A DNA stretch of 59,182 nucleotides from Clostridia bacterium (GTDB lineage: Bacteria; Bacillota; Clostridia; Oscillospirales; CAG-272). The first letter of the stretch is position 1, and each line of letters begins with the position of its first letter. The stretch spans positions 1 through 59,182 of the forward strand of contig JAFXHU010000005.1 in NCBI GenBank assembly GCA_017533565.1. Reading direction: 5' to 3'. Of this stretch, positions 1 to 59,182 are shown in pieces. Below the pieces are notes generated by a model. That model was not told the origin of the DNA. It worked only from the letters and a program-made list of their open reading frames with translations, and made no database searches. The translations under genes and the position numbers were made by a program.

Positions 1-227
1 ATCACGGCAGAGCCGTGTATATCATTGATGCGGAGCATCGTATATCATCAACGGCTTGCCGTTGTATATCATCATTGCGAAAGAGGATACAGCCTGTGGC
101 TGATGAGATACTCGCCTTGTCGAGATATACTCGGCAAGGCGGATGAGATACACGCTAAAGCGCGATGATATACCATTGCTTTCGCAATGGATAAAAAATT
201 CGACAAGTCGAAACTTGTCGAATTTTT
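1..227. repeat. Hairpin-array element, copy 1
   Basis: A chain of short palindromes joined by conserved linkers. In order: CACGGC-AGA-GCCGTG (3-17), a 6-bp stem closed by loop GGA (26-40), CAACGG-CTTG-CCGTTG, CAGCC-TGT-GGCTG, a long nested stem CGCCTTG/CAAGGCG with inner CGAG/CTCG, an ACGCT/AGCG stem, CCATTGC-TTTC-GCAATGG (173-190), and a perfect 15-bp stem AAAAATTCGACAAGT with loop CGAA (194-227). The first three linkers read TATATCAT(C/T). The later ones read GATGAGATA or GATGATATA, the complement, so the array is itself an inverted arrangement. A second copy lies at 58695-58924 in the same orientation. The element may extend left of the window. Minus-strand reading frames across it are judged incidental. 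Function unknown. Confidence 0.85.
194..227. terminator. Perfect 15-bp terminator-like hairpin at array end / tRNA 3' end
   Basis: Arms AAAAATTCGACAAGT (194-208) and ACTTGTCGAATTTTT (213-227) flank loop CGAA. It directly follows the CCA end of the minus-strand tRNA-Arg and gives a T-run on both strands, so it probably terminates the tRNA transcript. It is also the last hairpin of the repeat element. Confidence 0.7.
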
Positions 228-303
228 GGCCTACCCGATAGGATTCGAACCTACGGCCTTCAGAGTCGGAGTCTGACGCGCTATCCAGCTGTGCCACGGG
301 TAG
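227..303 (-). tRNA. tRNA-Arg (anticodon CCG)
   Basis: Read on the minus strand, a cloverleaf folds with acceptor CTACCCG/CGGGTAG, anticodon stem TCAGA/TCTGA and seven-base loop CTCCGAC, giving anticodon CCG (codon CGG, arginine). The T arm carries GGTTCGAATCC. Discriminator G is followed by an encoded CCA (229-227). The D stem has one apparent A-C mismatch. The 3' end abuts the terminator-like hairpin of the repeat element. Confidence 0.93.
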
Positions 304-658
304 ATTTAAATTTTGTGGGGAGGGGAAGCGTTTTTCACGCCCGCCTGCCGCTTTTGCGGCTGCGCTCAATCATTTTAACATTTTTTACTGTTTATGTCAA
401 TACCGAAAGCGCAAGATTTTTCGTCTTTTACGTCGTATAATATCCGCAACGCACGCTTTTTGATAAATCCTCCCAAGCCAAAGCGCAAATGCCCGTAAAG
501 CCTCCCGTCCGAAATGGAAAAAGCACCGCCCAACGCGAAAGCCGTTTGCCCTGCGATTTTATGAAACAAAATTAAAAAGCGCGAAAAAGGCTTCATTTTG
601 CCAAAAAATTGATTATAATGGACTTAACTTAAGCCCTTGGTGGCAAAAGGAGGTAAAT
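304..658. other. Intergenic region between tRNA-Arg and the YwaF-like gene
   Basis: No convincing gene. A 73-codon minus-strand frame (375-596) lacks a good ribosome binding site and recognisable similarity. Near the right end TATAAT (614-619) with a weak TTCATT 16 bases upstream may be the promoter of the next gene, and AAAGGAGG lies just before its ATG. Confidence 0.5.
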
Positions 659-1516
659 ATGACTTTAAAGCAATGGTTTAATCTTGACCCGATTGAAAAC
701 CCGAGCGTAAATAATCAGTGGGGCGCACTCCATATAACCGTCCTTCTTATTTGTATTGCCGCGTGCGTAGCTACATATTTTTTGCGAAAGCGGAGTATGA
801 CCCTCCGCGTTACCGTTATCCGTGTGCTTGCGGGCATTCTTTTGCTTTTCGAGCTTACCCGCCGCACCGTAGGACTTATTCAAATGAGCCTCGGCGGTGC
901 GGATATGTCGTTTTTTGCCCTTCTTAAAAACGACAGCTTTTGGTATCATATACTGCCCCGTCCGTGGTGCGCGATTTCGGTATGGCTCGTAATAATCGCC
1001 GCTATTCTAAATAAAAAGGTTACCTATAATATCGCCTCGATGAACGCGATAATCTGCGTTATTATTTTCTTTGCATACCCGTCCGCGGGCTTTAACAACG
1101 AAATAATGCAGTTTGAAAACGTATATTCAATATCCACGCACGCGCTTCTTTTCATTTCGGCAATCTCTATGATAACCATGGGACTTACCGAGTTTAAATA
1201 CATACGCACAAAATGGTATAACAGCGCGATATGGGAGCTTGCCGCAATTCTTCTCGTTTTCGGCTATGCTTTTTTGCAAATTTTCGTCTTGAAAATTCAG
1301 GATAATGCCGACCCGCTTTATTTTATGCCAACGGGTGCGCTCGGTTACTATCCCGCCAACGAGGTGCAGGCTATTCTCGGCGTATCAAACGCCCTATATC
1401 TCGTCCTTTATATCGGATTTTTGGTATTTTACTTCAACCTTTTCTTCCTTATACAGCTTTGGGTTGATAAAGCAAGAGCAAAAAAGGAAGAGATTATTTT
1501 AGTTACAGAAGGATAA
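659..1516 (+). CDS. YwaF-like integral membrane protein (TIGR02206 type)
   Basis: A 285-residue polytopic membrane protein with about seven hydrophobic segments, beginning near residue 24. A tryptophan-rich segment around residues 98-118 (FWYHILPRPWCAISVW) matches the pattern of the YwaF/TIGR02206 family, and length agrees. The biochemical role of this family is not established. The start is chosen because AAAGGAGG lies seven bases upstream of ATG. The gene stands alone and converges on lysA across a shared bidirectional terminator. The C-terminus ends in a short charged tail, expected in the cytoplasm. Family placement rests on hydropathy and a few motifs, so it is moderately sure. Confidence 0.75.
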   Translation: MTLKQWFNLDPIENPSVNNQWGALHITVLLICIAACVATYFLRKRSMTLRVTVIRVLAGILLLFELTRRTVGLIQMSLGGADMSFFALLKNDSFWYHILPRPWCAISVWLVIIAAILNKKVTYNIASMNAIICVIIFFAYPSAGFNNEIMQFENVYSISTHALLFISAISMITMGLTEFKYIRTKWYNSAIWELAAILLVFGYAFLQIFVLKIQDNADPLYFMPTGALGYYPANEVQAILGVSNALYLVLYIGFLVFYFNLFFLIQLWVDKARAKKEEIILVTEG

Positions 1517-1520
1517 ACGA

Positions 1521-1550
1521 AAAAAAGGGTTGCTTCGGCAACCCTTTTTT
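1521..1550. terminator. Bidirectional intrinsic terminator
   Basis: Stem AAAAAAGGGTTGC / GCAACCCTTTTTT with a TTCG tetraloop. It sits between the convergent YwaF-like gene and lysA and gives U-runs on both strands. Confidence 0.93.
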
Positions 1551-1560
1551 AATCCCTCGC

Positions 1561-2877
1561 TTAAACGTCAAGCGCGGCAACGTCCTTTGGTGTTTCACGC
1601 CTTATCGCAAGCCTGTCCGTGCCGCCCGAAAGCATAACCACGGGAGGGCGGGGAATACGGTTGTAATTTGATGCCATCGAGTAATTGTACGCACCCGTAG
1701 TAAGGCAGGCAATAAGCTCGCCGCGCGCAATATCCCTCGGCATAATTTGATTTTCCTGGAGTATATCGCCGCTTTCACAGCACCGCCCGACGATGGAGGT
1801 AACGAAAACGTCCTCGCCCAAGTCGCGCTCTGCGGGAATAATCGTGTAGGGGGATTTGTAAAGCGCAAACCTCGGATTATCCGTCATACCGCCGTCCACC
1901 GAAACGTAGGACTTGTAGCCGGGGATTCTCTTTACCGTGCCGACGGTATAAACGGTAAGTGCCGCATCCGCAACTATGCTCCTGCCCGGCTCAATTGCGA
2001 TAACAGGCATCGGAAAATCAAGCTCACGGCATACCCCGTGTGAAATTTCGGCAATTTCCTTGATGCATTTTTCAATATCAAGCTGCGGCTGGTCCTCGGT
2101 ATATCTTACGCCAAAGCCGCCGCCAATATCTATTATCTTTGCGGTAAAGCCGTGAGATAGGCGCATCTCGTTTGCAAAGCCGAGCATAACCCTCGCCGCC
2201 TCGAGAAAAACGTCCGCCTCGAAAACCATCGACCCAACGTGACAGTGAAAGCCGCAAAGCTCTACGTTTGAAAGCGAAAGGGCGGTGAGGGTGATTTCCT
2301 CCGCCTGTCCCGTTTCGATTGCAGAGCCGAATTTTGAATCCACCTTTCCCGTCGCAACCGCTGCAAAGGTATGCGGGTCAATCCCGGGGGTAAGGCGCAA
2401 AAGCAGCCTTTGAATTACGCCCCTTTCGCCCGCAATTCTGTCAATTGCGTAAAGCTCCTCCGCGTTGTCAACCACGAAATAGCCGATTTTGCTTTCAATC
2501 GCGTATTCAATATCCGCGTCCGTCTTGTTGTTAGAATGGAAAAAGGCGCGCGAAAGGTCAAACCCCGCCCTTTGTGCGGTATAAATCTCTCCGGAGGAAA
2601 CTACGTCTATTCCCATATTTTCCTCGCTCATTATCTCGTATATCCGCTTAAAGCTTGCCGCCTTTGACGCATAAAGCACGAGTGCCTCCTCGCCAAAGCT
2701 CTCCTTCATTGCCGCCTTAAAGCTACGGCATCTCTCGCGTATTCTGTCCTCGTCGTAAAGGTATAGCGGAGTGCCGTATTTTCTCGCCATATCGGGAACC
2801 GAAACACCCGCGAGCAAAAGCTCTCCGCCCGCACCCCGTGTCAAGTTTTCCGACAACAATTCTTTACATTTTACCAT
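1561..2877 (-). CDS. lysA: Diaminopimelate decarboxylase
   Basis: Last step of lysine synthesis: PLP-dependent decarboxylation of meso-diaminopimelate to L-lysine, in the cytoplasm. The 438 residues match family length. The PLP-binding lysine is K72 in YASKA; GGGFGVRY (phosphate-binding glycines), EPGRSIVA and CESGD follow in the order expected of an alanine-racemase-type barrel plus C-terminal beta domain. The motif GAYNYSMASNYN near the end is typical of LysA. It is the last gene of the dapA-dapB-ddh-lysA operon, 20 bases after ddh, so it should be under the lysine riboswitch upstream of dapA. Confidence 0.96.
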   Translation of the reverse strand: MVKCKELLSENLTRGAGGELLLAGVSVPDMARKYGTPLYLYDEDRIRERCRSFKAAMKESFGEEALVLYASKAASFKRIYEIMSEENMGIDVVSSGEIYTAQRAGFDLSRAFFHSNNKTDADIEYAIESKIGYFVVDNAEELYAIDRIAGERGVIQRLLLRLTPGIDPHTFAAVATGKVDSKFGSAIETGQAEEITLTALSLSNVELCGFHCHVGSMVFEADVFLEAARVMLGFANEMRLSHGFTAKIIDIGGGFGVRYTEDQPQLDIEKCIKEIAEISHGVCRELDFPMPVIAIEPGRSIVADAALTVYTVGTVKRIPGYKSYVSVDGGMTDNPRFALYKSPYTIIPAERDLGEDVFVTSIVGRCCESGDILQENQIMPRDIARGELIACLTTGAYNYSMASNYNRIPRPPVVMLSGGTDRLAIRRETPKDVAALDV

Positions 2878-2897
2878 CTTCGTCCTTTAAATTCCAA

Positions 2898-3875
2898 TCA
2901 AAGCATTGATTTTATCATTTCCTCGCGCGAAAGCGGGGAGAGCATAACGGGCGGCACGTCGAATACGGTGATACAGCCGACCTCCCCCCTTTTTCTCATA
3001 CGGTAAACAGCGCGTGCATACGCCAAAAGCACGCTTCCCGTAAACTCGGGGTTGGAGTCGAGCGAGAGCGAAAACTCCACCGTATGCGTATGCTCCGCAT
3101 TTCTTCCCGTCACGCCGTTTCTTATAACGCTTCCGCCGTGCGGCATACCCGAATGCTCACGCAAAAGCTCCTCTTCGGTTATAAACGTAACCGTAGTATC
3201 GTAATCGGCAAAATAGTTGGGCATCTCCTTTATCTCGCGCTCTATTCGCGCGAGGTCCGCGCCCTCCCTTGCTACAACGTAGCAATCTCTTTTGTGCTTC
3301 TCCCTTGCCGAAAGGGTGGGGCATTCGCCGCCTCTGACTCGCCGAAGCGCCGATTCCACGGGAATTGTATATTGCCTTGCGTCCAAAACGCCGTCTATGC
3401 GCCTTATCGCATCAGAGTGTCCCTGACTTATTCCGCGCCCCCAAAAGGTGTAATCGCAGCCGTTCGGAATAACCGCCGAGGCGTATGCCCTCGCCACCGA
3501 GAAAAGCCCGGGGTCCCAGCCGCTTGAAATCAAGGCAAGCCTTCCGCCCGCCCTTGCCGCCGCATCAACTCTTGCGAAATGTGCGGGTATTTCCTTATGC
3601 GTGTCAAAGCTGTCAACCACCGAAAATTTTTCTGCAAGCTCGGGTGTCATTTCGGGCAAATCGGTCGCGCTTCCTCCGCAAAGAATAAGCACGTCTATCG
3701 AGTCCGCCATGCTTGAAAGCTCCTCCGAGGAGTAAACCGCCGTGCCGAATGCGGAGCTTACCGTTTTCGGGTCGCGCCTCGTAAAAATCCCCACAAGCTC
3801 GCAATCCTCCGCCACGTACGCCGCGCACTCAACTCCGCGCCCGAGATTTCCGTATCCGTATATACCAATTCTCAT
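2898..3875 (-). CDS. ddh: meso-Diaminopimelate D-dehydrogenase
   Basis: Converts tetrahydrodipicolinate, ammonia and NADPH to meso-diaminopimelate in one step, bypassing the succinylase and acetylase routes. The 325 residues carry an N-terminal Rossmann motif GYGNLGRGV and the family signature GRGISQGHSDAIRRI near residues 146-160, with SSGWDPG before it. The order matches known Ddh enzymes of Clostridia and Corynebacterium. It lies between dapB and lysA in one operon, which supports a full dehydrogenase-type lysine pathway. GGAG lies seven bases before the ATG. The 111-base gap to dapB shows no clear terminator. Confidence 0.95.
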   Translation of the reverse strand: MRIGIYGYGNLGRGVECAAYVAEDCELVGIFTRRDPKTVSSAFGTAVYSSEELSSMADSIDVLILCGGSATDLPEMTPELAEKFSVVDSFDTHKEIPAHFARVDAAARAGGRLALISSGWDPGLFSVARAYASAVIPNGCDYTFWGRGISQGHSDAIRRIDGVLDARQYTIPVESALRRVRGGECPTLSAREKHKRDCYVVAREGADLARIEREIKEMPNYFADYDTTVTFITEEELLREHSGMPHGGSVIRNGVTGRNAEHTHTVEFSLSLDSNPEFTGSVLLAYARAVYRMRKRGEVGCITVFDVPPVMLSPLSREEMIKSML

Positions 3876-3986
3876 ATTTTCTCCATAAACGTAAACTATA
3901 ATTTACAAAAATAACAACATTTAGCCCCGCCACGGCTGAAAATCCACCGCTTGGAGCTTATCCCTGCCAAAAACTACGTCGGGATT

Positions 3987-4757
3987 TTATTTAACGCCGA
4001 CCTCTACCGCTTCCTTTGCAAGCATATCCTTCATACCGTATATGCCCGCGCTTTTACCTATGATAAAGCTCGCCGCAGAGAGCGCGCCCTGTGCAAAGAG
4101 AGAGCGGCTGTGTGCCTCGTGCTTGAGGGTAATCGTCTCCGCCTCGGTTGCAATCTGTATCTCGTGGTCGCCGACGACGTTGCCGATTCTTACCGACTGT
4201 ATTCCTATCTCGTTTTTGTCGCGCACGCTCCTGCCGCTTCTGCCCGTGCTTATATACGCCTCGGGTCTTACCTCGCATATCTCTTTTGCAAGGGTGAGCG
4301 CAGTGCCGCTCGGAGCATCAAGCTTTCGCGTATGATGCCTTTCTACAATCTCGATATCCGCATCGGGGAATGCCGCCGCCGCCTTTTTCGCAAGCTCGCA
4401 AAGCAGAGCAACTCCCACCGACATATTCGCCGCAAAGAAAACGGGAATGCTGCGCGCCGCGCGGTAAATCGCATCCAGCTCCGCCTCGGTGTGTCCCGTG
4501 GTTGCAACTACCGCGGGAATGCCAAGCCCCGCGGCAAGCTCGGTAATTTCCGCCGCCGCCGTGTGATGCGAAAAGTCAACGATAACGTCCGCCTCAACAC
4601 CCTCGACCTCCTTTGCCGAGCTGAAAATTCGGAAATCCTCCTCGCCCTCGCTCGGGTCTATTCCCGCCGCAAGCGTCGCACCGCGAAAGCCCGCCTCGCA
4701 AAGCTTAACGATTTCCTTTCCCATATATCCCCTTGCACCGCAAAGTAAAATTCTCAT
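3987..4757 (-). CDS. dapB: 4-Hydroxy-tetrahydrodipicolinate reductase
   Basis: NAD(P)H-dependent reduction of the DapA product to tetrahydrodipicolinate. The 256-residue protein has N-terminal GARGYMG (nucleotide binding), VDFSHH, the ATTGH segment, the substrate-binding stretch ERHHTRKLDAPSGTA, and GDHEI further on, all typical of DapB. The start is set at the ATG at 4757, because GGAG stands eight bases upstream. A TTG two codons earlier would sit too close to that site. It follows dapA by 44 bases in the lysine operon. Confidence 0.96.
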   Translation of the reverse strand: MRILLCGARGYMGKEIVKLCEAGFRGATLAAGIDPSEGEEDFRIFSSAKEVEGVEADVIVDFSHHTAAAEITELAAGLGIPAVVATTGHTEAELDAIYRAARSIPVFFAANMSVGVALLCELAKKAAAAFPDADIEIVERHHTRKLDAPSGTALTLAKEICEVRPEAYISTGRSGRSVRDKNEIGIQSVRIGNVVGDHEIQIATEAETITLKHEAHSRSLFAQGALSAASFIIGKSAGIYGMKDMLAKEAVEVGVK

Positions 4758-4801
4758 TTTCAAAACTCCGTTTTTTATGCTTTTTTAATGCTGGTCGCGC
4801 C

Positions 4802-5686
4802 TTATATCAACCCCTCCGCCCTCATAAGCGAAAGAAGCACGTCCTTCTTCTCCTTTGACATGGGCGTAAGCGGAAGCCTCAAATAATTCTCGCCAAAGCC
4901 CATAGCCGCCATAGCCGCCTTAACGGGAATGGGGTTGACCTCCGAGAACAGCGCGTCGGTAAGCGGAAGGTAATGAAGCTGCATATCCCTCGCCGCCGTT
5001 ATATCGCCCTCCGAAAACAGGCGGCACATTCTTGAAACCTCGCTTGGCAAAAGGTTTGAAAGCACCGAGATAACTCCAACTCCGCCGAGGGACATAATGG
5101 GAATAATCTGGTCGTCGTTTCCGGAATAAATAGCTATCTTACCCGCACAAAGCCTTGCAAGCTCGGCAATCTGGGAAATATTTCCCGACGCCTCCTTTAT
5201 TCCGACGATATTCGGATGCTCCGCAAGCCTTGCCACAGTCGCGGGCAAAAGGTTACAGCCCGTGCGGCTCGGCACGTTGTAAAGGATACAGGGCTTTGTC
5301 GATGCGTCGGCAATAGCGGTAAAGGAAAGATACATACCCTCTTGGGTAGCCTTGTTGTAATACGGGGTAACGAGAAGCATCGCATCCGCCCCGACCTCAC
5401 AGGCGTATTTCGTAAGCTCGATGGCATACGCCGTGTCGTTAGAGCCTGTGCCCGCGATAACGGGAACTCTGCCTGCGGCTCTTTCAACCGTGAATTTTAT
5501 TGCCTCCTTATGCTCCTCGTCGGTGAGGGTGGAGCCTTCGCCCGTCGTGCCCACCGTAACGATAGCGTCGATTCCCGACTCGATTTGAAAGTCGATGAGC
5601 CTGCCAAACGCCTCGTAGTCTATACCGCGCTCGTTAAGCGGGGTTACGATGGCGGTAGCAGCTCCCGTAAATACCGTGTTCTTCAT
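4802..5686 (-). CDS. dapA: 4-Hydroxy-tetrahydrodipicolinate synthase
   Basis: Condenses pyruvate with aspartate semialdehyde, the committed step of lysine and diaminopimelate synthesis. The 294-residue TIM barrel shows GTTGEG (residues 46-51), catalytic tyrosine Y136 in YNVPSRTG, and the Schiff-base lysine K164 in GIKEASGN. The start at 5686 is fixed by GGAG seven bases upstream and by the usual N-terminus of the family. An upstream in-frame ATG lies in the leader and would add 22 atypical residues. First gene of the lysine operon, directly behind the riboswitch and its terminator. Confidence 0.97.
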   Translation of the reverse strand: MKNTVFTGAATAIVTPLNERGIDYEAFGRLIDFQIESGIDAIVTVGTTGEGSTLTDEEHKEAIKFTVERAAGRVPVIAGTGSNDTAYAIELTKYACEVGADAMLLVTPYYNKATQEGMYLSFTAIADASTKPCILYNVPSRTGCNLLPATVARLAEHPNIVGIKEASGNISQIAELARLCAGKIAIYSGNDDQIIPIMSLGGVGVISVLSNLLPSEVSRMCRLFSEGDITAARDMQLHYLPLTDALFSEVNPIPVKAAMAAMGFGENYLRLPLTPMSKEKKDVLLSLMRAEGLI

Positions 5687-5734
5687 AAAATCTCCGTTCT
5701 GCCGCGCAGGGCGGCAAGTATTTTGTAATCGAAA

Positions 5735-5762
5735 ATTAAAAAAGGACGGCAAAGCGCCATCC
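5735..5762 (-). terminator. Riboswitch expression-platform terminator
   Basis: On the minus strand GGATGGC-GCTTT-GCCGTCC (one G-U pair) is followed by TTTTTT. It lies between the lysine aptamer and dapA, where a lysine-stabilised terminator would act. Confidence 0.88.
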
Positions 5763-5780
5763 CAATCCCGTTAAAGAAAA

Positions 5781-5936
5781 GATAGCACTCCGCAAAATGC
5801 GACAGCAGGGCGGATATTCTCCGAACTGCCAGCGGCCGCGTCCCACTGCGGCGACTTCGGCACTCACGCCTTTTTCGCATACCCCTTGGGGGAGTCCTTG
5901 CCTGCGATACTTTTCGTGGAGTGCGCCTCTATCAAG
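5781..5936 (-). promoter_or_regulatory. Lysine riboswitch (L box) aptamer
   Basis: On the minus strand the leader begins GATAGAGGCGCAC and closes with GGAGTGCTATC, forming P1. Between them are conserved L-box elements: AAAAGTA with GCAAGGACTCCCC, the stretch GCGAAAAAGGCGTGAG followed by GCCGAAGTC, then CTGGCAG and GGAGAATATCC. Length (about 156 nt) and order match the known lysine aptamer. It lies between a strong promoter and dapA, with a terminator next. Known L boxes switch off lysine genes when lysine is plentiful; the same is inferred here. Confidence 0.94.
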
Positions 5937-5956
5937 CATATTCCTTTGATAACGGT

Positions 5957-5985
5957 ATTTTACCATAATGAAACGAATATGTCAA
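5957..5985 (-). promoter_or_regulatory. Promoter of the lysine operon
   Basis: TTGACA (5985-5980), 17-base spacer, TAAAAT (5962-5957) on the minus strand. The expected start near 5950 places the riboswitch at the head of the transcript. Confidence 0.88.
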
Positions 5986-6012
5986 TAGCAAAATAAATAT
6001 TTATGCACTTCA

Positions 6013-6041
6013 TTGACAAAAGGCGCTTCGGGGGGTATAAT
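6013..6041 (+). promoter_or_regulatory. Consensus promoter of the serine dehydratase operon
   Basis: Exact TTGACA (6013-6018), 17-base spacer and TATAAT (6036-6041). Transcription should begin near 6048. Its -35 lies 28 bases from the -35 of the divergent lysine promoter. Confidence 0.93.
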
Positions 6042-6090
6042 ATATGCGTACAGGTCTGATTTTAAACTTCACGGAGTACGGAGGTGCTTT

Positions 6091-7320
6091 ATGAAATCAA
6101 TAAAGGATATATATAAAATCGGAAAAGGACCGTCCTCCTCGCACACGATGGGACCCGCCGCGGCAATGGAGCTTTTCGTTAATGAAAATCCCGACGCCGA
6201 TTATTATGCCGTCACCCTTTACGGCTCGCTTGCCGATACGGGGGAGGGACACGGCACGGACAAGGCGGTAAGCGCGGTTGCCGCATCCGTCGGAAAGCGG
6301 GCGGAAATTACCTTTAACCGAACCGAAAGGGAGCTTCCCCACGAAAACACGCTTGATATTTTTGCCGTTAAAAACGGAGAGAGCGTCGCAAAAATGCGGG
6401 TTATGAGCGTCGGAGGCGGAGATATAGAAATAGAGGGACGCCCGTCCTCGGCGCTTCTTGAAATATATTCCGAAAAAAGCTTTACCGAAATCGCGGAATA
6501 CTGTAAAAGAGAGGGAATACGCATTTCCGACTTCGTTATTTTACACGAGGGAAGGGAGGAGATATTCAACTTCCTTTCTGCCGTATGGGATACGATGAAG
6601 GATGCCGTGCATCGCGGGCTTACCACCTCGGGAACGCTTCCGGGAGGGCTTGAGGTTGAGAGAAAGGCGCAATACCTCTACAACCAAAGGCATATAGACG
6701 AAAGACCCGTGACGCGCGAAAACCGTCTTGTCTGCTCCTACGCCTTTGCGGTGAGCGAGGAAAATGCCGATAACGGAACAATCGTAACCGCCCCCACCTG
6801 CGGCGCTTGTGCGGTTTTGCCCGCGGTGCTGAAGTATATGCAGGAGAAGCACGGCTTTTCCGACGAGCAAATTTACCGCGCGCTTGCCGTTGCGGGAATA
6901 GTCGGCAACCTCGTAAAAACCAACGCCTCGATAAGCGGTGCGGAATGCGGCTGCCAGGCGGAGGTCGGTACTGCCTGCTCTATGGCTGCCGCTGCGCTTG
7001 CCGAGCTTTTTGAAATGGGAATTGACCAGATAGAGTATGCCGCGGAGGTCGCGTTTGAGCATCATCTCGGACTTACCTGCGACCCGATATGCGGACTCGT
7101 TCAAATTCCGTGTATCGAGAGAAACGCCGTTGCCGCAATGCGCGCGATAAACGCCGTAAACCTCGCAAACTTCCTTTCCGGCTCGCGTAAAATATCACTC
7201 GATATGGTTATCGAAACTATGTACGAAACGGGAAAGGATATGTCGCATCTGTACCGCGAAACCTCCGCGGGCGGGCTTGCGAAGCTTTATACGAAGGGAA
7301 AGAGCAATGGAAAAAAGTAA
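6091..7320 (+). CDS. sdaA: L-serine ammonia-lyase, iron-sulfur type (single chain)
   Basis: Deaminates L-serine to pyruvate and ammonia using an oxygen-labile [4Fe-4S] cluster. The 409-residue chain joins the beta domain (SSSHTMGP near the N-terminus) to the alpha domain, with cysteines in APTCGAC, ECGCQAEVGTAC and CDPICGLVQIPC, the known cluster ligand and active-site regions. Some Clostridia carry the two parts as separate SdaAA and SdaAB; here they are fused. The start at 6091 is set by GGAGGT just upstream; the earlier TTG at 6013 is part of the promoter. It leads an operon with two small genes and an oxidoreductase, all overlapping. Confidence 0.95.
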   Translation: MKSIKDIYKIGKGPSSSHTMGPAAAMELFVNENPDADYYAVTLYGSLADTGEGHGTDKAVSAVAASVGKRAEITFNRTERELPHENTLDIFAVKNGESVAKMRVMSVGGGDIEIEGRPSSALLEIYSEKSFTEIAEYCKREGIRISDFVILHEGREEIFNFLSAVWDTMKDAVHRGLTTSGTLPGGLEVERKAQYLYNQRHIDERPVTRENRLVCSYAFAVSEENADNGTIVTAPTCGACAVLPAVLKYMQEKHGFSDEQIYRALAVAGIVGNLVKTNASISGAECGCQAEVGTACSMAAAALAELFEMGIDQIEYAAEVAFEHHLGLTCDPICGLVQIPCIERNAVAAMRAINAVNLANFLSGSRKISLDMVIETMYETGKDMSHLYRETSAGGLAKLYTKGKSNGKK

Positions 7321-7465
7321 AATAGACAGAATAAACGAGCTTGGCAGACTGTCAAAGACGCGCCCCCTTACCGATAGGGAGAGGGAGGAGCAGGCAATGC
7401 TCCGCGCAGAGTATATTGCCGAGGTAAGAGCGCAGCTTCGCGCACAGAAGGAGGAGAAAAAATGA
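7307..7465 (+). CDS. DUF896 (YnzC-like) small protein
   Basis: A 52-residue charged protein matching the YnzC/DUF896 pattern: KIDRINELGRLSK, then LTDREREEQAMLRAEYI, a helical hairpin. Function in the family is unknown, though ynzC lies near SOS genes in Bacillus subtilis. It starts inside the end of sdaA (14-base overlap) and its stop overlaps the next start by four bases, so translation is probably coupled. Confidence 0.85.
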   Translation: MEKSKIDRINELGRLSKTRPLTDREREEQAMLRAEYIAEVRAQLRAQKEEKK

Positions 7466-7950
7466 AGCAAGGAAATTGCTCGGTTTGTCTGAAGGCCATC
7501 GACCTTGACAGCGCGCCCGTACTTACGATGGGCGCATACGGAACGCCCCGTTGCCTTTGCGACGAGTGTGCGGAATTGGTTGAAAACTTTACACGGGGTA
7601 GGGATTACGGCGAAATTACCGCCGCAATGGACGAATTAAGCGCAAAAATGTCCCGCGCCAATATCGACGATAAAATCACGGTTGACTGCATAACCGAAAT
7701 GCTCGTTGCGGGTGCAAAAAGGGCAAGCGCGATAAAGGACGGAAGCTACGACTTCTCGCTCGACGGGGAGGAGGAGGAATACGTCATTCCCGACGAGCTT
7801 CGCGAAAGCGAGGAGGACCGCGCCCTTGACGAAAAGGAAGCGATTGCAAAGGAAAAAACCGACAGAGTAATGAATTGGGTATGGCTTGCCGTCCTGCTTG
7901 GCACGCTGACCCTCGGCGTTCTTTGGTATTTCGGTGTTATAGTGCTATGA
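7462..7950 (+). CDS. Hypothetical zinc-finger membrane-anchored protein
   Basis: A 162-residue protein. The N-terminus has CSVC (C6, C9) and CLCDEC (around residues 32-37), which resembles the treble-clef zinc finger of ClpX, followed by an acidic helical middle and one C-terminal transmembrane segment (about residues 139-160). I do not recognise a named family. The acidic run of glutamates near residue 98 is notable. It overlaps its neighbours by four bases on each side, so it is co-translated with the DUF896 gene and the oxidoreductase. Confidence 0.75.
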   Translation: MKQGNCSVCLKAIDLDSAPVLTMGAYGTPRCLCDECAELVENFTRGRDYGEITAAMDELSAKMSRANIDDKITVDCITEMLVAGAKRASAIKDGSYDFSLDGEEEEYVIPDELRESEEDRALDEKEAIAKEKTDRVMNWVWLAVLLGTLTLGVLWYFGVIVL

Positions 7951-8936
7951 GCGATATAAGGCTTGGTATCGTCGGTACGAATTTCGTGAGCGATTGGCTC
8001 GCAAGCGCGGTCGGCGAATGTGACGGAGTGACCCTTTCTGGAGTTTATTCCCGCGACAAGGAGCGCGGCGCGGACTTTGCCGCCCGCAACGGGGTGGAGC
8101 AATCCTATACCGATTACCGCGCAATGCTTCGCAACGCCGACGCGGTTTATGTTGCCTCGCCAACCTACCGCCACTGCGAGCAGGCGGTTGAGGCTATGGA
8201 TATGGGTAGGGACGTGCTTTGCGAAAAAATGATGGCGGCATCCTATTCACAGGCGCTTCGTATGCGCGCCGCCGCCGACAGAAACGGAGTCCTGCTTCTC
8301 GAGGCTATGCGCCCCGATTTCGACCCGTCCTTTGCCGCAATAAAGTCTGCGATGGGCAAAATAGGCAAAATTCGCCGCGCTCACCTTGAATACTGCCAGT
8401 ATTCCTCGCGCTACGATGCCTTTAAATCCGGCTTCGTGCTTAACGCTTTTAACCCCGAAATATGCAACAGTGCGCTCGCCGACATCGGAGTTTATCCCTT
8501 ACATACGGCAATCCGCCTTTTCGGGAAGCCGCTTGACTTTAAGGCAAGTGCGGTTTTTCTTGAAAACGGCTTCGAGGGGCTTGGGGAAATAACCCTTGCC
8601 TATTCGGATATGCTCTGCGAAATAACCTACTCTAAAATCACCCAAAGCACCTCTCCCTCGGTTATAGAAGGGGAGGACGGCTCGCTCGTTATCGACAAAA
8701 TCCACGGCGCAAAACGGATTTACGTTGCCTACCGCAACGGCGTGACCGAGGAAGTCCCCTTTGAATACCGCCCCGACAATATGATTTACGAGCTTCGCGC
8801 CTTCCGCGATATGCTGCTCAACCGACGCAGTAATAGCGAGTATCTTGCCGCCTCGGTTGAAACCGTCCGCATCGCAAACGAGGCTTACCGAATGACGGGT
8901 GCAATAAAATATATGAATGCGGAGCTTATGAAATAA
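7947..8936 (+). CDS. Gfo/Idh/MocA-family oxidoreductase
   Basis: A 329-residue predicted NAD(P)-dependent dehydrogenase. N-terminal GIVGTNFVS is a slightly unusual Rossmann glycine motif; CEKMM (around residue 92) replaces the usual EKP, so the conserved lysine is kept but the proline is lost. The C-terminal half has the expected alpha/beta fold with ALADIGVYPLHTAI. Such enzymes oxidise or reduce sugars and related polyols; the substrate cannot be told. Start at 7947 overlaps the preceding stop as ATGA, indicating coupling. Confidence 0.85.
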   Translation: MSDIRLGIVGTNFVSDWLASAVGECDGVTLSGVYSRDKERGADFAARNGVEQSYTDYRAMLRNADAVYVASPTYRHCEQAVEAMDMGRDVLCEKMMAASYSQALRMRAAADRNGVLLLEAMRPDFDPSFAAIKSAMGKIGKIRRAHLEYCQYSSRYDAFKSGFVLNAFNPEICNSALADIGVYPLHTAIRLFGKPLDFKASAVFLENGFEGLGEITLAYSDMLCEITYSKITQSTSPSVIEGEDGSLVIDKIHGAKRIYVAYRNGVTEEVPFEYRPDNMIYELRAFRDMLLNRRSNSEYLAASVETVRIANEAYRMTGAIKYMNAELMK

Positions 8937-9017
8937 TCAAGCGCGTTTATGCGCCCGCCCCCGACGAAAAAACGCACCGTCCTTCGCATATAGACGAAAG
9001 ATAAATAAAACACACCG

Positions 9018-9043
9018 TCCTCCGCATATAATTGTGCGGAGGA
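9018..9043 (+). promoter_or_regulatory. Hairpin enclosing the ribosome binding site
   Basis: TCCTCCGCA (9018-9026) pairs perfectly with TGCGGAGGA (9035-9043) across an eight-base loop. The right arm contains the Shine-Dalgarno sequence of the transporter gene starting at 9051, so the fold would hide it. Confidence 0.55.
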
Positions 9044-9050
9044 TATTTTT

Positions 9051-10445
9051 ATGAAATTCAACCCGCTTGTAATCATCGTAACGCTAACGGGGGCGTATCT
9101 TTTGATACGGCTTCGCTTTTTCTTTCTCCTTCATCCCGTAAGGACCGCGGGATACGTGCTAAAGGGGCTGAAGCGCAAGGAAACCGCACGCGCTCTTTTT
9201 CTTGCCCTGTCGGGCACGCTCGGGGTCGGAAACGTGGTCGGAGTTGCCGTCGGAATTATACCGGGCGGGGCGGGGAGTGTTTTTTGGATGCTCGTTTCCA
9301 CGCTTTTCGCCGCCGCCCTGAAATACGGGGAGGTAACTCTCGCAACCGACGGAATAAGCCGAAGCGAGGAGGGGGTGCGGGGCGGAATACATACCGCGCT
9401 TTGCCGCTTTTTCGGAAGGCTCGGCGGAATGCTCGCTCTGATTTACTCAACCTGTACGGTTTTGCTTTCCTTCTTTATGGGCGCAACGCTGCAAAGCTCC
9501 GCGCTCGTCGGTGGAATAGGAGCAATATTTGACACGCCCCCCACCGTAATTGCAATTATCCTTGCCTTTTTCGTGCTTTTTTCGGTGGTATTCGGCACTC
9601 GCGTGATTGAAAAAATCACCGCAGTCGTTATTCCTTTGACAACAATTGTTTACATAATTTTGACGCTTTCGGTTGTTTTCGTATGCAAGGAGCGACTGCC
9701 CGATGCCGTCACCGCTATCCTTCACGGGGCATTTACCGCACGCGGAGCCTTCGGCGGTGCGCTCGGCTTTCTTTTCTCTCGCGCCGTGTCGGAGGGCTTC
9801 TCCCGCGGACTTTTATCAAACGAGGCGGGGGCGGGCACCTCCTCTGCGGCACACGCGCGCGGCTCGTCGCTTCACCCCGCAATGTGCGGTCTTATGGGGA
9901 TTGCGGAGGTCGTTTTCGATACCACCCTGCTTTGCAGCTTGACCGCGCTTGCAATACTCTGTGCCGTCCCGAATACCTCCCTATACACCGACGGGATTTC
10001 GCTCGTTTACGCCGCCGTCCTTTCGCTCGGTGCGCCCGCGGGTGCAATTCTCGCCTTTTGCATTTGTGCCTTCGCCTTTTCTACCGTAATCTGCTGGTAT
10101 TTTTACGGCACGGAGGCGTATTATTCGCTTTTCGGAAGGCGGAGCGCCGTTTTGCTTCCCATATACCTCGCCTTTGTCCTGCTCGGCTCGCGCCTTTCGG
10201 CTACGCCCGTCATTTTCGTTACCGACGTTTTGCTTTTGATTATGACGGCAATCACCTCGCTTTTGCTTATAAAAAAATCCGACAGGATTTGCACCCTGTC
10301 GGAAGGCTTTGGACTTTACGGAGGTCCGAAAAAAATATTCAAGCTGAAGGGGTCTGGTGCGCGTCGGCTGCGCCAAAGGTCGGCACGTAGCCGAAAAATC
10401 CGCCCGAAAAAGCCACGGTCTATCAAAAATCCGCTACCGCGGTAA
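9051..10445 (+). CDS. AGCS-family sodium:amino acid symporter
   Basis: Membrane transporter of the alanine/glycine:cation symporter family. The signature GTLGVGNVVGVA near residue 55 and GFSRGLLSNEAGAGTSSAAH near residue 245 are characteristic. About ten hydrophobic segments follow. The N-terminus is short, beginning right at the first membrane helix and lacking the usual extra residues before it. The C-terminal 50 residues are strongly basic. A direct role in alanine or glycine uptake is inferred from the family. The ribosome binding site lies inside a 9-bp hairpin. Confidence 0.9.
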   Translation: MKFNPLVIIVTLTGAYLLIRLRFFFLLHPVRTAGYVLKGLKRKETARALFLALSGTLGVGNVVGVAVGIIPGGAGSVFWMLVSTLFAAALKYGEVTLATDGISRSEEGVRGGIHTALCRFFGRLGGMLALIYSTCTVLLSFFMGATLQSSALVGGIGAIFDTPPTVIAIILAFFVLFSVVFGTRVIEKITAVVIPLTTIVYIILTLSVVFVCKERLPDAVTAILHGAFTARGAFGGALGFLFSRAVSEGFSRGLLSNEAGAGTSSAAHARGSSLHPAMCGLMGIAEVVFDTTLLCSLTALAILCAVPNTSLYTDGISLVYAAVLSLGAPAGAILAFCICAFAFSTVICWYFYGTEAYYSLFGRRSAVLLPIYLAFVLLGSRLSATPVIFVTDVLLLIMTAITSLLLIKKSDRICTLSEGFGLYGGPKKIFKLKGSGARRLRQRSARSRKIRPKKPRSIKNPLPR

Positions 10446-10532
10446 CAATCACCGCATCCGAAATGCCTTTTGCCAAGCGGCGGCTTTTAAGGACTCTTTC
10501 CGACTACCGTTTTTTTAAAAAACGCTTTAAAA

Positions 10533-11741
10533 TCAAATAAATCTAATAACCGAAAGCGGCTTTGCGCCGAGGGTGGAAAGTCTTTGTTGCATATCCGCTT
10601 CTGCGATTTTCTCGGTTAAAACCGCAATCTCGCCGCCGTTTTCAATAACCTCGCCGAGCGCGGAGGCAATTTTTTCGTCCGCCCCGTCAAAGGCAAGGTA
10701 AAAACGGCTCTTTAGCCTATCGAAATTCGGGCGCACCGACTCGCTTACGCGGTTAAAGCCCGCGGCTATCGGGTTTACCCCGCCCGTAGAGATTATGGGA
10801 ATAAGGTCGCCGACCACCGCGCTTGCCGTCGCGCCCGCACCCGCGCCCTGTCCGTAAAACATCACGTTTCCGAGAGGCTCTGCAATCACCTCAACCGCGT
10901 TGTAAACGCCCGAAACGGTGGCAAGCGGACTGTCGCCGGGGATAAGAAAGGGGGCAACGCAAACGGTCGGTAGTCCCGCCTCGCCCGCGATACAGCGACC
11001 AACGAGCTTTATCTCATGCCCGATTTTACGTGCAAGCCTTACGTCCGCCTCTCTGATACCGGTTATACCTTCGGTATAAACCTCATCTACGCTTGGTAAA
11101 ACGTCGGTTGCAAGGGCGGTAAGGATCGTAATCTTTCTCGCCGCATCGATGCCCTCGATATCCGCCGCGGGATTTGCCTCCGCGTAGCCACGTGCCTGCG
11201 CGTCCTTAAGCGCGGTTGAAAGGTCAACACCGTCGTTAAACATTCTCGTAAGTATATAATTCGTCGTGCCGTTGAGAATACCGCGCACCTCGCGGATTTT
11301 GTTCTGCCTTACCGAGGACAAAAGCGGTGCAATCACGGGAATACCGCCGCCAACCGCCGCCTCAAAGCGGTAGGATACCCCCGCCTGTGCCGCGAGTCTT
11401 ATAAACTCGTCGCCGTGAAGCGCAACGACCTCCTTGTTAGAGGTAATAACGCTTTTTCCCGCCGCAAGCGCGGCAGAGGAGTATTCGTATGCGGGATGCT
11501 CTCCGCCCATAACCTCTATGACCGTGTCAACGCTTTCGTCCGAAAGTATATCGCCGAAATCGTGCGTAACGAGGTGGGAAAGCGGGGACTCGGGAAAATC
11601 GCGAAGGTCAAGAATGTGTGCAATCTCCACCTCACAGCCGAGATAGGAGCAAAGCTCCGCCCTGTTGTTTATTATCAAATCGGCAACGCCGCCGCCAACG
11701 ACGCCGAAGCCGAGTATCGCAACTCTATGCTTGTCTTTCAT
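10533..11741 (-). CDS. hom: Homoserine dehydrogenase
   Basis: NAD(P)H-dependent reduction of aspartate semialdehyde to homoserine, the branch towards threonine and methionine. The 402 residues show Rossmann GFGVVGGGV (residues 11-19), VITSNKEVVA, the catalytic region GGGIPVI and GILNGTTNYIL, and the lysine-containing segment AARKITIL. A C-terminal ACT-like regulatory domain fits residues 330-402. GGAG lies before the ATG. It stands alone with its own promoter at 11771-11799 and competes with DapA for the same substrate. Confidence 0.96.
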   Translation of the reverse strand: MKDKHRVAILGFGVVGGGVADLIINNRAELCSYLGCEVEIAHILDLRDFPESPLSHLVTHDFGDILSDESVDTVIEVMGGEHPAYEYSSAALAAGKSVITSNKEVVALHGDEFIRLAAQAGVSYRFEAAVGGGIPVIAPLLSSVRQNKIREVRGILNGTTNYILTRMFNDGVDLSTALKDAQARGYAEANPAADIEGIDAARKITILTALATDVLPSVDEVYTEGITGIREADVRLARKIGHEIKLVGRCIAGEAGLPTVCVAPFLIPGDSPLATVSGVYNAVEVIAEPLGNVMFYGQGAGAGATASAVVGDLIPIISTGGVNPIAAGFNRVSESVRPNFDRLKSRFYLAFDGADEKIASALGEVIENGGEIAVLTEKIAEADMQQRLSTLGAKPLSVIRFI

Positions 11742-11770
11742 TTTTTCTCCGTAAAATTGGCTTTTTGGCT

Positions 11771-11799
11771 ATTTTATCACAAATTTTCGAAAAATGCAA
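11771..11799 (-). promoter_or_regulatory. Promoter of hom
   Basis: TTGCAT (11799-11794), 17-base spacer, TAAAAT (11776-11771) on the minus strand, about 30 bases upstream of the start codon. Confidence 0.65.
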
Positions 11800-11961
11800 T
11801 AGTAAAACGAACAATAGCGAAAAACAATACCGACGGGGAAGCTCCAAAGCATCCTTAAAACCGAATATTAACCAACGAAAAAGCAAAAATTTAGAGCGAA
11901 GACACCCCCTCAAAGGTATCCTCGCCCTTTTTTCGGCTATGCCAAATTGCCTTGCACAAAA

Positions 11962-12615
11962 TCAACCGTTTTCCTTAAGACCCCGAAGGTAATCCGTGGG
12001 ATTTTTCGGCACTCCGCCGACGAAAAGCTCGAAATGCAGGTGCGGCTCGTCGGCAATTTCGCTTATTGCGCTGTCGCCAACCGTGCCTATTCTGTCACCC
12101 TTTGCAACCTCGTCCCCGACCTCGAGCGAAACGAGCGTTTCGTTCTTCAAATTGGAGTACACCGTCTTATGCTCTCCCGCGTGGGTGATTTCAACCGTGT
12201 AGCCGAAGCGCGCGTCCTTGTAAATTCCCGTAATAACACCGTCCTCCGCCGCGAAAACGGGAGCCTCCTCGTCGGTCAGAATATCTATACCGAGGTGAAG
12301 ACGCCACTCCCCGAGCGTGTTTGAAAAAACGGGCGTATCCTCGTCATACTCGGTGCCAAGAACTCCGCCCGAGACGGGAAGGGCAAAGGAAAGCTCGGTT
12401 TTCGTGTCGGAGGGGTTTTCCTCGGGCGGGTTTTCCTCGGGAGGATTTCCGTTTTCGCCGTCGATGGGCAAATTCGGCTCGTCGGGAGTATTCCGCTTGT
12501 TTGCCGCCGCAACGATTCCGACGACGATTGCCGTGATGCAAAGTATAGCAATTACCGCACCGTAAACTATCCGCGTAACCGTCTGGGAGCTTACGGTATT
12601 CTTTTTCTTTTCCAT
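11962..12615 (-). CDS. spoIIQ: M23-family peptidase, SpoIIQ-like
   Basis: A 217-residue protein with a short cytoplasmic N-terminus, one transmembrane segment (about residues 14-37), a linker rich in proline, glutamate and asparagine, and a LytM/M23 domain from about residue 75. Zinc ligands appear intact: HLGID (first His and Asp) and HLHFE. The short length, anchor and single LytM domain resemble SpoIIQ, which bridges forespore and mother cell during engulfment; clostridial SpoIIQ proteins often keep the zinc site. A general cell-wall hydrolase is the alternative. It is monocistronic on the minus strand. Confidence 0.78.
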   Translation of the reverse strand: MEKKKNTVSSQTVTRIVYGAVIAILCITAIVVGIVAAANKRNTPDEPNLPIDGENGNPPEENPPEENPSDTKTELSFALPVSGGVLGTEYDEDTPVFSNTLGEWRLHLGIDILTDEEAPVFAAEDGVITGIYKDARFGYTVEITHAGEHKTVYSNLKNETLVSLEVGDEVAKGDRIGTVGDSAISEIADEPHLHFELFVGGVPKNPTDYLRGLKENG

Positions 12616-12735
12616 TGTTGAAATTTCCTTTCTTTTTACTTGCTGTCAATATTTTCTCCCCGTTTTTGGTATTTATTCACCAAAGGAAAAGTTTTTCTTC
12701 CCCGCATATTTGGAGCATCTATGCCGAAAAGAAGG

Positions 12736-12764
12736 TTGACAATCGCGCGAAAATAAGTTATAAT
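12736..12764 (+). promoter_or_regulatory. Consensus promoter
   Basis: TTGACA (12736-12741), 17-base spacer, TATAAT (12759-12764), about 44 bases before the CMP-kinase-like gene. Confidence 0.92.
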
Positions 12765-12807
12765 ATTACAGTTATAAAATAATTGTGCGCGAAAGGGAGA
12801 GGCTGAA

Positions 12808-13626
12808 ATGGATAAAATTTCGCTTGCCGGAGACCTCGGAAGCGGTAAAAGCACCGTGGCTCGCATACTTATCGATGCACTCGGCGCGGAGTATTACAGC
12901 ACGGGAAGCATAGTGCGCGGCATTGCCGAAAAAATGAATATGACCGTCGGGGAGCTTAACGCCTATATGGAAACACACCCCGAAATCGACAATATGATTG
13001 ACGACGGACTCGTCCGCCTCTCGGAGGATGAAAGAATGCTCGTCATTGACTCGCGTATGGCGTGGCACTTCACGCGCGGCACCTTCCGCGTATATCTGTC
13101 CACCGACATCGAAACCTCCGCCGTGCGAATAATGTCCGCTAACCGAAGGGGAGAGCATAACGCAACCCTCGCCGAAACGGTAGCCGCCACCCGCGCCCGC
13201 CGCGCCTCCGAGCAAAAGCGGTATATGGCGCAATACGGAGTGGATATAAAGGACCTCTCCAACTACTCCCTCGTGGTCGATACCACCGTCGCCACGCCCG
13301 AGGAGGTTGCGGGAATTATAATCTCCTCCTTTGAAAAATGGAAGACCGAGCGCGAGCTTCGTATCTGCTATCTTTCACCCGAAAGGCTTAATTTCATCGA
13401 CGACGAGCAGGATGCGGAAAAAATTGCCGCCCTCTCCGCCGCCCTTGAAATGGGACAGGCCGTGCCACCCGTCACCGTATTTGAGGCGGACGGTGAATTT
13501 TTCGTGGAGTCGGGTGCCGAAAGCGCGCTTGCCTACGCCTTTAACCTTAACACCTTCCTGCCCGCCACCCTCGTAAAGGGCGAAATCGGGGAGCGAAAGT
13601 ACGTAAAAATGCGAAATTCTCTTTGA
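12808..13626 (+). CDS. Cytidylate-kinase-like NTPase with ParB-like C-terminal domain
   Basis: A 272-residue protein in two parts. Residues 1-180 resemble (d)CMP/cytidylate-like kinases: P-loop GDLGSGKST (8-16), STGSIVR, then RMAWHF and a lid region with arginines (RARRASEQ). Residues 185-265 resemble a ParB/sulfiredoxin-type domain: a strand, LSPERL, helices with DAEKIAALSAALEMG, then VPPVTVFEADGEFFVESGA. The pairing is unusual to me. It could be a regulatory kinase rather than a housekeeping Cmk. It has its own strong promoter. The SD AAAGGGAGAGG is near the ATG. Confidence 0.7.
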   Translation: MDKISLAGDLGSGKSTVARILIDALGAEYYSTGSIVRGIAEKMNMTVGELNAYMETHPEIDNMIDDGLVRLSEDERMLVIDSRMAWHFTRGTFRVYLSTDIETSAVRIMSANRRGEHNATLAETVAATRARRASEQKRYMAQYGVDIKDLSNYSLVVDTTVATPEEVAGIIISSFEKWKTERELRICYLSPERLNFIDDEQDAEKIAALSAALEMGQAVPPVTVFEADGEFFVESGAESALAYAFNLNTFLPATLVKGEIGERKYVKMRNSL

Positions 13627-13763
13627 TTTAACCGTAAACGGTTAATTTTCCCCGTGCAAAGGCTTGGCACACCGCATTCCAACCGCGCCAAGGACGGAAA
13701 AGAAAGCAATTCCAACTAAGGACGGCGCACCGCGCATTTCAAAAAACTGCTAAAGAGGTAAAT

Positions 13764-15515
13764 ATGCTTACTTTAAAGAAAAAGACGTCGGAGCTTCTTG
13801 CCGACGCAATCACTCAAAAATTCGGGGAGGGACTCGTATCCCCCGACGAGCTTTTCCGTATGCTCGAGTATCCGCCCGACAGCACTATGGGCGACCTCGC
13901 GCTCCCCTGCTTCCGCCTTTCGAGGGTGCTTCGCCGCTCCCCCGTACAAATTGCAGAAGCACTCGCGGCGAAGGTTAAATGCGCGGAATTTTCCGCCGTT
14001 ACCGCCGTAAACGGCTATCTTAATTTTAAAATCAGCCCCACCGACTTTGCAAAGCGCGTAGCCTCGGACGTAACCAAGGGCGGCGAAAAATACGGCTCGT
14101 CAATGCGCGGCGTGGGAAAGACGGTAGTGCTTGACTACTCCTCCCCCAACGTGGCAAAGCCCTTCCACATCGGACATCTCGGCACAACCGTAATCGGTCA
14201 CTCGTTAAAGCTTCTTCACGAGTTTGACGGCTACTCCTGCGTCGGTATCAACTACATCGGCGACTGGGGTACACAGTTTGGAAAGCTCATCGTTGCCTAC
14301 AAGCTTTGGGGTAACAGGGAGCAAATCGAAAAGGGCGGAGTTGACGAGCTTGTAAAGCTCTACGTAAGAATTAACAACGCCATAAAGGACGAGGAAATCG
14401 CCTCTCAAAACGGAAATCCCGACGCACCGAAGCATTCCGACCTCGGCGACGCCTCCCGTGCGGAGTTTGCAAGGCTTGAGGCGGGGGACGAGAAAAACCT
14501 CGCGCTCTGGCGCTGGTTCGTTTCGGTAAGCCTTCTCGAATACGAAAAAACCTATAAGCAGCTCGGCATCGAGTTTGATTCCTATAAGGGTGAAAGCTTC
14601 TATACCGACAAAATGCCCGCCCAGGTTGAAAAGCTCCGCAATATGGGGCTTCTTGAAATCGACGACGGCGCTTCTATCGTCAACCTCGATAAATGGAATA
14701 TGCCCGTCTGCCTTATCCTAAAGAGCGACGGCACGACCCTTTATCCCACGCGCGATATTGCCGCCGCCGTTTACCGCCAGGATACCTATAAGTTTGATAA
14801 GGCTATCTACGTCACCTCCGCCGCACAAACGCTCCATTTTGCCCAGTGGTTTAAGGTTGTGGAGCTTATGGGCTACGAGTGGTATGACCGCCTCGTTCAC
14901 GTGCCCTACGGTACGGTTTCCATAAACGGTGCAAAGCTTGCAACGAGAACGGGCAACGTAATCCTCCTAAAGGATTTGTTTGCGGAGGCTATCTCCCGCG
15001 TTGCCGAAATCACGAGGGAAAAGCACCCCGACGAGGCGGAGTGTATGGAAATCGCCGAAAAGGTCGGTGTTGGCGCGGTGGTGTTCTACTACCTCTCCAA
15101 CAACCGTATGCGCGACATCAACTTTATTATGGAGGACGCGCTCTCCTTCGACGGAAATACCGGTCCGTACGTGCAATATACCTACGCCCGTACCTGCTCC
15201 GTGCTTGAGCGCGCGGGTACGACGGGTGAAATGACCGACGCCCCGCTTGGCGAGCTTGAATTTACGCTTGCAAAAACCCTCGCCCTTTTCCCCGAAAAGG
15301 TGGCACAGGCTATCGACGAATACGAGCCGAGCGTCGTAACTCGCTATATTCTCGACCTTGCGGCGGACTTCAACCGCTTCTACCACGAGTGCAAAATCTT
15401 GAGCTGCGAGGACGAGGCTCTGAAAAGCAGCCGTATCGCGCTTACCTCTGCGACCAACCGCGTGCTTAAAACCGCGCTCCGCCTTATCTGTATGCAAAGC
15501 CCCGAGAAAATCTAA
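13764..15515 (+). CDS. argS: Arginyl-tRNA synthetase
   Basis: Class I aminoacyl-tRNA synthetase charging tRNA-Arg. The 583 residues include the N-terminal ArgS domain, DYSSPNVAKPFHIGH with HIGH at 135-138, GDWGTQFGKL, and a C-terminal DALR anticodon-binding domain. The KMSKS motif is degenerate (KLATRTGN), common in ArgS. GAGG lies before the ATG. No T-box leader is visible in the 137 bases upstream. It is followed by yebC after 45 bases. Confidence 0.96.
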   Translation: MLTLKKKTSELLADAITQKFGEGLVSPDELFRMLEYPPDSTMGDLALPCFRLSRVLRRSPVQIAEALAAKVKCAEFSAVTAVNGYLNFKISPTDFAKRVASDVTKGGEKYGSSMRGVGKTVVLDYSSPNVAKPFHIGHLGTTVIGHSLKLLHEFDGYSCVGINYIGDWGTQFGKLIVAYKLWGNREQIEKGGVDELVKLYVRINNAIKDEEIASQNGNPDAPKHSDLGDASRAEFARLEAGDEKNLALWRWFVSVSLLEYEKTYKQLGIEFDSYKGESFYTDKMPAQVEKLRNMGLLEIDDGASIVNLDKWNMPVCLILKSDGTTLYPTRDIAAAVYRQDTYKFDKAIYVTSAAQTLHFAQWFKVVELMGYEWYDRLVHVPYGTVSINGAKLATRTGNVILLKDLFAEAISRVAEITREKHPDEAECMEIAEKVGVGAVVFYYLSNNRMRDINFIMEDALSFDGNTGPYVQYTYARTCSVLERAGTTGEMTDAPLGELEFTLAKTLALFPEKVAQAIDEYEPSVVTRYILDLAADFNRFYHECKILSCEDEALKSSRIALTSATNRVLKTALRLICMQSPEKI

Positions 15516-15560
15516 AAAGCATACGAACAAACGAGTTAATAATTTTTGTAGGAGATAAAT

Positions 15561-16286
15561 ATGTCAGGACATTCAAAATGGAACAACATTAAACACAAGA
15601 AGGAAAAGGCTGACGCCGCAAAGGCGAAAATCTTTACCAAAATTGGAAAGGAAATGGCTATTGCCATCAAAACGGGAGGACCCGACCCGAATAACAACAG
15701 CCGCCTTCGCGACCTTATTGCAAAGGCAAAGGCAAATAACGTTCCCAACGATAATATCCAGCGCACCATAAAGAAATTCACCGATTCGAGCGACATCAAC
15801 TACGAGGAGATTTCCTACGAGGGCTACGGTCCCTCGGGTGTTGCAATTATCGTTGAAACCTCCACCGACAACCGTAACCGCACCGCGGGCAACGTGCGCG
15901 CTTGGTTTAACAAGTACGGCGGCAACCTCGGACAAAACGGCTGCGTTTCCTACCTCTTTGAGGAAAAGGGCGTAATCACCATCGTTGACGAGGACGAGGA
16001 AATCGACGAGGATAAGATTATGGAGGACGCGCTTGAATGCGGTGCGGAGGATATCCGCTGTGACGAGGGCGAGTACACCATCTATACCGCCGTGGAGGAC
16101 TTCGACGCAGTTCGCGATGCAATCCTTTCCCTCGGCTACAAGCTTGATACCGCCGATATAGCAAAGGTTCCCTCCACCTACGTTGACCTCGAAAACCCCG
16201 ACGATATCGAGAATATGGAGAAGATGCTCGATAAGTTTAACGAGGATGATGACGTCAACGCCGTCTATCACAACTGGAATTCGTAA
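15561..16286 (+). CDS. yebC: YebC/PmpR (TACO1) family protein
   Basis: A 241-residue full-length member: starts MSGHSKWNNIKHKK, then RDLIAKAKANNVPNDNI, and YEGYGPSGVAIIVE, all family hallmarks. Members are described as DNA-binding regulators and, more recently, as helpers of ribosomes stalled on proline-rich stretches. The acidic stretch DEDEEIDEDK near residue 145 is usual. GGAG lies upstream of the ATG. Probably co-transcribed with argS. Confidence 0.95.
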   Translation: MSGHSKWNNIKHKKEKADAAKAKIFTKIGKEMAIAIKTGGPDPNNNSRLRDLIAKAKANNVPNDNIQRTIKKFTDSSDINYEEISYEGYGPSGVAIIVETSTDNRNRTAGNVRAWFNKYGGNLGQNGCVSYLFEEKGVITIVDEDEEIDEDKIMEDALECGAEDIRCDEGEYTIYTAVEDFDAVRDAILSLGYKLDTADIAKVPSTYVDLENPDDIENMEKMLDKFNEDDDVNAVYHNWNS

Positions 16287-16781
16287 TTTTTCGTCATAAC
16301 CGCTCCGCTTTGCACCTTGCCGTAGGTTTCTACGGCGGGCGGCACAAATCGGTCTGTTCTGCCTGAAAAATTGCCGAATTCCTTGAACGCTTAATAATTT
16401 TGGTGTAAATTCCCGTTTTTGACCTAACTCGCCGTAGTTTTGGGGATTGGCTTTGCCAATCATCGAGATGCTTGCATCTCTAACGGCTTCGGCTCAAAGA
16501 ACGAAAATTTCCCCTCAAAATTCTGTCGCGTTCGTGATTTGGTTTGGGGATTGGCTTTGCCAATCATCGAGATGCTTGCATCTCTTACGGCATGGCGGCA
16601 CACGTTCAATGGTTATAGCTAAAAAATTCCTGAATTCTTTGAACGCATAATATCTTTCGTCATACCGCTCCGCTTTGCACAACTCTTATTTTGATTTTTT
16701 GCCGTGCTAATAGGTACTGCTTTCGAGCCCCGCCGTTACGGTGGGGCTTTCGTTACTCTAATGCGCTCGCGCAAATTTTTG
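16287..16781. repeat. Intergenic mosaic of decayed direct repeats and hairpins
   Basis: No gene. Three kinds of repeat occur twice, all in direct orientation. A: GTCATAACCGCTCCGCTTTG near 16292 and a near-identical copy near 16658. B: a stretch with GAATTCCTTGAACGC near 16376 and GAATTCTTTGAACGC near 16631. C: a pair of hairpins, GATTGGC-TTT-GCCAATC then GAGATGC-TT-GCATCTC, at 16445-16480 and again at 16549-16584. Downstream of the second A copy there is no further structure until the promoter at 16782. Confidence 0.8.
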
Positions 16782-16811
16782 TTGACAACACCCACGCGCG
16801 TATTGTATAAT
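16782..16811 (+). promoter_or_regulatory. Promoter of the zinc-ribbon/SPFH module
   Basis: TTGACA (16782-16787), 18-base spacer, TATAAT (16806-16811), about 20 bases before the first gene. Confidence 0.88.
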
Positions 16812-16833
16812 GATTTTGAAAGAGAGGCGGATT

Positions 16834-17304
16834 ATGGAAAGAGCAAAACGAACGAGAAAAATTTGGCTTTGGGTGGCTATTCTGACTTCGGTCAGTGCGG
16901 TGGCGGCAATACCTGCCATCGTCCTTTCGGCACTTGGGGAAAGCTATTTTCTTATGGCTCTCGCCATTGCTCTTGTGGCACACGGCTTCTACGGTGTGAC
17001 CTTCTATTTTCTCGCCTTTTCAAGGGCGGGAGAGCGACTTCGCTGTGTTCGCGCGGTTACAGAGGAGGGGCTTCGCAGCTATGAGGCAATCGGTAATTAC
17101 GCTATGATTACCCCTGCCGCCGCCCGTGATTCTCTTGCCGCCTGCCTAAAGCGCGAGTATATCCGCGGCTACTACCTCGGGGACGACCGACTTCTCCCGA
17201 TAGTAAGCGAGGAGCCTCGCGAGCTTCTGTGCGATTATTGCGGCACTACCGTTGCGGATGGGACAGCCGAGTGCCCCTCCTGCGGTGCAAGAGTAATGAA
17301 ATAA
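16834..17304 (+). CDS. Membrane protein with winged-helix-like region and zinc ribbon
   Basis: 156 residues: two transmembrane segments (about 10-60), then a stretch SYEAIGNYAMITPAAARDSLAACLKREYI that reads like a winged helix, and a C-terminal zinc ribbon CDYCG...CPSCG. The start is the ATG at 16834; an ATG at 16810 falls within the -10 box. It is a paralogue of the next gene and leads an operon with SPFH and TFIIB-like zinc-ribbon proteins. I know no named family; a role in membrane sensing is only a guess from context. Confidence 0.75.
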   Translation: MERAKRTRKIWLWVAILTSVSAVAAIPAIVLSALGESYFLMALAIALVAHGFYGVTFYFLAFSRAGERLRCVRAVTEEGLRSYEAIGNYAMITPAAARDSLAACLKREYIRGYYLGDDRLLPIVSEEPRELLCDYCGTTVADGTAECPSCGARVMK

Positions 17305-17332
17305 CGAAATTTATAAAAAAGGGGGACCCTCT

Positions 17333-17722
17333 ATGCAATACTGTATGGCTATGAAGCGGGTTTGGCTTTTACTCGGTATCTTTTCCGCGGTGTCAATCGC
17401 GGTGGGCGCGCCGCTTATGGCGGTTTGCGCCTTGCGGCTTGAGTACGTGCCGCTTGCCATTCTTACGCTTTTCGTCTGTCACGGAATATGGGGTGCCCCG
17501 TTTTATTTCCGCGCTCTTTGGCGGGAGAAAATGACCATACGGCTTTTGCCTCTCGTTTTGCCGACCGTCCGCCAGGGCGGACAGCTTTCCTATGCCGAAA
17601 TCGGTGCGGCAGTCGGGCTTACCGCCGACGGTGCGCGCTTTCTCGTTTTGCGTGCCATAAGGCGCGGATATATCCGCATCTTGCGAAAAAATGCCGATGC
17701 TTCGGTTAATAAAGTAGAATAA
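17333..17722 (+). CDS. Paralogue of the preceding membrane protein, without zinc ribbon
   Basis: 129 residues with the same plan: two transmembrane segments (about 8-60), then QLSYAEIGAAVGLTADGARF and RAIRRGYIRI, which lines up with the winged-helix-like region of the preceding gene. The zinc ribbon is missing. It probably arose by tandem duplication. A GGGGGA run precedes the ATG, and the gap to the previous gene is 28 bases. Function unknown. Confidence 0.72.
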   Translation: MQYCMAMKRVWLLLGIFSAVSIAVGAPLMAVCALRLEYVPLAILTLFVCHGIWGAPFYFRALWREKMTIRLLPLVLPTVRQGGQLSYAEIGAAVGLTADGARFLVLRAIRRGYIRILRKNADASVNKVE

Positions 17723-17752
17723 TTTATTGTCAAACGACAGAAAGGATTTTAT

Positions 17753-19039
17753 ATGGGTCTTATTAAAGCAATTTTTGATGCGGCAAGCGGCTCTCTTGCC
17801 GACCAGTGGCTCGAGGTTATCGAGGCTGATGAAATGAGCGATACCACCGTTTTCACAAAGGGTGTAAAGGTGCGTAAAAACGACAAAAGAAACAGCAATA
17901 AAAGGGGAACGGAGGACTCCATCTCCAACGGCTCGGTAATTCACGTTTACCCGGGACAGTTTATGATGCTTGTTGACGGCGGAAAGATTATCGACTTCAC
18001 CGCCGACGAGGGGTATTACAAGGTTGACAACACCGCCGCACCCTCTCTCTTTGCGGGCGAGCTTGGAAAGGCTATCGTCGATTCCTTCAAGCGTGTTGCA
18101 TACGGCGGCGTGCCCTCGCATTCGCAAAAGGCGTACTTTATCAATCTGCAGGAGATAAAGGGCATTCGCTTCGGCACTCGCGCCCCCGTAAATTACTTTG
18201 ACAACTTCTACAACTCGGAGCTTTTCCTCCGCGCACACGGCAACTATTCTATTAAAATTATAAACCCCGTTAAATTTTATACCGAGGTTATTCCGAAGAA
18301 TGCCGAAAGAGTAGATATTAACCAGGTAAACGAGCAGTATCTTGCCGAATTTTTGGAGGCACTTACCGCCGCAATCAACCAAATGAGCGCGGACGGAATA
18401 CGTATCTCCCACGTGGCGAGCAAGTCGCGCGAGCTTTCGCAGTATATGGCAAACGAGCTTGACGCCTCCTGGCGCGAAAATCGCGGCTTTGAGGTTCTTT
18501 CGGTCGGTATCGCGAGCGTTTCCTACGACGACGAGTCAAAGGAGCTTATCAATATGCGTAACAAGGGCGCAATGCTCGGCGACCCCAACGTGCGCGAGGG
18601 CTATGTTCAAGGCTCGGTTGCACGCGGTATGGAGTCTGCGGGCGCAAATCCCGCGGGCGCAACGGGTGCCTTCGTCGGAATGGGCGTCGGAATGGGCGCG
18701 GGCGGCGGCTTCGTAGCTACCGCATCCGAAACGAACCGCAAAATGATTGACGCCGAAAGAGAGGAAAGGGCTGCTGCCGCCGCTTCTGTCTCCGGCTGGG
18801 ACTGCTCCTGCGGTAAAAAGGGCAATGAGGGCAAATTCTGCACCGATTGCGGAAGCAAAAGACCCGCCGCACCCGACAGTTGGACCTGCTCCTGTGGAAA
18901 GGTATGCACGGGCAAGTTCTGCTCCAACTGCGGAAGCAAAAAGCCCGAGGCTGTCGCCGACTGGTTCTGCACCGACTGCGGCTCTAAAAACAGCGCAAGC
19001 GGCAAATTCTGCACCACCTGCGGTAAGCGCAAGGAATAA
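17753..19039 (+). CDS. SPFH-domain protein with three C-terminal zinc ribbons (YdjI-like)
   Basis: 428 residues. Residues 1-270 match the SPFH-like domain of YdjI-type proteins: GLIKAIFDAASGSLADQW, GSVIHVYPGQFMMLVDGGKI and DELDASWRENRGFEV-like segments. A Gly/Ala/Met-rich linker (about 288-330) leads to three zinc ribbons of CxCG...CxxCG type (around 350, 378 and 402). In Bacillus subtilis YdjI acts with PspA-like YdjF and zinc-ribbon YdjG at the membrane. Here a YdjG-like gene follows by 21 bases, but no PspA homologue is present. Membrane stress or scaffolding is inferred. Confidence 0.85.
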   Translation: MGLIKAIFDAASGSLADQWLEVIEADEMSDTTVFTKGVKVRKNDKRNSNKRGTEDSISNGSVIHVYPGQFMMLVDGGKIIDFTADEGYYKVDNTAAPSLFAGELGKAIVDSFKRVAYGGVPSHSQKAYFINLQEIKGIRFGTRAPVNYFDNFYNSELFLRAHGNYSIKIINPVKFYTEVIPKNAERVDINQVNEQYLAEFLEALTAAINQMSADGIRISHVASKSRELSQYMANELDASWRENRGFEVLSVGIASVSYDDESKELINMRNKGAMLGDPNVREGYVQGSVARGMESAGANPAGATGAFVGMGVGMGAGGGFVATASETNRKMIDAEREERAAAAASVSGWDCSCGKKGNEGKFCTDCGSKRPAAPDSWTCSCGKVCTGKFCSNCGSKKPEAVADWFCTDCGSKNSASGKFCTTCGKRKE

Positions 19040-19060
19040 TTTTTGAAAAGGGGTAGTAAA

Positions 19061-20344
19061 ATGAACGCTACCGTAACTTATAAATGTCCAAACTGTGACG
19101 CGGGCTTGATTTTCAACGCGGAGGAGCAGGGCTTTTCCTGCGAATTTTGTCTTTCGCATTTTACGAAAGAGGAGATAGAGGACACCGCCTCCGCCGAGCG
19201 TGCCGAAAAAATTGAACGGGAAAACGCCGAGTTTGCGGGCGAGATGCGAGAGTATCACTGTCCCTCCTGCGGTGCGGAGGTGATTGCCGAGAAAAATACG
19301 GTAGCCGACCTCTGCTACTACTGTCACAATCCAATCGTCCTCTCCGACAAGGTGACGGGCGCGCTTCGCCCCACCCGCGTCATTCCGTTTAAGTTTACGA
19401 AGGAGGAGGCGGTTGACGAATTTCTCCGCTTCTCCAAAAAGAAAAAATTTATACCGAAAAACTTCTTCTCGCGCGAGCAGCTTACCTACCTTTCGGGAGT
19501 TTATTATCCGTTTTGGGTGACCGATGCGGATACCTCATCGTTTATGAGGGCTATCGGTAAAAGGGTACGCACCTGGACCTCGGGCGACTACCGTTACACC
19601 GAAACCTCCCGCTACGCCGTGGAGCGCGGCGGAGGAATACATTTCGAGGATATTTCGACCAGCGCAATCTCTACGGAGGACAAGGATATGCTGGAGGGCG
19701 TCCTCCCCTATCCCGCGGAGGAATATACCGAATTTTCTATGCCGTATCTGCAGGGCTTCGTTGTCAAAAAGCGCGACATAGAGCGCGAGCAGCTTTACGG
19801 CGAGGTAAAGGGAAGAATGAGCTCCTACGCCACCGAGCTTTTGCGAAGCACCGCGCGCGGCTACGACTCCTTGAGCGTAAGCTCGCTTGACCTTAACGTC
19901 CTCGGAAGCCATTGGGAATACAACCTCCTCCCCGTCTGGATTATGACCTACATAAAAAAGCATAAGAAGGACAGGACGAAGGATAAAACCTTTATGTACG
20001 CTATGAACGGCGCAACGGGAAAAATCTTTGGCAGACTGCCGATAAGCATACCGAAAATGATTGCTCTTGCGACGGGAATATTCCTCGGAGTATTTGCGCT
20101 CGCCTTTCTCTTCGGAGTGTTTGGAATGGACTCTCTCTCGGTTGGAATTGTAAGCGGGCTTGCCTTTGGCGGAGTTGCCGCCGCCGTGCCGACGGTGCTT
20201 ATTTCGCGAAGCTATAAAAAGGGACTTCACGCCCCCATATATCCGCTTGATAAATATGCAAATCTCGACCTTACCCACCGCTCGGACGTCTTTATCGGAA
20301 AAACGGTCACTCGCGTCCGTATAAGCAACAGTAAAAAACGCTGA
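19061..20344 (+). CDS. TFIIB-type zinc-ribbon membrane protein (YdjG-like)
   Basis: 427 residues. Two N-terminal zinc ribbons (CPNC...CEFC at about 9-33 and CPSC...CYYC around 68-90), a mixed globular middle beginning PTRVIPFKF, which recurs in this family, then two transmembrane segments (about 330-380) and a basic C-terminus. The start at 19061 fits AAAAGGGG upstream; an in-frame TTG six codons earlier lies inside that site. It closes the operon begun at 16834 and ends at an intrinsic terminator. Likely partner of the SPFH protein. Confidence 0.8.
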   Translation: MNATVTYKCPNCDAGLIFNAEEQGFSCEFCLSHFTKEEIEDTASAERAEKIERENAEFAGEMREYHCPSCGAEVIAEKNTVADLCYYCHNPIVLSDKVTGALRPTRVIPFKFTKEEAVDEFLRFSKKKKFIPKNFFSREQLTYLSGVYYPFWVTDADTSSFMRAIGKRVRTWTSGDYRYTETSRYAVERGGGIHFEDISTSAISTEDKDMLEGVLPYPAEEYTEFSMPYLQGFVVKKRDIEREQLYGEVKGRMSSYATELLRSTARGYDSLSVSSLDLNVLGSHWEYNLLPVWIMTYIKKHKKDRTKDKTFMYAMNGATGKIFGRLPISIPKMIALATGIFLGVFALAFLFGVFGMDSLSVGIVSGLAFGGVAAAVPTVLISRSYKKGLHAPIYPLDKYANLDLTHRSDVFIGKTVTRVRISNSKKR

Positions 20345-20361
20345 TTTTAAAAATCTTCCAT

Positions 20362-20394
20362 TCGGGTCAGCCCCTCGGCTGACCCGATTTTTTT
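20362..20394 (+). terminator. Intrinsic terminator
   Basis: TCGGGTCAGCC-CCTC-GGCTGACCCGA followed by seven T. It separates the zinc-ribbon operon from uvrB. Confidence 0.94.
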
Positions 20395-20456
20395 GCCCTT
20401 TTTCTCCCCAAAATCCGCCCGCACCAAAAAGTTCACGCACCAAACTCCGAAAACCC

Positions 20457-20485
20457 TTGATATTTTATATATTTTGTGTTAAAAT
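20457..20485 (+). promoter_or_regulatory. Promoter of uvrBA
   Basis: TTGATA (20457-20462), 17-base spacer, TAAAAT (20480-20485). No clear LexA box (GAAC-N4-GTTC type) is visible around it. Confidence 0.8.
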
Positions 20486-20526
20486 GATATATGTGAAAAA
20501 GTGCCGATTTTGAAAGGAGAGGGAAA

Positions 20527-22488
20527 ATGCAAAACGGAAAATTCATTCTTAAAAGTGAATACAAGCCGACGGGTGACCAGCCCGCCGCCATTGCACAGCT
20601 TACCGCGGGCATTTTGAACGGCGAAAGAGCGCAAACCCTCCTCGGAGTTACAGGCTCTGGCAAAACCTTTACGATGGCAAACGTTATCGCAAATCTCAAC
20701 CGCCCGACGCTCGTTTTGGCACACAATAAAACACTCGCGGCACAGCTTTGCACCGAGTTCAGACAGTTTTTCCCCGACAATGCGGTGGAATACTTCGTTT
20801 CCTATTACGATTATTACCAGCCGGAGGCATATATCCCCGGAAAGGATATGTATATCGAAAAGGACGCTATGATTAACGAGGAAATCGATATGCTCCGACA
20901 CAGCGCGACCTCCGCCCTTTTCGAAAGGCGCGACGTAATCATCGTCGCCTCGGTTTCCTGTATCTACTCCCTCGGTGACCCCGCGGAGTATATGGGGCTT
21001 CAGGTCTCGCTCCGCCCCGGTCTTGAAATGTCGCGCGACGAGCTTGTGCGCGCACTCGTTGCTATCTCATACGAGCGCAACGATATGAATTTTACCCGAA
21101 ACAAATTCCGCGTCCGCGGCGATACCGTGGAGGTCTATCCCGCATCGGGACGTGACTATGCAATCCGCGTTGAGTTTTTCGGTGACGAAATCGACCGACT
21201 TTCCCGCTTTAACCCCGTGACGGGCGCGGTTACGGAGCATCTTTCCTATACCGCAATCTTTCCCGCAACGCACTACGCGGTTTCCGACGAAAAAAGGGAA
21301 GCCGCCCTCCGCGAAATCGAGGAGGAAATGATAGAGCGCGTTGCCTATTTCAAAGGCGAAAACAAGCTTATCGAGGCGCAAAGGATAGAGGAGCGCACCC
21401 GCTACGATATTGAAATGCTCCGCGAAATCGGCTTCTGCTCGGGAGTTGAAAACTATTCCCGCGTCCTCTCGGGACGTCCCGAAGGCTCTACCCCCTACAC
21501 CCTCCTTGACTATTTTCCGCGCGACTTTATAATGTTTATCGACGAGTCGCACGTCACCCTGCCGCAGGTGCGAGGTATGTCGGGCGGCGATTTTGCGAGG
21601 AAAAAGAACCTCGTTGATTACGGCTTCCGTCTCCCCTCCGCCTTTGATAACCGTCCGCTTTTCTTCGACGAGTTTGAGCAAAGAATAGGACAGGTCGTGT
21701 TTGTCAGCGCAACCCCCGGCGAATACGAGGAGAGGGAAAGCTCCAGCCGCGTTGAGCAGCTTATACGCCCCACGGGTCTTATAGACCCGAAAATAGAGGT
21801 GCGCCCCGTTGACGGACAGGTTGACGACCTTCTCGGGGAAATAAGGCTTACCGTCGGTCGTGGTGAAAAGGTGCTTGTTACCACCCTCACCACCAAAATG
21901 GCAGAGGACCTTACCGACTATCTCTCCACCCACGGAATAAAGGTGAAATATATCCACCACCGAGTTGAAACGATAGAGCGTATGGAGATAATCCGCGACC
22001 TTCGCCTCGGTGAATTTGACGTGCTTATCGGCATTAACCTTTTGCGCGAGGGTCTTGACATTCCCGAGGTATCGCTCGTCGCAATTCTCGACGCTGACAA
22101 GGAGGGCTTCCTCCGAAGCGAAACCTCGCTTATTCAGACAATCGGACGCGCCGCGCGTAATATAAACGGACACGTCGTAATGTATGCCGACACGGTTACT
22201 CGCTCTATGAAGGGTGCGATTGACGAAACCAACCGCCGCCGCGAAATCCAAATGAAATATAACGAGGAAAACGGCATCACCCCCGAAAGCGTAAGGAAAA
22301 AGGTTGCCGAGGTTATCGAAATCGGAAGAAAGGCAAAGCCCGAAAACGACAAAAAGCTCACCCGCCTGCAAAGGGAAAGGCTTATCGAGGAGCTTACCGC
22401 CGAAATGAAGGAGGCGGCGCGTGCGCTTGAATTTGAAAAGGCGGCGTATATCCGCGACAGAATTAAGGAATTGAGAAATGGAAATTAA
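20527..22488 (+). CDS. uvrB: Excinuclease ABC subunit B
   Basis: Damage-verifying helicase of nucleotide excision repair. The 653 residues have Walker A GVTGSGKT (40-47), the beta-hairpin region [16 protein letters not shown] box, helicase motifs ending QTIGRAARN, and a C-terminal UVR domain (about 615-650) that binds UvrC. It overlaps uvrA by 11 bases. AAAGGAGAG precedes the ATG. Confidence 0.97.
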
Positions 22489-25318
22489 AAATAAAAAAAT
22501 TACGGTAAAGGGAGCAAGGGTAAACAACCTCAAAAACATCGACGTTGAAATCCCGCGCGACAGCCTCGTGGTGCTTACGGGTCTTTCGGGAAGCGGTAAA
22601 TCCTCGCTCGCCTTTGATACACTTTACGCGGAGGGACACCGCCGCTTCGTTGAAAGCCTGTCCTCCTATGCGCGTATGTTTATCGGTCAGATGGACAAGC
22701 CCGACGTTGATTTGATAGAGGGACTTTCCCCGTCAATCTCGATTGACCAAAAAACCACGTCGAAAAACCCACGCTCAACGGTTGGCACGGTTACCGAAAT
22801 TTACGACTACCTCCGTTTGCTTTACGCACGTATCGGCACACCGCATTGCCCCGTCTGCGGCAGGGTGATAGAGCAGCAATCGCTTGACCAAATCGTTGAT
22901 AAAATCCTAAAGCTTGACACGGGTACGCGCTTTATGGTGCTTGCCCCCGTTGTAAGGGCGCAAAAGGGAACACAGGAAAAGGTCTTTGCCGACGCGCGTA
23001 AAAGCGGCTTTGCCCGCGTGCGCGTTGACGGAATAATGTACGACCTCACCGAAAATATACAGCTTGATAAAAATACAAAGCATACGGTTGACATCGTCGT
23101 TGACCGCCTTGTTTTAAAGGAGGATATTCGCTCGCGACTTTCCGACTCGGTTGAATCGGCGCTCCACACCGCCGACGGCAGAGTTTCTATCGTAACCGTC
23201 CCGCGCGAGGGCGAGGAGGAAAGGGAGCTTGAATTTTCGCAAAAATACGCCTGCGAGGAGCATGGAATATCCTTTCCCGAGCTTGAGCCGCGTATGTTTT
23301 CCTTTAACAACCCGATAGGTGCTTGCCCCGAATGTGCGGGCATCGGAAATATGCAGCGCATCTCGGTCAATAAAATGATACCTCACCGCCACCTCTCGCT
23401 CCGCGAGGGCGGAATTGCCGTAAACGGCTTTAAAACTATGACGGAGGACTCCTGGACGGGACCTCTCGTTGCCGCCGTCGGCGAGTATATGGGCTTTACC
23501 CTCGATACGCCGCTTTGCGACTTTACGGAGGAGCAAATGGACGCGCTTATGTACGGCACGGGCGCGAAAGCCTATACCGTGGAGCGCTTCTTCGGTAAAG
23601 AGGGAAGAATGCAAACCACCACCTTTGACGGTCTTGTGCGTATTATCGAGAAGCGTATGAAGATGATGGGCGGCGATTATTACCAGGAATTTGTGGAGGA
23701 GGTCGCCTGCCCGAAATGTAAGGGACGCCGCCTCTCGGATATGGTGCTTGGCGTCACGGTCGGAGGACTCAATATCGACGAAATTTGCCGACTTTCAATT
23801 GATAAAATGCTTGATTTCGTTAATAAAATCGAGCTTAACGAAACCGAAATGAAGATTGCAAAGGAGGTTTTAAAGGAAATTCGCGCCCGCCTCGGCTTCC
23901 TTGTGCGCGTTGGACTTGACTACCTCAACCTCGCCCGCACCGCGGGTACGCTTTCGGGCGGAGAGGCACAGCGCATCCGCCTTGCCACCCAAATCGGCTC
24001 TGCACTTACGGGCGTGCTTTATATCCTTGACGAGCCGTCAATCGGTCTGCATCAAAGGGATAACGGAAAGCTTATCGGCACATTAAAATCGCTCCGCGAC
24101 CTCGGAAACTCGGTGCTTGTCGTAGAGCATGACGAGGATACCATGCGCGAGGCGGATTATATCGTTGACGTCGGACCAGGTGCGGGAATACACGGCGGAG
24201 AAATAGTTGCCGCGGGCACACCCGACGAGGTTGCCGCCGCAGAAAATTCAATCACGGGCGCGTATCTCTCGGGACGAAGGGCTATCCCCGTGCCAAAAGA
24301 GCGCAGGGCGGGCAACGGCAGCTTTATTTCAATTCGCGGGGCGCGCGAAAACAACCTAAAGGACGTTGACGTGGATATCCCCCTCGGCTGTATCGTTGCC
24401 GTCACGGGCGTTTCGGGAAGCGGTAAATCCTCGCTTATAAATAACGTCCTCTATCGCACGCTCGCGCGCGACCTCAACCGCGCAGTAACCTACCCGGGGC
24501 GCGTAGGACAAATCACGGGACTTGAAAACCTTGACAAGGTTATCTCTATCGACCAAAGCCCCATCGGGCGCACCCCGCGCTCCAACCCCGCAACCTATAC
24601 GGGACTCTTTACCGATATACGCAACCTCTTTGCAAAAACGAAGGACGCAAGGGCAAAGGGCTACGACGCGGGCAGATTTTCCTTTAACGTAAAGGGCGGA
24701 CGCTGCGAGGCGTGCGAGGGCGACGGTGTAAAATGCATTGAAATGAACTTTTTGCCCGACGTTTACGTAAGGTGCGACGTCTGCAAGGGTAAACGCTATA
24801 ACCGCGACACGCTCGACGTAAAATACAAGGGCAAAAGCATCTACGACGTGCTTGAAATGTCGGTGGAGGAGGGAATTGCCTTCTTCGAGGGTCTGCCCCA
24901 AATTCAAAGAAAGCTTACCACTCTTTTTGAGGTCGGACTCGGCTATATTAAAATAGGACAGTCCTCAACCACCCTTTCGGGCGGAGAGGCACAAAGAGTA
25001 AAGCTCGCCACCGAGCTTGCAAAGCGCTCCACGGGCAAAACCATATATATCCTTGACGAGCCGACAACGGGACTCCACACCGACGACGTGGCAAAGCTTG
25101 TCGGAATTTTACAGCGCATTGCCGACGGCGGAAATACCGTAGTCGTGATAGAGCATAACCTCGACCTCATCAAAACCGCCGACTATATTATCGACCTCGG
25201 ACCCGAGGGCGGTGACGGAGGCGGCACCGTGGTTGCCGTCGGTACTCCCGAGGAGGTCGCAAAATGCGAAAAATCTTACACGGGTGCCTTCTTAAAGCCA
25301 AAGCTTGGCATAAAATAA
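22478..25318 (+). CDS. uvrA: Excinuclease ABC subunit A
   Basis: Damage-recognising ATPase of nucleotide excision repair, loading UvrB. The 946 residues contain two ABC modules with P-loops GLSGSGKSS and GVSGSGKSS, two LSGGEAQR signatures, and cysteine pairs of the zinc modules (CPVCG near 118; CPKCKG near 411; CEACEGDG and CDVCKG in the second half). Length is normal. Start lies inside the end of uvrB, indicating coupled translation. Confidence 0.97.
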
Positions 25319-25401
25319 AAGAAAACGCACCCCGCCTAACACCCCGTCAAACCGCATTTTTGGCGGATAAATAAACACCGAAAGGTAAACGAAGCTTTAC
25401 A

Positions 25402-25974
25402 ATGTATTACTGTGCATTAAAGAAATACGATGTCGCAAACGGGGAGGGAATACGCACGTCCCTTTTCGTAAGCGGCTGCCGTAACAGATGCCGCGGCTGC
25501 TTCCAGCCCGAAACCTGGGCGTTTGATTACGGCTCGCCCTTTACCGATGACGTTCGCGACGAAATTTATCGGACTATGGAAAGCTCCTCGGTGCGCGGGC
25601 TTACCGTCCTCGGCGGCGAGCCTATGGAGCCTGAAAACCAAGCCGCCCTCTATCCCTTCCTCCTTGAATTTAAAGAAAAATTTCCCGATAAAACCGTCTG
25701 GCTCTTTACGGGAAATCTCTACGAGGAGCTGACGGGCGAGCGCGGCTCTCACCCGAAATGCCTCGATATAACCGCGCCGCTGCTTTCGCTCGTCGATATT
25801 CTCGTTGACGGAAGATTTGTGGAGGAAAAAAAGCGGCTCGGACTTCGCTTTCGCGGCTCTCTAAACCAGCGCATAATTGACCTAAATAAAACCCGTGCCG
25901 AGGGCAAAATCGTCATTTGGGACGGGTGCAAATACGACAGGAATTACAAAGGAGCATCAACCGATGAAAATTAA
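25402..25974 (+). CDS. nrdG: Anaerobic ribonucleotide reductase activating protein
   Basis: Radical-SAM activase that installs the glycyl radical on NrdD. The 190 residues carry CRNRCRGC (C26, C30, C33), the CxxxCxxC cluster motif, then GGEPM (SAM binding). No nrdD gene is in the window, so its partner is elsewhere. It overlaps dut by 11 bases, pairing two deoxynucleotide functions. The C-terminus is somewhat longer than in short NrdG proteins. Confidence 0.92.
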   Translation: MYYCALKKYDVANGEGIRTSLFVSGCRNRCRGCFQPETWAFDYGSPFTDDVRDEIYRTMESSSVRGLTVLGGEPMEPENQAALYPFLLEFKEKFPDKTVWLFTGNLYEELTGERGSHPKCLDITAPLLSLVDILVDGRFVEEKKRLGLRFRGSLNQRIIDLNKTRAEGKIVIWDGCKYDRNYKGASTDEN

Positions 25975-26401
25975 CTTTAAAAGGCTTGACCCCCGCGCAA
26001 TAACCCCCACCTACGGCACCGAATATTCGGCGGGCGCGGACCTCTATAACCTCCCCGACTCTCCCGTGACCGTCCCCGCGCATAAAACCGTGCTTATACA
26101 TACGGGCATTGCATTGGAAATTCCCGAGGGCTATTGCGGTCTTATCTTCGCTCGGTCGGGTCTTGCGACAAAACGCGGGCTTGCCCCCGCAAACAAGGTC
26201 GGAGTTATCGATGCCGACTATCGCGGCGAGATTATGGTCGCACTGCACAACCACACCGACTCCGCCGCTATCGTCGAGGGCGGTGAAAGAGTTGCACAGC
26301 TTGCTATCCTCCCCTTTTTAAAGGCGGAGCTTTGCGAAAGCGAGGAGCTTTCCGACACCGTCCGCGGTGCGGGCGGCTTTGGCTCTACGGGCACGAAATA
26401 A
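25964..26401 (+). CDS. dut: dUTP diphosphatase
   Basis: Hydrolyses dUTP to dUMP and pyrophosphate, keeping uracil out of DNA and feeding dTMP synthesis. The 145-residue trimer-type enzyme shows motif 1 SAGADLYN, motif 2 ARSGLA, motif 3 GVIDADYRGE and the glycine-rich C-terminal GAGGFGSTGT (motif 5). Start at 25964 has GGAG upstream; a longer frame reaching back into nrdG is not needed. Translation is coupled with nrdG. Confidence 0.95.
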   Translation: MKINFKRLDPRAITPTYGTEYSAGADLYNLPDSPVTVPAHKTVLIHTGIALEIPEGYCGLIFARSGLATKRGLAPANKVGVIDADYRGEIMVALHNHTDSAAIVEGGERVAQLAILPFLKAELCESEELSDTVRGAGGFGSTGTK

Positions 26402-26474
26402 GCCACCCGTGTCAAATTTTACAACTAAACAGTCATATCATTATGCACCGTATCCTACCAAAGGAGAAAAACAA

Positions 26475-27167
26475 ATGTACAACGAATCCGATTTTCATTT
26501 TGTGCTCGGCGCAGTTATAAGATATTACGGTGACGGCGGCGAGGTTGAAATACCACCGACAGCCGAAAGAGTGGGCGGCGATATTTTCAAGGGTAACGAA
26601 ACAATTACCTCGGTGATTATCCCTCCGTCTGTTAAAAAAATAAGCAGAGAGGCATTTTATAAATGCAAAAATCTTAAAAGAATTGTCTTTTCGGAGGGTC
26701 TCGAGTGTATTGACGACCACGCCTTTTACAGTTGCGACTCCTTAACCGAAATCGTCATACCCGACAGCGTTACCGAAATCGGTACGCAAGCATTTTGCGG
26801 CTGTAAAAATCTATCAAGCGTAAAGCTCGGAAACGGCTTGAAACTGCTTAAAAACGGAGCATTTTCAATGTGCTTTTCTCTTTTCTCGCTTGATTTGGGC
26901 AAATCGGTGGAGGAAATCGGCTCGCTTTGCTTTCAATATTGCTGCGGGCTGAAATCGGTGACAATCCCCGCCTCGCTTAACTACCTTACATACGGCACGT
27001 TTAACGATTGTGAATCTCTTACCGCGGTGGAATTTGAAGCCACCGACGGCTGGTATGTAAAGGAGTCGCGCGACGGAGGCTGGCTTCCGATAGACGCCAC
27101 CGACCCCGAAAAAAACGCCGCCATCCTCCGCGACGGCCCGTGGCGGTCGTGGAAAAGAGAAGCTTAA
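26475..27167 (+). CDS. BspA-type leucine-rich-repeat protein without signal peptide
   Basis: 230 residues built mostly of LRR_5 repeats, with the recurring pattern IPxSVxxIxxxAFxxCxxLxxV seen about five times between residues 45 and 190. No signal peptide or membrane anchor is seen, so the protein is probably cytoplasmic, unlike the two lipoprotein relatives at 31241 and 45338. AAAGGAG lies nine bases before the ATG. Ligand and role unknown. A bidirectional terminator follows. Confidence 0.85.
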   Translation: MYNESDFHFVLGAVIRYYGDGGEVEIPPTAERVGGDIFKGNETITSVIIPPSVKKISREAFYKCKNLKRIVFSEGLECIDDHAFYSCDSLTEIVIPDSVTEIGTQAFCGCKNLSSVKLGNGLKLLKNGAFSMCFSLFSLDLGKSVEEIGSLCFQYCCGLKSVTIPASLNYLTYGTFNDCESLTAVEFEATDGWYVKESRDGGWLPIDATDPEKNAAILRDGPWRSWKREA

Positions 27168-27232
27168 GCAGCCTGCCTTTGGTACATCTTTACATACAGT
27201 ATCTGTTTTGAAACACGTTCCTTATACAAAAG

Positions 27233-27262
27233 ACACGGGGTCGGCAAACGCCGACCCCGTGT
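27233..27262. terminator. Bidirectional terminator with ACACGGGGT stem
   Basis: Perfect 13-bp stem ACACGGGGTCGGC-AAAC-GCCGACCCCGTGT followed by TTAAATTATT. It lies between the convergent LRR and zinc-ribbon genes. The same stem core recurs at 41172 and 43810. Confidence 0.85.
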
Positions 27263-27266
27263 TAAA

Positions 27267-28286
27267 TTATTCGCCTTTTTTCTTTGCTGATTTTGCGGCC
27301 TTTTTTGCTTCCTTTGCTGCAATTTTTGCCTCTTTTTTCTCTCGTTTTGCCTCGTCCTTGAGATGTTTTAAAACCTCTGGGGTGGGGGTGGGATACTTTT
27401 CCATCATGAGCAGGGTCAAATACATAACCTTTAAAGGATAATCTGCACATGGGTCGCCGCGGTATCTATCCTCATACGCGGCATAATCGTATTCGTATCT
27501 TTTTACGTGGGAGCGTGTAACAATTTCAAAATCGGGACATTTTTTCATCACGGTGTATAATGCCTTAAATTCGTCGCGATGCTTGTATTCAATAAGCTTA
27601 TTCCAAAATTTGACCTCCGCCATGTATTTTATAGCAAGATATTTATACCTCGCATAAAAATATCTCACGTGTGCAAGCGTCCTGCAAGGGTGCTTTTTAA
27701 GCATTTCGGTCGCATAAACGAGCGCATCCTCAAATAGACCGGCATCAATAAGAGAATCCGTCTTTTTTATTTCTTCATTTGCGGCAATGTTCTTTTCGAT
27801 TTCTTCTTCTATAATCTTATATGTTTCCTTTGTCGTATCGTCGCAAAGCTTCATAAGCTTTTTGTAATTTTCATTTTCGCATATACGTTGCGACTGCATC
27901 GAAAGCTCGTATTCGTTTCTCACCTTAAATTGATGCAAAAGCTTTAATCGCAGTACAACGGGCGTGTCCGGCAGACCGTTTAGATGGTGTACGAAATGTT
28001 TGTTTTTGAGATTTTCTTCCGCATCCGCAATCTTTTTGTTGTTGATCTTTGCATCGATGTCAAATTCCTCGAGCCTCTCGCCTACATTGATTACAAATGA
28101 TTTGCGGTTCTTCGCGATATACGCGTCCATCTGCTCGAGTGTGACAATCTCAACATCCTCCCTTACGGTTGCATCAACGATATTTATCACAAGTGCACCG
28201 CAATATGTGCATCGGTATTCACCGCACTTCTCGGTGGCATCTACCGCGGCACCGCAGCTTGCACATTTCACCTCTACAAATGACAT
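27267..28286 (-). CDS. Hypothetical zinc-ribbon protein with helical body
   Basis: 339 residues. The N-terminus has a zinc ribbon CASCG...CTYCG (residues 9-31). The rest is predicted helical: a charged stretch (about 90-190), then TPR-like helices (GLFEDALVYATEMLKKHPCRT at about 200-220), and a C-terminal tail rich in lysine and alanine (from about 310). I do not recognise a family. The tail could bind nucleic acid or membrane, but that is a guess. It is monocistronic. Confidence 0.75.
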   Translation of the reverse strand: MSFVEVKCASCGAAVDATEKCGEYRCTYCGALVINIVDATVREDVEIVTLEQMDAYIAKNRKSFVINVGERLEEFDIDAKINNKKIADAEENLKNKHFVHHLNGLPDTPVVLRLKLLHQFKVRNEYELSMQSQRICENENYKKLMKLCDDTTKETYKIIEEEIEKNIAANEEIKKTDSLIDAGLFEDALVYATEMLKKHPCRTLAHVRYFYARYKYLAIKYMAEVKFWNKLIEYKHRDEFKALYTVMKKCPDFEIVTRSHVKRYEYDYAAYEDRYRGDPCADYPLKVMYLTLLMMEKYPTPTPEVLKHLKDEAKREKKEAKIAAKEAKKAAKSAKKKGE

Positions 28287-28350
28287 TGTTTATCCCTTTC
28301 TTGTGTTTTTTTGCATGGGGAGTAATTGCCTCTTCAAAAACTTGTCTCGC

Positions 28351-29318
28351 TTATCTCTCAAAAAAATCCTTTGTAAAATAAATATCCTTTTTGGAAATTG
28401 CAAACTCCTTGCCGTTAAGGTAATTGAGCGCGCCCGCATCGGTTTTGAAATTAAACCGAAGCTTATAGGAGCAGAGCGCCTGAAACTTATATCCGCGCCG
28501 CCTGTCGTCCTTATTAACTCCGTACTTTCCGTCACCGACAAGCGGATGACCTATGTGCGCCAGATGCGCGCGAATTTGATGTGTCCTACCCGTAAGAAGC
28601 TCCACCTCAAGGAGCGAATTTCCGCCCGCCTCGGCAATCACGCGGTATTTCGTGACTATCTCCTTTGCGCCGCGCGGCGGATTTTTATCGTAAACGCGAA
28701 CCTCGTTTTTCTTTTCGTCCTTTATCAAAAAGCCGTAAAGCGTGTCCTCGCGCTTTTTCGGCACACCGTGCACCGCCGCAAGATAAAATTTGTCAATCTC
28801 GCGCAGCTTAATCTTTTCGTTCATCACGCGAAGCGCCTCTGCCGTCTTTGCCCCGATAACGATACCCGCGGTGTTTCTGTCTATTCTGTTGCAAAGGGCG
28901 GGCGCAAAGCTTTGCTCCGCGGTCGGGTCGTACTCGCCCCTTTGATAAAGATACGCCTGTATATGCGTTATGAGAGTGTTTTGCGCTCCGTTTTCGTCCT
29001 CGTGGACCGATACGCCCGACGGCTTGTTTACGAGAATAATATGCTCGTCCTCGTATATCACGTCAAGCCTTGGAGTTATTCTCGCAAGCGGAATATCCGC
29101 CCCCCTGTCAAGCGCGGCAAAGCACTCCTCCGCAAGAAAGCATTGAAGCACGTCCCCCTCGGCGAGGACTGCGTTTGCCTCGCATCTTTTGCGGTTAAGC
29201 TTGATTTTTTTCGTCCTTACCGACTTGTAAATCAGACTTGCGGGAAGGTCGAGCGCCTTTATCAGAAATTTGTCAAGCCGCTGCCCCGCGTCGTTTTTAT
29301 TTATCCTGATTTCCCGCA

Positions 29319-29319
<1 letters not shown>
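28351..29319 (-). CDS. RluA-family 23S rRNA pseudouridine synthase
   Basis: 322 residues: N-terminal S4 RNA-binding domain (GQRLDKFLIK...) then the catalytic domain with NRIDRNTAGIVI, where the aspartate is the nucleophile, and GRTHQIRAHLAHIGHP. This order is typical of RluC/RluD. The target is inferred to be 23S rRNA uridines, but the exact site is not known. Its start overlaps the upp stop, so the two are co-transcribed. Confidence 0.93.
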
Positions 29320-29978
<659 letters not shown>

Positions 29979-30000
29979 TTATAAACGATTTTACTCCTAT

Positions 30001-30029
30001 ATTATACAACCTTTTTTCCCCGATTGCAA
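30001..30029 (-). promoter_or_regulatory. Promoter of upp
   Basis: TTGCAA (30029-30024), 17-base spacer, TATAAT (30006-30001) on the minus strand. Confidence 0.8.
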
Positions 30030-30112
30030 GGGCGATATGCCTTTATTTGTACCTTTGTAAAAAAATCTACAAAATTTGTTCTATTTTACCAAGAAAATAA
30101 TCAATTTTACAC

Positions 30113-30141
30113 TTGAATAAACCGCGCGAAAGATATATAAT
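30113..30141 (+). promoter_or_regulatory. Promoter of the nucleotidyltransferase gene
   Basis: TTGAAT (30113-30118), 17-base spacer, TATAAT (30136-30141), divergent from the upp promoter. Confidence 0.8.
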
Positions 30142-30175
30142 AAAAACGGAATTAAAAATTGAAAAGGAGATAATT

Positions 30176-31084
30176 ATGAAAAATCCCGAGCTTGTGATTA
30201 TGGCGGCAGGAATGGGCAGCCGTTACGGAGGACTTAAGCAGATTGATACCGTTGATAATGAGGGACATATCATTATCGACTTTTCCATCTACGATGCAAT
30301 CCGCGCGGGCTTCCGCGACGTCACCTTTATTATCAAGAAGGAAATCGAGGCTGATTTCCGCGAGGTTATGGATAAGCACCTCGCAGGCAAGAACGTAAAC
30401 GTAAAATACGTTTTCCAGGAGCTTTATAAGCTTCCCGAGGGCTACGAAATCCCCGAGGGCAGAGTAAAGCCGTGGGGCACCGCACACGCGCTTATGTGCT
30501 GCCTTGGCACGGTGACCGCCCCCTTTGCGGTTATCAATGCCGACGACTATTACGGAGTTGATGCCTTTGTAAAAATCTACGACTATCTCAAAAATATCGA
30601 CGAAAGCAGCACCCATTTCGCAATGGTCGGCTACCGCATCAAGAACACCGTTACCGAGCAGGGAACGGTATCTCGCGGAGTTTGCGCCTACGAAAACGGT
30701 ATGCTCACCGAAATTGTGGAGCGCACCAAAATCGGCGTAAGACCGAATGGCGAGATTTATTATATCGAGGAGGACGGAGAGCATCCGCTTGACCCCGATA
30801 CCCTCGTTTCGATGAACCTTTGGGGACTTACCCCGATGTATCTTGAGGCTTGCCGCGACAGATTCCCCGCATTCCTTGACGAAAACGTTCCGAAAAACCC
30901 AATGAAGTGCGAGTACCTTCTCCCCACTCTCGTCTCCGACCTTCTTAAGGAGGGAAAGGCGGACGTCCGTGTCCTCGACAGCAAGGATAAATGGTACGGC
31001 GTCACCTACAAGGAGGATAAGCCGGGCGTCGTAGAAGCCTTCAAGCAGCTCAAGGCGGCTGGCGTTTACCCCGAAAAGTTCTAA
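30176..31084 (+). CDS. Sugar-phosphate nucleotidyltransferase-like protein
   Basis: 302 residues of GT-A-like nucleotidyltransferase fold. N-terminal MAAGMGSRYGGLKQ is the nucleotide-binding loop (a variant of LAAGxGTRxxxxT). NADDYYG near residue 122 would hold the metal-binding aspartates. Such proteins make or transfer NDP-sugars or phosphocholine; the substrate is not readable from sequence. AAAGGAG before ATG fixes the start at 30176. It stands alone. Confidence 0.88.
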   Translation: MKNPELVIMAAGMGSRYGGLKQIDTVDNEGHIIIDFSIYDAIRAGFRDVTFIIKKEIEADFREVMDKHLAGKNVNVKYVFQELYKLPEGYEIPEGRVKPWGTAHALMCCLGTVTAPFAVINADDYYGVDAFVKIYDYLKNIDESSTHFAMVGYRIKNTVTEQGTVSRGVCAYENGMLTEIVERTKIGVRPNGEIYYIEEDGEHPLDPDTLVSMNLWGLTPMYLEACRDRFPAFLDENVPKNPMKCEYLLPTLVSDLLKEGKADVRVLDSKDKWYGVTYKEDKPGVVEAFKQLKAAGVYPEKF

Positions 31085-31099
31085 AAAATTTCACCTTAA

Positions 31100-31161
31100 A
31101 AGGCGGTCAAGGCGTGAAGCAAAATGCTCTTGCATATCTTCAAAGCCCCACCGCCTTTTTC
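31100..31161 (+). terminator. Possible terminator with long loop
   Basis: AAGGCGGT (31100-31107) can pair with ACCGCCTT near 31150-31157, followed by T residues. The enclosed stretch has smaller self-complementary parts. Weaker than the other terminators. Confidence 0.45.
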
Positions 31162-31167
31162 GTATTG

Positions 31168-31196
31168 TTGACAAAGAAACGGATGTGTGATATGAT
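31168..31196 (+). promoter_or_regulatory. Promoter of the LRR lipoprotein gene
   Basis: TTGACA (31168-31173), 17-base spacer, TATGAT (31191-31196). Confidence 0.85.
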
Positions 31197-31240
31197 ACAG
31201 TTAAGCTAATGCGGAGATATTTACGAAGGGGAGGTACAGT

Positions 31241-32788
31241 ATGAAATATTTACGTTTTACGCTCGTTTTTATTACGCTTTTGTTTGCTTTGTCGCTTGTC
31301 GGATGTAAAGAGAGAGGCGAGAATGAATGTAAGCATTTATATGCCGAGGAAATTACCAAAGAGCCGACATGCCTCAAGGCGGGGGTAAAAACACATAAAT
31401 GTACCCTTTGCGGCGACTCTTATGACACGGAAATCGACTTTTTGGGACATGATTTCGGCGACAAATGGTTTATGGATAAGGAACCAAATTGCATTTCGGA
31501 CGGAAAGCTGAAGCGTCAATGCTCAAGATGTGAACTTGCCGAAACAAAGACCGTTGAAAAAAACGGCGTACATAACGTTCAAAACGGATATTGCATTTTC
31601 TGTAACGGACGCGAAAGCACTCCGGGATTAGAGTATGTGAAAAATTCTCTTGACGGTACGTATATGGTTACGGGCATTGGAGCCTGCGAGGAAACGGATA
31701 TTTATATTGGAATATACAATAACGTTGACGTATCATCGGTTTACAGAGAAGCGTTTAAAGGAGTCGAACAGCTTAAAAGCGTCAGCTTTGCTCCCCACGT
31801 TATAAGCATTCGAGATTACGCCTTTAGCGATTGCATTAATCTTGAAAAGGTTGATATACCCGAAGGGGTTAAGTCAATCAGCTCCTATGCATTCAAGGGA
31901 TGCTCTTCATTAAAAAATATATATCTTCCCGAAAGCTTATTTATGATTAACAACTCCGCTTTCAGTTATTGTGAAGCACTTGAATGTATAACTGTAAACG
32001 AAAACAACACCAACCTTTGCTCTATTGACGAAAACCTTTATTACCGTGAGGGTAACTCTATAACGCAAAACGGGGAAATGGTTCTTCACACGTACGCAAG
32101 TGGAAAAAAAGAGGAAAGCTTTACCGTGCCGGTCGGAGTAAAGCGTATTTTGACAGGGGCATTTCACAGTTCAAATAACCTCACCACACTGATAATATCG
32201 GATGGAGTTACCGACCTATCCGCCTCCTGTATTGTAAGCTGTAAAAATCTCACCGATATCGTTTTGCCAAGCAGCCTGAAAAACGTTAGTGCCATATTTG
32301 GCGGATGTGATAAGCTTCGGTATAACGAGTACAAGGGGGCGCTCTATCTCGGAAGCGGGGATAATCCGTATTTCGTTTACGTAAAAAGAAACGGAGAAAG
32401 CATAATTACGGGAATACATCCCGACACCCGTATAATATCTGATTTGACGCTCAAAAATAAAGATAACATTTCGGGTGCGGTAATACCGGATGGGGTTTGC
32501 TCTATTGACAGAATGAATTTCATCAGTTGCGCATGGTTAACTACCTTTGTATTTCCAAAAAACGTTAGCGTGTATATTGGCGCGGTAGTGTTTTCGGACT
32601 GCGATAACCTTACAAGCGTTGTGATACCAAAGGGCTTGCAATATTTCCAGGGTCCGATATCAAGCGGTTGCGATAATCTTTCGGTTATATATTGCGAGAT
32701 GGACGAGCAACCGTCAACGTGGTATGAAAATTGGAATCCGGATGGAATTCCCGTCGTATGGGGCTACACCGGCGAGGAAGTTGAATAG
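31241..32788 (+). CDS. BspA-type leucine-rich-repeat lipoprotein
   Basis: 515 residues. A signal peptide ends at a lipobox LVGC (C22), so the mature protein should be lipid-anchored outside the membrane. Residues 30-125 hold two or more short modules with CxxC pairs (CTLCG, CSRC, CIFC). From about residue 160, LRR_5 repeats follow (AFSDCINLEKVDIPEGV and similar), interrupted by a 40-residue insert, and ending in a final repeat before the C-terminus. BspA proteins in other bacteria bind host or bacterial surfaces; that role is only inferred. Confidence 0.88.
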   Translation: MKYLRFTLVFITLLFALSLVGCKERGENECKHLYAEEITKEPTCLKAGVKTHKCTLCGDSYDTEIDFLGHDFGDKWFMDKEPNCISDGKLKRQCSRCELAETKTVEKNGVHNVQNGYCIFCNGRESTPGLEYVKNSLDGTYMVTGIGACEETDIYIGIYNNVDVSSVYREAFKGVEQLKSVSFAPHVISIRDYAFSDCINLEKVDIPEGVKSISSYAFKGCSSLKNIYLPESLFMINNSAFSYCEALECITVNENNTNLCSIDENLYYREGNSITQNGEMVLHTYASGKKEESFTVPVGVKRILTGAFHSSNNLTTLIISDGVTDLSASCIVSCKNLTDIVLPSSLKNVSAIFGGCDKLRYNEYKGALYLGSGDNPYFVYVKRNGESIITGIHPDTRIISDLTLKNKDNISGAVIPDGVCSIDRMNFISCAWLTTFVFPKNVSVYIGAVVFSDCDNLTSVVIPKGLQYFQGPISSGCDNLSVIYCEMDEQPSTWYENWNPDGIPVVWGYTGEEVE

Positions 32789-32790
32789 CA

Positions 32791-32817
32791 AAAAGAGCAG
32801 ACACCGTCTGCTCTTTT
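32791..32817. terminator. Bidirectional intrinsic terminator
   Basis: AAAAGAGCAGAC-ACC-GTCTGCTCTTTT, a 12-bp perfect stem between two convergent genes. Confidence 0.92.
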
Positions 32818-32821
32818 CGTT

Positions 32822-33709
32822 TTACATAAGCAAAATACCAAATCCGCTACCCATTTTTCCGCCGCGCTTGTAATGCTCAAGAAGGGCAGAACCAATTTTT
32901 GTCGTCGGATTTATTTTAGACGTGTCGCCGTTAAATTCTTGATTGAATACGCGCCATGCATTTGGGTACTTGCCATCATCGTCTGTATCTGATGATATAA
33001 TATCAAATCTCGCCGCAAATTTTGCTGTGTTTGAAAGAGGAGAGAGAAATTCGAGATTATCGGGATAAAGCATCCAGCTGGAGCAACAAAAAACAACTTG
33101 CCCACCGTTAAAATCACCTGCAAAAAACTCCCTCGCCATACAAAGCGAAAGGTCAACGCTCTCCGCGGAAAGCGGCTCAAGCGAGCGCGGGATATGCACA
33201 AAAACAGCCTTGTCCTCCGGCTTTAAAACCACGCCGCAATGCTCGTATTCCCGACCAAAGCTGCAAAGCTCGTACTGAAGCCTGCCAAATGCAAATCTCG
33301 CAACGCGAAACCAACCTACAAGCCACTCCTTCACAAAAGAACCCCATACACCCTTTACACCGTGGCATTCGAGAAGCTTCCATTTGAGGTCCAGCACCGC
33401 CCCGCGGTACATATCCTCCGAAAAGCCGCGTTTGTCATACCTCCGACGAAGCCCCCGTGTCAGAATCATAAAAAGCAGGAGGTCAACCGTGTATTCGCTA
33501 ACACCGATACGCTCGGATATCGTCACAGCCCCATCAAAAAGAAGGTTGTAATTCATATCCGCATTTTTTTCGTATTCATCGGCAATTTCCTGCATAATTC
33601 GGTTGCACTCCGCATCCCCCGCTGCAAGCTCAAACGCCACAATCAGAGTCTCCCTTGCCTCAACGGGATAGTCGGAGTATTCCATAAAGTCCAAAATATA
33701 ATCTCTCAT
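32822..33709 (-). CDS. Acyltransferase-domain protein (NAT_N/GNAT_C type)
   Basis: 295 residues. The central VWGSFVKEWLVGWFRVARFAFGRLQYEL and the C-terminal FNQEFNGDTSKINPTTKIGSALLEHYKRG segments recall the two-domain clostridial proteins annotated as N-acyltransferase N-terminal plus GNAT C-terminal domains. Substrate unknown. It follows the AraC regulator gene by 30 bases on the same strand, with AAGGAGCG before the ATG, so the two are probably one transcript. A TGTGA-N6-TCACA palindrome lies in the gap. Confidence 0.72.
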   Translation of the reverse strand: MRDYILDFMEYSDYPVEARETLIVAFELAAGDAECNRIMQEIADEYEKNADMNYNLLFDGAVTISERIGVSEYTVDLLLFMILTRGLRRRYDKRGFSEDMYRGAVLDLKWKLLECHGVKGVWGSFVKEWLVGWFRVARFAFGRLQYELCSFGREYEHCGVVLKPEDKAVFVHIPRSLEPLSAESVDLSLCMAREFFAGDFNGGQVVFCCSSWMLYPDNLEFLSPLSNTAKFAARFDIISSDTDDDGKYPNAWRVFNQEFNGDTSKINPTTKIGSALLEHYKRGGKMGSGFGILLM

Positions 33710-33720
33710 TATCGCTCCTT

Positions 33721-33736
33721 GTGTGAATTATCTCAC
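33721..33736. promoter_or_regulatory. TGTGA-N6-TCACA palindrome
   Basis: Perfect 5-bp inverted repeat with a six-base spacer, the layout of CRP-type operators. It lies between the AraC gene and the acyltransferase gene. May be chance or a weak hairpin. Confidence 0.25.
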
Positions 33737-33739
33737 AAT

Positions 33740-34564
33740 TTACCCCACAATTGCATCAAGGCTGACCCTCGCATTTTCCTCGCTCGGCGCGTATCCGAAA
33801 TAGTTTTTGTAGCCGCGGAAAAAGGTCGCATAGTCGAGATATCCAACGGCGCTTGCCGCCTCGGATGCCCGCTTTCCCTGACGGATAAGCCTCTGTGCCA
33901 GGAGCAACCGCTTTGAATTAACGTATCTTTTTGGCGTAACACCGAGATGCGTTATAAACAGGTGATGCAAATGGCTCTTCGTAATATAAAGATGCTCGCA
34001 AATCTCGTCCACCCCACTGATTGAGGTAAGGTTTTCGTCTATATACGAAAGAGCCTCGGCTATCAACGGATTGGTTGGCGTTTGCCCTGTTACAAGGCTG
34101 TCCGAAACCGTGAGATTGTACATCACCTCTATAATCAGATTTCCGACCAAAAGCGAAAGCTCCTCGCCCGAAAAGCTCTCGGCATATTCATTGATTTTGG
34201 TAAAAATATCAAAAACCCTGCCTGCCGCACCAAGTGCGAAAACGTCCACCCCGTCGGGGATTTTCTTCATAATACTCTCGGGTATCATATTCTCGTCGAA
34301 TATTACGTTTACGCGCTCGTATTTGTCGCTTCCCGTCGGCTCGATTCGGTGCAGCACCGTCGGACGGGAAAGCACAAGGTCGCCGCGCTTGAGCTTGTAG
34401 CTTTTACCAAGCACGTTGTATCTTATATCCCCTCGAAGAAAGAATAAAAGCTCCCACGCCTCGTGAATATGGGGAGGAAAGCTCTCGGGCTCGGGGGATT
34501 CCACCATACCGTGATTTAAGACAAAGCTCTCGCCCGAAACGGCTATAATATTCTTTGTTTTCAT
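33740..34564 (-). CDS. AraC-family transcriptional regulator
   Basis: 274 residues: an N-terminal cupin-like ligand domain (FPPHIHEAWELLFFLRGDI and LSRPTVLHRIEP) and a C-terminal pair of helix-turn-helix motifs (VDEICEHLYITKSHLHHLFI and SEAASAVGYLDYATFFRGYKN). Such proteins sense sugars or related molecules. It is divergent from two oxidoreductase genes and a TIM-barrel gene across 140 bases holding both promoters, so it likely controls them. Confidence 0.92.
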   Translation of the reverse strand: MKTKNIIAVSGESFVLNHGMVESPEPESFPPHIHEAWELLFFLRGDIRYNVLGKSYKLKRGDLVLSRPTVLHRIEPTGSDKYERVNVIFDENMIPESIMKKIPDGVDVFALGAAGRVFDIFTKINEYAESFSGEELSLLVGNLIIEVMYNLTVSDSLVTGQTPTNPLIAEALSYIDENLTSISGVDEICEHLYITKSHLHHLFITHLGVTPKRYVNSKRLLLAQRLIRQGKRASEAASAVGYLDYATFFRGYKNYFGYAPSEENARVSLDAIVG

Positions 34565-34585
34565 AAAAACACCTGCCTTTTCTTT

Positions 34586-34614
34586 ATTTTACCACGGGAT
34601 TACACTTTTTGCAA
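34586..34614 (-). promoter_or_regulatory. Promoter of the AraC gene
   Basis: TTGCAA (34614-34609), 17-base spacer, TAAAAT (34591-34586) on the minus strand. Confidence 0.72.
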
Positions 34615-34636
34615 TATATTTTACATCTTTTTCATA

Positions 34637-34665
34637 TTTACTTACGCTTTTTGTTACTTTATAAT
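34637..34665 (+). promoter_or_regulatory. Promoter of the oxidoreductase cluster
   Basis: TTTACT (34637-34642), 17-base spacer, TATAAT (34660-34665). The weak -35 fits activation by a regulator such as the divergent AraC protein. Confidence 0.65.
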
Positions 34666-34704
34666 GTAGTTGTAATAACTTTTTATAAAGAAAGGACAGA
34701 AGAA

Positions 34705-35790
34705 ATGAAAAAACTCCGTCTTGCCGTAATCGGACAGGGAAGAAGCGGAAGGGATATCCACGGCGCTTACTTCAAATCCGACTTGAATGATATCTGCGAG
34801 GTTAAATACGTCGTAGAGCGCGACCCCGCCCGCAGAGAAAGAGCAGAGGCTGAATACGCGGGCTGTAAGGCGTTTGCCTCGCACGAGGAGCTTTATTCGA
34901 TAGGCGACATCGACCTTGTCGTAAACGCTACCTATTCCGACGAGCATTATTCGGTTACCCGCGACCTTATCACTCACGGCTTTAACGTTGTCGTTGAAAA
35001 GCCGTTTGCACGCACCCGTCTGGAGTGCGACACCCTTATTTCTCTTGCCGAAAAGCACGGCGTAACCCTCGCCGTATTCCAGCAGACCTTCCTCGCACCC
35101 ATTTACACCGAAACCTGCCGCGTTATTTCGGAGGGAAAGCTCGGTGACGTCAAGCAAATCGCAATAAAATACAACGGCTTTTCCCGTCGTTGGGATTGGC
35201 AGACCCTGCTCTCTCGCTGTGCGGGAAGCATCTATAACACGGGACCCCACCCAATCGGAATGGCGCTCGGCTTCCTTGATTTTTCAAAGGATGCACGCGT
35301 TGTATTCTCCCGACTTGACACCGCGCTTACCTCGGGCGATGGAGAGGACTATGCAAAAATCATTATGACCGCCCCGAATAAGCCGGTAATCGACGTAGAA
35401 ATGAACTCCGCCGATGCCTTTAACGACTATAATATCAAGATTTGCGGCTCTCGCGGCACATATAAATGCACCACCACCCGATATGAAATGAAGTATATCG
35501 TTGACGGTGAAAATCCCGAAAGACCCGTAATATTTAGCTCTCTCTCGGACGAAAACGGACTTCCCGCATATTGCTCCGAAAAGCTCGTTATACACGAGGA
35601 AAGCGCCGATTTCAAGGGCTCGGCATTCGATACCGCCGTCGATGCCTTTTACCGTATGGTTTACGCCAAAATCACAGAGGGAAAGCCGATGCAGGTAACT
35701 CCCGAAATGGCGGCAAAAATTATCTCGGTGATAGAGGAGTGCCACGCGCAAAATCCGCTTCCGCTTCGCTATCCCACTACGGAGGGTTAA
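34705..35790 (+). CDS. Gfo/Idh/MocA-family oxidoreductase
   Basis: 361-residue predicted NAD(P)-dependent sugar dehydrogenase. Rossmann GQGRSGRDIHG at the N-terminus, the family EKP motif in VVVEKPFA near residue 97, and NTGPHPIGMAL in the region of the catalytic histidine. AAAGGAC lies before the ATG. Followed after three bases by a second family member. Substrate not known. Confidence 0.9.
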   Translation: MKKLRLAVIGQGRSGRDIHGAYFKSDLNDICEVKYVVERDPARRERAEAEYAGCKAFASHEELYSIGDIDLVVNATYSDEHYSVTRDLITHGFNVVVEKPFARTRLECDTLISLAEKHGVTLAVFQQTFLAPIYTETCRVISEGKLGDVKQIAIKYNGFSRRWDWQTLLSRCAGSIYNTGPHPIGMALGFLDFSKDARVVFSRLDTALTSGDGEDYAKIIMTAPNKPVIDVEMNSADAFNDYNIKICGSRGTYKCTTTRYEMKYIVDGENPERPVIFSSLSDENGLPAYCSEKLVIHEESADFKGSAFDTAVDAFYRMVYAKITEGKPMQVTPEMAAKIISVIEECHAQNPLPLRYPTTEG

Positions 35791-35793
35791 TTT

Positions 35794-36654
35794 ATGTTTA
35801 AAATTGCAATTCTCGGCTGTGAAAACTCGCACGCCGACGCGTTTATAAAGCTTATTCAGGAGGGGAAGTACCCGGAGCTTGAGGTTGTGGGCGTGTACAC
35901 CGACGACGAGAGCGCAAACGAGCGTATGAGAACGAATTACGGAGTCTATACCGCAAAATCCCACGACGAATTTGTCGGTGCTGTTGACGGAATAATGATT
36001 ACCGCACGTCACGGTGACAACCACCTCAAATACGCGCTCCCGTATATTGAAACGGGTATGCCTATCTTTATTGACAAGCCCGCAACCGCATCCGTCGAGG
36101 ATGCCCGCAAATTTGCCGCCCTTCTTGAAAAATACAAGAACCCCTTTTCGGGAGGCTCCTCCTGTATTTGCACCGAGGAGGTACGCGCGATTAAAGCGGG
36201 AATTGAAGGCGGTGAATACGGAAGGGTTATCGGAGGATATCTTCGCGCCCCCGTTGATCTCAAAAACGCCTACGGCGATTTCTGGTTTTATGCACAGCAC
36301 CTTGTTCAGATTATGCAGGAGACCTTTGGCTACTATCCCAAAAGCGTAAGGGCATTTGTAAGAGAAGGTGCCGTAAATTGCTTATACCGATACGACGACT
36401 ACGACGTTTATGCGGAGTTTGTGGCGGGGAATTACCTCTACCACCTTTCGGTAAGCGGAGAAAAGACTGTTGCCCATACCGACATTCTGGTTAACGAGGC
36501 AATATACGTCCACGAAATGAACGAGTATTACAGCGTTACGAGGGGAGGGGAAAACCCGTTCAGCCTCTCGGATTTCTTTGCACCCGTCTTTGTGATAGAT
36601 GCGACAATTCGCGCCATTGCATCGGGTAACGAGGAAAAAATCCACCGTCTTTAA
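35794..36654 (+). CDS. Gfo/Idh/MocA-family oxidoreductase (short)
   Basis: 286 residues, shorter than typical. The N-terminal fold begins FKIAILGCENSHADAF, with the glycine loop replaced by GCENSHA, a variant that also recurs in related sugar-modifying proteins. IDKPATAS holds the DKP version of the EKP motif. FYAQHLVQIM is the likely catalytic histidine region. It overlaps nothing but lies three bases after the first oxidoreductase and probably acts in the same pathway. Confidence 0.85.
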   Translation: MFKIAILGCENSHADAFIKLIQEGKYPELEVVGVYTDDESANERMRTNYGVYTAKSHDEFVGAVDGIMITARHGDNHLKYALPYIETGMPIFIDKPATASVEDARKFAALLEKYKNPFSGGSSCICTEEVRAIKAGIEGGEYGRVIGGYLRAPVDLKNAYGDFWFYAQHLVQIMQETFGYYPKSVRAFVREGAVNCLYRYDDYDVYAEFVAGNYLYHLSVSGEKTVAHTDILVNEAIYVHEMNEYYSVTRGGENPFSLSDFFAPVFVIDATIRAIASGNEEKIHRL

Positions 36655-36722
36655 TCCCAAATCGGTTTAAATCTACCGTCTTTAATTCTCAAAACGGTTT
36701 AAATCCACCGTCTTTGATTAAC
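36642..36722 (+). repeat. Three tandem ~31-bp repeats across a stop codon
   Basis: Copies begin at 36642, 36673 and 36705, each starting CYACCGTCTTTRATT and, in the first two, ending with a CGGTTTAAAT segment. The first copy covers the last codons and stop of the preceding gene. Confidence 0.8.
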
Positions 36723-36791
36723 CTCAAAATTTTACACGGGGGCGCACAATCCCCCAAAAAAGTAAATAAAACTATACATAATGGAGTAAAT

Positions 36792-37646
36792 ATGGCAAAG
36801 CTTATCCTCTCTGCCTTCGCCGACGAGTATTCTCGCGACGTTGACGGGCAAATTGACGTTCTTACCTCTCTTGGCTACTCTTATCTTGAGCCGAGATTTA
36901 TCGGAGAAAAAAACATTGCCGACCTCACAGAAAGTGAGGCAACCGAGCTTCGGGCAAAGCTTGATAACGCGGGCATTGGTGTTTATTCTATCGGCTCTCC
37001 GATTGGAAAAATCAATCTTTCCGACGATTTTGACGCCCACCTTGCGCTTGCCGAAAACTGTTTTCGCGTGGCAAATATCCTTGGTGCAACCCGTGTACGT
37101 ATGTTTTCCTTCTATCTTCCCGAGGGCAAAACACGGGAGGAGTGCTTTGACGCCGTCCTTGAACGCATAAATGCGCTTCTCGACCTCGCCGATAAATACG
37201 GACTTATCCTCTGCCACGAAAACGAGGCAAGAATCTTTGGCGAATCGCCCGAGGATTGCAAAAAGCTCCTTGACGCCACGGGTAAAAGGCTCCGCGCCGT
37301 GTTTGATATGGGCAACTTCGTGCTTGATAAATACAACCCCGAAAATGCGTATGCGCTCCTTTCGGACCACGTTGACTACTTCCATATAAAGGACGCACTC
37401 TACGAAAGAGCAATCGTCCCCGCGGGACTTGGCGAAGCTAAAATTGCCGAAATCCTCGCCGCACATCTTAAACGTGGAAAGGACACCGTCATCACCCTCG
37501 AGCCTCACCTTGAAAGCTTTGACGGTCTTAATAAGCTTGCGGGCACAAGCTTCAAAAACCCCTACGTCTTTGAAAGCCCGAAGCACGCCTTCCTCGCCGG
37601 CGCCGATTACCTCGCAAAGCTCGTAAGTGGTATAGAAAAGGACTAA
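36792..37646 (+). CDS. Sugar phosphate isomerase/epimerase-like TIM barrel
   Basis: 284 residues of the xylose-isomerase-like TIM barrel (AP endonuclease 2 superfamily). Metal-binding acidic and histidine residues are expected in CHENEARIFG, VFDMGNF and YFHIKDA, then TLEPHL, an order seen in sugar isomerases and epimerases. GGAG lies before the ATG. It closes the first part of the sugar cluster and is followed by a terminator. Confidence 0.88.
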   Translation: MAKLILSAFADEYSRDVDGQIDVLTSLGYSYLEPRFIGEKNIADLTESEATELRAKLDNAGIGVYSIGSPIGKINLSDDFDAHLALAENCFRVANILGATRVRMFSFYLPEGKTREECFDAVLERINALLDLADKYGLILCHENEARIFGESPEDCKKLLDATGKRLRAVFDMGNFVLDKYNPENAYALLSDHVDYFHIKDALYERAIVPAGLGEAKIAEILAAHLKRGKDTVITLEPHLESFDGLNKLAGTSFKNPYVFESPKHAFLAGADYLAKLVSGIEKD

Positions 37647-37662
37647 ATTTATAAATCGCGAT

Positions 37663-37695
37663 AAACGCCTGTGCGACACTTGCATAGGCGTTTTT
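37663..37695 (+). terminator. Intrinsic terminator
   Basis: AAACGCCTGTGC pairs with GCATAGGCGTTT (one G-T pair) over a seven-base loop, followed by TT. It ends the sugar cluster just before the restriction-modification promoter. Confidence 0.85.
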
Positions 37696-37714
37696 AATAT
37701 TTTGCTTTCGGATC

Positions 37715-37743
37715 TTGACATTGTTCGCGTTTTGGAATATAAT
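37715..37743 (+). promoter_or_regulatory. Promoter of the restriction-modification genes
   Basis: TTGACA (37715-37720), 17-base spacer, TATAAT (37738-37743). A GATC site (37711) sits directly before the -35. Confidence 0.9.
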
Positions 37744-37768
37744 ATACTTGACAAAAATCGGAGGGACT

Positions 37769-38839
37769 ATGCTACAATACATAACTGCAAAGGAAGCGGC
37801 GGAAAAATGGAACATCTCGCAAAGGCGTGTGTCTATTTTGTGCGCAGAAAACAGAATACCCGATGTTGCAATGCTTGGCAATATGTGGATTATTCCGCGA
37901 GATGCAAAAAAGCCTGAGGATGCGAGAAAAACGAAATCTCGAAAAAGCGCAAATACCGCGCGCCCGTTCGTGAAATGGGCGGGTGGAAAGACTCAGCTTC
38001 TTCCAATACTGAAGGAAAATCTTCCCGAAAATCTCGGAGAAGGAATAAAAAAATACGCCGAGCCGTTTGTCGGCGGCGGTGCATTGCTTTTCGCCCTGCT
38101 TGCGGAATATTCCTTTGACGAGGTATATATTTGCGATAATAACAGGGAGCTTATTAACGCTTATACCGTGATAAGGGATTTTTGCGGAGAGCTTATACAG
38201 CACCTTGCAAATATGCAAAGCGAGTATAAATCGATGGATAATCTCGATAAAAAGCAGGAGTATTATTACGCGCGGCGTGAGAGATACAATACGCTTTCCT
38301 TGAACGAGGAAACGAAAATAGAGAAGGCAGCGCTGTTTATATTTTTAAATAAAACCTGCTTCAACGGGCTTTACCGTGTGAATAAAAAGGGAAATTATAA
38401 CGTTCCCTTCGGAAAGCACGAAAGTCCAACGATTTGCGATACCGAAAACCTTTTAAAAATATCGGAAATGCTTGTGGGGGTTACGATGCGCTTTTGTGAC
38501 TACCACGACGTCTTGAATTTTGCGGATGCCGACACCTTCGTTTATATTGATCCGCCGTACCGTCCCTTGAACGCAACCTCGGGCTTTACATCTTATACCG
38601 AGGAGCAGTTCGACGATACCGATCAAATAGAGCTTGCAAGGCTTTACGGCGAACTGTCCGAAATCGGAGCGAGGGTTATGCTAAGCAACTCGGATCCTCA
38701 TAACGTTGATGAAAACGACAGCTTTTTCGACGATCTGTATTCGGAATATACGGTAATGCGAATAGACGCCTCGCGCGCTATTAACAGTAAGGGAAATAAG
38801 CGTGGAAAAATCAAAGAGCTGCTTATTAAAAACTATTAA
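37769..38839 (+). CDS. DNA adenine methyltransferase, D12 (DpnM-like) class, with N-terminal HTH
   Basis: 356 residues. Residues 1-50 resemble an excisionase/MerR-type winged helix (ITAKEAAEKWNISQRRV). From about residue 70 comes a D12-class N6-adenine methyltransferase: FVKWAGGKTQLLP (SAM binding), EPFVGGGALLF, and the catalytic DPPY in YIDPPYRPL. This class includes Dam, DpnM and M.EcoRV. Many members methylate GATC, but the target here is not proven. The start is the ATG at 37769 with GGAGGGA upstream; a longer frame would begin inside the promoter. First gene of a three-gene RM cassette. Confidence 0.92.
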   Translation: MLQYITAKEAAEKWNISQRRVSILCAENRIPDVAMLGNMWIIPRDAKKPEDARKTKSRKSANTARPFVKWAGGKTQLLPILKENLPENLGEGIKKYAEPFVGGGALLFALLAEYSFDEVYICDNNRELINAYTVIRDFCGELIQHLANMQSEYKSMDNLDKKQEYYYARRERYNTLSLNEETKIEKAALFIFLNKTCFNGLYRVNKKGNYNVPFGKHESPTICDTENLLKISEMLVGVTMRFCDYHDVLNFADADTFVYIDPPYRPLNATSGFTSYTEEQFDDTDQIELARLYGELSEIGARVMLSNSDPHNVDENDSFFDDLYSEYTVMRIDASRAINSKGNKRGKIKELLIKNY

Positions 38840-38850
38840 GGAGTGAGATT

Positions 38851-39390
38851 ATGATAAAAGGCGGAAAGGGCGGTGGAAACACTCGCACCGGCTTGGTTTT
38901 TGAGGGAAAAACGGATTTGTCCGTATTTTTAAATTCTCAACCTCATTACGAGGTAAAGGGCTTTGACGTTTTATACGACGGGCAAAAGGTTGCGGAGGTT
39001 TATAAAAAGCATAAATTCTACTCCGTATTTTTGCAAAAGCTCGGTATAGAATGGACGAAGTATATTTCAAAGCAATTGTTGCCGGATGACAGCATATTTG
39101 TGTTGCTTAATAATACACTGTTTATTATTGAATGCAAGCACCAGCAGGTTGCGGGATCGGTTGATGAAAAATTACAGACCTGCGATTTTAAGAAAAAGCA
39201 ATATAAAAAGCTTATGTCGGCTGCAAATATCGACGTGGAGTATATTTATCTTTTAGACGGATGGTTCAGAGATCCGAAATATAAGGACGTGCTTGATTAT
39301 ATTCACTCGGTCGGTTGCGACTATTATTTTGAGTACATACCGTTATACAGACTCGGGTTGCCCGTTCCGCCCGAATTGATAAGCGACTGA
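38851..39390 (+). CDS. PD-(D/E)XK-type restriction endonuclease (putative)
   Basis: 179 residues. A probable nuclease core reads DDSIFVLLNNTLFIIECKHQ, where an acidic residue is followed by E-x-K (ECK), the PD-(D/E)XK pattern. A glycine-rich N-terminus (GGKGGGNTRTGLVFEGKTD) precedes it. It lies 11 bases after one methyltransferase and one base before another, the place expected of the cognate endonuclease. Recognition sequence unknown. AAGGAG lies before the ATG. Confidence 0.8.
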   Translation: MIKGGKGGGNTRTGLVFEGKTDLSVFLNSQPHYEVKGFDVLYDGQKVAEVYKKHKFYSVFLQKLGIEWTKYISKQLLPDDSIFVLLNNTLFIIECKHQQVAGSVDEKLQTCDFKKKQYKKLMSAANIDVEYIYLLDGWFRDPKYKDVLDYIHSVGCDYYFEYIPLYRLGLPVPPELISD

Positions 39391-39391
39391 T

Positions 39392-40132
39392 ATGGCAAGG
39401 AAAATACCGTTACAGCCGGAAAATTTTGAGCTTGAAACCAATACCGTGTGGTCGTTTCCAAGCCGTGGCAAATGGGCAACTCACGATGCAAAATATCGCG
39501 GAAATTGGTCGCCGTACATTCCAAGAAACGTAATCTTGAGGTATTCGGAGGAGGGCGACACGGTTTTGGATCAGTTTGTCGGAAGCGGCACAACCGCCGT
39601 TGAGGCTCGTTTGACAAATCGTAATTTTATAGGCGTTGATATAAATCCGTATGCAGTTGAGCTTTCCGCCGAAAAGTGCCGATTTGATTGTGAAACCTCC
39701 GCAACTACCGAAATTATGCTGGGTGACGCGAGGAATTTGAGCTTGCCCGACGACTCGGTGGATTTGATTTGCACGCATCCGCCGTATGCAGATATAATCC
39801 AATACAGCGAGGGTATCGAAGGGGATCTTTCGCAGCTTGAAATGAAGGACTTTTTACCCGAAATTCATAAGTCTGCAAACGAAGCCTTTCGCGTACTGAA
39901 GAAGGGCAAATACTGTGCAGTTCTTATGGGGGATATCCGTAAAAACGGTATGGTACAGCCACTCGCCTTTGAAACTATGACGATGTTCCGGCTTGCGGGC
40001 TTCAAGCTAAAGGAGATTATAATAAAGGAGCAGCATAATTGCCAAGCCACGGGCTATTGGAAAACGAACAGCATCAAGTATAATTTTCTTTTACTCGCTC
40101 ACGAGTATTTGTTCGTTTTTAAAAAGCCGTAG
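39392..40132 (+). CDS. DNA methyltransferase, beta-class (N6-adenine or N4-cytosine)
   Basis: 246 residues. Catalytic motif THPPY lies before the SAM-binding features of the next region, while FVGSGTTAVEA (motif I) lies near residue 61 and GVDINPYAVE follows. A second adenine- or cytosine-N4 methyltransferase beside a D12 enzyme and an endonuclease is typical of systems with an asymmetric site or of DpnII-like systems. No clear Shine-Dalgarno; it starts one base after the endonuclease stop, so coupling is likely. Confidence 0.9.
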   Translation: MARKIPLQPENFELETNTVWSFPSRGKWATHDAKYRGNWSPYIPRNVILRYSEEGDTVLDQFVGSGTTAVEARLTNRNFIGVDINPYAVELSAEKCRFDCETSATTEIMLGDARNLSLPDDSVDLICTHPPYADIIQYSEGIEGDLSQLEMKDFLPEIHKSANEAFRVLKKGKYCAVLMGDIRKNGMVQPLAFETMTMFRLAGFKLKEIIIKEQHNCQATGYWKTNSIKYNFLLLAHEYLFVFKKP

Positions 40133-40217
40133 GTTATATGACGCTTTTTCCTTTTAATCCCATAAAAACCGTGCTAAAATATATCAAAAGGAAATCTACA
40201 AAACACACGGAGGCGCT

Positions 40218-41120
40218 ATGCTTTATTCAACACAAACGTTAGAGCTTGCCCGAAATTTCGGGATACTCACGGCTATTGACATTCTTGCCGAGGCGGGATT
40301 TTCCGCGCTTGACCTTTCGCTTGACGGCGAGGTTGGAAAAATTCTCGACGGCGATTATATCACCGCGGCAAATGAAATTAAAAAACGCGCCGACGAAAAA
40401 GGGGTAAGCTTCATACAGGCACACGCCCCGTTTGGCGGTGGCTACGACTACTATCTTGGCACAACCGTCCCGAAATTCCCCGCAATGCTTGAGGTGTGCA
40501 AAATCCTCGGAATAAAGTACGTAGTTATTCACCCCCTTCAAACGGGAAGATACTACGGCAATGAGGAAAAGCTATTCGAAATGAACCTGAAATTTTATTC
40601 CGCGCTTGCACCGCTTGCAAAATCGGCGGGAGTCAAAATCGCCATTGAAAATATGTGGCAGCGCCACCCCGTAACAAAAGCAATTTGCGACGACGTCCTC
40701 GCTCCGCCCGAGGAGCTTTGCCGTATGTATGACGCTCTTGCCGACCCCGAGGCGTTTACCGTTTGCCTTGACCTTGGGCACGTTGCCCTCTGTGGCAGAG
40801 AGCCGCAGGACGCTATCCGAATTATCGGAAGGGAAAGGCTCGGCACTCTCCACGTCCACGACGTTGACTACGTTTCCGACCTTCATACGCTCCCCGGCTG
40901 CGGCAAAATCAATTGGGACAGCGTCTGCCAAGCCCTCGGTGAAATCAACTATACGGGAAGCATTAACCTGGAGGCGGACGGCTTTTTCCGCGGTCTTTCT
41001 CTTGGCAACGAGCGCGGCTTTTTCCCCGAGGTATATAGGGAAGCCTCTCGCTTTATGGCGGTGGTTTCGAAATCCCTCGCCGACAAGGTTGACCTTTATC
41101 GCATAGGCTTATTTTACTAA
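40218..41120 (+). CDS. Sugar phosphate isomerase/epimerase-like TIM barrel
   Basis: 300 residues of the xylose-isomerase-like superfamily. Metal-ligand candidates appear in FIQAHAPFG, VVIHPLQTG, IAIENMWQRH, CLDLGHVAL and LHVHDVD, then NLEADGFF. CGGAGG precedes the ATG. By content it belongs with the sugar cluster upstream, from which the RM cassette separates it. A terminator with the ACACGGGGT stem follows. Confidence 0.88.
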   Translation: MLYSTQTLELARNFGILTAIDILAEAGFSALDLSLDGEVGKILDGDYITAANEIKKRADEKGVSFIQAHAPFGGGYDYYLGTTVPKFPAMLEVCKILGIKYVVIHPLQTGRYYGNEEKLFEMNLKFYSALAPLAKSAGVKIAIENMWQRHPVTKAICDDVLAPPEELCRMYDALADPEAFTVCLDLGHVALCGREPQDAIRIIGRERLGTLHVHDVDYVSDLHTLPGCGKINWDSVCQALGEINYTGSINLEADGFFRGLSLGNERGFFPEVYREASRFMAVVSKSLADKVDLYRIGLFY

Positions 41121-41171
41121 AGGTGCTTTCCAAGGACACGCATTTTTAAAAAATACAGAAAAGCATAGAAA

Positions 41172-41206
41172 ACACGGGGTCGTACCGACCCCGTGTTAAA
41201 TTTTTT
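41172..41206. terminator. Bidirectional terminator with ACACGGGGT stem
   Basis: ACACGGGGTCG-TAC-CGACCCCGTGT followed by TTAAATTTTTT, between convergent genes. Same stem core as at 27233. Confidence 0.92.
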
Positions 41207-41256
41207 CTATATTAGGTTGCTTGACGGCAATAGAATGATGTAAATAAATATTTACA

Positions 41257-41880
41257 TTATTCGCCCATCATTCTCCTTACCGTGGCGAGAATGGTTTCCG
41301 CCGCCCCATCTATCCCGAGGGTAGAGGCGTTTATCGCGACGTCGTAATTGTCAAGCTTGCCCCACTTGTTTCCCGTGTAGAAGTTGTAATAGGACGCGCG
41401 CCTCTTGTCGGTCTTGTTGATTATATCCATAATCTGCCCCTGCTTTACGTCGGGGTGTCGCTCCTTTACTCTTGCATATCTGAAATCGGTGCTTCCGTAA
41501 ACGAATACGCGAAAAACGTCCTTTTCGTCGCGAAGCACGTAATCCGCACATCTACCCACAATGACACAGCTGCCCTGTCTTGCATATCCGCGTATCACGT
41601 CGGACTGTAAAAGAAACAGCTTGTCGTTAAGCGGCATACGGTATCCGAAATGCGCCTGTGTCCCGAAAACGTTTGACCCCATAGCAAGCGTGTAAAGAAG
41701 CGAATTTGCCGCCTCGTCAACGCGGGTCTTTACCTCCTCGGAGAGCGTGCCGTCCGCCGCCGCCGCAGTTATAACCTCCTTGTCGTAAAGAGGAATGCCG
41801 AGGGCGCTTGCAACCTTTTCTCCAATCTCCCGTCCGCCGCTTCCGTATTGGCGTGATATAGTTATTATAATCTTTTTCAT
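41257..41880 (-). CDS. Cytidylate-kinase-like family protein
   Basis: 207 residues of the Cytidylate_kin2 type. N-terminal ISRQYGSGGREIGEKVA is the P-loop variant seen in this family (GSGGREIG in place of GKST). IVGRCADYVL near residue 95 and a lid-like region RVKERHPDV follow. Such proteins are common in Clostridia; their true substrate is often not tested. GGAGGGGG lies before the ATG; TTTACA-17-TAAAAT upstream is the likely promoter. Confidence 0.88.
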   Translation of the reverse strand: MKKIIITISRQYGSGGREIGEKVASALGIPLYDKEVITAAAADGTLSEEVKTRVDEAANSLLYTLAMGSNVFGTQAHFGYRMPLNDKLFLLQSDVIRGYARQGSCVIVGRCADYVLRDEKDVFRVFVYGSTDFRYARVKERHPDVKQGQIMDIINKTDKRRASYYNFYTGNKWGKLDNYDVAINASTLGIDGAAETILATVRRMMGE

Positions 41881-41916
41881 AAAGGTTACCCCCTCCTTGT
41901 GCTTTGTATTACTATT

Positions 41917-41945
41917 ATTTTATCAAAAAAACGCCGCCTTGTAAA
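41917..41945 (-). promoter_or_regulatory. Promoter of the cytidylate-kinase-like gene
   Basis: TTTACA (41945-41940), 17-base spacer, TAAAAT (41922-41917) on the minus strand. Confidence 0.75.
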
Positions 41946-41974
41946 TAGTTTTATGACATTTTTGTTAAAAAACA

Positions 41975-42003
41975 TTGAAATATTTATTTGTATATGTTAA
42001 AAT
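41975..42003 (+). promoter_or_regulatory. Promoter of nnr
   Basis: TTGAAA (41975-41980), 17-base spacer, TAAAAT (41998-42003), divergent from the previous promoter. Confidence 0.75.
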
Positions 42004-42062
42004 AATACAAATTAAATTAAAGAAAACCGCAATGGCGGATTGAATATGACGGAGGTTACTGA

Positions 42063-43610
42063 ATGCTGCTTGCTCTTTCTAACAAAATTTCGGAGATTGA
42101 CCGCTATTCCGCACAAAATCTCGGGCTTTCGCTCCATACCCTTATGGGCAGAAGCGGCGAAGCCGTTGCCGCGGCTGTACGCGATATGCTAAAGCCTCCC
42201 GCCCGCATCGTAATTCTCGCGGGAAAGGGAAATAACGGAGGTGACGGATATGCCGCCGCCTGCATTTTGGGGCGTGATTACGACGTCACCGTTTACGATG
42301 TTTTCTCTGCGGGTCAAAAAAGCGAGCAGGGGCGCGCCTACCTTGAAAAATTCAAAAACGGCGGGGGGCGTGTCGAGAATTTCACCGCCGACGAAGCTGT
42401 TATTGCCGATATAAAGAGTGCCGACTGCATAATCGACGCGGTTTTCGGCACGGGCTACCGCGGCGACCCGCCCGAGTGCGTGCGTACCCTTTGCCGAATT
42501 GTAAACGAGAGCGTGCGACCTTTAAAAATCGCAATCGACGTGCCTATGGGAATTAACGCGGATAACGGAAGCGTCGATACCACCTCCGCCGTGACGGTAA
42601 GCGCAACCGTCGCGCTCTCCTTTATAAAGCCGGGGCTTGTTTCCTTCCCCGCAAAGGCATACGTCGGACGCCTTATCTACTCCGACCTCGGAATACCGCA
42701 GGACAAAATCCGCGAAAGCTTTTCCTTCTCCTATAACCTCGTTGACCGTGAGCTGGCGGCGGAGCTTTTGCCAAAGCGGGAGGAAAACGGCAGCAAGGGC
42801 AGCTTCGGCCGCCTCCTTCTCATAACAGGCTCGGATAAATACCGCGGCGCGGCGGGTCTTTCGCTCTCTGCGGCACTTCGCGGCGGTGCGGGCTATACCG
42901 TTTTTATGGGCACGGAGGGGCTTGTTCGGCATCTTTGCCAAACCTATCCCGAGGCAATTTATGAAAAAATCACGCCGATAGAGTCTATGTCCGCCGAGCA
43001 AATCGAAAGGGCAGTAAGCCTCTCTCGCACGGCGAGCGCAATTCTTGTCGGCTCCGGCTCGGGCGCTACCGAAGGGCTTTATAGGCTCGTTGAGGCTCTC
43101 CTAAACTCCGAGGGCGGAGTCCTGGTGCTTGATGCCGACGCAATAAACGTCCTCGCCGACAGGGGAGAGGAGGGAAGACTCCTCCTGAAAAATTCAAGGC
43201 GGACGGTTGTGCTGACCCCGCATCCGCTTGAGTTTGCGCGTCTTTCGGGCAATACCGTATCCGACGTACAGCTCCACCGCATAGAGGCGGCGCTGAAGTT
43301 TGCCGCCGAAAACAAGCTAATCCTCGCCCTTAAGGGTGCGGCTACCGTCGTCACCGACGGAACGCAGGTGTATATCAATTCAAGCGGCTCGTCCGCGCTT
43401 TCAAAGGCGGGCAGCGGCGACGTCCTCGCGGGCTTTACCGCCTCGCTTCTTGCATTGGGCGCGGATACGCTTCGCACGGTTGCGCTGTCGGTTTATCTGC
43501 ACGGAGCTGCCGCCGACGCCCTCTCTACCGAGCTTTCCGCCTTTTCCGTGACCCCCTCCGACCTCCCGCGCGAAATGGGGCGTCAAATCACCCTTTGCAA
43601 AAAGGACTAA
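42063..43610 (+). CDS. nnr: Bifunctional NAD(P)H-hydrate repair enzyme
   Basis: Repairs damaged NADHX and NADPHX. The 515 residues join an N-terminal epimerase domain (GKGNNGGDGYAAA near residue 56, and FGTGYRG) to a C-terminal ADP-dependent dehydratase domain (LVGSGSG, VLDADAINVLAD, TPHPLEFARL, AGSGDVLAGF). The two-domain order matches other bacterial Nnr proteins. GGAGG lies eight bases before the ATG. Monocistronic, with a tandem repeat tract just after it. Confidence 0.95.
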   Translation: MLLALSNKISEIDRYSAQNLGLSLHTLMGRSGEAVAAAVRDMLKPPARIVILAGKGNNGGDGYAAACILGRDYDVTVYDVFSAGQKSEQGRAYLEKFKNGGGRVENFTADEAVIADIKSADCIIDAVFGTGYRGDPPECVRTLCRIVNESVRPLKIAIDVPMGINADNGSVDTTSAVTVSATVALSFIKPGLVSFPAKAYVGRLIYSDLGIPQDKIRESFSFSYNLVDRELAAELLPKREENGSKGSFGRLLLITGSDKYRGAAGLSLSAALRGGAGYTVFMGTEGLVRHLCQTYPEAIYEKITPIESMSAEQIERAVSLSRTASAILVGSGSGATEGLYRLVEALLNSEGGVLVLDADAINVLADRGEEGRLLLKNSRRTVVLTPHPLEFARLSGNTVSDVQLHRIEAALKFAAENKLILALKGAATVVTDGTQVYINSSGSSALSKAGSGDVLAGFTASLLALGADTLRTVALSVYLHGAAADALSTELSAFSVTPSDLPREMGRQITLCKKD

Positions 43611-43655
43611 AGGCGCGGCACCAGTTCTTGGCTTGGCTTTACTCCTTGCACCAAA

Positions 43656-43739
43656 ACCGCCCTTGGCACACCGCCCTTGGCAAACCGCCCTTGGCACACC
43701 GCCCTTGGCACACCGCCCTCGGCACACCGCCCGCCGCAC
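43656..43739 (+). repeat. Six tandem 14-bp repeats
   Basis: Unit ACCGCCCTTGGCAC with starts at 43656, 43670, 43684, 43698, 43712 and 43726. The last two copies have drifted. It lies in the intergenic region after nnr. No pairing or coding role is clear. Confidence 0.9.
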
Positions 43740-43809
43740 GAAAGGCCCGCCGAAAACCGCTTTACATCATTATATAACGTAAACGAAATACCCATATAAC
43801 GTAAACAAA

Positions 43810-43837
43810 GCACCCCGTGAAATTTAACACGGGGTGC
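43810..43837. terminator. Bidirectional terminator, GCACCCCGTG stem
   Basis: GCACCCCGTG (43810-43819) and CACGGGGTGC (43828-43837) pair across AAATTTAA. It ends the SLH-protein gene on the minus strand. Related to the stems at 27233 and 41172. Confidence 0.8.
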
Positions 43838-43872
43838 GCTTTCTTTGACGAGCGTTTGCAAAAATGCAAACC

Positions 43873-45144
43873 TTACTTTACCTTTACGAGCCTGTAAAGA
43901 CATTCCGCGACGTCGGCGCGGCAAAGGGGCGTATCCCCCGAAAAGCCGCCGTCCGAGTAATCGAAAATGCCGAGCGTGACGGTAGCCCAAACTTGTCCGC
44001 TTGCCCAGGGGCGCACCCCGTCGATAGGTGAAAGCACCGCCTCCTCGCCTCCTTCTATTCCCAAAAGGCGGGCAATTATAACCGCCGCCTCCTCCTTCGT
44101 TACCGTGTCGTTGGGTCGGAAAACAAGACCCTCCGTCCCGAAATCTCCGTCCACTATCCCGACGCTTGCGGCAAGTGCAACGTAGGCTGCCAACGGCTCG
44201 GGAATATCCTCCGCGTCATCGAAAAACGGTGAAAGCTCCGCCGTGGGCGAAAGCCCGCACGCCTTCATTGCCATCATAACGAATTCCGCCCTCGTAACCC
44301 TTTCCTCGGGGGAGAAGTAGTAAAGACCTCCGCGCTCGCTCGGCGACATAATTCCGAGGGCGCACATCGCAACCGCCGCACCGTATTCGCTTCGCTCCTG
44401 CATATCGAGAAGCACCACCGAGCTAAAACGCTCTCCAACCGTAACGCTTACCCGCGCCACCTCCGAATAATTCCCGTACTCGTCGCGAAGGACGTAGCCG
44501 AAAGCGTCCGTCCCGCAAAAATCCGCCCGCGGGGTGTATTTGTATTCGCCGCTTGATTTGTCGGTGATTGAAAGAGAGCCGTTCTTCGGGAAAATCACGG
44601 GAATAAATTCAACCGCATCCCCGTCGGGGTCCTCTCCCGAAAGTCTGCCGTAAAGCGGTATGCCCGATTGCGTGCTTACCGAAAGAGCCGCACTTGCCGC
44701 CTCGGCTATGCTCGGCGCGCCGTTACCGCCGTCGATAAAGCGAAGCCTAAAGCATACCTCCTCGCCCGCGCCCGCACCGTTCATCACGAAGCCGAAGCTT
44801 GCCTCCCTCACCTCCTTGCTCTCGGGAACGAAAACGAGATTGACGAGTGCGCGCCTTTTCACCGTCTGTCCCTCCTTTACCCGCCGTCCCGCCAAAAGCA
44901 GAGTCCCCTCGCTTGATTTCGGGAGTCTTGTAACCGTGACGCTGTCGAAATCCGTAACCGCAAGCGCGCTTTTAAAGTCCTCCTCGCAAAGCTTGATTTT
45001 TTCTCCCGCCTTCGCCGTCTTTACCGCAGAGGCCTCTGCCGATAACACCTCCACGCCGCAGCCGAGTGACGCCGCACCCGCGAAAATACCAAAGCAAAGC
45101 GCAAGCAGGAGCGCCGCCGAAGCCAAAGTTAAAGCCCTTTTCAT
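43873..45144 (-). CDS. S-layer-homology-domain surface protein
   Basis: 423 residues with a signal peptide (MKRALTLASAALLLALC...; likely cut near AGA-AS at about 24). The middle (about 150-240) contains a cadherin/Ig-like repeat pattern, DPDGDAVEF and GTDAFGYVLRDEYGNYS. The last 170 residues hold about three SLH motifs (FSPEERVTRAEFVMMAMKA, FRPNDTVTKEEAAVIIARLL, and a final one), which anchor proteins to wall polymers. Likely located at the cell surface. It converges with nnr across the repeat tract. Confidence 0.87.
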   Translation of the reverse strand: MKRALTLASAALLLALCFGIFAGAASLGCGVEVLSAEASAVKTAKAGEKIKLCEEDFKSALAVTDFDSVTVTRLPKSSEGTLLLAGRRVKEGQTVKRRALVNLVFVPESKEVREASFGFVMNGAGAGEEVCFRLRFIDGGNGAPSIAEAASAALSVSTQSGIPLYGRLSGEDPDGDAVEFIPVIFPKNGSLSITDKSSGEYKYTPRADFCGTDAFGYVLRDEYGNYSEVARVSVTVGERFSSVVLLDMQERSEYGAAVAMCALGIMSPSERGGLYYFSPEERVTRAEFVMMAMKACGLSPTAELSPFFDDAEDIPEPLAAYVALAASVGIVDGDFGTEGLVFRPNDTVTKEEAAVIIARLLGIEGGEEAVLSPIDGVRPWASGQVWATVTLGIFDYSDGGFSGDTPLCRADVAECLYRLVKVK

Positions 45145-45270
45145 TAAAACCTCCGTTAATTTTTTTCTATTTTCCCCGTTTTTTCCCTCGGTATTCGCGA
45201 TAAACCGATAATCGCTTGTCCAAAGTTACCGAAAATCTCCGTTAAAATAAATGAAAACGCCTCGGTGCAA

Positions 45271-45299
45271 TTGACACGGGAGAAATAATGTAGTATAAT
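45271..45299 (+). promoter_or_regulatory. Promoter of the LRR/HprK/Wzz operon
   Basis: TTGACA (45271-45276), 17-base spacer, TATAAT (45294-45299). Confidence 0.93.
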
Positions 45300-45337
45300 T
45301 GTCAAGGTTAAATATTTTTACGCGCAAAGGATTAAAA

Positions 45338-48280
45338 ATGAGTTTTTTAAAATCAAAGAAAAACAAAATATTCTTCCTTTTGGGCTTGGGACTTCTTGTT
45401 CTCGGAGCTGCCGCCGCAATTCTCGTTGGCTGCTTGACGAGAGTGCCGCCCGAAAGAACGCTTTTTAATTACGGTGACTTCGATTACGTGCTTGTGGAGG
45501 ACGGGGTCGAGATAGTTGCCTATAACGGAAACGACTCGGTGGTGGTTATTCCCACCGCAATCGACGGCGAATTCGTTACTTCGGTCGGTGACGGAGCCTT
45601 TTACGGCACTACGGTTACCGAGGTTACGGTAAGCGACTTCGTTACCCGAATCGGACGGGGTGCGTTTTATAACTGCACCGCACTGAAGAAGGTGAAATTC
45701 GGCGACTCCGTAAGGACGGTGGGGGAAAGCGCGTTTTATAACTGCCTCGCTCTTACCGAGCTTAATCTGCCCGACTCGCTTACCGCTATCGGAGAGAGCG
45801 CGTTTTATAATCTCGCTATTGAAACGCTCACGCTTCCCGCGGGAATAACCTCGCTTCCTCCCTACGCCTTTTCCTACTGCGTACAGCTTACCGCCTTCGA
45901 TACGAAGGGAACGGTAACCGAAATCGGCGAGGGCGCGTTTTATCATTGCGAGGCTATGGAGCAGCTGAAGCTCGACGGTGTAAAATCGGTTGGCACGCTT
46001 GCCTTTTTGTCCTGTGTAAAGCTTACCGAGATTGAAATTCCCGATACCCTCGTGAGCATCGGGGTGGACGCCTTCGGTGACTGCGACGCTCTTGCCGCAT
46101 TTAAGGTTGGCGAGGCAAACCCGAGCTACTCCTCGCCCCTCGGCGCACTCGTTGACAAGCAAAGCGGAGTCCTGCTCTCTTATCCGCAGTCTGCCGCCGC
46201 TACCGAAATCACCCTTCCGAACGATATAACCGAAATCGGACGGCGCGCCTTTGCCGACTGTCTGTATCTTACCGAGGTAGTATTGCCCGACGGGCTGAAG
46301 GTAATCGGTGAATTTGCCTTCCATAACGCCGCGGCGTTAAAGCGCATCGCCCTTTCGGATACCCCGAGTGACGTTGCCTTCTCTTTGCCGGAGGGGATAC
46401 TCTTTGTCGGAGGCTGTGCCTTCGAGGAAACGCCCGTTTTACGCGGGATTGACACCGAAATGCTTATTGTCGGCGACGGAATACTCATTAAATATACCGC
46501 GCCGCGCGACTCCACGGGAAAAATCGACACCGACGAAAGCGAGTATATCTCCTACGAGAGCGTAATCGTTGACCAAAACGGCGTAAGCGTTACGATGAAA
46601 AAGTACGTCGTAACCGTCCCGAGCGTAGTTAAATCGGAAAGCTCCGCCTTCTACGGCGAACGAGATATTTCGGTCGTAATCCTACCCGAAAGCGTGGAGT
46701 ATATCGGCGACTACGCCTTTATGAATGCCGTTTCGATTGAAAAATGCGATATGTCGCGCACTCGCACCGCGCATATCGGAGAAAGTGCCTTCGCCTCCTG
46801 CCAGGCATTGTCCGAGGTGCTTCTCCCCGAAACGCTTCAAACGGTAGGCACAAACCTGTTCGTCGATTGCGTTGCGCTTACCTCCGTCCGCCTTCCCGAG
46901 GGGCTTACAGCTATCAGCGCGTTTATGTTCGGCGGCTGTACCTCTCTTTCCGAGATTAACGTACCCGAAAGCGTAAAATCGCTCGGCACGTACGCCTTTT
47001 CAAAGGCAACCGCGCTTACCTCCTTTACCGTAGGTAAAAATCTCACCTACATCGGTGACTACGCCTTCTCCGAAAGCGGAATAACCGAATTTACTCTCCC
47101 CGAATGGTGTACCGTTGGCGGATATATCTTCCTTGCCTGCGAGTCGCTTGAAAAAATCACCCTGAACGGGGAAGGGGAGCTTCCCGTCGGTATCTGTATG
47201 GGCTGTACCGCATTAAAGGAGGTCAGCATTGCACAGGGCTACACCGACATCTCGCGCGAGGCGTTCTTCAACTGTCAGTCCTTGCCCGAAATTACCCTGC
47301 CAAAGGGGGTTACGAAAATCGGCTACGCCGCCTTCCAGCAGTGTAAGGCACTCGTAACCGTCAACAACGGCAAAAAAATAACCGAAATCTCGGATTACGC
47401 CTTCTTCGGCGCGGTAAAGCTGAAGAGCTTCGCCTTTACCCGAAGCATAACGAGCGTCGGCGCATATTCCTTCTACGGCTGCTACGAGCTTCAGATAAAG
47501 GACTTGAGCCACGTCACCTACGCGGGCATACACGCATTTGAATACTGCACCTCGCTTACCGAGGTTGATATATCCTCTCTTTATTATAGCGTGCCGCAGG
47601 GGCTTTTCTCCCGCTGCACCTCTCTTAAAAAGGTAAAATTCGCGCCTACCGTTACCGAAATCGGAAACGTCGCCTTCCTCGCCTGCTCATCGCTCGAGAG
47701 GATAAGCCTTCCGAACAATCTCGAATACATCGGCACGAGTGCCTTTTCGGGCTGCGAGAGCCTTTCGGTCATCGAATGGAACGGCTGCTTGCGGGAAATC
47801 GACGATAACGCCTTTTACTGGTGCGACTCGCTTACCGCGATAAGCCTTCCCGACAGCGTGGAGATCGTCGGAAACGCCGTGTTCCAGGAGTGTCACTACC
47901 TCGGCGTTGTCGATATGGGAACGGGACTTAAAAGGCTTGGCACGGCGGTGTTTATGAACTGCTACGCGCTTTACGACGCGCCCATCCCCGCCGCGATTTA
48001 CGAAATTCCCGAATATACCTTCTACGGCTGTGCATCTCTTGTGAACTTTGAGCTTACCTACGGTACGACCGCTATCGGCACGTCCGCCTTCGAGGGCTGC
48101 GGCTCGCTTCGCCGCCTCGTCCTTCCCGTGACGGCAAATAAGGTCGGCGAAAACGCCTTTCTCGATTGCTCCGCGCTTGAAACCCTCATTTACGACGGCA
48201 CGGACCAAATGTTCTACGCGATTATAATTAACAACGGCAACGACGCCTTTATTTCGGCTTATATGAAGGGGGCGGAGTGA
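45338..48280 (+). CDS. Large BspA-type leucine-rich-repeat lipoprotein
   Basis: 980 residues. An N-terminal signal peptide is followed by a lipobox LVGC (C32), so a lipid anchor on the outer face is likely. Nearly all of the rest is LRR_5 repeats of about 23 residues (pattern IxxxAFxxCxxLxxVxxPxS), more than thirty in number, with a non-repeat insert near residues 370-430. The start at 45338 avoids a longer frame that begins in the promoter. It is followed after one base by an HprK-like gene, a grouping not expected for a plain adhesin. Confidence 0.88.
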   Translation: MSFLKSKKNKIFFLLGLGLLVLGAAAAILVGCLTRVPPERTLFNYGDFDYVLVEDGVEIVAYNGNDSVVVIPTAIDGEFVTSVGDGAFYGTTVTEVTVSDFVTRIGRGAFYNCTALKKVKFGDSVRTVGESAFYNCLALTELNLPDSLTAIGESAFYNLAIETLTLPAGITSLPPYAFSYCVQLTAFDTKGTVTEIGEGAFYHCEAMEQLKLDGVKSVGTLAFLSCVKLTEIEIPDTLVSIGVDAFGDCDALAAFKVGEANPSYSSPLGALVDKQSGVLLSYPQSAAATEITLPNDITEIGRRAFADCLYLTEVVLPDGLKVIGEFAFHNAAALKRIALSDTPSDVAFSLPEGILFVGGCAFEETPVLRGIDTEMLIVGDGILIKYTAPRDSTGKIDTDESEYISYESVIVDQNGVSVTMKKYVVTVPSVVKSESSAFYGERDISVVILPESVEYIGDYAFMNAVSIEKCDMSRTRTAHIGESAFASCQALSEVLLPETLQTVGTNLFVDCVALTSVRLPEGLTAISAFMFGGCTSLSEINVPESVKSLGTYAFSKATALTSFTVGKNLTYIGDYAFSESGITEFTLPEWCTVGGYIFLACESLEKITLNGEGELPVGICMGCTALKEVSIAQGYTDISREAFFNCQSLPEITLPKGVTKIGYAAFQQCKALVTVNNGKKITEISDYAFFGAVKLKSFAFTRSITSVGAYSFYGCYELQIKDLSHVTYAGIHAFEYCTSLTEVDISSLYYSVPQGLFSRCTSLKKVKFAPTVTEIGNVAFLACSSLERISLPNNLEYIGTSAFSGCESLSVIEWNGCLREIDDNAFYWCDSLTAISLPDSVEIVGNAVFQECHYLGVVDMGTGLKRLGTAVFMNCYALYDAPIPAAIYEIPEYTFYGCASLVNFELTYGTTAIGTSAFEGCGSLRRLVLPVTANKVGENAFLDCSALETLIYDGTDQMFYAIIINNGNDAFISAYMKGAE

Positions 48281-48281
48281 T

Positions 48282-49010
48282 ATGATAAAAATTAAAATTG
48301 CCGGGCTTACGGTCGGCATCGACAATAAATACGGGTATATCGAAAAGCTCGCCGCCGACTATCTTACAGAGGGAGAGCCTAATTTTACCGTTACGGCAAC
48401 CGAGGAGCAAATCCGCGAGGAGGCCGGCGTCCTTGACGTTAAATTCTCCGACGGGTATCTCGAATCGATTGTGGTTTACCGCAATATTGCCGAAATTTTA
48501 CCGAGCTACGACGCCTTCGTTTTTCACGGCGCCGTCCTTAACTACGGCGGGGAGGCATACGCCTTCACCGCAAAAAGCGGAGTCGGAAAGACCACACACA
48601 CCCGCCTTTGGCTAAAGGAATTTGGCGACGGTGTGCATTACCTCAACGGTGACAAGCCGATTATACGCTTTATCGACGGAGTGCCGTATGCCTGCGGTAC
48701 ACCGTGGAGAGGGAAGGAGGGCTACGGCGTAAACGAAATTGCGCCGCTTCGTGCGATTGCCTTTTTAGAGCGCGGAGCTACGAACAGCGCCGCCCCGATA
48801 CCCTCCGAAAGCATCGTTACCCGACTTTTGACCCAAATGTATATGCCTCGCACGAATAGGCTTGGGGCAATCCTCACGATGCGCCTGGCTGACAGAATAA
48901 CGAAGGCAGTCCGCCTTGTCGGACTTAAATGTAATATGGACCCCTCCGCCGCGCACGTTTCGCTCGCTGCGATGAGTGGAAAAACCGAAAATGGAGAAGA
49001 AAATGACTAA
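48282..49010 (+). CDS. HPr-kinase-like P-loop protein
   Basis: 242 residues. The centre has FTAKSGVGKTTHTRLWL, a P-loop and following helix as in HPr kinase and PEP-carboxykinase-type folds, then LNGDKPIIR and GTPWRGKEGYGVNE. The N-terminal part is not HPr-kinase-like, and the length is shorter than HprK. Such small HprK-like proteins occur in peptide-modification and polysaccharide loci. Coupled to the LRR gene and to a Wzz-like gene. Substrate not known. Confidence 0.8.
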   Translation: MIKIKIAGLTVGIDNKYGYIEKLAADYLTEGEPNFTVTATEEQIREEAGVLDVKFSDGYLESIVVYRNIAEILPSYDAFVFHGAVLNYGGEAYAFTAKSGVGKTTHTRLWLKEFGDGVHYLNGDKPIIRFIDGVPYACGTPWRGKEGYGVNEIAPLRAIAFLERGATNSAAPIPSESIVTRLLTQMYMPRTNRLGAILTMRLADRITKAVRLVGLKCNMDPSAAHVSLAAMSGKTENGEEND

Positions 49011-50295
49011 AAACAACGAATTTAACATTAAAACCCTTTGGCGAGTTATCGTAGCCTTTTGGCTCGTCATTGCAATTGCAACTGCGGCGGGTGCCGTCGC
49101 GGGCGGAGTGTATTCTCTGTTGCGCGATAAAACCGTTTATACCGCATACGCCTCCTTTTGGGTTAACGTAAAGGCTACGGGCGGAGTTTCTCAATCCTCC
49201 ACGATGGGCGCGGCACAGCTTGCCACAAACTACGTGGAGCTTGCCGACAGCACCGCACTCCTTACCCGCGCGGTAAAGGACGGAAACCTCTCCGCGAAAT
49301 GGAACACTACGGAGGATAACGCGGTTAAAGCCCTTCGCTCTATGATTTCCGCGGGAAAGACCGATGTTGACTCTCTTATGTTTACCGTGTATATCACCTC
49401 GGGTGACGCAAATCTCACCTACGACGCAATCTCCGCGGTACAGCAGTCTATGGTTACCGTAATCGGCGAGGTCAACAACGACGGAAGCGTCGTGCGCGTT
49501 GCGGAGGTTTATTCTCTCGACGACGTTTACGTCTCCCGTCCCTCACCCCTCAAGAAGGCGGTAATCGGAGCCGCCGCCGCCTTCGTCCTCTCCTACGCTA
49601 TATGCTTCGCCATCTTCATTTTCGATAAGCGGGCAAGGGGCACGGAGGAGGTAAAGGCAGCAACCGACCTTCCCGTAATTGCCTTTCCAGAGCATTTTTA
49701 CAGAAGGAATTTTGAAAGAAAAATCAGTCCCGCCGACGAAGCCTGCGCCTACGCAACCGCCGCGGAGCGCGTGATAAAGCTCGCCCCCGAAAACGCAAGG
49801 GTTATTGCCCTTTTGCCTACGGGCTATGCCGATACCGACGCGGTGCTTTCGCTTGCCGACGTCTATGCGGGAGAGGGAAAGCGGACTCTCGTCGTGGAGT
49901 GCGACTCGCGTATTCCGCTTATTACCGATATGCTCGACTGCGAGGACGGGGAGCTTGTCGGTCTTGATAAATTTATCGAGGACGGAAGCCTACCTACCGT
50001 AACCGATTTCGGCGAATGCCTTGACGTCATTGCCGTCGGAGGGGAGGGCGAGGGCTATATCTCCGTCCGCTATATAAAGGCGCTTCTCGATGCGGTTGGC
50101 GGTGATTACGATAAAATACTTCTCTCGCTTCCCGCCGCGGAGCTTATGACCGACCTGTCACAGCTTGCCTTGATTGCCGACTGTGCCGTTGAGAGCGTTT
50201 GCTACGGCGAAAGCACCGACCGTCTTGAAAAAACGAGGGAGCTTCTCGAGTCACTCGGAATTAACGTAAGCGCGGTTTACTTCCTCCCGCTTTAA
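49003..50295 (+). CDS. Wzz-like polysaccharide co-polymerase with degenerate tyrosine-kinase domain
   Basis: 430 residues: two transmembrane segments (about 12-37 and 182-204) enclosing an extracytoplasmic domain, as in Wzz/CapA. Then a cytoplasmic region with the layout of BY-kinase/CpsD: RTLVVECDSRIP keeps the Walker A' aspartate, and DYDKILLSLP the B strand. The Walker A place reads LPTGYADTDAV, with no GKS/T, so ATP binding is probably lost. Start at 49003 has GGAGAAG upstream; earlier GTG and ATG codons are possible. Overlaps the HprK-like gene by eight bases. Confidence 0.78.
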   Translation: MTKNNEFNIKTLWRVIVAFWLVIAIATAAGAVAGGVYSLLRDKTVYTAYASFWVNVKATGGVSQSSTMGAAQLATNYVELADSTALLTRAVKDGNLSAKWNTTEDNAVKALRSMISAGKTDVDSLMFTVYITSGDANLTYDAISAVQQSMVTVIGEVNNDGSVVRVAEVYSLDDVYVSRPSPLKKAVIGAAAAFVLSYAICFAIFIFDKRARGTEEVKAATDLPVIAFPEHFYRRNFERKISPADEACAYATAAERVIKLAPENARVIALLPTGYADTDAVLSLADVYAGEGKRTLVVECDSRIPLITDMLDCEDGELVGLDKFIEDGSLPTVTDFGECLDVIAVGGEGEGYISVRYIKALLDAVGGDYDKILLSLPAAELMTDLSQLALIADCAVESVCYGESTDRLEKTRELLESLGINVSAVYFLPL

Positions 50296-50460
50296 GCGAA
50301 GGGGACGGGCATTTTCCCCGACGCCGTATAAACGGCGGGGCAGACCCTCGCGTATCCCAACGGCTTAATTTCCGCCATTGACGGTGGCTTTTGCAAGGGC
50401 GGACATTCCCCGCGGCGTGGGCAACGCCGCCCCCAAATAATTTTTCTAAAAGGGATAAAA

Positions 50461-51864
50461 ATGAACACGAACTACGATTTGATTATAGTCGGCGCAGGAC
50501 CTGCGGGCATATTTACCGCGCTTGAAATGCTTCGCCGCAATTCAAAGCAAAAAATTCTCATTATCGAAAAGGGCAGAGCAATCGAAAAGCGCGCCTGCCC
50601 GAAGCATAAAACCGGCAAATGCGTGAGCTGTAAGCCCTGTGCAATCACAACGGGCTTTTCGGGCGCGGGTGCGTTTTCGGACGGAAAGCTCTCGCTCTCC
50701 GAGGAGGTTGGAGGCGACCTGCCCTCGCTTATCGGCGCGGACCTTGCGCGCGAAACCATAAAATATACCGACGGAATTTATCTTGAATTTGGCGCGGATA
50801 CACACGTGGAGGGAATCGGCTTCGACGAGGAGAAAAAGGAAATCAGGCGCAACGCCATAAAGGCGGGCTTGAAGCTCGTGGACTGCCCAATCCGTCACCT
50901 CGGCACCGAAAAGGCACAGGAGATTTACTACGCGATAGAGCAGTATCTCCTTGACGGCGGGGTTGAAATTCTTTTTAACACCGAGTGCCTTAACCTCGTT
51001 ATCGGAGAGGACGAGGTCTGCCGCGGAGTTATCGCAAAAATAAAGGGCGAGGAGCTTACCATCACCGCAAATAACGTGGTAGTAGCAACGGGAAGACGCG
51101 GCGCGGACTGGCTTGAAAGGCTTTGCGCCGAGCATAATATAGCGCACCAGCCGGGCACGGTTGACATCGGCGTGCGCGTTGAGGTGAGAAACGAGGTAAT
51201 GGAGCGCGTCAATAACGTCCTCTACGAGTCAAAGCTCGTCGGTCACCCGGCACCCTTTAAAAACAAGGTGCGCACCTTCTGCCAAAACCCGGGCGGATAT
51301 GTGAGCCAGGAAAACTACGACGACGACCTCGCCGTTGTAAACGGCCACTCGTATAAGGACCATAAGAGCAGCAACACCAACCTCGCAATTCTCGTATCGC
51401 ATAATTTCTCCACTCCCTTTAATCAGCCGATAGAGTATGCGAAAAAGGTTGGAGAGCTTACCAATATGCTTGGAAACGGACATATTCTCGTCCAACGCTT
51501 CGGCGATATTCTCGACGGAAAGCGCACCTGGCCGAAGGAGCTTTCCGAGTCTAACGTAAGACCAACCCTCCCCGATGCGGAGGCGGGCGACATCACCGCG
51601 GCAATGCCTTACCGCGCAATGATGAATATTATCAATTTCATAAAGGCGGTTGACGAGGTAGTCCCGGGCTTTGCCTCCTACGAAACGCTGCTTTATTCAC
51701 CCGAGCTTAAATTCTATTCCAACCGCGTAAAAATGGACGAAAGCCTTACCACGAGCGTGAAAGGCTTATTCTGCCTCGGCGACTCGTCGGGCTGGACTCG
51801 CGGGCTTATGATGGCGTCGGTTATGGGCGTGCTTATGGGTCGCCGCCTTGCCGAGCTTGGTTGA
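50461..51864 (+). CDS. FAD-dependent dehydrogenase (COG2509 type)
   Basis: 467 residues. N-terminal IVGAGPAGIFTALEM binds FAD; CPKHKTGKCVSCKPC follows at about residue 46, with several cysteines that could hold a metal or act in redox. GFSGAGAFSDGKLSL and, near the C-terminus, GLFCLGDSSGWTRGLMMASVMG (FAD second motif) fit COG2509. Reaction unknown. A 165-base gap lies upstream with no clear promoter. It is monocistronic or leads into ybaK. Confidence 0.88.
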   Translation: MNTNYDLIIVGAGPAGIFTALEMLRRNSKQKILIIEKGRAIEKRACPKHKTGKCVSCKPCAITTGFSGAGAFSDGKLSLSEEVGGDLPSLIGADLARETIKYTDGIYLEFGADTHVEGIGFDEEKKEIRRNAIKAGLKLVDCPIRHLGTEKAQEIYYAIEQYLLDGGVEILFNTECLNLVIGEDEVCRGVIAKIKGEELTITANNVVVATGRRGADWLERLCAEHNIAHQPGTVDIGVRVEVRNEVMERVNNVLYESKLVGHPAPFKNKVRTFCQNPGGYVSQENYDDDLAVVNGHSYKDHKSSNTNLAILVSHNFSTPFNQPIEYAKKVGELTNMLGNGHILVQRFGDILDGKRTWPKELSESNVRPTLPDAEAGDITAAMPYRAMMNIINFIKAVDEVVPGFASYETLLYSPELKFYSNRVKMDESLTTSVKGLFCLGDSSGWTRGLMMASVMGVLMGRRLAELG

Positions 51865-52018
51865 TTTTATAGGTGAAAGGGACAATAGGATTTTTTCACC
51901 GACGGGCGTGGCTTGACCTATAAAAAACACTTTAGTACCACCCCGTGTTAAAAAACACACAAAAATAACCGCTTACCCGACCTTCTTTTGGGGTCGGGCA
52001 AAGATTTAGGAGTAGGAA

Positions 52019-52492
52019 ATGTCACGTGAAATTGCAAGGCGTCATCTTGAAAAATACGGCTTCGGTGATAAAATTTTAGAGCTTGAGGTATCGAGCGCAA
52101 CCGTTGCTCTTGCCGCACTTGCCCTCGGCTGCGAGGAGGCAAGGATTGCCAAAACCCTATCCTTCGCCGACGGCGAGGGAGCAATTCTCGTAGTTGCCGC
52201 GGGAGATGCAAAGATTGATAACCGACGGTTTAAGGACTGCTTCGGTAAAAAGGCGAAAATGCTACCCGCAGAGGACGTGGAAAGGCTTATCGGTCACGCC
52301 GTCGGCGGAGTCTGCCCCTTCGGTGTAAGGGCGGGCGTGCCCGTCTATCTTGATGAGTCGTTAAAGCGCTTTGAAACCGTATTTCCCGCCGCGGGCGCGT
52401 CTAACAACGCGGTTGAAATGACGATTGCCGAGCTTGAGCGCACCTCCGAATACACCGACTGGGTCTTTGTAACCCAAATTCCCGAGCAATGA
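52019..52492 (+). CDS. YbaK/EbsC-family aminoacyl-tRNA deacylase
   Basis: 157 residues. The fold shows IAKTLSF with the conserved lysine, KIDNRRFK and the GHAVGGVCPFGV loop, typical of YbaK/ProX-like proteins that clear mischarged tRNAs (Cys- or Ala-tRNA-Pro). Substrate not fixed. TAGGAGTAGG precedes ATG. It overlaps the next gene by four bases. Confidence 0.92.
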   Translation: MSREIARRHLEKYGFGDKILELEVSSATVALAALALGCEEARIAKTLSFADGEGAILVVAAGDAKIDNRRFKDCFGKKAKMLPAEDVERLIGHAVGGVCPFGVRAGVPVYLDESLKRFETVFPAAGASNNAVEMTIAELERTSEYTDWVFVTQIPEQ

Positions 52493-53244
52493 TTGACCGC
52501 ACCGCCTTTAACGTCGCACGGGCGCGCGCCCTTGCCGAAAACGGGGAGGGCTACGCGGGAATAGGCCGACTTTCGGAAAAGACGCTTCACCGCACGCTAA
52601 AGCTTTATTTTGAGCCTGACGGGCAAAAGCACGAAATCGAATTTCTCGGCTCGGTTGCCGATATTAAAAACGAGTGCGGAATTGTCGAAATACAGCGCGC
52701 CGCCTTTTCCTACCTAACGCCGAAGCTAAACCGATTTTTGCCTCACTGTCCCGTCACCGTCGTGCATCCGATTGTGGCAAAAAAGCGGGTAAAGCGGCTT
52801 GACCCCGAAAGCGGCGAAATCTCCTTTTCCGGACGCACCGTAAAGGGAAAGACCGTATTCGATTCCGCGCTTGAAATCTACAAAATCCGCGAATTTATCG
52901 GCAGGGAGGGCTTTACCCTCGTGCTTCTTTTGCTTGACTGCGACGAGTACAGAATCCCCGATAAAAGCGCACGCCGCGGAAGGGGAGGGGAGCGCCGCCT
53001 TGAGGCAATACCCAACGAAATCATCGTGGAATACGTTTTAAAATCCCCGACCGACTATCTTACGCTGATGCCCGAGGGGCTGTCCGACTCCTTTACCGAG
53101 GCGGAATTCAGAGCCGCGGCGAAAAGCCGCTCACGCTATGCCTATTACTATCTTCGCCTGCTCGTTGATTTAAAGCTCTTGCACCGCGAGCGCGACGGTA
53201 GAAAATATATATATTCAAGGATAAAAAATGAGCTTTCTTGTTAA
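52489..53244 (+). CDS. Hypothetical protein
   Basis: 251 residues. I recall similar unnamed proteins in Firmicutes but no function. Distinct features: LHRTLKLYFEPDG near residue 33, then EFLGSVADIKNECGIVEIQRA (DxxxExQ-like, reminiscent of a nuclease core, but only as a resemblance), HCPVTVVHPI, and a C-terminal winged-helix-like part (TEAEFRAAAKSRSRYAYYYLRLLVDLKLL). Coupled to ybaK upstream by ATGA and to the MATE gene downstream by a 17-base overlap. Confidence 0.72.
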   Translation: MIDRTAFNVARARALAENGEGYAGIGRLSEKTLHRTLKLYFEPDGQKHEIEFLGSVADIKNECGIVEIQRAAFSYLTPKLNRFLPHCPVTVVHPIVAKKRVKRLDPESGEISFSGRTVKGKTVFDSALEIYKIREFIGREGFTLVLLLLDCDEYRIPDKSARRGRGGERRLEAIPNEIIVEYVLKSPTDYLTLMPEGLSDSFTEAEFRAAAKSRSRYAYYYLRLLVDLKLLHRERDGRKYIYSRIKNELSC

Positions 53245-54691
53245 AAAGGTAAGGGGCGACGTCGATATGACGGAGGGCAAAATCGCCCGCCATCTTATAA
53301 CCTTTGCAATCCCCCTTCTCATAGGAAATCTTTTCCAAATAATGTACAATATGGTGGACACCTGGGTCGTTGGCAATTTCGTCAGCACGGAGGCGTTTTC
53401 CGCCGTCGGCACGCTCGGACCCGTTACCAATCTTATGATCGGCTTTTTCATCGGGCTTTCAAGCGGCGCGGGCGTCGTAATATCGCAGTTTTTCGGCTCT
53501 GCCCGCCTTAACCGTGTCCGCGATACCGTCGGCACGTCGGTTATCCTTACCGCAGTGCTTGCCGTGGTGTTTACCCTGCTCGGTCTTGCGCTCGTCCCCG
53601 TCTTTCTTTTGATTTTGGATATGCCCGCGGAGGTCGCCGCCGAGGCGCGCATCTACCTCCTTATATGGTTTTCGGGCATCGTCGGACCTATGATTTACAA
53701 TATGGGTGCCGCCCTTTTACGCGCGGTAGGCGATTCCCGCCGTCCGTTTTTGTTCCTCGTAGTTGCCGCGGTTGCCAACACCGTCTTGGACCTTCTTTTC
53801 GTGCTTGTATTCGGTTGGGGAGTTGCGGGCGTTGCTGTTGCCACCGTAATTGCACAGCTTCTTTCCGCCCTTTTGGTGGTTATAACCCTCGTTCGCACCG
53901 ACTCCGCCGTTGGCATAAGGCGGGGTATGATACGCCTCGACCGTGAAATCCTCGGTAAAATCCTTCGCGTCGGACTTCCCGCCGCAATCCAAATGGCTAT
54001 AACCTCCTTCTCCAATATCTTCGTGCAAAGCTATATAAACTACTTTGGAAAGGGTGCGATGGGCGGCTGGACCGCTTATACCAAAATCGACCAGATTATA
54101 CTTCTCCCGATGCAGTCGCTCGGACTTGCCGCAACGACCTTCGTCGGTCAAAACCTCGGAAAAGGAGAGATAAAAAGGGCGGAGAAGGGCGCGAATACCG
54201 CCTTCCTTATGTCGCTCGTTTCCACGGGAATACTCATAATTCCCGTAATGCTCTTTACCCCCACGCTCGTTACCTTCTTTAACTCCGACCCCTCGGTAAA
54301 CGAGTTTGGAGTGCTTTTCCTTCGCTGGCTTACCCCGTTTTACCTCGTCTGGTGCGTAAATCAAATTTATGCAGGCTCGCTCCGCGGTGCGGGCAACTCC
54401 ACCGCCCCGATGATAATAATGCTGTCCTCCTTCGTCGGCTTTCGCCAGCTGTACCTTTTCGTAATGGCGAATTTTATATCGAATACGATATTGCCGATTG
54501 CGATGGCGTTTCCCGCGGGCTGGATTCTCGCCGCGCTTATAACCTATATTTACTACCGCGCCGTCGGTCTTAAAAAAGGCTCGCTCGTAAATAAGCAAGC
54601 ACCCGAAAGCACCCCCGCCGAAGAAGGCACGGCAGACCCCGATACCGCCCATTTCTTTGATTTCGGTGCGGAGGACGGCGACAACGCTTAA
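53228..54691 (+). CDS. MATE-family efflux transporter
   Basis: 487 residues with about 12 transmembrane segments, in two six-helix bundles. The N-terminal FAIPLLIGNLFQIMYNMVDTWVVG is the usual first signature. Members export drugs or metabolites driven by sodium or protons. Substrate not known. The C-terminal 35 residues are acidic. Start could be at 53228 or at the MTEGKIA ATG at 53267; the former overlaps the previous gene. A terminator is at 54919. Confidence 0.92.
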   Translation: MSFLVKKVRGDVDMTEGKIARHLITFAIPLLIGNLFQIMYNMVDTWVVGNFVSTEAFSAVGTLGPVTNLMIGFFIGLSSGAGVVISQFFGSARLNRVRDTVGTSVILTAVLAVVFTLLGLALVPVFLLILDMPAEVAAEARIYLLIWFSGIVGPMIYNMGAALLRAVGDSRRPFLFLVVAAVANTVLDLLFVLVFGWGVAGVAVATVIAQLLSALLVVITLVRTDSAVGIRRGMIRLDREILGKILRVGLPAAIQMAITSFSNIFVQSYINYFGKGAMGGWTAYTKIDQIILLPMQSLGLAATTFVGQNLGKGEIKRAEKGANTAFLMSLVSTGILIIPVMLFTPTLVTFFNSDPSVNEFGVLFLRWLTPFYLVWCVNQIYAGSLRGAGNSTAPMIIMLSSFVGFRQLYLFVMANFISNTILPIAMAFPAGWILAALITYIYYRAVGLKKGSLVNKQAPESTPAEEGTADPDTAHFFDFGAEDGDNA

Positions 54692-54717
54692 CCGCATGCC
54701 AAACGGCTTTAATTTTG

Positions 54718-54846
54718 CAAGCCTACATAAAGCTTTCCACTACGGATTAAAGTATGGTGCAAGCTTCCTTAAAGCTCGCCAAAGCAGCATAAAGCTTCCC
54801 ATAACGCCATAAAGTATGACGCAAGCCTGCTTAAAGCTCGGCACGA
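54718..54846 (+). repeat. Decayed ~64-bp direct duplication
   Basis: Two copies share GCAAGCCT, CATAAAGCTT, TTAAAGTATG/CATAAAGTATG and CTTAAAGCTC in the same order. The region otherwise shows only the terminator at 54919 and no gene. Confidence 0.7.
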
Positions 54847-54918
54847 AACGGCTTAAAATTTAACACGCCCCCGTACTAAACGCCCGTTTTCTTGCGGAGC
54901 CATAAACCCGACTAAATA

Positions 54919-54948
54919 AAAAAAGAGAGCCGCTCGGCTCTCTTTTTT
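54919..54948. terminator. Bidirectional intrinsic terminator
   Basis: AAAAAAGAGAGCC-GCTC-GGCTCTCTTTTTT, a 13-bp perfect stem between convergent MATE and DUF6273 genes. Confidence 0.93.
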
Positions 54949-54985
54949 GCCGTCATATGTAAACAATAATTTACAATAACGCATA

Positions 54986-55561
54986 TTATATCCTTACTCG
55001 CATCATTAAAACCGCGCCGATGTCTGCCCCCCATACGGGTCGCGTCTCAAGTCCACCGCTATACGATACGTACCACACGTGGTTATCCCGCTTCGGGTCG
55101 TAGGGCGGCTTGTGCGGGGTTCTCGTCCAATACCAGCCGTTGCCCTCGAGATGTCGGTATTTTTTACCCTGATACGGATATGCGGATGCCTTTGTCGATA
55201 CGGCGTAGGGCGTAACCTTTCTTATGCGGCTATCTCTTTCGATTGCCTTTAATTCGTCAAGCGAGGGAAGGTAAACTCTGTCGCACACTCCGTCCTCAAG
55301 CTCGGTGGGCAAAATCAACTCCTGCTCCTCGCTTGAAAATGCAAATTGAAAAAATTCCTCGGTAATATATTTTCTTACGTCGCTCGTCCGATAGTCGCTG
55401 TAACGGTTATCAAAATCGCGGTTAAACAAAATCACGTCGGTAATGAGGGTAAGCACGCCGCCCCCGTTACAAAGCACGCGCCATTTTATCGGCTCCTTCA
55501 CCGTGCCCGTCTGCGGATATTCTCCGAGCAAAACGTATCCGTCGGTAATCTTGACCTCCAT
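54986..55561 (-). CDS. DUF6273-like protein
   Basis: 191 residues. IKWRVLCNGGGVLTLITDVIL near residue 25, then YSDYRTSDVRKYITEEF and a C-terminal YWTRTP, GAVLMMRVRI pattern are typical of DUF6273 proteins of Clostridia. Function unknown. Last gene of a minus-strand cluster of small cytoplasmic proteins. No signal peptide. Confidence 0.8.
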   Translation of the reverse strand: MEVKITDGYVLLGEYPQTGTVKEPIKWRVLCNGGGVLTLITDVILFNRDFDNRYSDYRTSDVRKYITEEFFQFAFSSEEQELILPTELEDGVCDRVYLPSLDELKAIERDSRIRKVTPYAVSTKASAYPYQGKKYRHLEGNGWYWTRTPHKPPYDPKRDNHVWYVSYSGGLETRPVWGADIGAVLMMRVRI

Positions 55562-55619
55562 AGCATTCCGTCCCTTCTTTAATAATCAAATCGTAATTCG
55601 GTAATATTCAAATTGTAAT

Positions 55620-55829
55620 TTAATCGAACTTTATTCGCGGATTTAATACCGCGGGCGACCTCCATTCGATGCCGTAGTCCTCGCGCAAAATTTTCCTTTT
55701 CGTCGCCCAATATAAATGGCAATAGCCCATTCCGCGGCTTGGACCGATTAGTGCGAGTATTTTTGCCTCAAGCTCGTCCTTTACGGCTTGATACTCGGGT
55801 GTATCCTCAACGGGATCGTGTTTAATCAC
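55620..55829 (-). CDS. Small conserved hypothetical protein (GTG start)
   Basis: 69 residues with the C-terminal pattern MGYCHLYWATKRKILREDYGI then WRSP and LNPRIKFD, which I recall as recurring in clostridial small proteins. The start is GTG, with AAAGGAGG nine bases upstream. Member of the minus-strand cluster. Function unknown. Confidence 0.75.
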   Translation of the reverse strand: MIKHDPVEDTPEYQAVKDELEAKILALIGPSRGMGYCHLYWATKRKILREDYGIEWRSPAVLNPRIKFD

Positions 55830-55861
55830 GGAAATACGCCTCCTTTCCGAAGCAGTTACCT

Positions 55862-56416
55862 TTAGCTGAATTCCTCCGCCAGCCTTACCGACCCGAAATC
55901 GCCCTCGTCCTCCCCGAAGAAGAAGTAGAGAAAGCCGTCAAGGTGATCGAGAAATCCCATATCATTGTCGAGTGGGTCGAATTGCAGAAGAAGCCGCGGC
56001 GGCTCCTCGCCGTAATTCCAATCGGAGGGGTTGCCGAGAAGTCGGGTACAGACCTCGTCACCGTCCGCCTCGTAAAACTCCATAACGTACGCGTCGTTAA
56101 AATTCTCGTAGCCATCAACCGCCGCATTAAAGCCGTCTATTGCAAGCTCCGGCTCGCCCTCAAAATATCTCACGTCCGCCCGAAGACAGTAATCCGTGCC
56201 CTCGGTGTCGAGGAATATGTAAAGATAGCCCGTGTGCGGAAGGCGGTTTTCGGTGTCAAGCTCCGCAATGTCGGAAAGCCTTATTTGGCAAAAAAAGATT
56301 TCGCCGTCGGAAAAATCCCCGTCCCATACGAGCGGCACGGTCGGATTTCCAAAGAATTTAGATGCCGAAATATCATAGTCCGAGGCGGCGGCTTTTACCC
56401 TTATCCCGATTGCCAT
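55862..56416 (-). CDS. DUF1963 (YwqG-like) protein
   Basis: 184 residues. NPTVPLVWDGD, IFFCQIRLSDIAELD, HTGYLYIFLD, RLLGNPSDWN, LLLQFDPLDNDMGFLDHLDGFLYFFF and the closing SVRLAEEFS match the YwqG/DUF1963 layout. In Bacillus ywqG sits near secretion genes. Role unknown. Directly follows the next gene upstream by one base. Confidence 0.87.
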   Translation of the reverse strand: MAIGIRVKAAASDYDISASKFFGNPTVPLVWDGDFSDGEIFFCQIRLSDIAELDTENRLPHTGYLYIFLDTEGTDYCLRADVRYFEGEPELAIDGFNAAVDGYENFNDAYVMEFYEADGDEVCTRLLGNPSDWNYGEEPPRLLLQFDPLDNDMGFLDHLDGFLYFFFGEDEGDFGSVRLAEEFS

Positions 56417-56417
56417 T

Positions 56418-56771
56418 TTAATCCTCCCTTAACTCTTTAAGAGTTAAGACAACGCTGTCGCTGCGCGACCAAGCATATTCGTTTCTGCCGCCCTGCGCGC
56501 TCTCGCCGCGAAGACATATCCGCGGACTTTCGCGGGAAACGACGCCCTCTATGCCCGCCGTTGCCTTTTCGTCAAAGAAGGTGAAATAAATCCCGTCCTC
56601 GGTCAATTTATCAATGCGAATTCTCTCGCCGCGGCTTACCTTGTCCGCGCCCTCCTCAATCTCGAATACCTCGTCCCAGGAATGGTTATACCAATCACCG
56701 TAGGTGTATTCGCTCGTCGTGCGCTCGAGGCGGAGATAATATCCCGCCCATCCTTCGTTAACAGTACTCAT
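56418..56771 (-). CDS. Hypothetical protein
   Basis: 117 residues with no signal peptide. It looks mostly beta-stranded with many tyrosines and tryptophans near the N-terminus (EGWAGYYLRLERT). I do not recognise a family. First gene of the minus-strand cluster, with AAAGGAGG before ATG and a promoter at 56823-56851. Confidence 0.75.
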   Translation of the reverse strand: MSTVNEGWAGYYLRLERTTSEYTYGDWYNHSWDEVFEIEEGADKVSRGERIRIDKLTEDGIYFTFFDEKATAGIEGVVSRESPRICLRGESAQGGRNEYAWSRSDSVVLTLKELRED

Positions 56772-56822
56772 TTTGCCTCCTTTTGACGTTTATTGCGGCT
56801 TCTTATTGCCGCCCTTATCTCA

Positions 56823-56851
56823 ATTATACCACGGCGGAAGGGAAAAATCAA
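56823..56851 (-). promoter_or_regulatory. Promoter of the minus-strand small-protein cluster
   Basis: TTGATT (56851-56846), 17-base spacer, TATAAT (56828-56823) on the minus strand. Confidence 0.8.
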
Positions 56852-57029
56852 CAAAAAACTCCGCCTACCGAGGGAAAAATTTCAAGCCGAAAAAACGGTG
56901 CGAAAAAGGGGTGTTTGTTAAGCCGATACCGAAAAAACGAATTGTGCAAGTCGCCCGTCGGCTGCGAAATATTTTGGCGCGTCGGCGCGCAAAGTTTTAT
57001 TAAGCCTCGCTTATACCGCCGAAACCGTC

Positions 57030-57058
57030 TTGATTTTTCCTTATATCTATGCTATAAT
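57030..57058 (+). promoter_or_regulatory. Promoter of the lipoprotein gene
   Basis: TTGATT (57030-57035), 17-base spacer, TATAAT (57053-57058), about 60 bases before the ATG. Confidence 0.83.
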
Positions 57059-57118
57059 ATTTAGGCTACCGATTTAATTTAATATTAACCGATAAAAGGC
57101 TTTTATAAAGGAGTATTT

Positions 57119-58693
57119 ATGAAACGAACACCGATGTTAAAGAGAATTTTGGTATTTCTTTGCTTAATATCCTTGTTGGTCGGACTGTTAAGCTGTACCC
57201 GCGTAAATCCCGATACCGACAACGGCGGCAACGGGGAAACGGTATTACCCGATACACCCCCGTCGGACGGTAACGACGGCAATACGGGTGACGAGGGTAA
57301 CACCGGTGACAACGGCAATACGGGTGACGAGGGCAACACCGACGGCGGCAACACCGACGGCGGAGATAGCGGCAACGAAAATACAAGGGTTGATTTGCCC
57401 GACGATTACGTTATTACAATGTCGGATATGGAGCGCTTTCTCTTAACGAAGGATGAGCAATATCCTATAACCAACGAATACGTTGAATTATACCAGCAGG
57501 AAAGCGGCGGATATATCGCAAACGCAATAAAGGCGGGCTTGATCGTAGATAAGGCACAGCACCTTCCGTCACAAAAATGGCATTATTTTGAATCCTGGCT
57601 TTATCCCACCCTTGAGGAGGGAATGCTTTGGGACGCCTCCGCCTCTGATAGGTCGTACGGCAAATTTTCCTGCCCCGAGCTGCTGCTTTGGATAATAGAA
57701 GCAACAGGAGTTGACGCCGAAAAGGTAAGAGAAGCGAAGGACATAGCCGTCGAAGGAAAGCAAAACGGCACGAAGGTAGCCACAATCTGTGCAAGCATCC
57801 GTGCCGCAGTCCCCTTTAATACCTATTTAAGACCGCTGATTATTGAATATTTGGAAAATAATCCCGCAAATTATAAGGACTACGGGCTTACGGCAAATTC
57901 GGACAGCGCATATCAGCTAACGGGGTTAAAGACGGAGTATAAGGAACGGGAAACGGTTACCCTTTCCGTACTTATGACCGATAATACGAAGGAAATTGCA
58001 AAGGTTACGGCTAACGGCACGGTGCTTGAGGCATCAAGCGGCACGACCTATAAATTCTCAATGCCCGGCGAGGATGTACAAATTCTCATAACCCTGAAGG
58101 ATAAGGACGTCCTTCCCCCGCCAATCGAGGCTACTAACGGTTACTTTTACGATATAGATTATGAGCTGCCGGGAAAAACGGCGGTAAAATTTGACGACCC
58201 AACCGACGCATACAACGTAATTCGCTTTAACGGAACGGAGGAAAATATTATTTCCTCGGTAAGCAACGTCACCAACGTTTACGGCGGCGGCAGAGGCGGC
58301 TCGGGCGATAATATCTGGTACTCGGGCGATATGATAAAGCTCGGTACTACCAGCGTTACGGGCAGTATTACGATAGAATTGACCGAAAACGTCACGGGAG
58401 TTATTATCACGGGCTACGTAACCAACAATAATTGTATTATTCGTGTCGGTGATAGCAGCTCAACCGTCTGGTCGGACGGGGGTGACGACGGCAAAACCAC
58501 CCAAATCACCGCAAAGGACGAGTATTATATGAACGTCGCGGGAAAGGAAACCGTGGAAGCGGGCGCGACCTCAACGATTCAAATCAATTTTGAAAGCACC
58601 GACAGCATTACCATCTCAACCGAAAAAAGCGGCTCGAAATATTACGTGCTGTATATAACCTCCATCGAGTTTATAGTTGACGAGGGCGCTTAA
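57119..58693 (+). CDS. Large lipoprotein with Asn/Gly/Thr/Asp repeat linker
   Basis: 524 residues. Signal peptide with lipobox LLSC (C26). Residues about 50-88 form a low-complexity linker of repeated GNTGDEG and GNTDGG units, encoded by near-identical DNA. A globular part (about 95-250) contains SASDRSYGKFSCPELLLWII. It is followed by two domains, one near 265-325 (LKTEYKERETVTLSVLMT...) and a C-terminal beta domain with NVYGGGRGGSGDN and ITIELTENVTGVIITGY. Probably displayed outside the cell. Family not recognised. Its stop lies one base before the second hairpin array. Confidence 0.85.
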   Translation: MKRTPMLKRILVFLCLISLLVGLLSCTRVNPDTDNGGNGETVLPDTPPSDGNDGNTGDEGNTGDNGNTGDEGNTDGGNTDGGDSGNENTRVDLPDDYVITMSDMERFLLTKDEQYPITNEYVELYQQESGGYIANAIKAGLIVDKAQHLPSQKWHYFESWLYPTLEEGMLWDASASDRSYGKFSCPELLLWIIEATGVDAEKVREAKDIAVEGKQNGTKVATICASIRAAVPFNTYLRPLIIEYLENNPANYKDYGLTANSDSAYQLTGLKTEYKERETVTLSVLMTDNTKEIAKVTANGTVLEASSGTTYKFSMPGEDVQILITLKDKDVLPPPIEATNGYFYDIDYELPGKTAVKFDDPTDAYNVIRFNGTEENIISSVSNVTNVYGGGRGGSGDNIWYSGDMIKLGTTSVTGSITIELTENVTGVIITGYVTNNNCIIRVGDSSSTVWSDGGDDGKTTQITAKDEYYMNVAGKETVEAGATSTIQINFESTDSITISTEKSGSKYYVLYITSIEFIVDEGA

Positions 58694-58694
58694 A

Positions 58695-58924
58695 ATCACG
58701 CCCAAGGCGTGTATATCATCAAAACGAAGTTTTGTATATCACCAAGGCGAAAGCCTTGCATATCATCATTGCGAAAGAAGATACAGCCTACGGCTGATGA
58801 GATACTCGCCTTGTCGAGATATACTCGGCAAGGCGGATAATATCCACGACTGCGTCGTGATGATATACCATTGCTTTCGCAATGGATAAAAAAATTCGAC
58901 AAGTCGAAACTTGTCGAATTTTTT
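58695..58924. repeat. Hairpin-array element, copy 2
   Basis: Same order of hairpins and linkers as copy 1, same orientation. Stems: CACGCC-CAA-GGCGTG (58697-58711), CAAAAC-GAA-GTTTTG, CAAGGC-GAAA-GCCTTG, CAGCC-TAC-GGCTG, the nested CGCCTTG/CAAGGCG stem, CACGAC-TGC-GTCGTG, CCATTGC-TTTC-GCAATGG, and the final 15-bp stem AAAAATTCGACAAGT. Compared with copy 1, several stem bases differ on both arms so pairing is kept. It begins one base after the lipoprotein stop and would be its 3' untranslated region. Confidence 0.85.
58889..58924. terminator. Terminator-like hairpin closing array copy 2
   Basis: 15-bp (extendable to 16) perfect stem with loop CGAA and T-run. Probable terminator of the lipoprotein transcript. 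Confidence 0.75.
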
Positions 58925-58960
58925 GTGAGTAATTGTATAAAAGGATACAAAAATCCTAAT

Positions 58961-59070
58961 GGGTTCATTTTGCAAAATGGGTTCACTTTTTATAGAAAAC
59001 GGGTTCACTTTTTATAGAAAACGGGTTCACTTTTTTTGCAAAAAATGGGTTCAAATTTAACGATAGGTTC
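58961..59070 (+). repeat. Iteron-like direct repeats GGGTTCA
   Basis: Six copies of GGGTTCA or close variants start at 58961, 58979, 59001, 59023, 59047 and 59065, with spacing 18, 22, 22, 24 and 18. Two are embedded in GGGTTCACTTTTTATAGAAA. They could be protein-binding sites such as a transposon end or a replication or partition site; the DNA to their right leaves the window. A perfect palindrome GTCTGCAGAC lies at 59080-59089. Confidence 0.75.
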
Positions 59071-59182
59071 ATTTTTATAGTCTGCAGACAACAATACCAA
59101 ACTCACCAATAAATTTGGATTTGTCAGTTTAATTTGGTTAGCAAGAAGTAAGGTCGTTCCCCAACTGTAATCAAACTTGTTA

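What the first reader, a model, noticed from the sequence alone, without database searches (positions are those of the whole stretch)
1..227. Two copies of a multi-hairpin element with compensatory stem changes
Copy 1 (1-227) and copy 2 (58695-58924) contain the same series of hairpins in the same order. Hairpin 1 swaps a G-C pair for C-G. Hairpin 2 (TGATGC versus CAAAAC arms) differs at four of six pairs, each matched on the other arm (one copy-1 pair is T-G). Hairpin 3 changes two pairs the same way. Loops and linkers are kept or vary only a little. Keeping pairing while the sequence drifts is the mark of selection on folding in RNA or DNA. I do not know this element under a name. It may be a structured 3' UTR or noncoding RNA, a BIME/REP-like mobile repeat, or a cruciform protein-binding array.
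Basis: partly seen in the sequence, partly recalled or inferred. Interest (0 to 1): 0.85.

Follow-up and report, generated by a model that had tools for sequence, protein, structure and literature searches.

The report
Hairpin arrays heading tRNA-end gene cassettes
Gut Clostridia carry a movable DNA element made of eight hairpins joined by a fixed 10-base linker; it lands right behind tRNA genes, often just upstream of small accessory genes, and may be part of an undescribed way of shuffling such genes.

Summary
In detail: both copies carry the same hairpins in order, with matched stem changes. They belong to a large family in Clostridia MAGs: 166 distinct arrays in 162 loci, 69 with one plan: hp1-L1-hp2-L2-hp3-L3-C-hp4-R1-hp5-R2-hp6-R3-hp7-hp8, linkers GTATATCATC (L) and its complement (R). 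All tested stems covary, and segment C covaries with hp7. G-U pairs are rare (0.7-1.8%; tRNA stems of the same loci 6.2%), which points to DNA, not RNA. Of 88 arrays with an hp8-side neighbour held, 55 have a tRNA gene there, all in one orientation, 27 anticodons. On the other side usually lies a gene running away from the array; hp1 often supplies its promoter's -35 box. Arrays are present or absent at orthologous sites. A four-helix-bundle gene lies 60-92 nt behind an array in eight loci; resolved neighbouring arrays are co-oriented (12 of 12). Best reading: a non-autonomous mobile palindromic module that heads small gene cassettes at tRNA 3' ends. It fails the REP/RAYT and attC-core tests, no mobilising enzyme was found, and seven paper searches found no description. 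Function and mobilisation are inferred; nearly all sequence comes from draft MAGs.

The parts
1..227 (+). Copy 1 of the array, oriented hp1 to hp8; its hp1 end is the contig end
3..17 (+). copy 1 hp1 CACGGC-AGA-GCCGTG (its last G is also the first base of L1)
17..26 (+). copy 1 L1 GTATATCATT
27..39 (+). copy 1 hp2 GATGC-GGA-GCATC
40..49 (+). copy 1 L2 GTATATCATC
49..64 (+). copy 1 hp3 CAACGGC-TT-GCCGTTG
64..73 (+). copy 1 L3 GTATATCATC
74..83 (+). copy 1 segment C ATTGCGAAAG, complementary to the 3' side of hp7 (CTTTCGCAAT)
90..102 (+). copy 1 hp4
102..111 (+). copy 1 R1 GATGAGATAC
112..141 (+). copy 1 hp5 (long hairpin)
142..151 (+). copy 1 R2 GATGAGATAC
151..164 (+). copy 1 hp6
164..173 (+). 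copy 1 R3 GATGATATAC
173..190 (+). copy 1 hp7 CCATTGC-TTTC-GCAATGG
194..227 (.). copy 1 hp8, A-run/stem/T-run: terminator-like in both directions; directly behind the CCA of the tRNA
230..303 (-). tRNA-Arg(CCG), transcribed towards the array
58695..58924 (+). Copy 2 of the array, oriented hp1 to hp8
58697..58711 (+). copy 2 hp1 CACGCC-CAA-GGCGTG
58711..58720 (+). copy 2 L1 GTATATCATC
58720..58734 (+). copy 2 hp2 CAAAAC-GAA-GTTTTG
58734..58743 (+). copy 2 L2 GTATATCACC
58743..58758 (+). copy 2 hp3 CAAGGC-GAAA-GCCTTG
58758..58767 (+). copy 2 L3 GCATATCATC
58768..58777 (+). copy 2 segment C ATTGCGAAAG
58784..58796 (+). copy 2 hp4
58796..58805 (+). copy 2 R1 GATGAGATAC
58806..58835 (+). copy 2 hp5
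58836..58845 (+). copy 2 R2 GATAATATCC (two mismatches to the consensus)
58845..58859 (+). copy 2 hp6
58859..58868 (+). copy 2 R3 GATGATATAC
58868..58885 (+). copy 2 hp7
58893..58920 (.). copy 2 hp8 terminator-like hairpin; no tRNA between this copy and the contig end
57119..58693 (+). 524-aa ORF ending 1 nt before copy 2; no Pfam family at E 0.001; similar DNA in L152 is parted from its array by about 1 kb with another ORF

Best explanation
A non-coding, non-autonomous mobile DNA module. Shown from sequence: a fixed plan of eight palindromes spaced by a conserved 10-bp linker that flips orientation in the middle; DNA-like (not RNA-like) pairing; presence or absence at orthologous sites; a position at the 3' end (CCA-A) of tRNA genes of 27 anticodons; a terminator-like hp8 that lies where the tRNA terminator should be; hp1 supplying the -35 box of the next promoter in a third of the copies tested; some cargo genes recurring behind arrays in different neighbourhoods; co-oriented neighbouring units. 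Inferred: (i) the unit [hp8 - array - promoter - small accessory gene] moves as a cassette, by an enzyme acting in trans that reads palindromes as single-stranded or cruciform DNA and/or the linker; (ii) hp8 replaces the tRNA terminator and the array insulates the cargo promoter; (iii) stems change quickly because arms are copied from each other or exchanged between arrays, so that cassettes recombine within arrays.
For: Plan: 69 of 166 distinct arrays (found in 162 loci) have linker order ---+++. Covariation in 66 of these 69 (L138 and L146 dropped as wrongly oriented, L018 as shifted): Watson-Crick fraction against arms dealt out among elements: hp1 .978/.728 (62 of 66), hp2 .952/.411, hp3 .988/.662, hp4 .981/.688, hp5 .934/.485, hp6 .899/.534, hp7 .958/.676, C:hp7 .938/.665; no shuffle reached the observed value (1000 shuffles; 2000). 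DNA-like: 8 G-T and 21 A-C among 1,207 pairs of distinct stems; tRNA stems 94 of 1,522 G-U (p 4e-16 and 4e-9). tRNA side: 55 of 88 arrays with a neighbour held (22 CDS-, 11 CDS+; 20 more at edges), 55 of 55 in one orientation, 47 within 70 nt, 27 anticodons; tRNAs are 14% of features in those loci (p 2e-25); 0 of 89 on the other side. CCA-A before hp8: 81 of 103, and 35 of the 56 without an intact tRNA called within 70 nt. Promoter: TATAAT-like box (<=1 mismatch) 16-18 nt behind NTGATT in 29 of 77 (31 of 108 could not be tested), 3.8 expected; TTGATT 27 of 40, GTGATT 2 of 37. Mobility: array at 7 of 30 tRNA-Arg(CCG) loci, the window's own included, plus 1 partial; an array between ybeY and era in the own genome (names), none in 19 relatives (18 measured; L247 by eye). 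Cassettes: L111 and L151, 91% identical from hp8 to past the cargo gene, different sequence before hp8; L068 and L147, 94%, different hp8; L033 and L070, 98.5% over 454 nt from the last linker on, different arrays. A four-helix-bundle (PF05635/TIGR02436) gene lies 60-92 nt behind an array in 8 of 8 loci with a near-identical open frame; four of the eight (L024, L069, L097, L101) have an intact tRNA upstream, of three kinds. Neighbouring arrays within 5 kb: 12 of 12 resolved pairs co-oriented, 10 of 22 unresolved, 3 of the 12 under 150 nt apart.
Against: No mobilising enzyme: no Y1 transposase in the own genome and no association in the genus; integrase genes rarely lie near arrays; reverse transcriptases are rare. 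No exact target duplication was defined, and no excised or circular form was looked for in reads. Part of the accessory genes may stand behind tRNAs only because tRNA genes are integration hot spots; a few are core-like (by eye: a ribosomal L13-like ORF in L112). Several arrays have no cargo gene in the expected place (window copy 2; 21 of 89 have a gene of the other orientation on that side). Cassette borders differ between pairs (before hp8, behind hp8, in the last linker), which fits general recombination as well as a specific system. A conserved motif at cargo ends, which I first took as a cassette border, stands before an array in only 6 of 32 places. Wobble counting stopped each stem at its first unpaired position and dropped wobble pairs at the inner end, which lowers the wobble count somewhat; hp8 itself has 3.9% G-U (48 of 1,224, chosen by RNAfold).
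Confidence: 0.5

Rival explanations
1. A BIME-like selfish palindromic repeat that inserts behind intrinsic terminators, tRNA terminators above all; the accessory genes are there only because tRNA loci are hot spots.
For: An array without terminator or tRNA lies inside the ybeY-era operon; module number varies; the tRNA-Gln gene and a gene next to it in the own genome lie 1.5-40 kb apart in seven relatives (coordinates); another repeat family takes the same slot behind the tRNA-Arg(CCG) terminator (L201, L203, L208, by eye).
Against: Near-identical cargo together with array and promoter in different neighbourhoods and strict co-orientation of resolved neighbouring units; hp1 feeding the cargo promoter.
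Confidence: 0.28
2. The array is the recombination (attP-arm or accessory) region of small islands integrated into tRNA 3' ends by a tyrosine integrase supplied in trans; the linkers are arm-type sites.
For: Position at tRNA 3' ends; tRNA 3'-end fragments before hp8 in arrays lacking a called intact tRNA (11 of 52 against 0.2 expected, though L065 and L108 read as intact tRNAs that my feature step missed); the only integrase found in the own genome lies 147 nt from an array with, by eye, 27 nt of a tRNA-Ser 3' end between, and L142 has an integrase on the same side.
Against: 1 of 30 fetched integrase loci of the genus has even a two-linker cluster, of atypical order (these are the best-scoring matches and leave out the own genome's, so the test is weak); array-rich G015 has no integrase match (71% complete); one hp8 sequence occurs next to tRNA-Arg (L004, L017, L025) and tRNA-Ser (L016, L024) genes, so the crossover is not inside the tRNA; both array-linked integrases also fit an ordinary island that split a tRNA already followed by an array.
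Confidence: 0.12
3. A structured RNA: 3' UTR, terminator cluster or regulatory RNA with a C/hp7 switch.
For: Strong folding; C and the hp7 5' arm compete for the same partner; hp8 looks like a terminator; hairpin clusters can act as terminators (PMC8355165, abstract seen).
Against: Few G-U pairs on either strand; the array lies behind a terminator-like hairpin and often upstream of the next promoter; no Rfam family at gathering score, only sub-threshold hits at E 0.015 and above in the copy 2 region.
Confidence: 0.08

Closest known systems
REP / BIME elements with RAYT transposases (PMC2817692, passages seen)
   Same: Short intergenic palindromes in mosaics with inverted orientation; palindromy kept by complementary changes; insertion polymorphism.
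   Different: No GTAG/CGTC tag at the hairpin feet tested (0 of 66); no RAYT association; a fixed eight-hairpin plan; tRNA 3'-end position; link to cargo genes.
Integron attC sites and gene cassettes (features recalled, not from a call)
   Same: Palindromic sites whose structure is kept while sequence varies; co-oriented neighbouring units with mostly single small genes.
   Different: 0 of 66 have an RYYYAAC...GTTRRRY core pair 40-150 nt apart (1.3 expected); the array lies upstream of a gene that often has its own promoter; integrase genes rarely nearby.
Tycheposons and other tRNA-integrated islands (PMC10872708, passages seen)
   Same: tRNA genes as anchor, accessory cargo, tRNA 3'-end fragments.
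   Different: That paper gives tycheposons as 4-200 kb with a tyrosine recombinase and 7 tRNA genes in Prochlorococcus; here units of about 1 kb, no recombinase seen in the unit, 27 anticodons.
Intrinsic terminator clusters (PMC8355165, abstract seen)
   Same: Hairpins in a row behind genes.
   Different: Conserved linkers, mirror-image plan, insertion polymorphism, few G-U pairs.

Membership tests
REP/BIME-RAYT | GTAG (or CGTC) tag at the foot of the palindrome | tested here: not met
   0 of 66 elements at the linker-side feet
REP/BIME-RAYT | cognate Y1 transposase (PF01797) in the genome | tested here: not met
   0 in own genome (77% complete); 6 of 22 array-bearing and 4 of 18 array-free genus genomes; no linker pair in 8 Y1 loci
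REP/BIME-RAYT | intergenic palindromes in high copy | tested here: met
   15 BLAST matches at 11 places in the own draft genome, up to 25 linker-pair matches per genus genome; lower bounds, below the >100 copies usual for REPs
Integron cassette | attC core RYYYAAC / GTTRRRY (recalled) | tested here: not met
   0 of 66
Integron cassette | integron integrase (IntI) next to the array | tested here: inconclusive
   Phage_integrase in 38 of 40 genomes, 1 of 30 fetched loci near a weak linker cluster; IntI subtype not tested
tRNA-integrated island | insertion at the tRNA 3' end | tested here: met
   55 of 88, one orientation
tRNA-integrated island | direct repeat of the tRNA 3' end at both borders | tested here: inconclusive
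   fragments before hp8 in 11 of 52 (2 of them intact tRNAs missed); L189 has an array piece between tRNA-Arg and a fragment of its 3' end (by eye); no exact att pair per unit
tRNA-integrated island | own site-specific recombinase | tested here: not met
   2 integrases in the array loci searched, both on the hp8 side, outside the array-cargo unit (one-sequence query, so divergent ones may be missed)
Rfam structured RNA | match at a family's gathering score | tested here: not met
   only a lysine riboswitch and the tRNA in the window

The most novel reading that the evidence does not exclude
An undescribed gene-cassette system of gut Clostridia: single small accessory genes, each headed by an eight-hairpin site, are inserted in tandem at tRNA 3' ends, with the site recognised as folded DNA by an unknown enzyme. 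It would be an integron-like system without integron parts that uses much of the cell's set of tRNA genes as docking points.
Probability: 0.27. Interest if true: 0.92.

Novelty: new variant of a known kind. Interest (0 to 1): 0.7.

Why it matters
If the cassette reading holds, a group of mostly uncultured gut Clostridia exchanges defence-like (TIR), regulatory and metabolic genes by a route that annotation tools do not see. Even under the selfish-repeat reading, the family is a clean natural case of DNA-level (not RNA-level) covariation, a caution for covariation-based RNA discovery, and a repeat that probably breaks metagenome assemblies.

Tried and rejected
Nested pairing of left and right linkers (a rod with four-way junctions, as the copy 1 fold suggests): linker variants do not covary (9 left-right combinations, two columns each, all Fisher p >= 0.05). 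Phage or plasmid carriage: no match in 50,697 phage and 72,556 plasmid records; 8 viral contigs held the linker pair, but the stretch between the linkers is not palindromic: 6 have no cluster of three linkers, L173 and L174 have one cluster of four same-way linkers each. RAYT mobilisation. Retroelement mobilisation: RVT_1 in 6 of 40 genomes, none in the own. Four-helix-bundle (IVP) gene as the mover: PF05635 is in 36 of 40 genus genomes with and without arrays, and 29 of its 30 fetched, best-scoring loci have no linker pair. A strand bias of wobble pairs (8 G-T, 21 A-C, p 0.02) comes mostly from hp6 and was not pressed. A first test of hp1 was one base out of register and gave 0.25; put right. 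Outliers: L087 (titled Bacillales), L104 (ANME-2) and L121 (Porphyromonadaceae) have clusters of 4-5 linkers, L091 (Butyrivibrio) and L153 (Lachnospiraceae) none of three; not followed. Papers: seven searches gave listings in which I saw no paper describing this element; four papers were opened (passages; abstract and outline).

Full report
The window is one complete contig (G000:C37) of a 1.71-Mb, 77% complete MAG. Both fold as single-stranded DNA with z below -10. The own genome gives 15 BLAST matches at 11 places (hp8 matches itself on both strands), several at contig ends, so copy number is a lower bound.

By record title 117 of the 120 are Clostridia or a clostridial family or genus, and 81 (the RGIG isolates) name a ruminant's gut. 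In the genus of the window 22 of 40 genomes hold linker pairs, up to 25 matches each, with none for the reversed control pattern. BLAST found relatives of copy 2 in 29 of 59 genomes, in 5 of 24 genera. No phage or plasmid record of the two collections matches.

In 162 loci there are 176 clusters of three or more linkers, 166 with distinct cores; 69 show the order ---+++. Read hp1 to hp8 the plan is AATCA-hp1-L1-hp2-L2-hp3-L3-C-hp4-R1-hp5-R2-hp6-R3-hp7-ATAAAA-hp8. I tested 66 of the 69 (L138 and L146 had been oriented backwards, L018 was shifted by one linker; hp1 could be read in 62). Pairing within elements is 90-99% against 41-73% when arms are dealt out among elements, with no shuffle reaching the observed value (hp7 over seven positions, one of them in the loop, 83% against 63%). 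The hp4 5' arm was placed by rule behind the last ATNC. Segment C pairs with loop plus 3' arm of hp7 over 10 bp (93.8% against 66.5%); C and the hp7 5' arm thus compete for one partner, and the minimum-energy DNA folds of the two window copies choose differently. Linkers vary little and their variants do not covary, so I take them as a sequence signal, perhaps a protein site, not as paired stems.

The kind of covariation is informative. Distinct stems (hp4 and hp8 left out) hold 1,178 Watson-Crick pairs, 8 G-T and 21 A-C. Acceptor and T stems of 128 of 130 distinct tRNAs from the loci hold 94 G-U among 1,522. Stems kept for RNA folding should pass through G-U; these rarely do. Folding as DNA, or a process that copies one arm onto the other, fits better. 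My stem count dropped inner wobble ends, so the gap is somewhat overstated.

Stems change fast and in blocks. L111 and L151 share hp8, hp7, hp4, hp1, promoter and a gene 93% identical as protein, yet hp2 and hp3 are replaced on both arms; L068 and L147 differ in the same way at hp6.

Context (108 arrays of the commoner orders): on the hp8 side, with 88 neighbours held, 55 are tRNA genes, all transcribed towards the array, 47 within 70 nt, 27 anticodons; the rest are 22 genes transcribed towards the array and 11 the other way. tRNAs make up 14% of features in these loci (the loci are enriched for tRNAs by selection, which makes the test conservative, but they are not fully independent). The sequence before hp8 is CCA-A in 81 of 103. 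On the other side, 68 of 89 genes run away from the array. hp1 ends in TTGATT or GTGATT; a TATAAT-like box 16-18 nt further on is found in 27 of 40 and 2 of 37 of these (29 of 77 in all, 3.8 expected; spacing 17 in 25 of 29). So in tRNA direction: tRNA - hp8 - array - promoter - gene.

The genes are mostly small and diverse. Of 41 listed I scanned 18: ten have a Pfam family (TIR, 23S_rRNA_IVP, YcxB-like, HAD, NUDIX, GH43, ankyrin, HTH, ADP-ribosylglycohydrolase, DegV), eight none (the TIR protein has weak Thoeris-type PADLOC matches). Others look like lipoproteins by eye. The best case of a repeated cargo is the four-helix-bundle (IVP) gene: by DNA in seven loci (L024, L069, L077, L097, L101, L103, L120), as a near-identical 114-115-aa open frame in eight (without L103, with L144 and L166), and in all eight an array lies 60-92 nt upstream. 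Neighbouring arrays within 5 kb are co-oriented in 12 of 12 resolved pairs; 10 of 22 pairs could not be resolved, and 3 of the 12 are too close for a gene between. In the own genome C22 carries array - TIR gene - array. A motif at cargo ends (...CACCTTTTNNCNGTTCTTTCGCAA) precedes an array in only 6 of 32 places, so it is no general border.

Presence and absence: 7 of 30 tRNA-Arg(CCG) loci of the genus, the window's own included, have an array right behind CCA, one has a piece, 22 have none, three of these with under 160 nt to look at. A four-hairpin array lies between ybeY and era in the own genome (gene names from NCBIfam). Of 19 relatives fetched none has an array there: 18 measured, 17 with no linker and L236 with one in 450 nt, L247 seen by eye. 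L233 and L234 have other DNA of about 200-270 nt in that place. DNA similar to the 524-aa ORF beside copy 2 lies, in L152, about 1 kb from its array with another ORF between (77% identity over 1,310 nt).

What moves it is open. REP tags, RAYT genes, attC cores, integrase genes and reverse transcriptases gave no support. The one integrase found in the own genome does lie beside an array with a tRNA-Ser 3' fragment between, but that also fits an ordinary island that split a tRNA already followed by an array.

Limits: nearly all drafts, no expression data, simple gene calling, no whole-genome comparison, and relatives that are not independent.

Noticed in passing
L018, L073, L076, L192 (linker AATGATGT), L033 (GATGAAATC), L097 and L151 (ATGATATCCGTTCC), L201, L203, L208 (GTGAATAGTGAAAAG): Other hairpin-linker arrays with different linkers stand behind terminator-like hairpins in related genomes; the studied family may be one of several.
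   Followed up: partly
L180, L185, L188, L189, L202 upstream of tRNA-Arg(CCG): 5' pieces of the tRNA (ending just behind the anticodon; in L188 ten bases later) lie upstream of the intact gene and in several cases run into a hairpin GCATACCGC..GCGGTAT.
   Followed up: no
L181, L185, L186, L187, L204 downstream of tRNA-Arg(CCG): Further copies of the tRNA 3' end, mostly with terminators, some with palindromes inserted in the T loop.
   Followed up: no
window 58962-59070; also L124, L126: Repeats of GGGTTCAC with A/T-rich spacers beside hp8 of arrays without a tRNA.
   Followed up: no
L028, L051, L061: A second palindrome (GGGAACCCCCAAAGCTCGGCAAGC...GGGGAACCCC) is inserted in the loop of hp7.
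   Followed up: no
40 genus genomes: 23S_rRNA_IVP genes (PF05635) in 36 of 40 genomes, up to seven each, many near contig ends; 0 of 14 control genomes.
   Followed up: partly
window 5775-5939, minus strand: Lysine riboswitch (Rfam RF00168, 83.5 bits).
   Followed up: no
L293:313-1170 (own contig C22): The TIR gene behind an array is followed at once by a 107-aa ORF; the gene may be split or the ORF separate.
   Followed up: no
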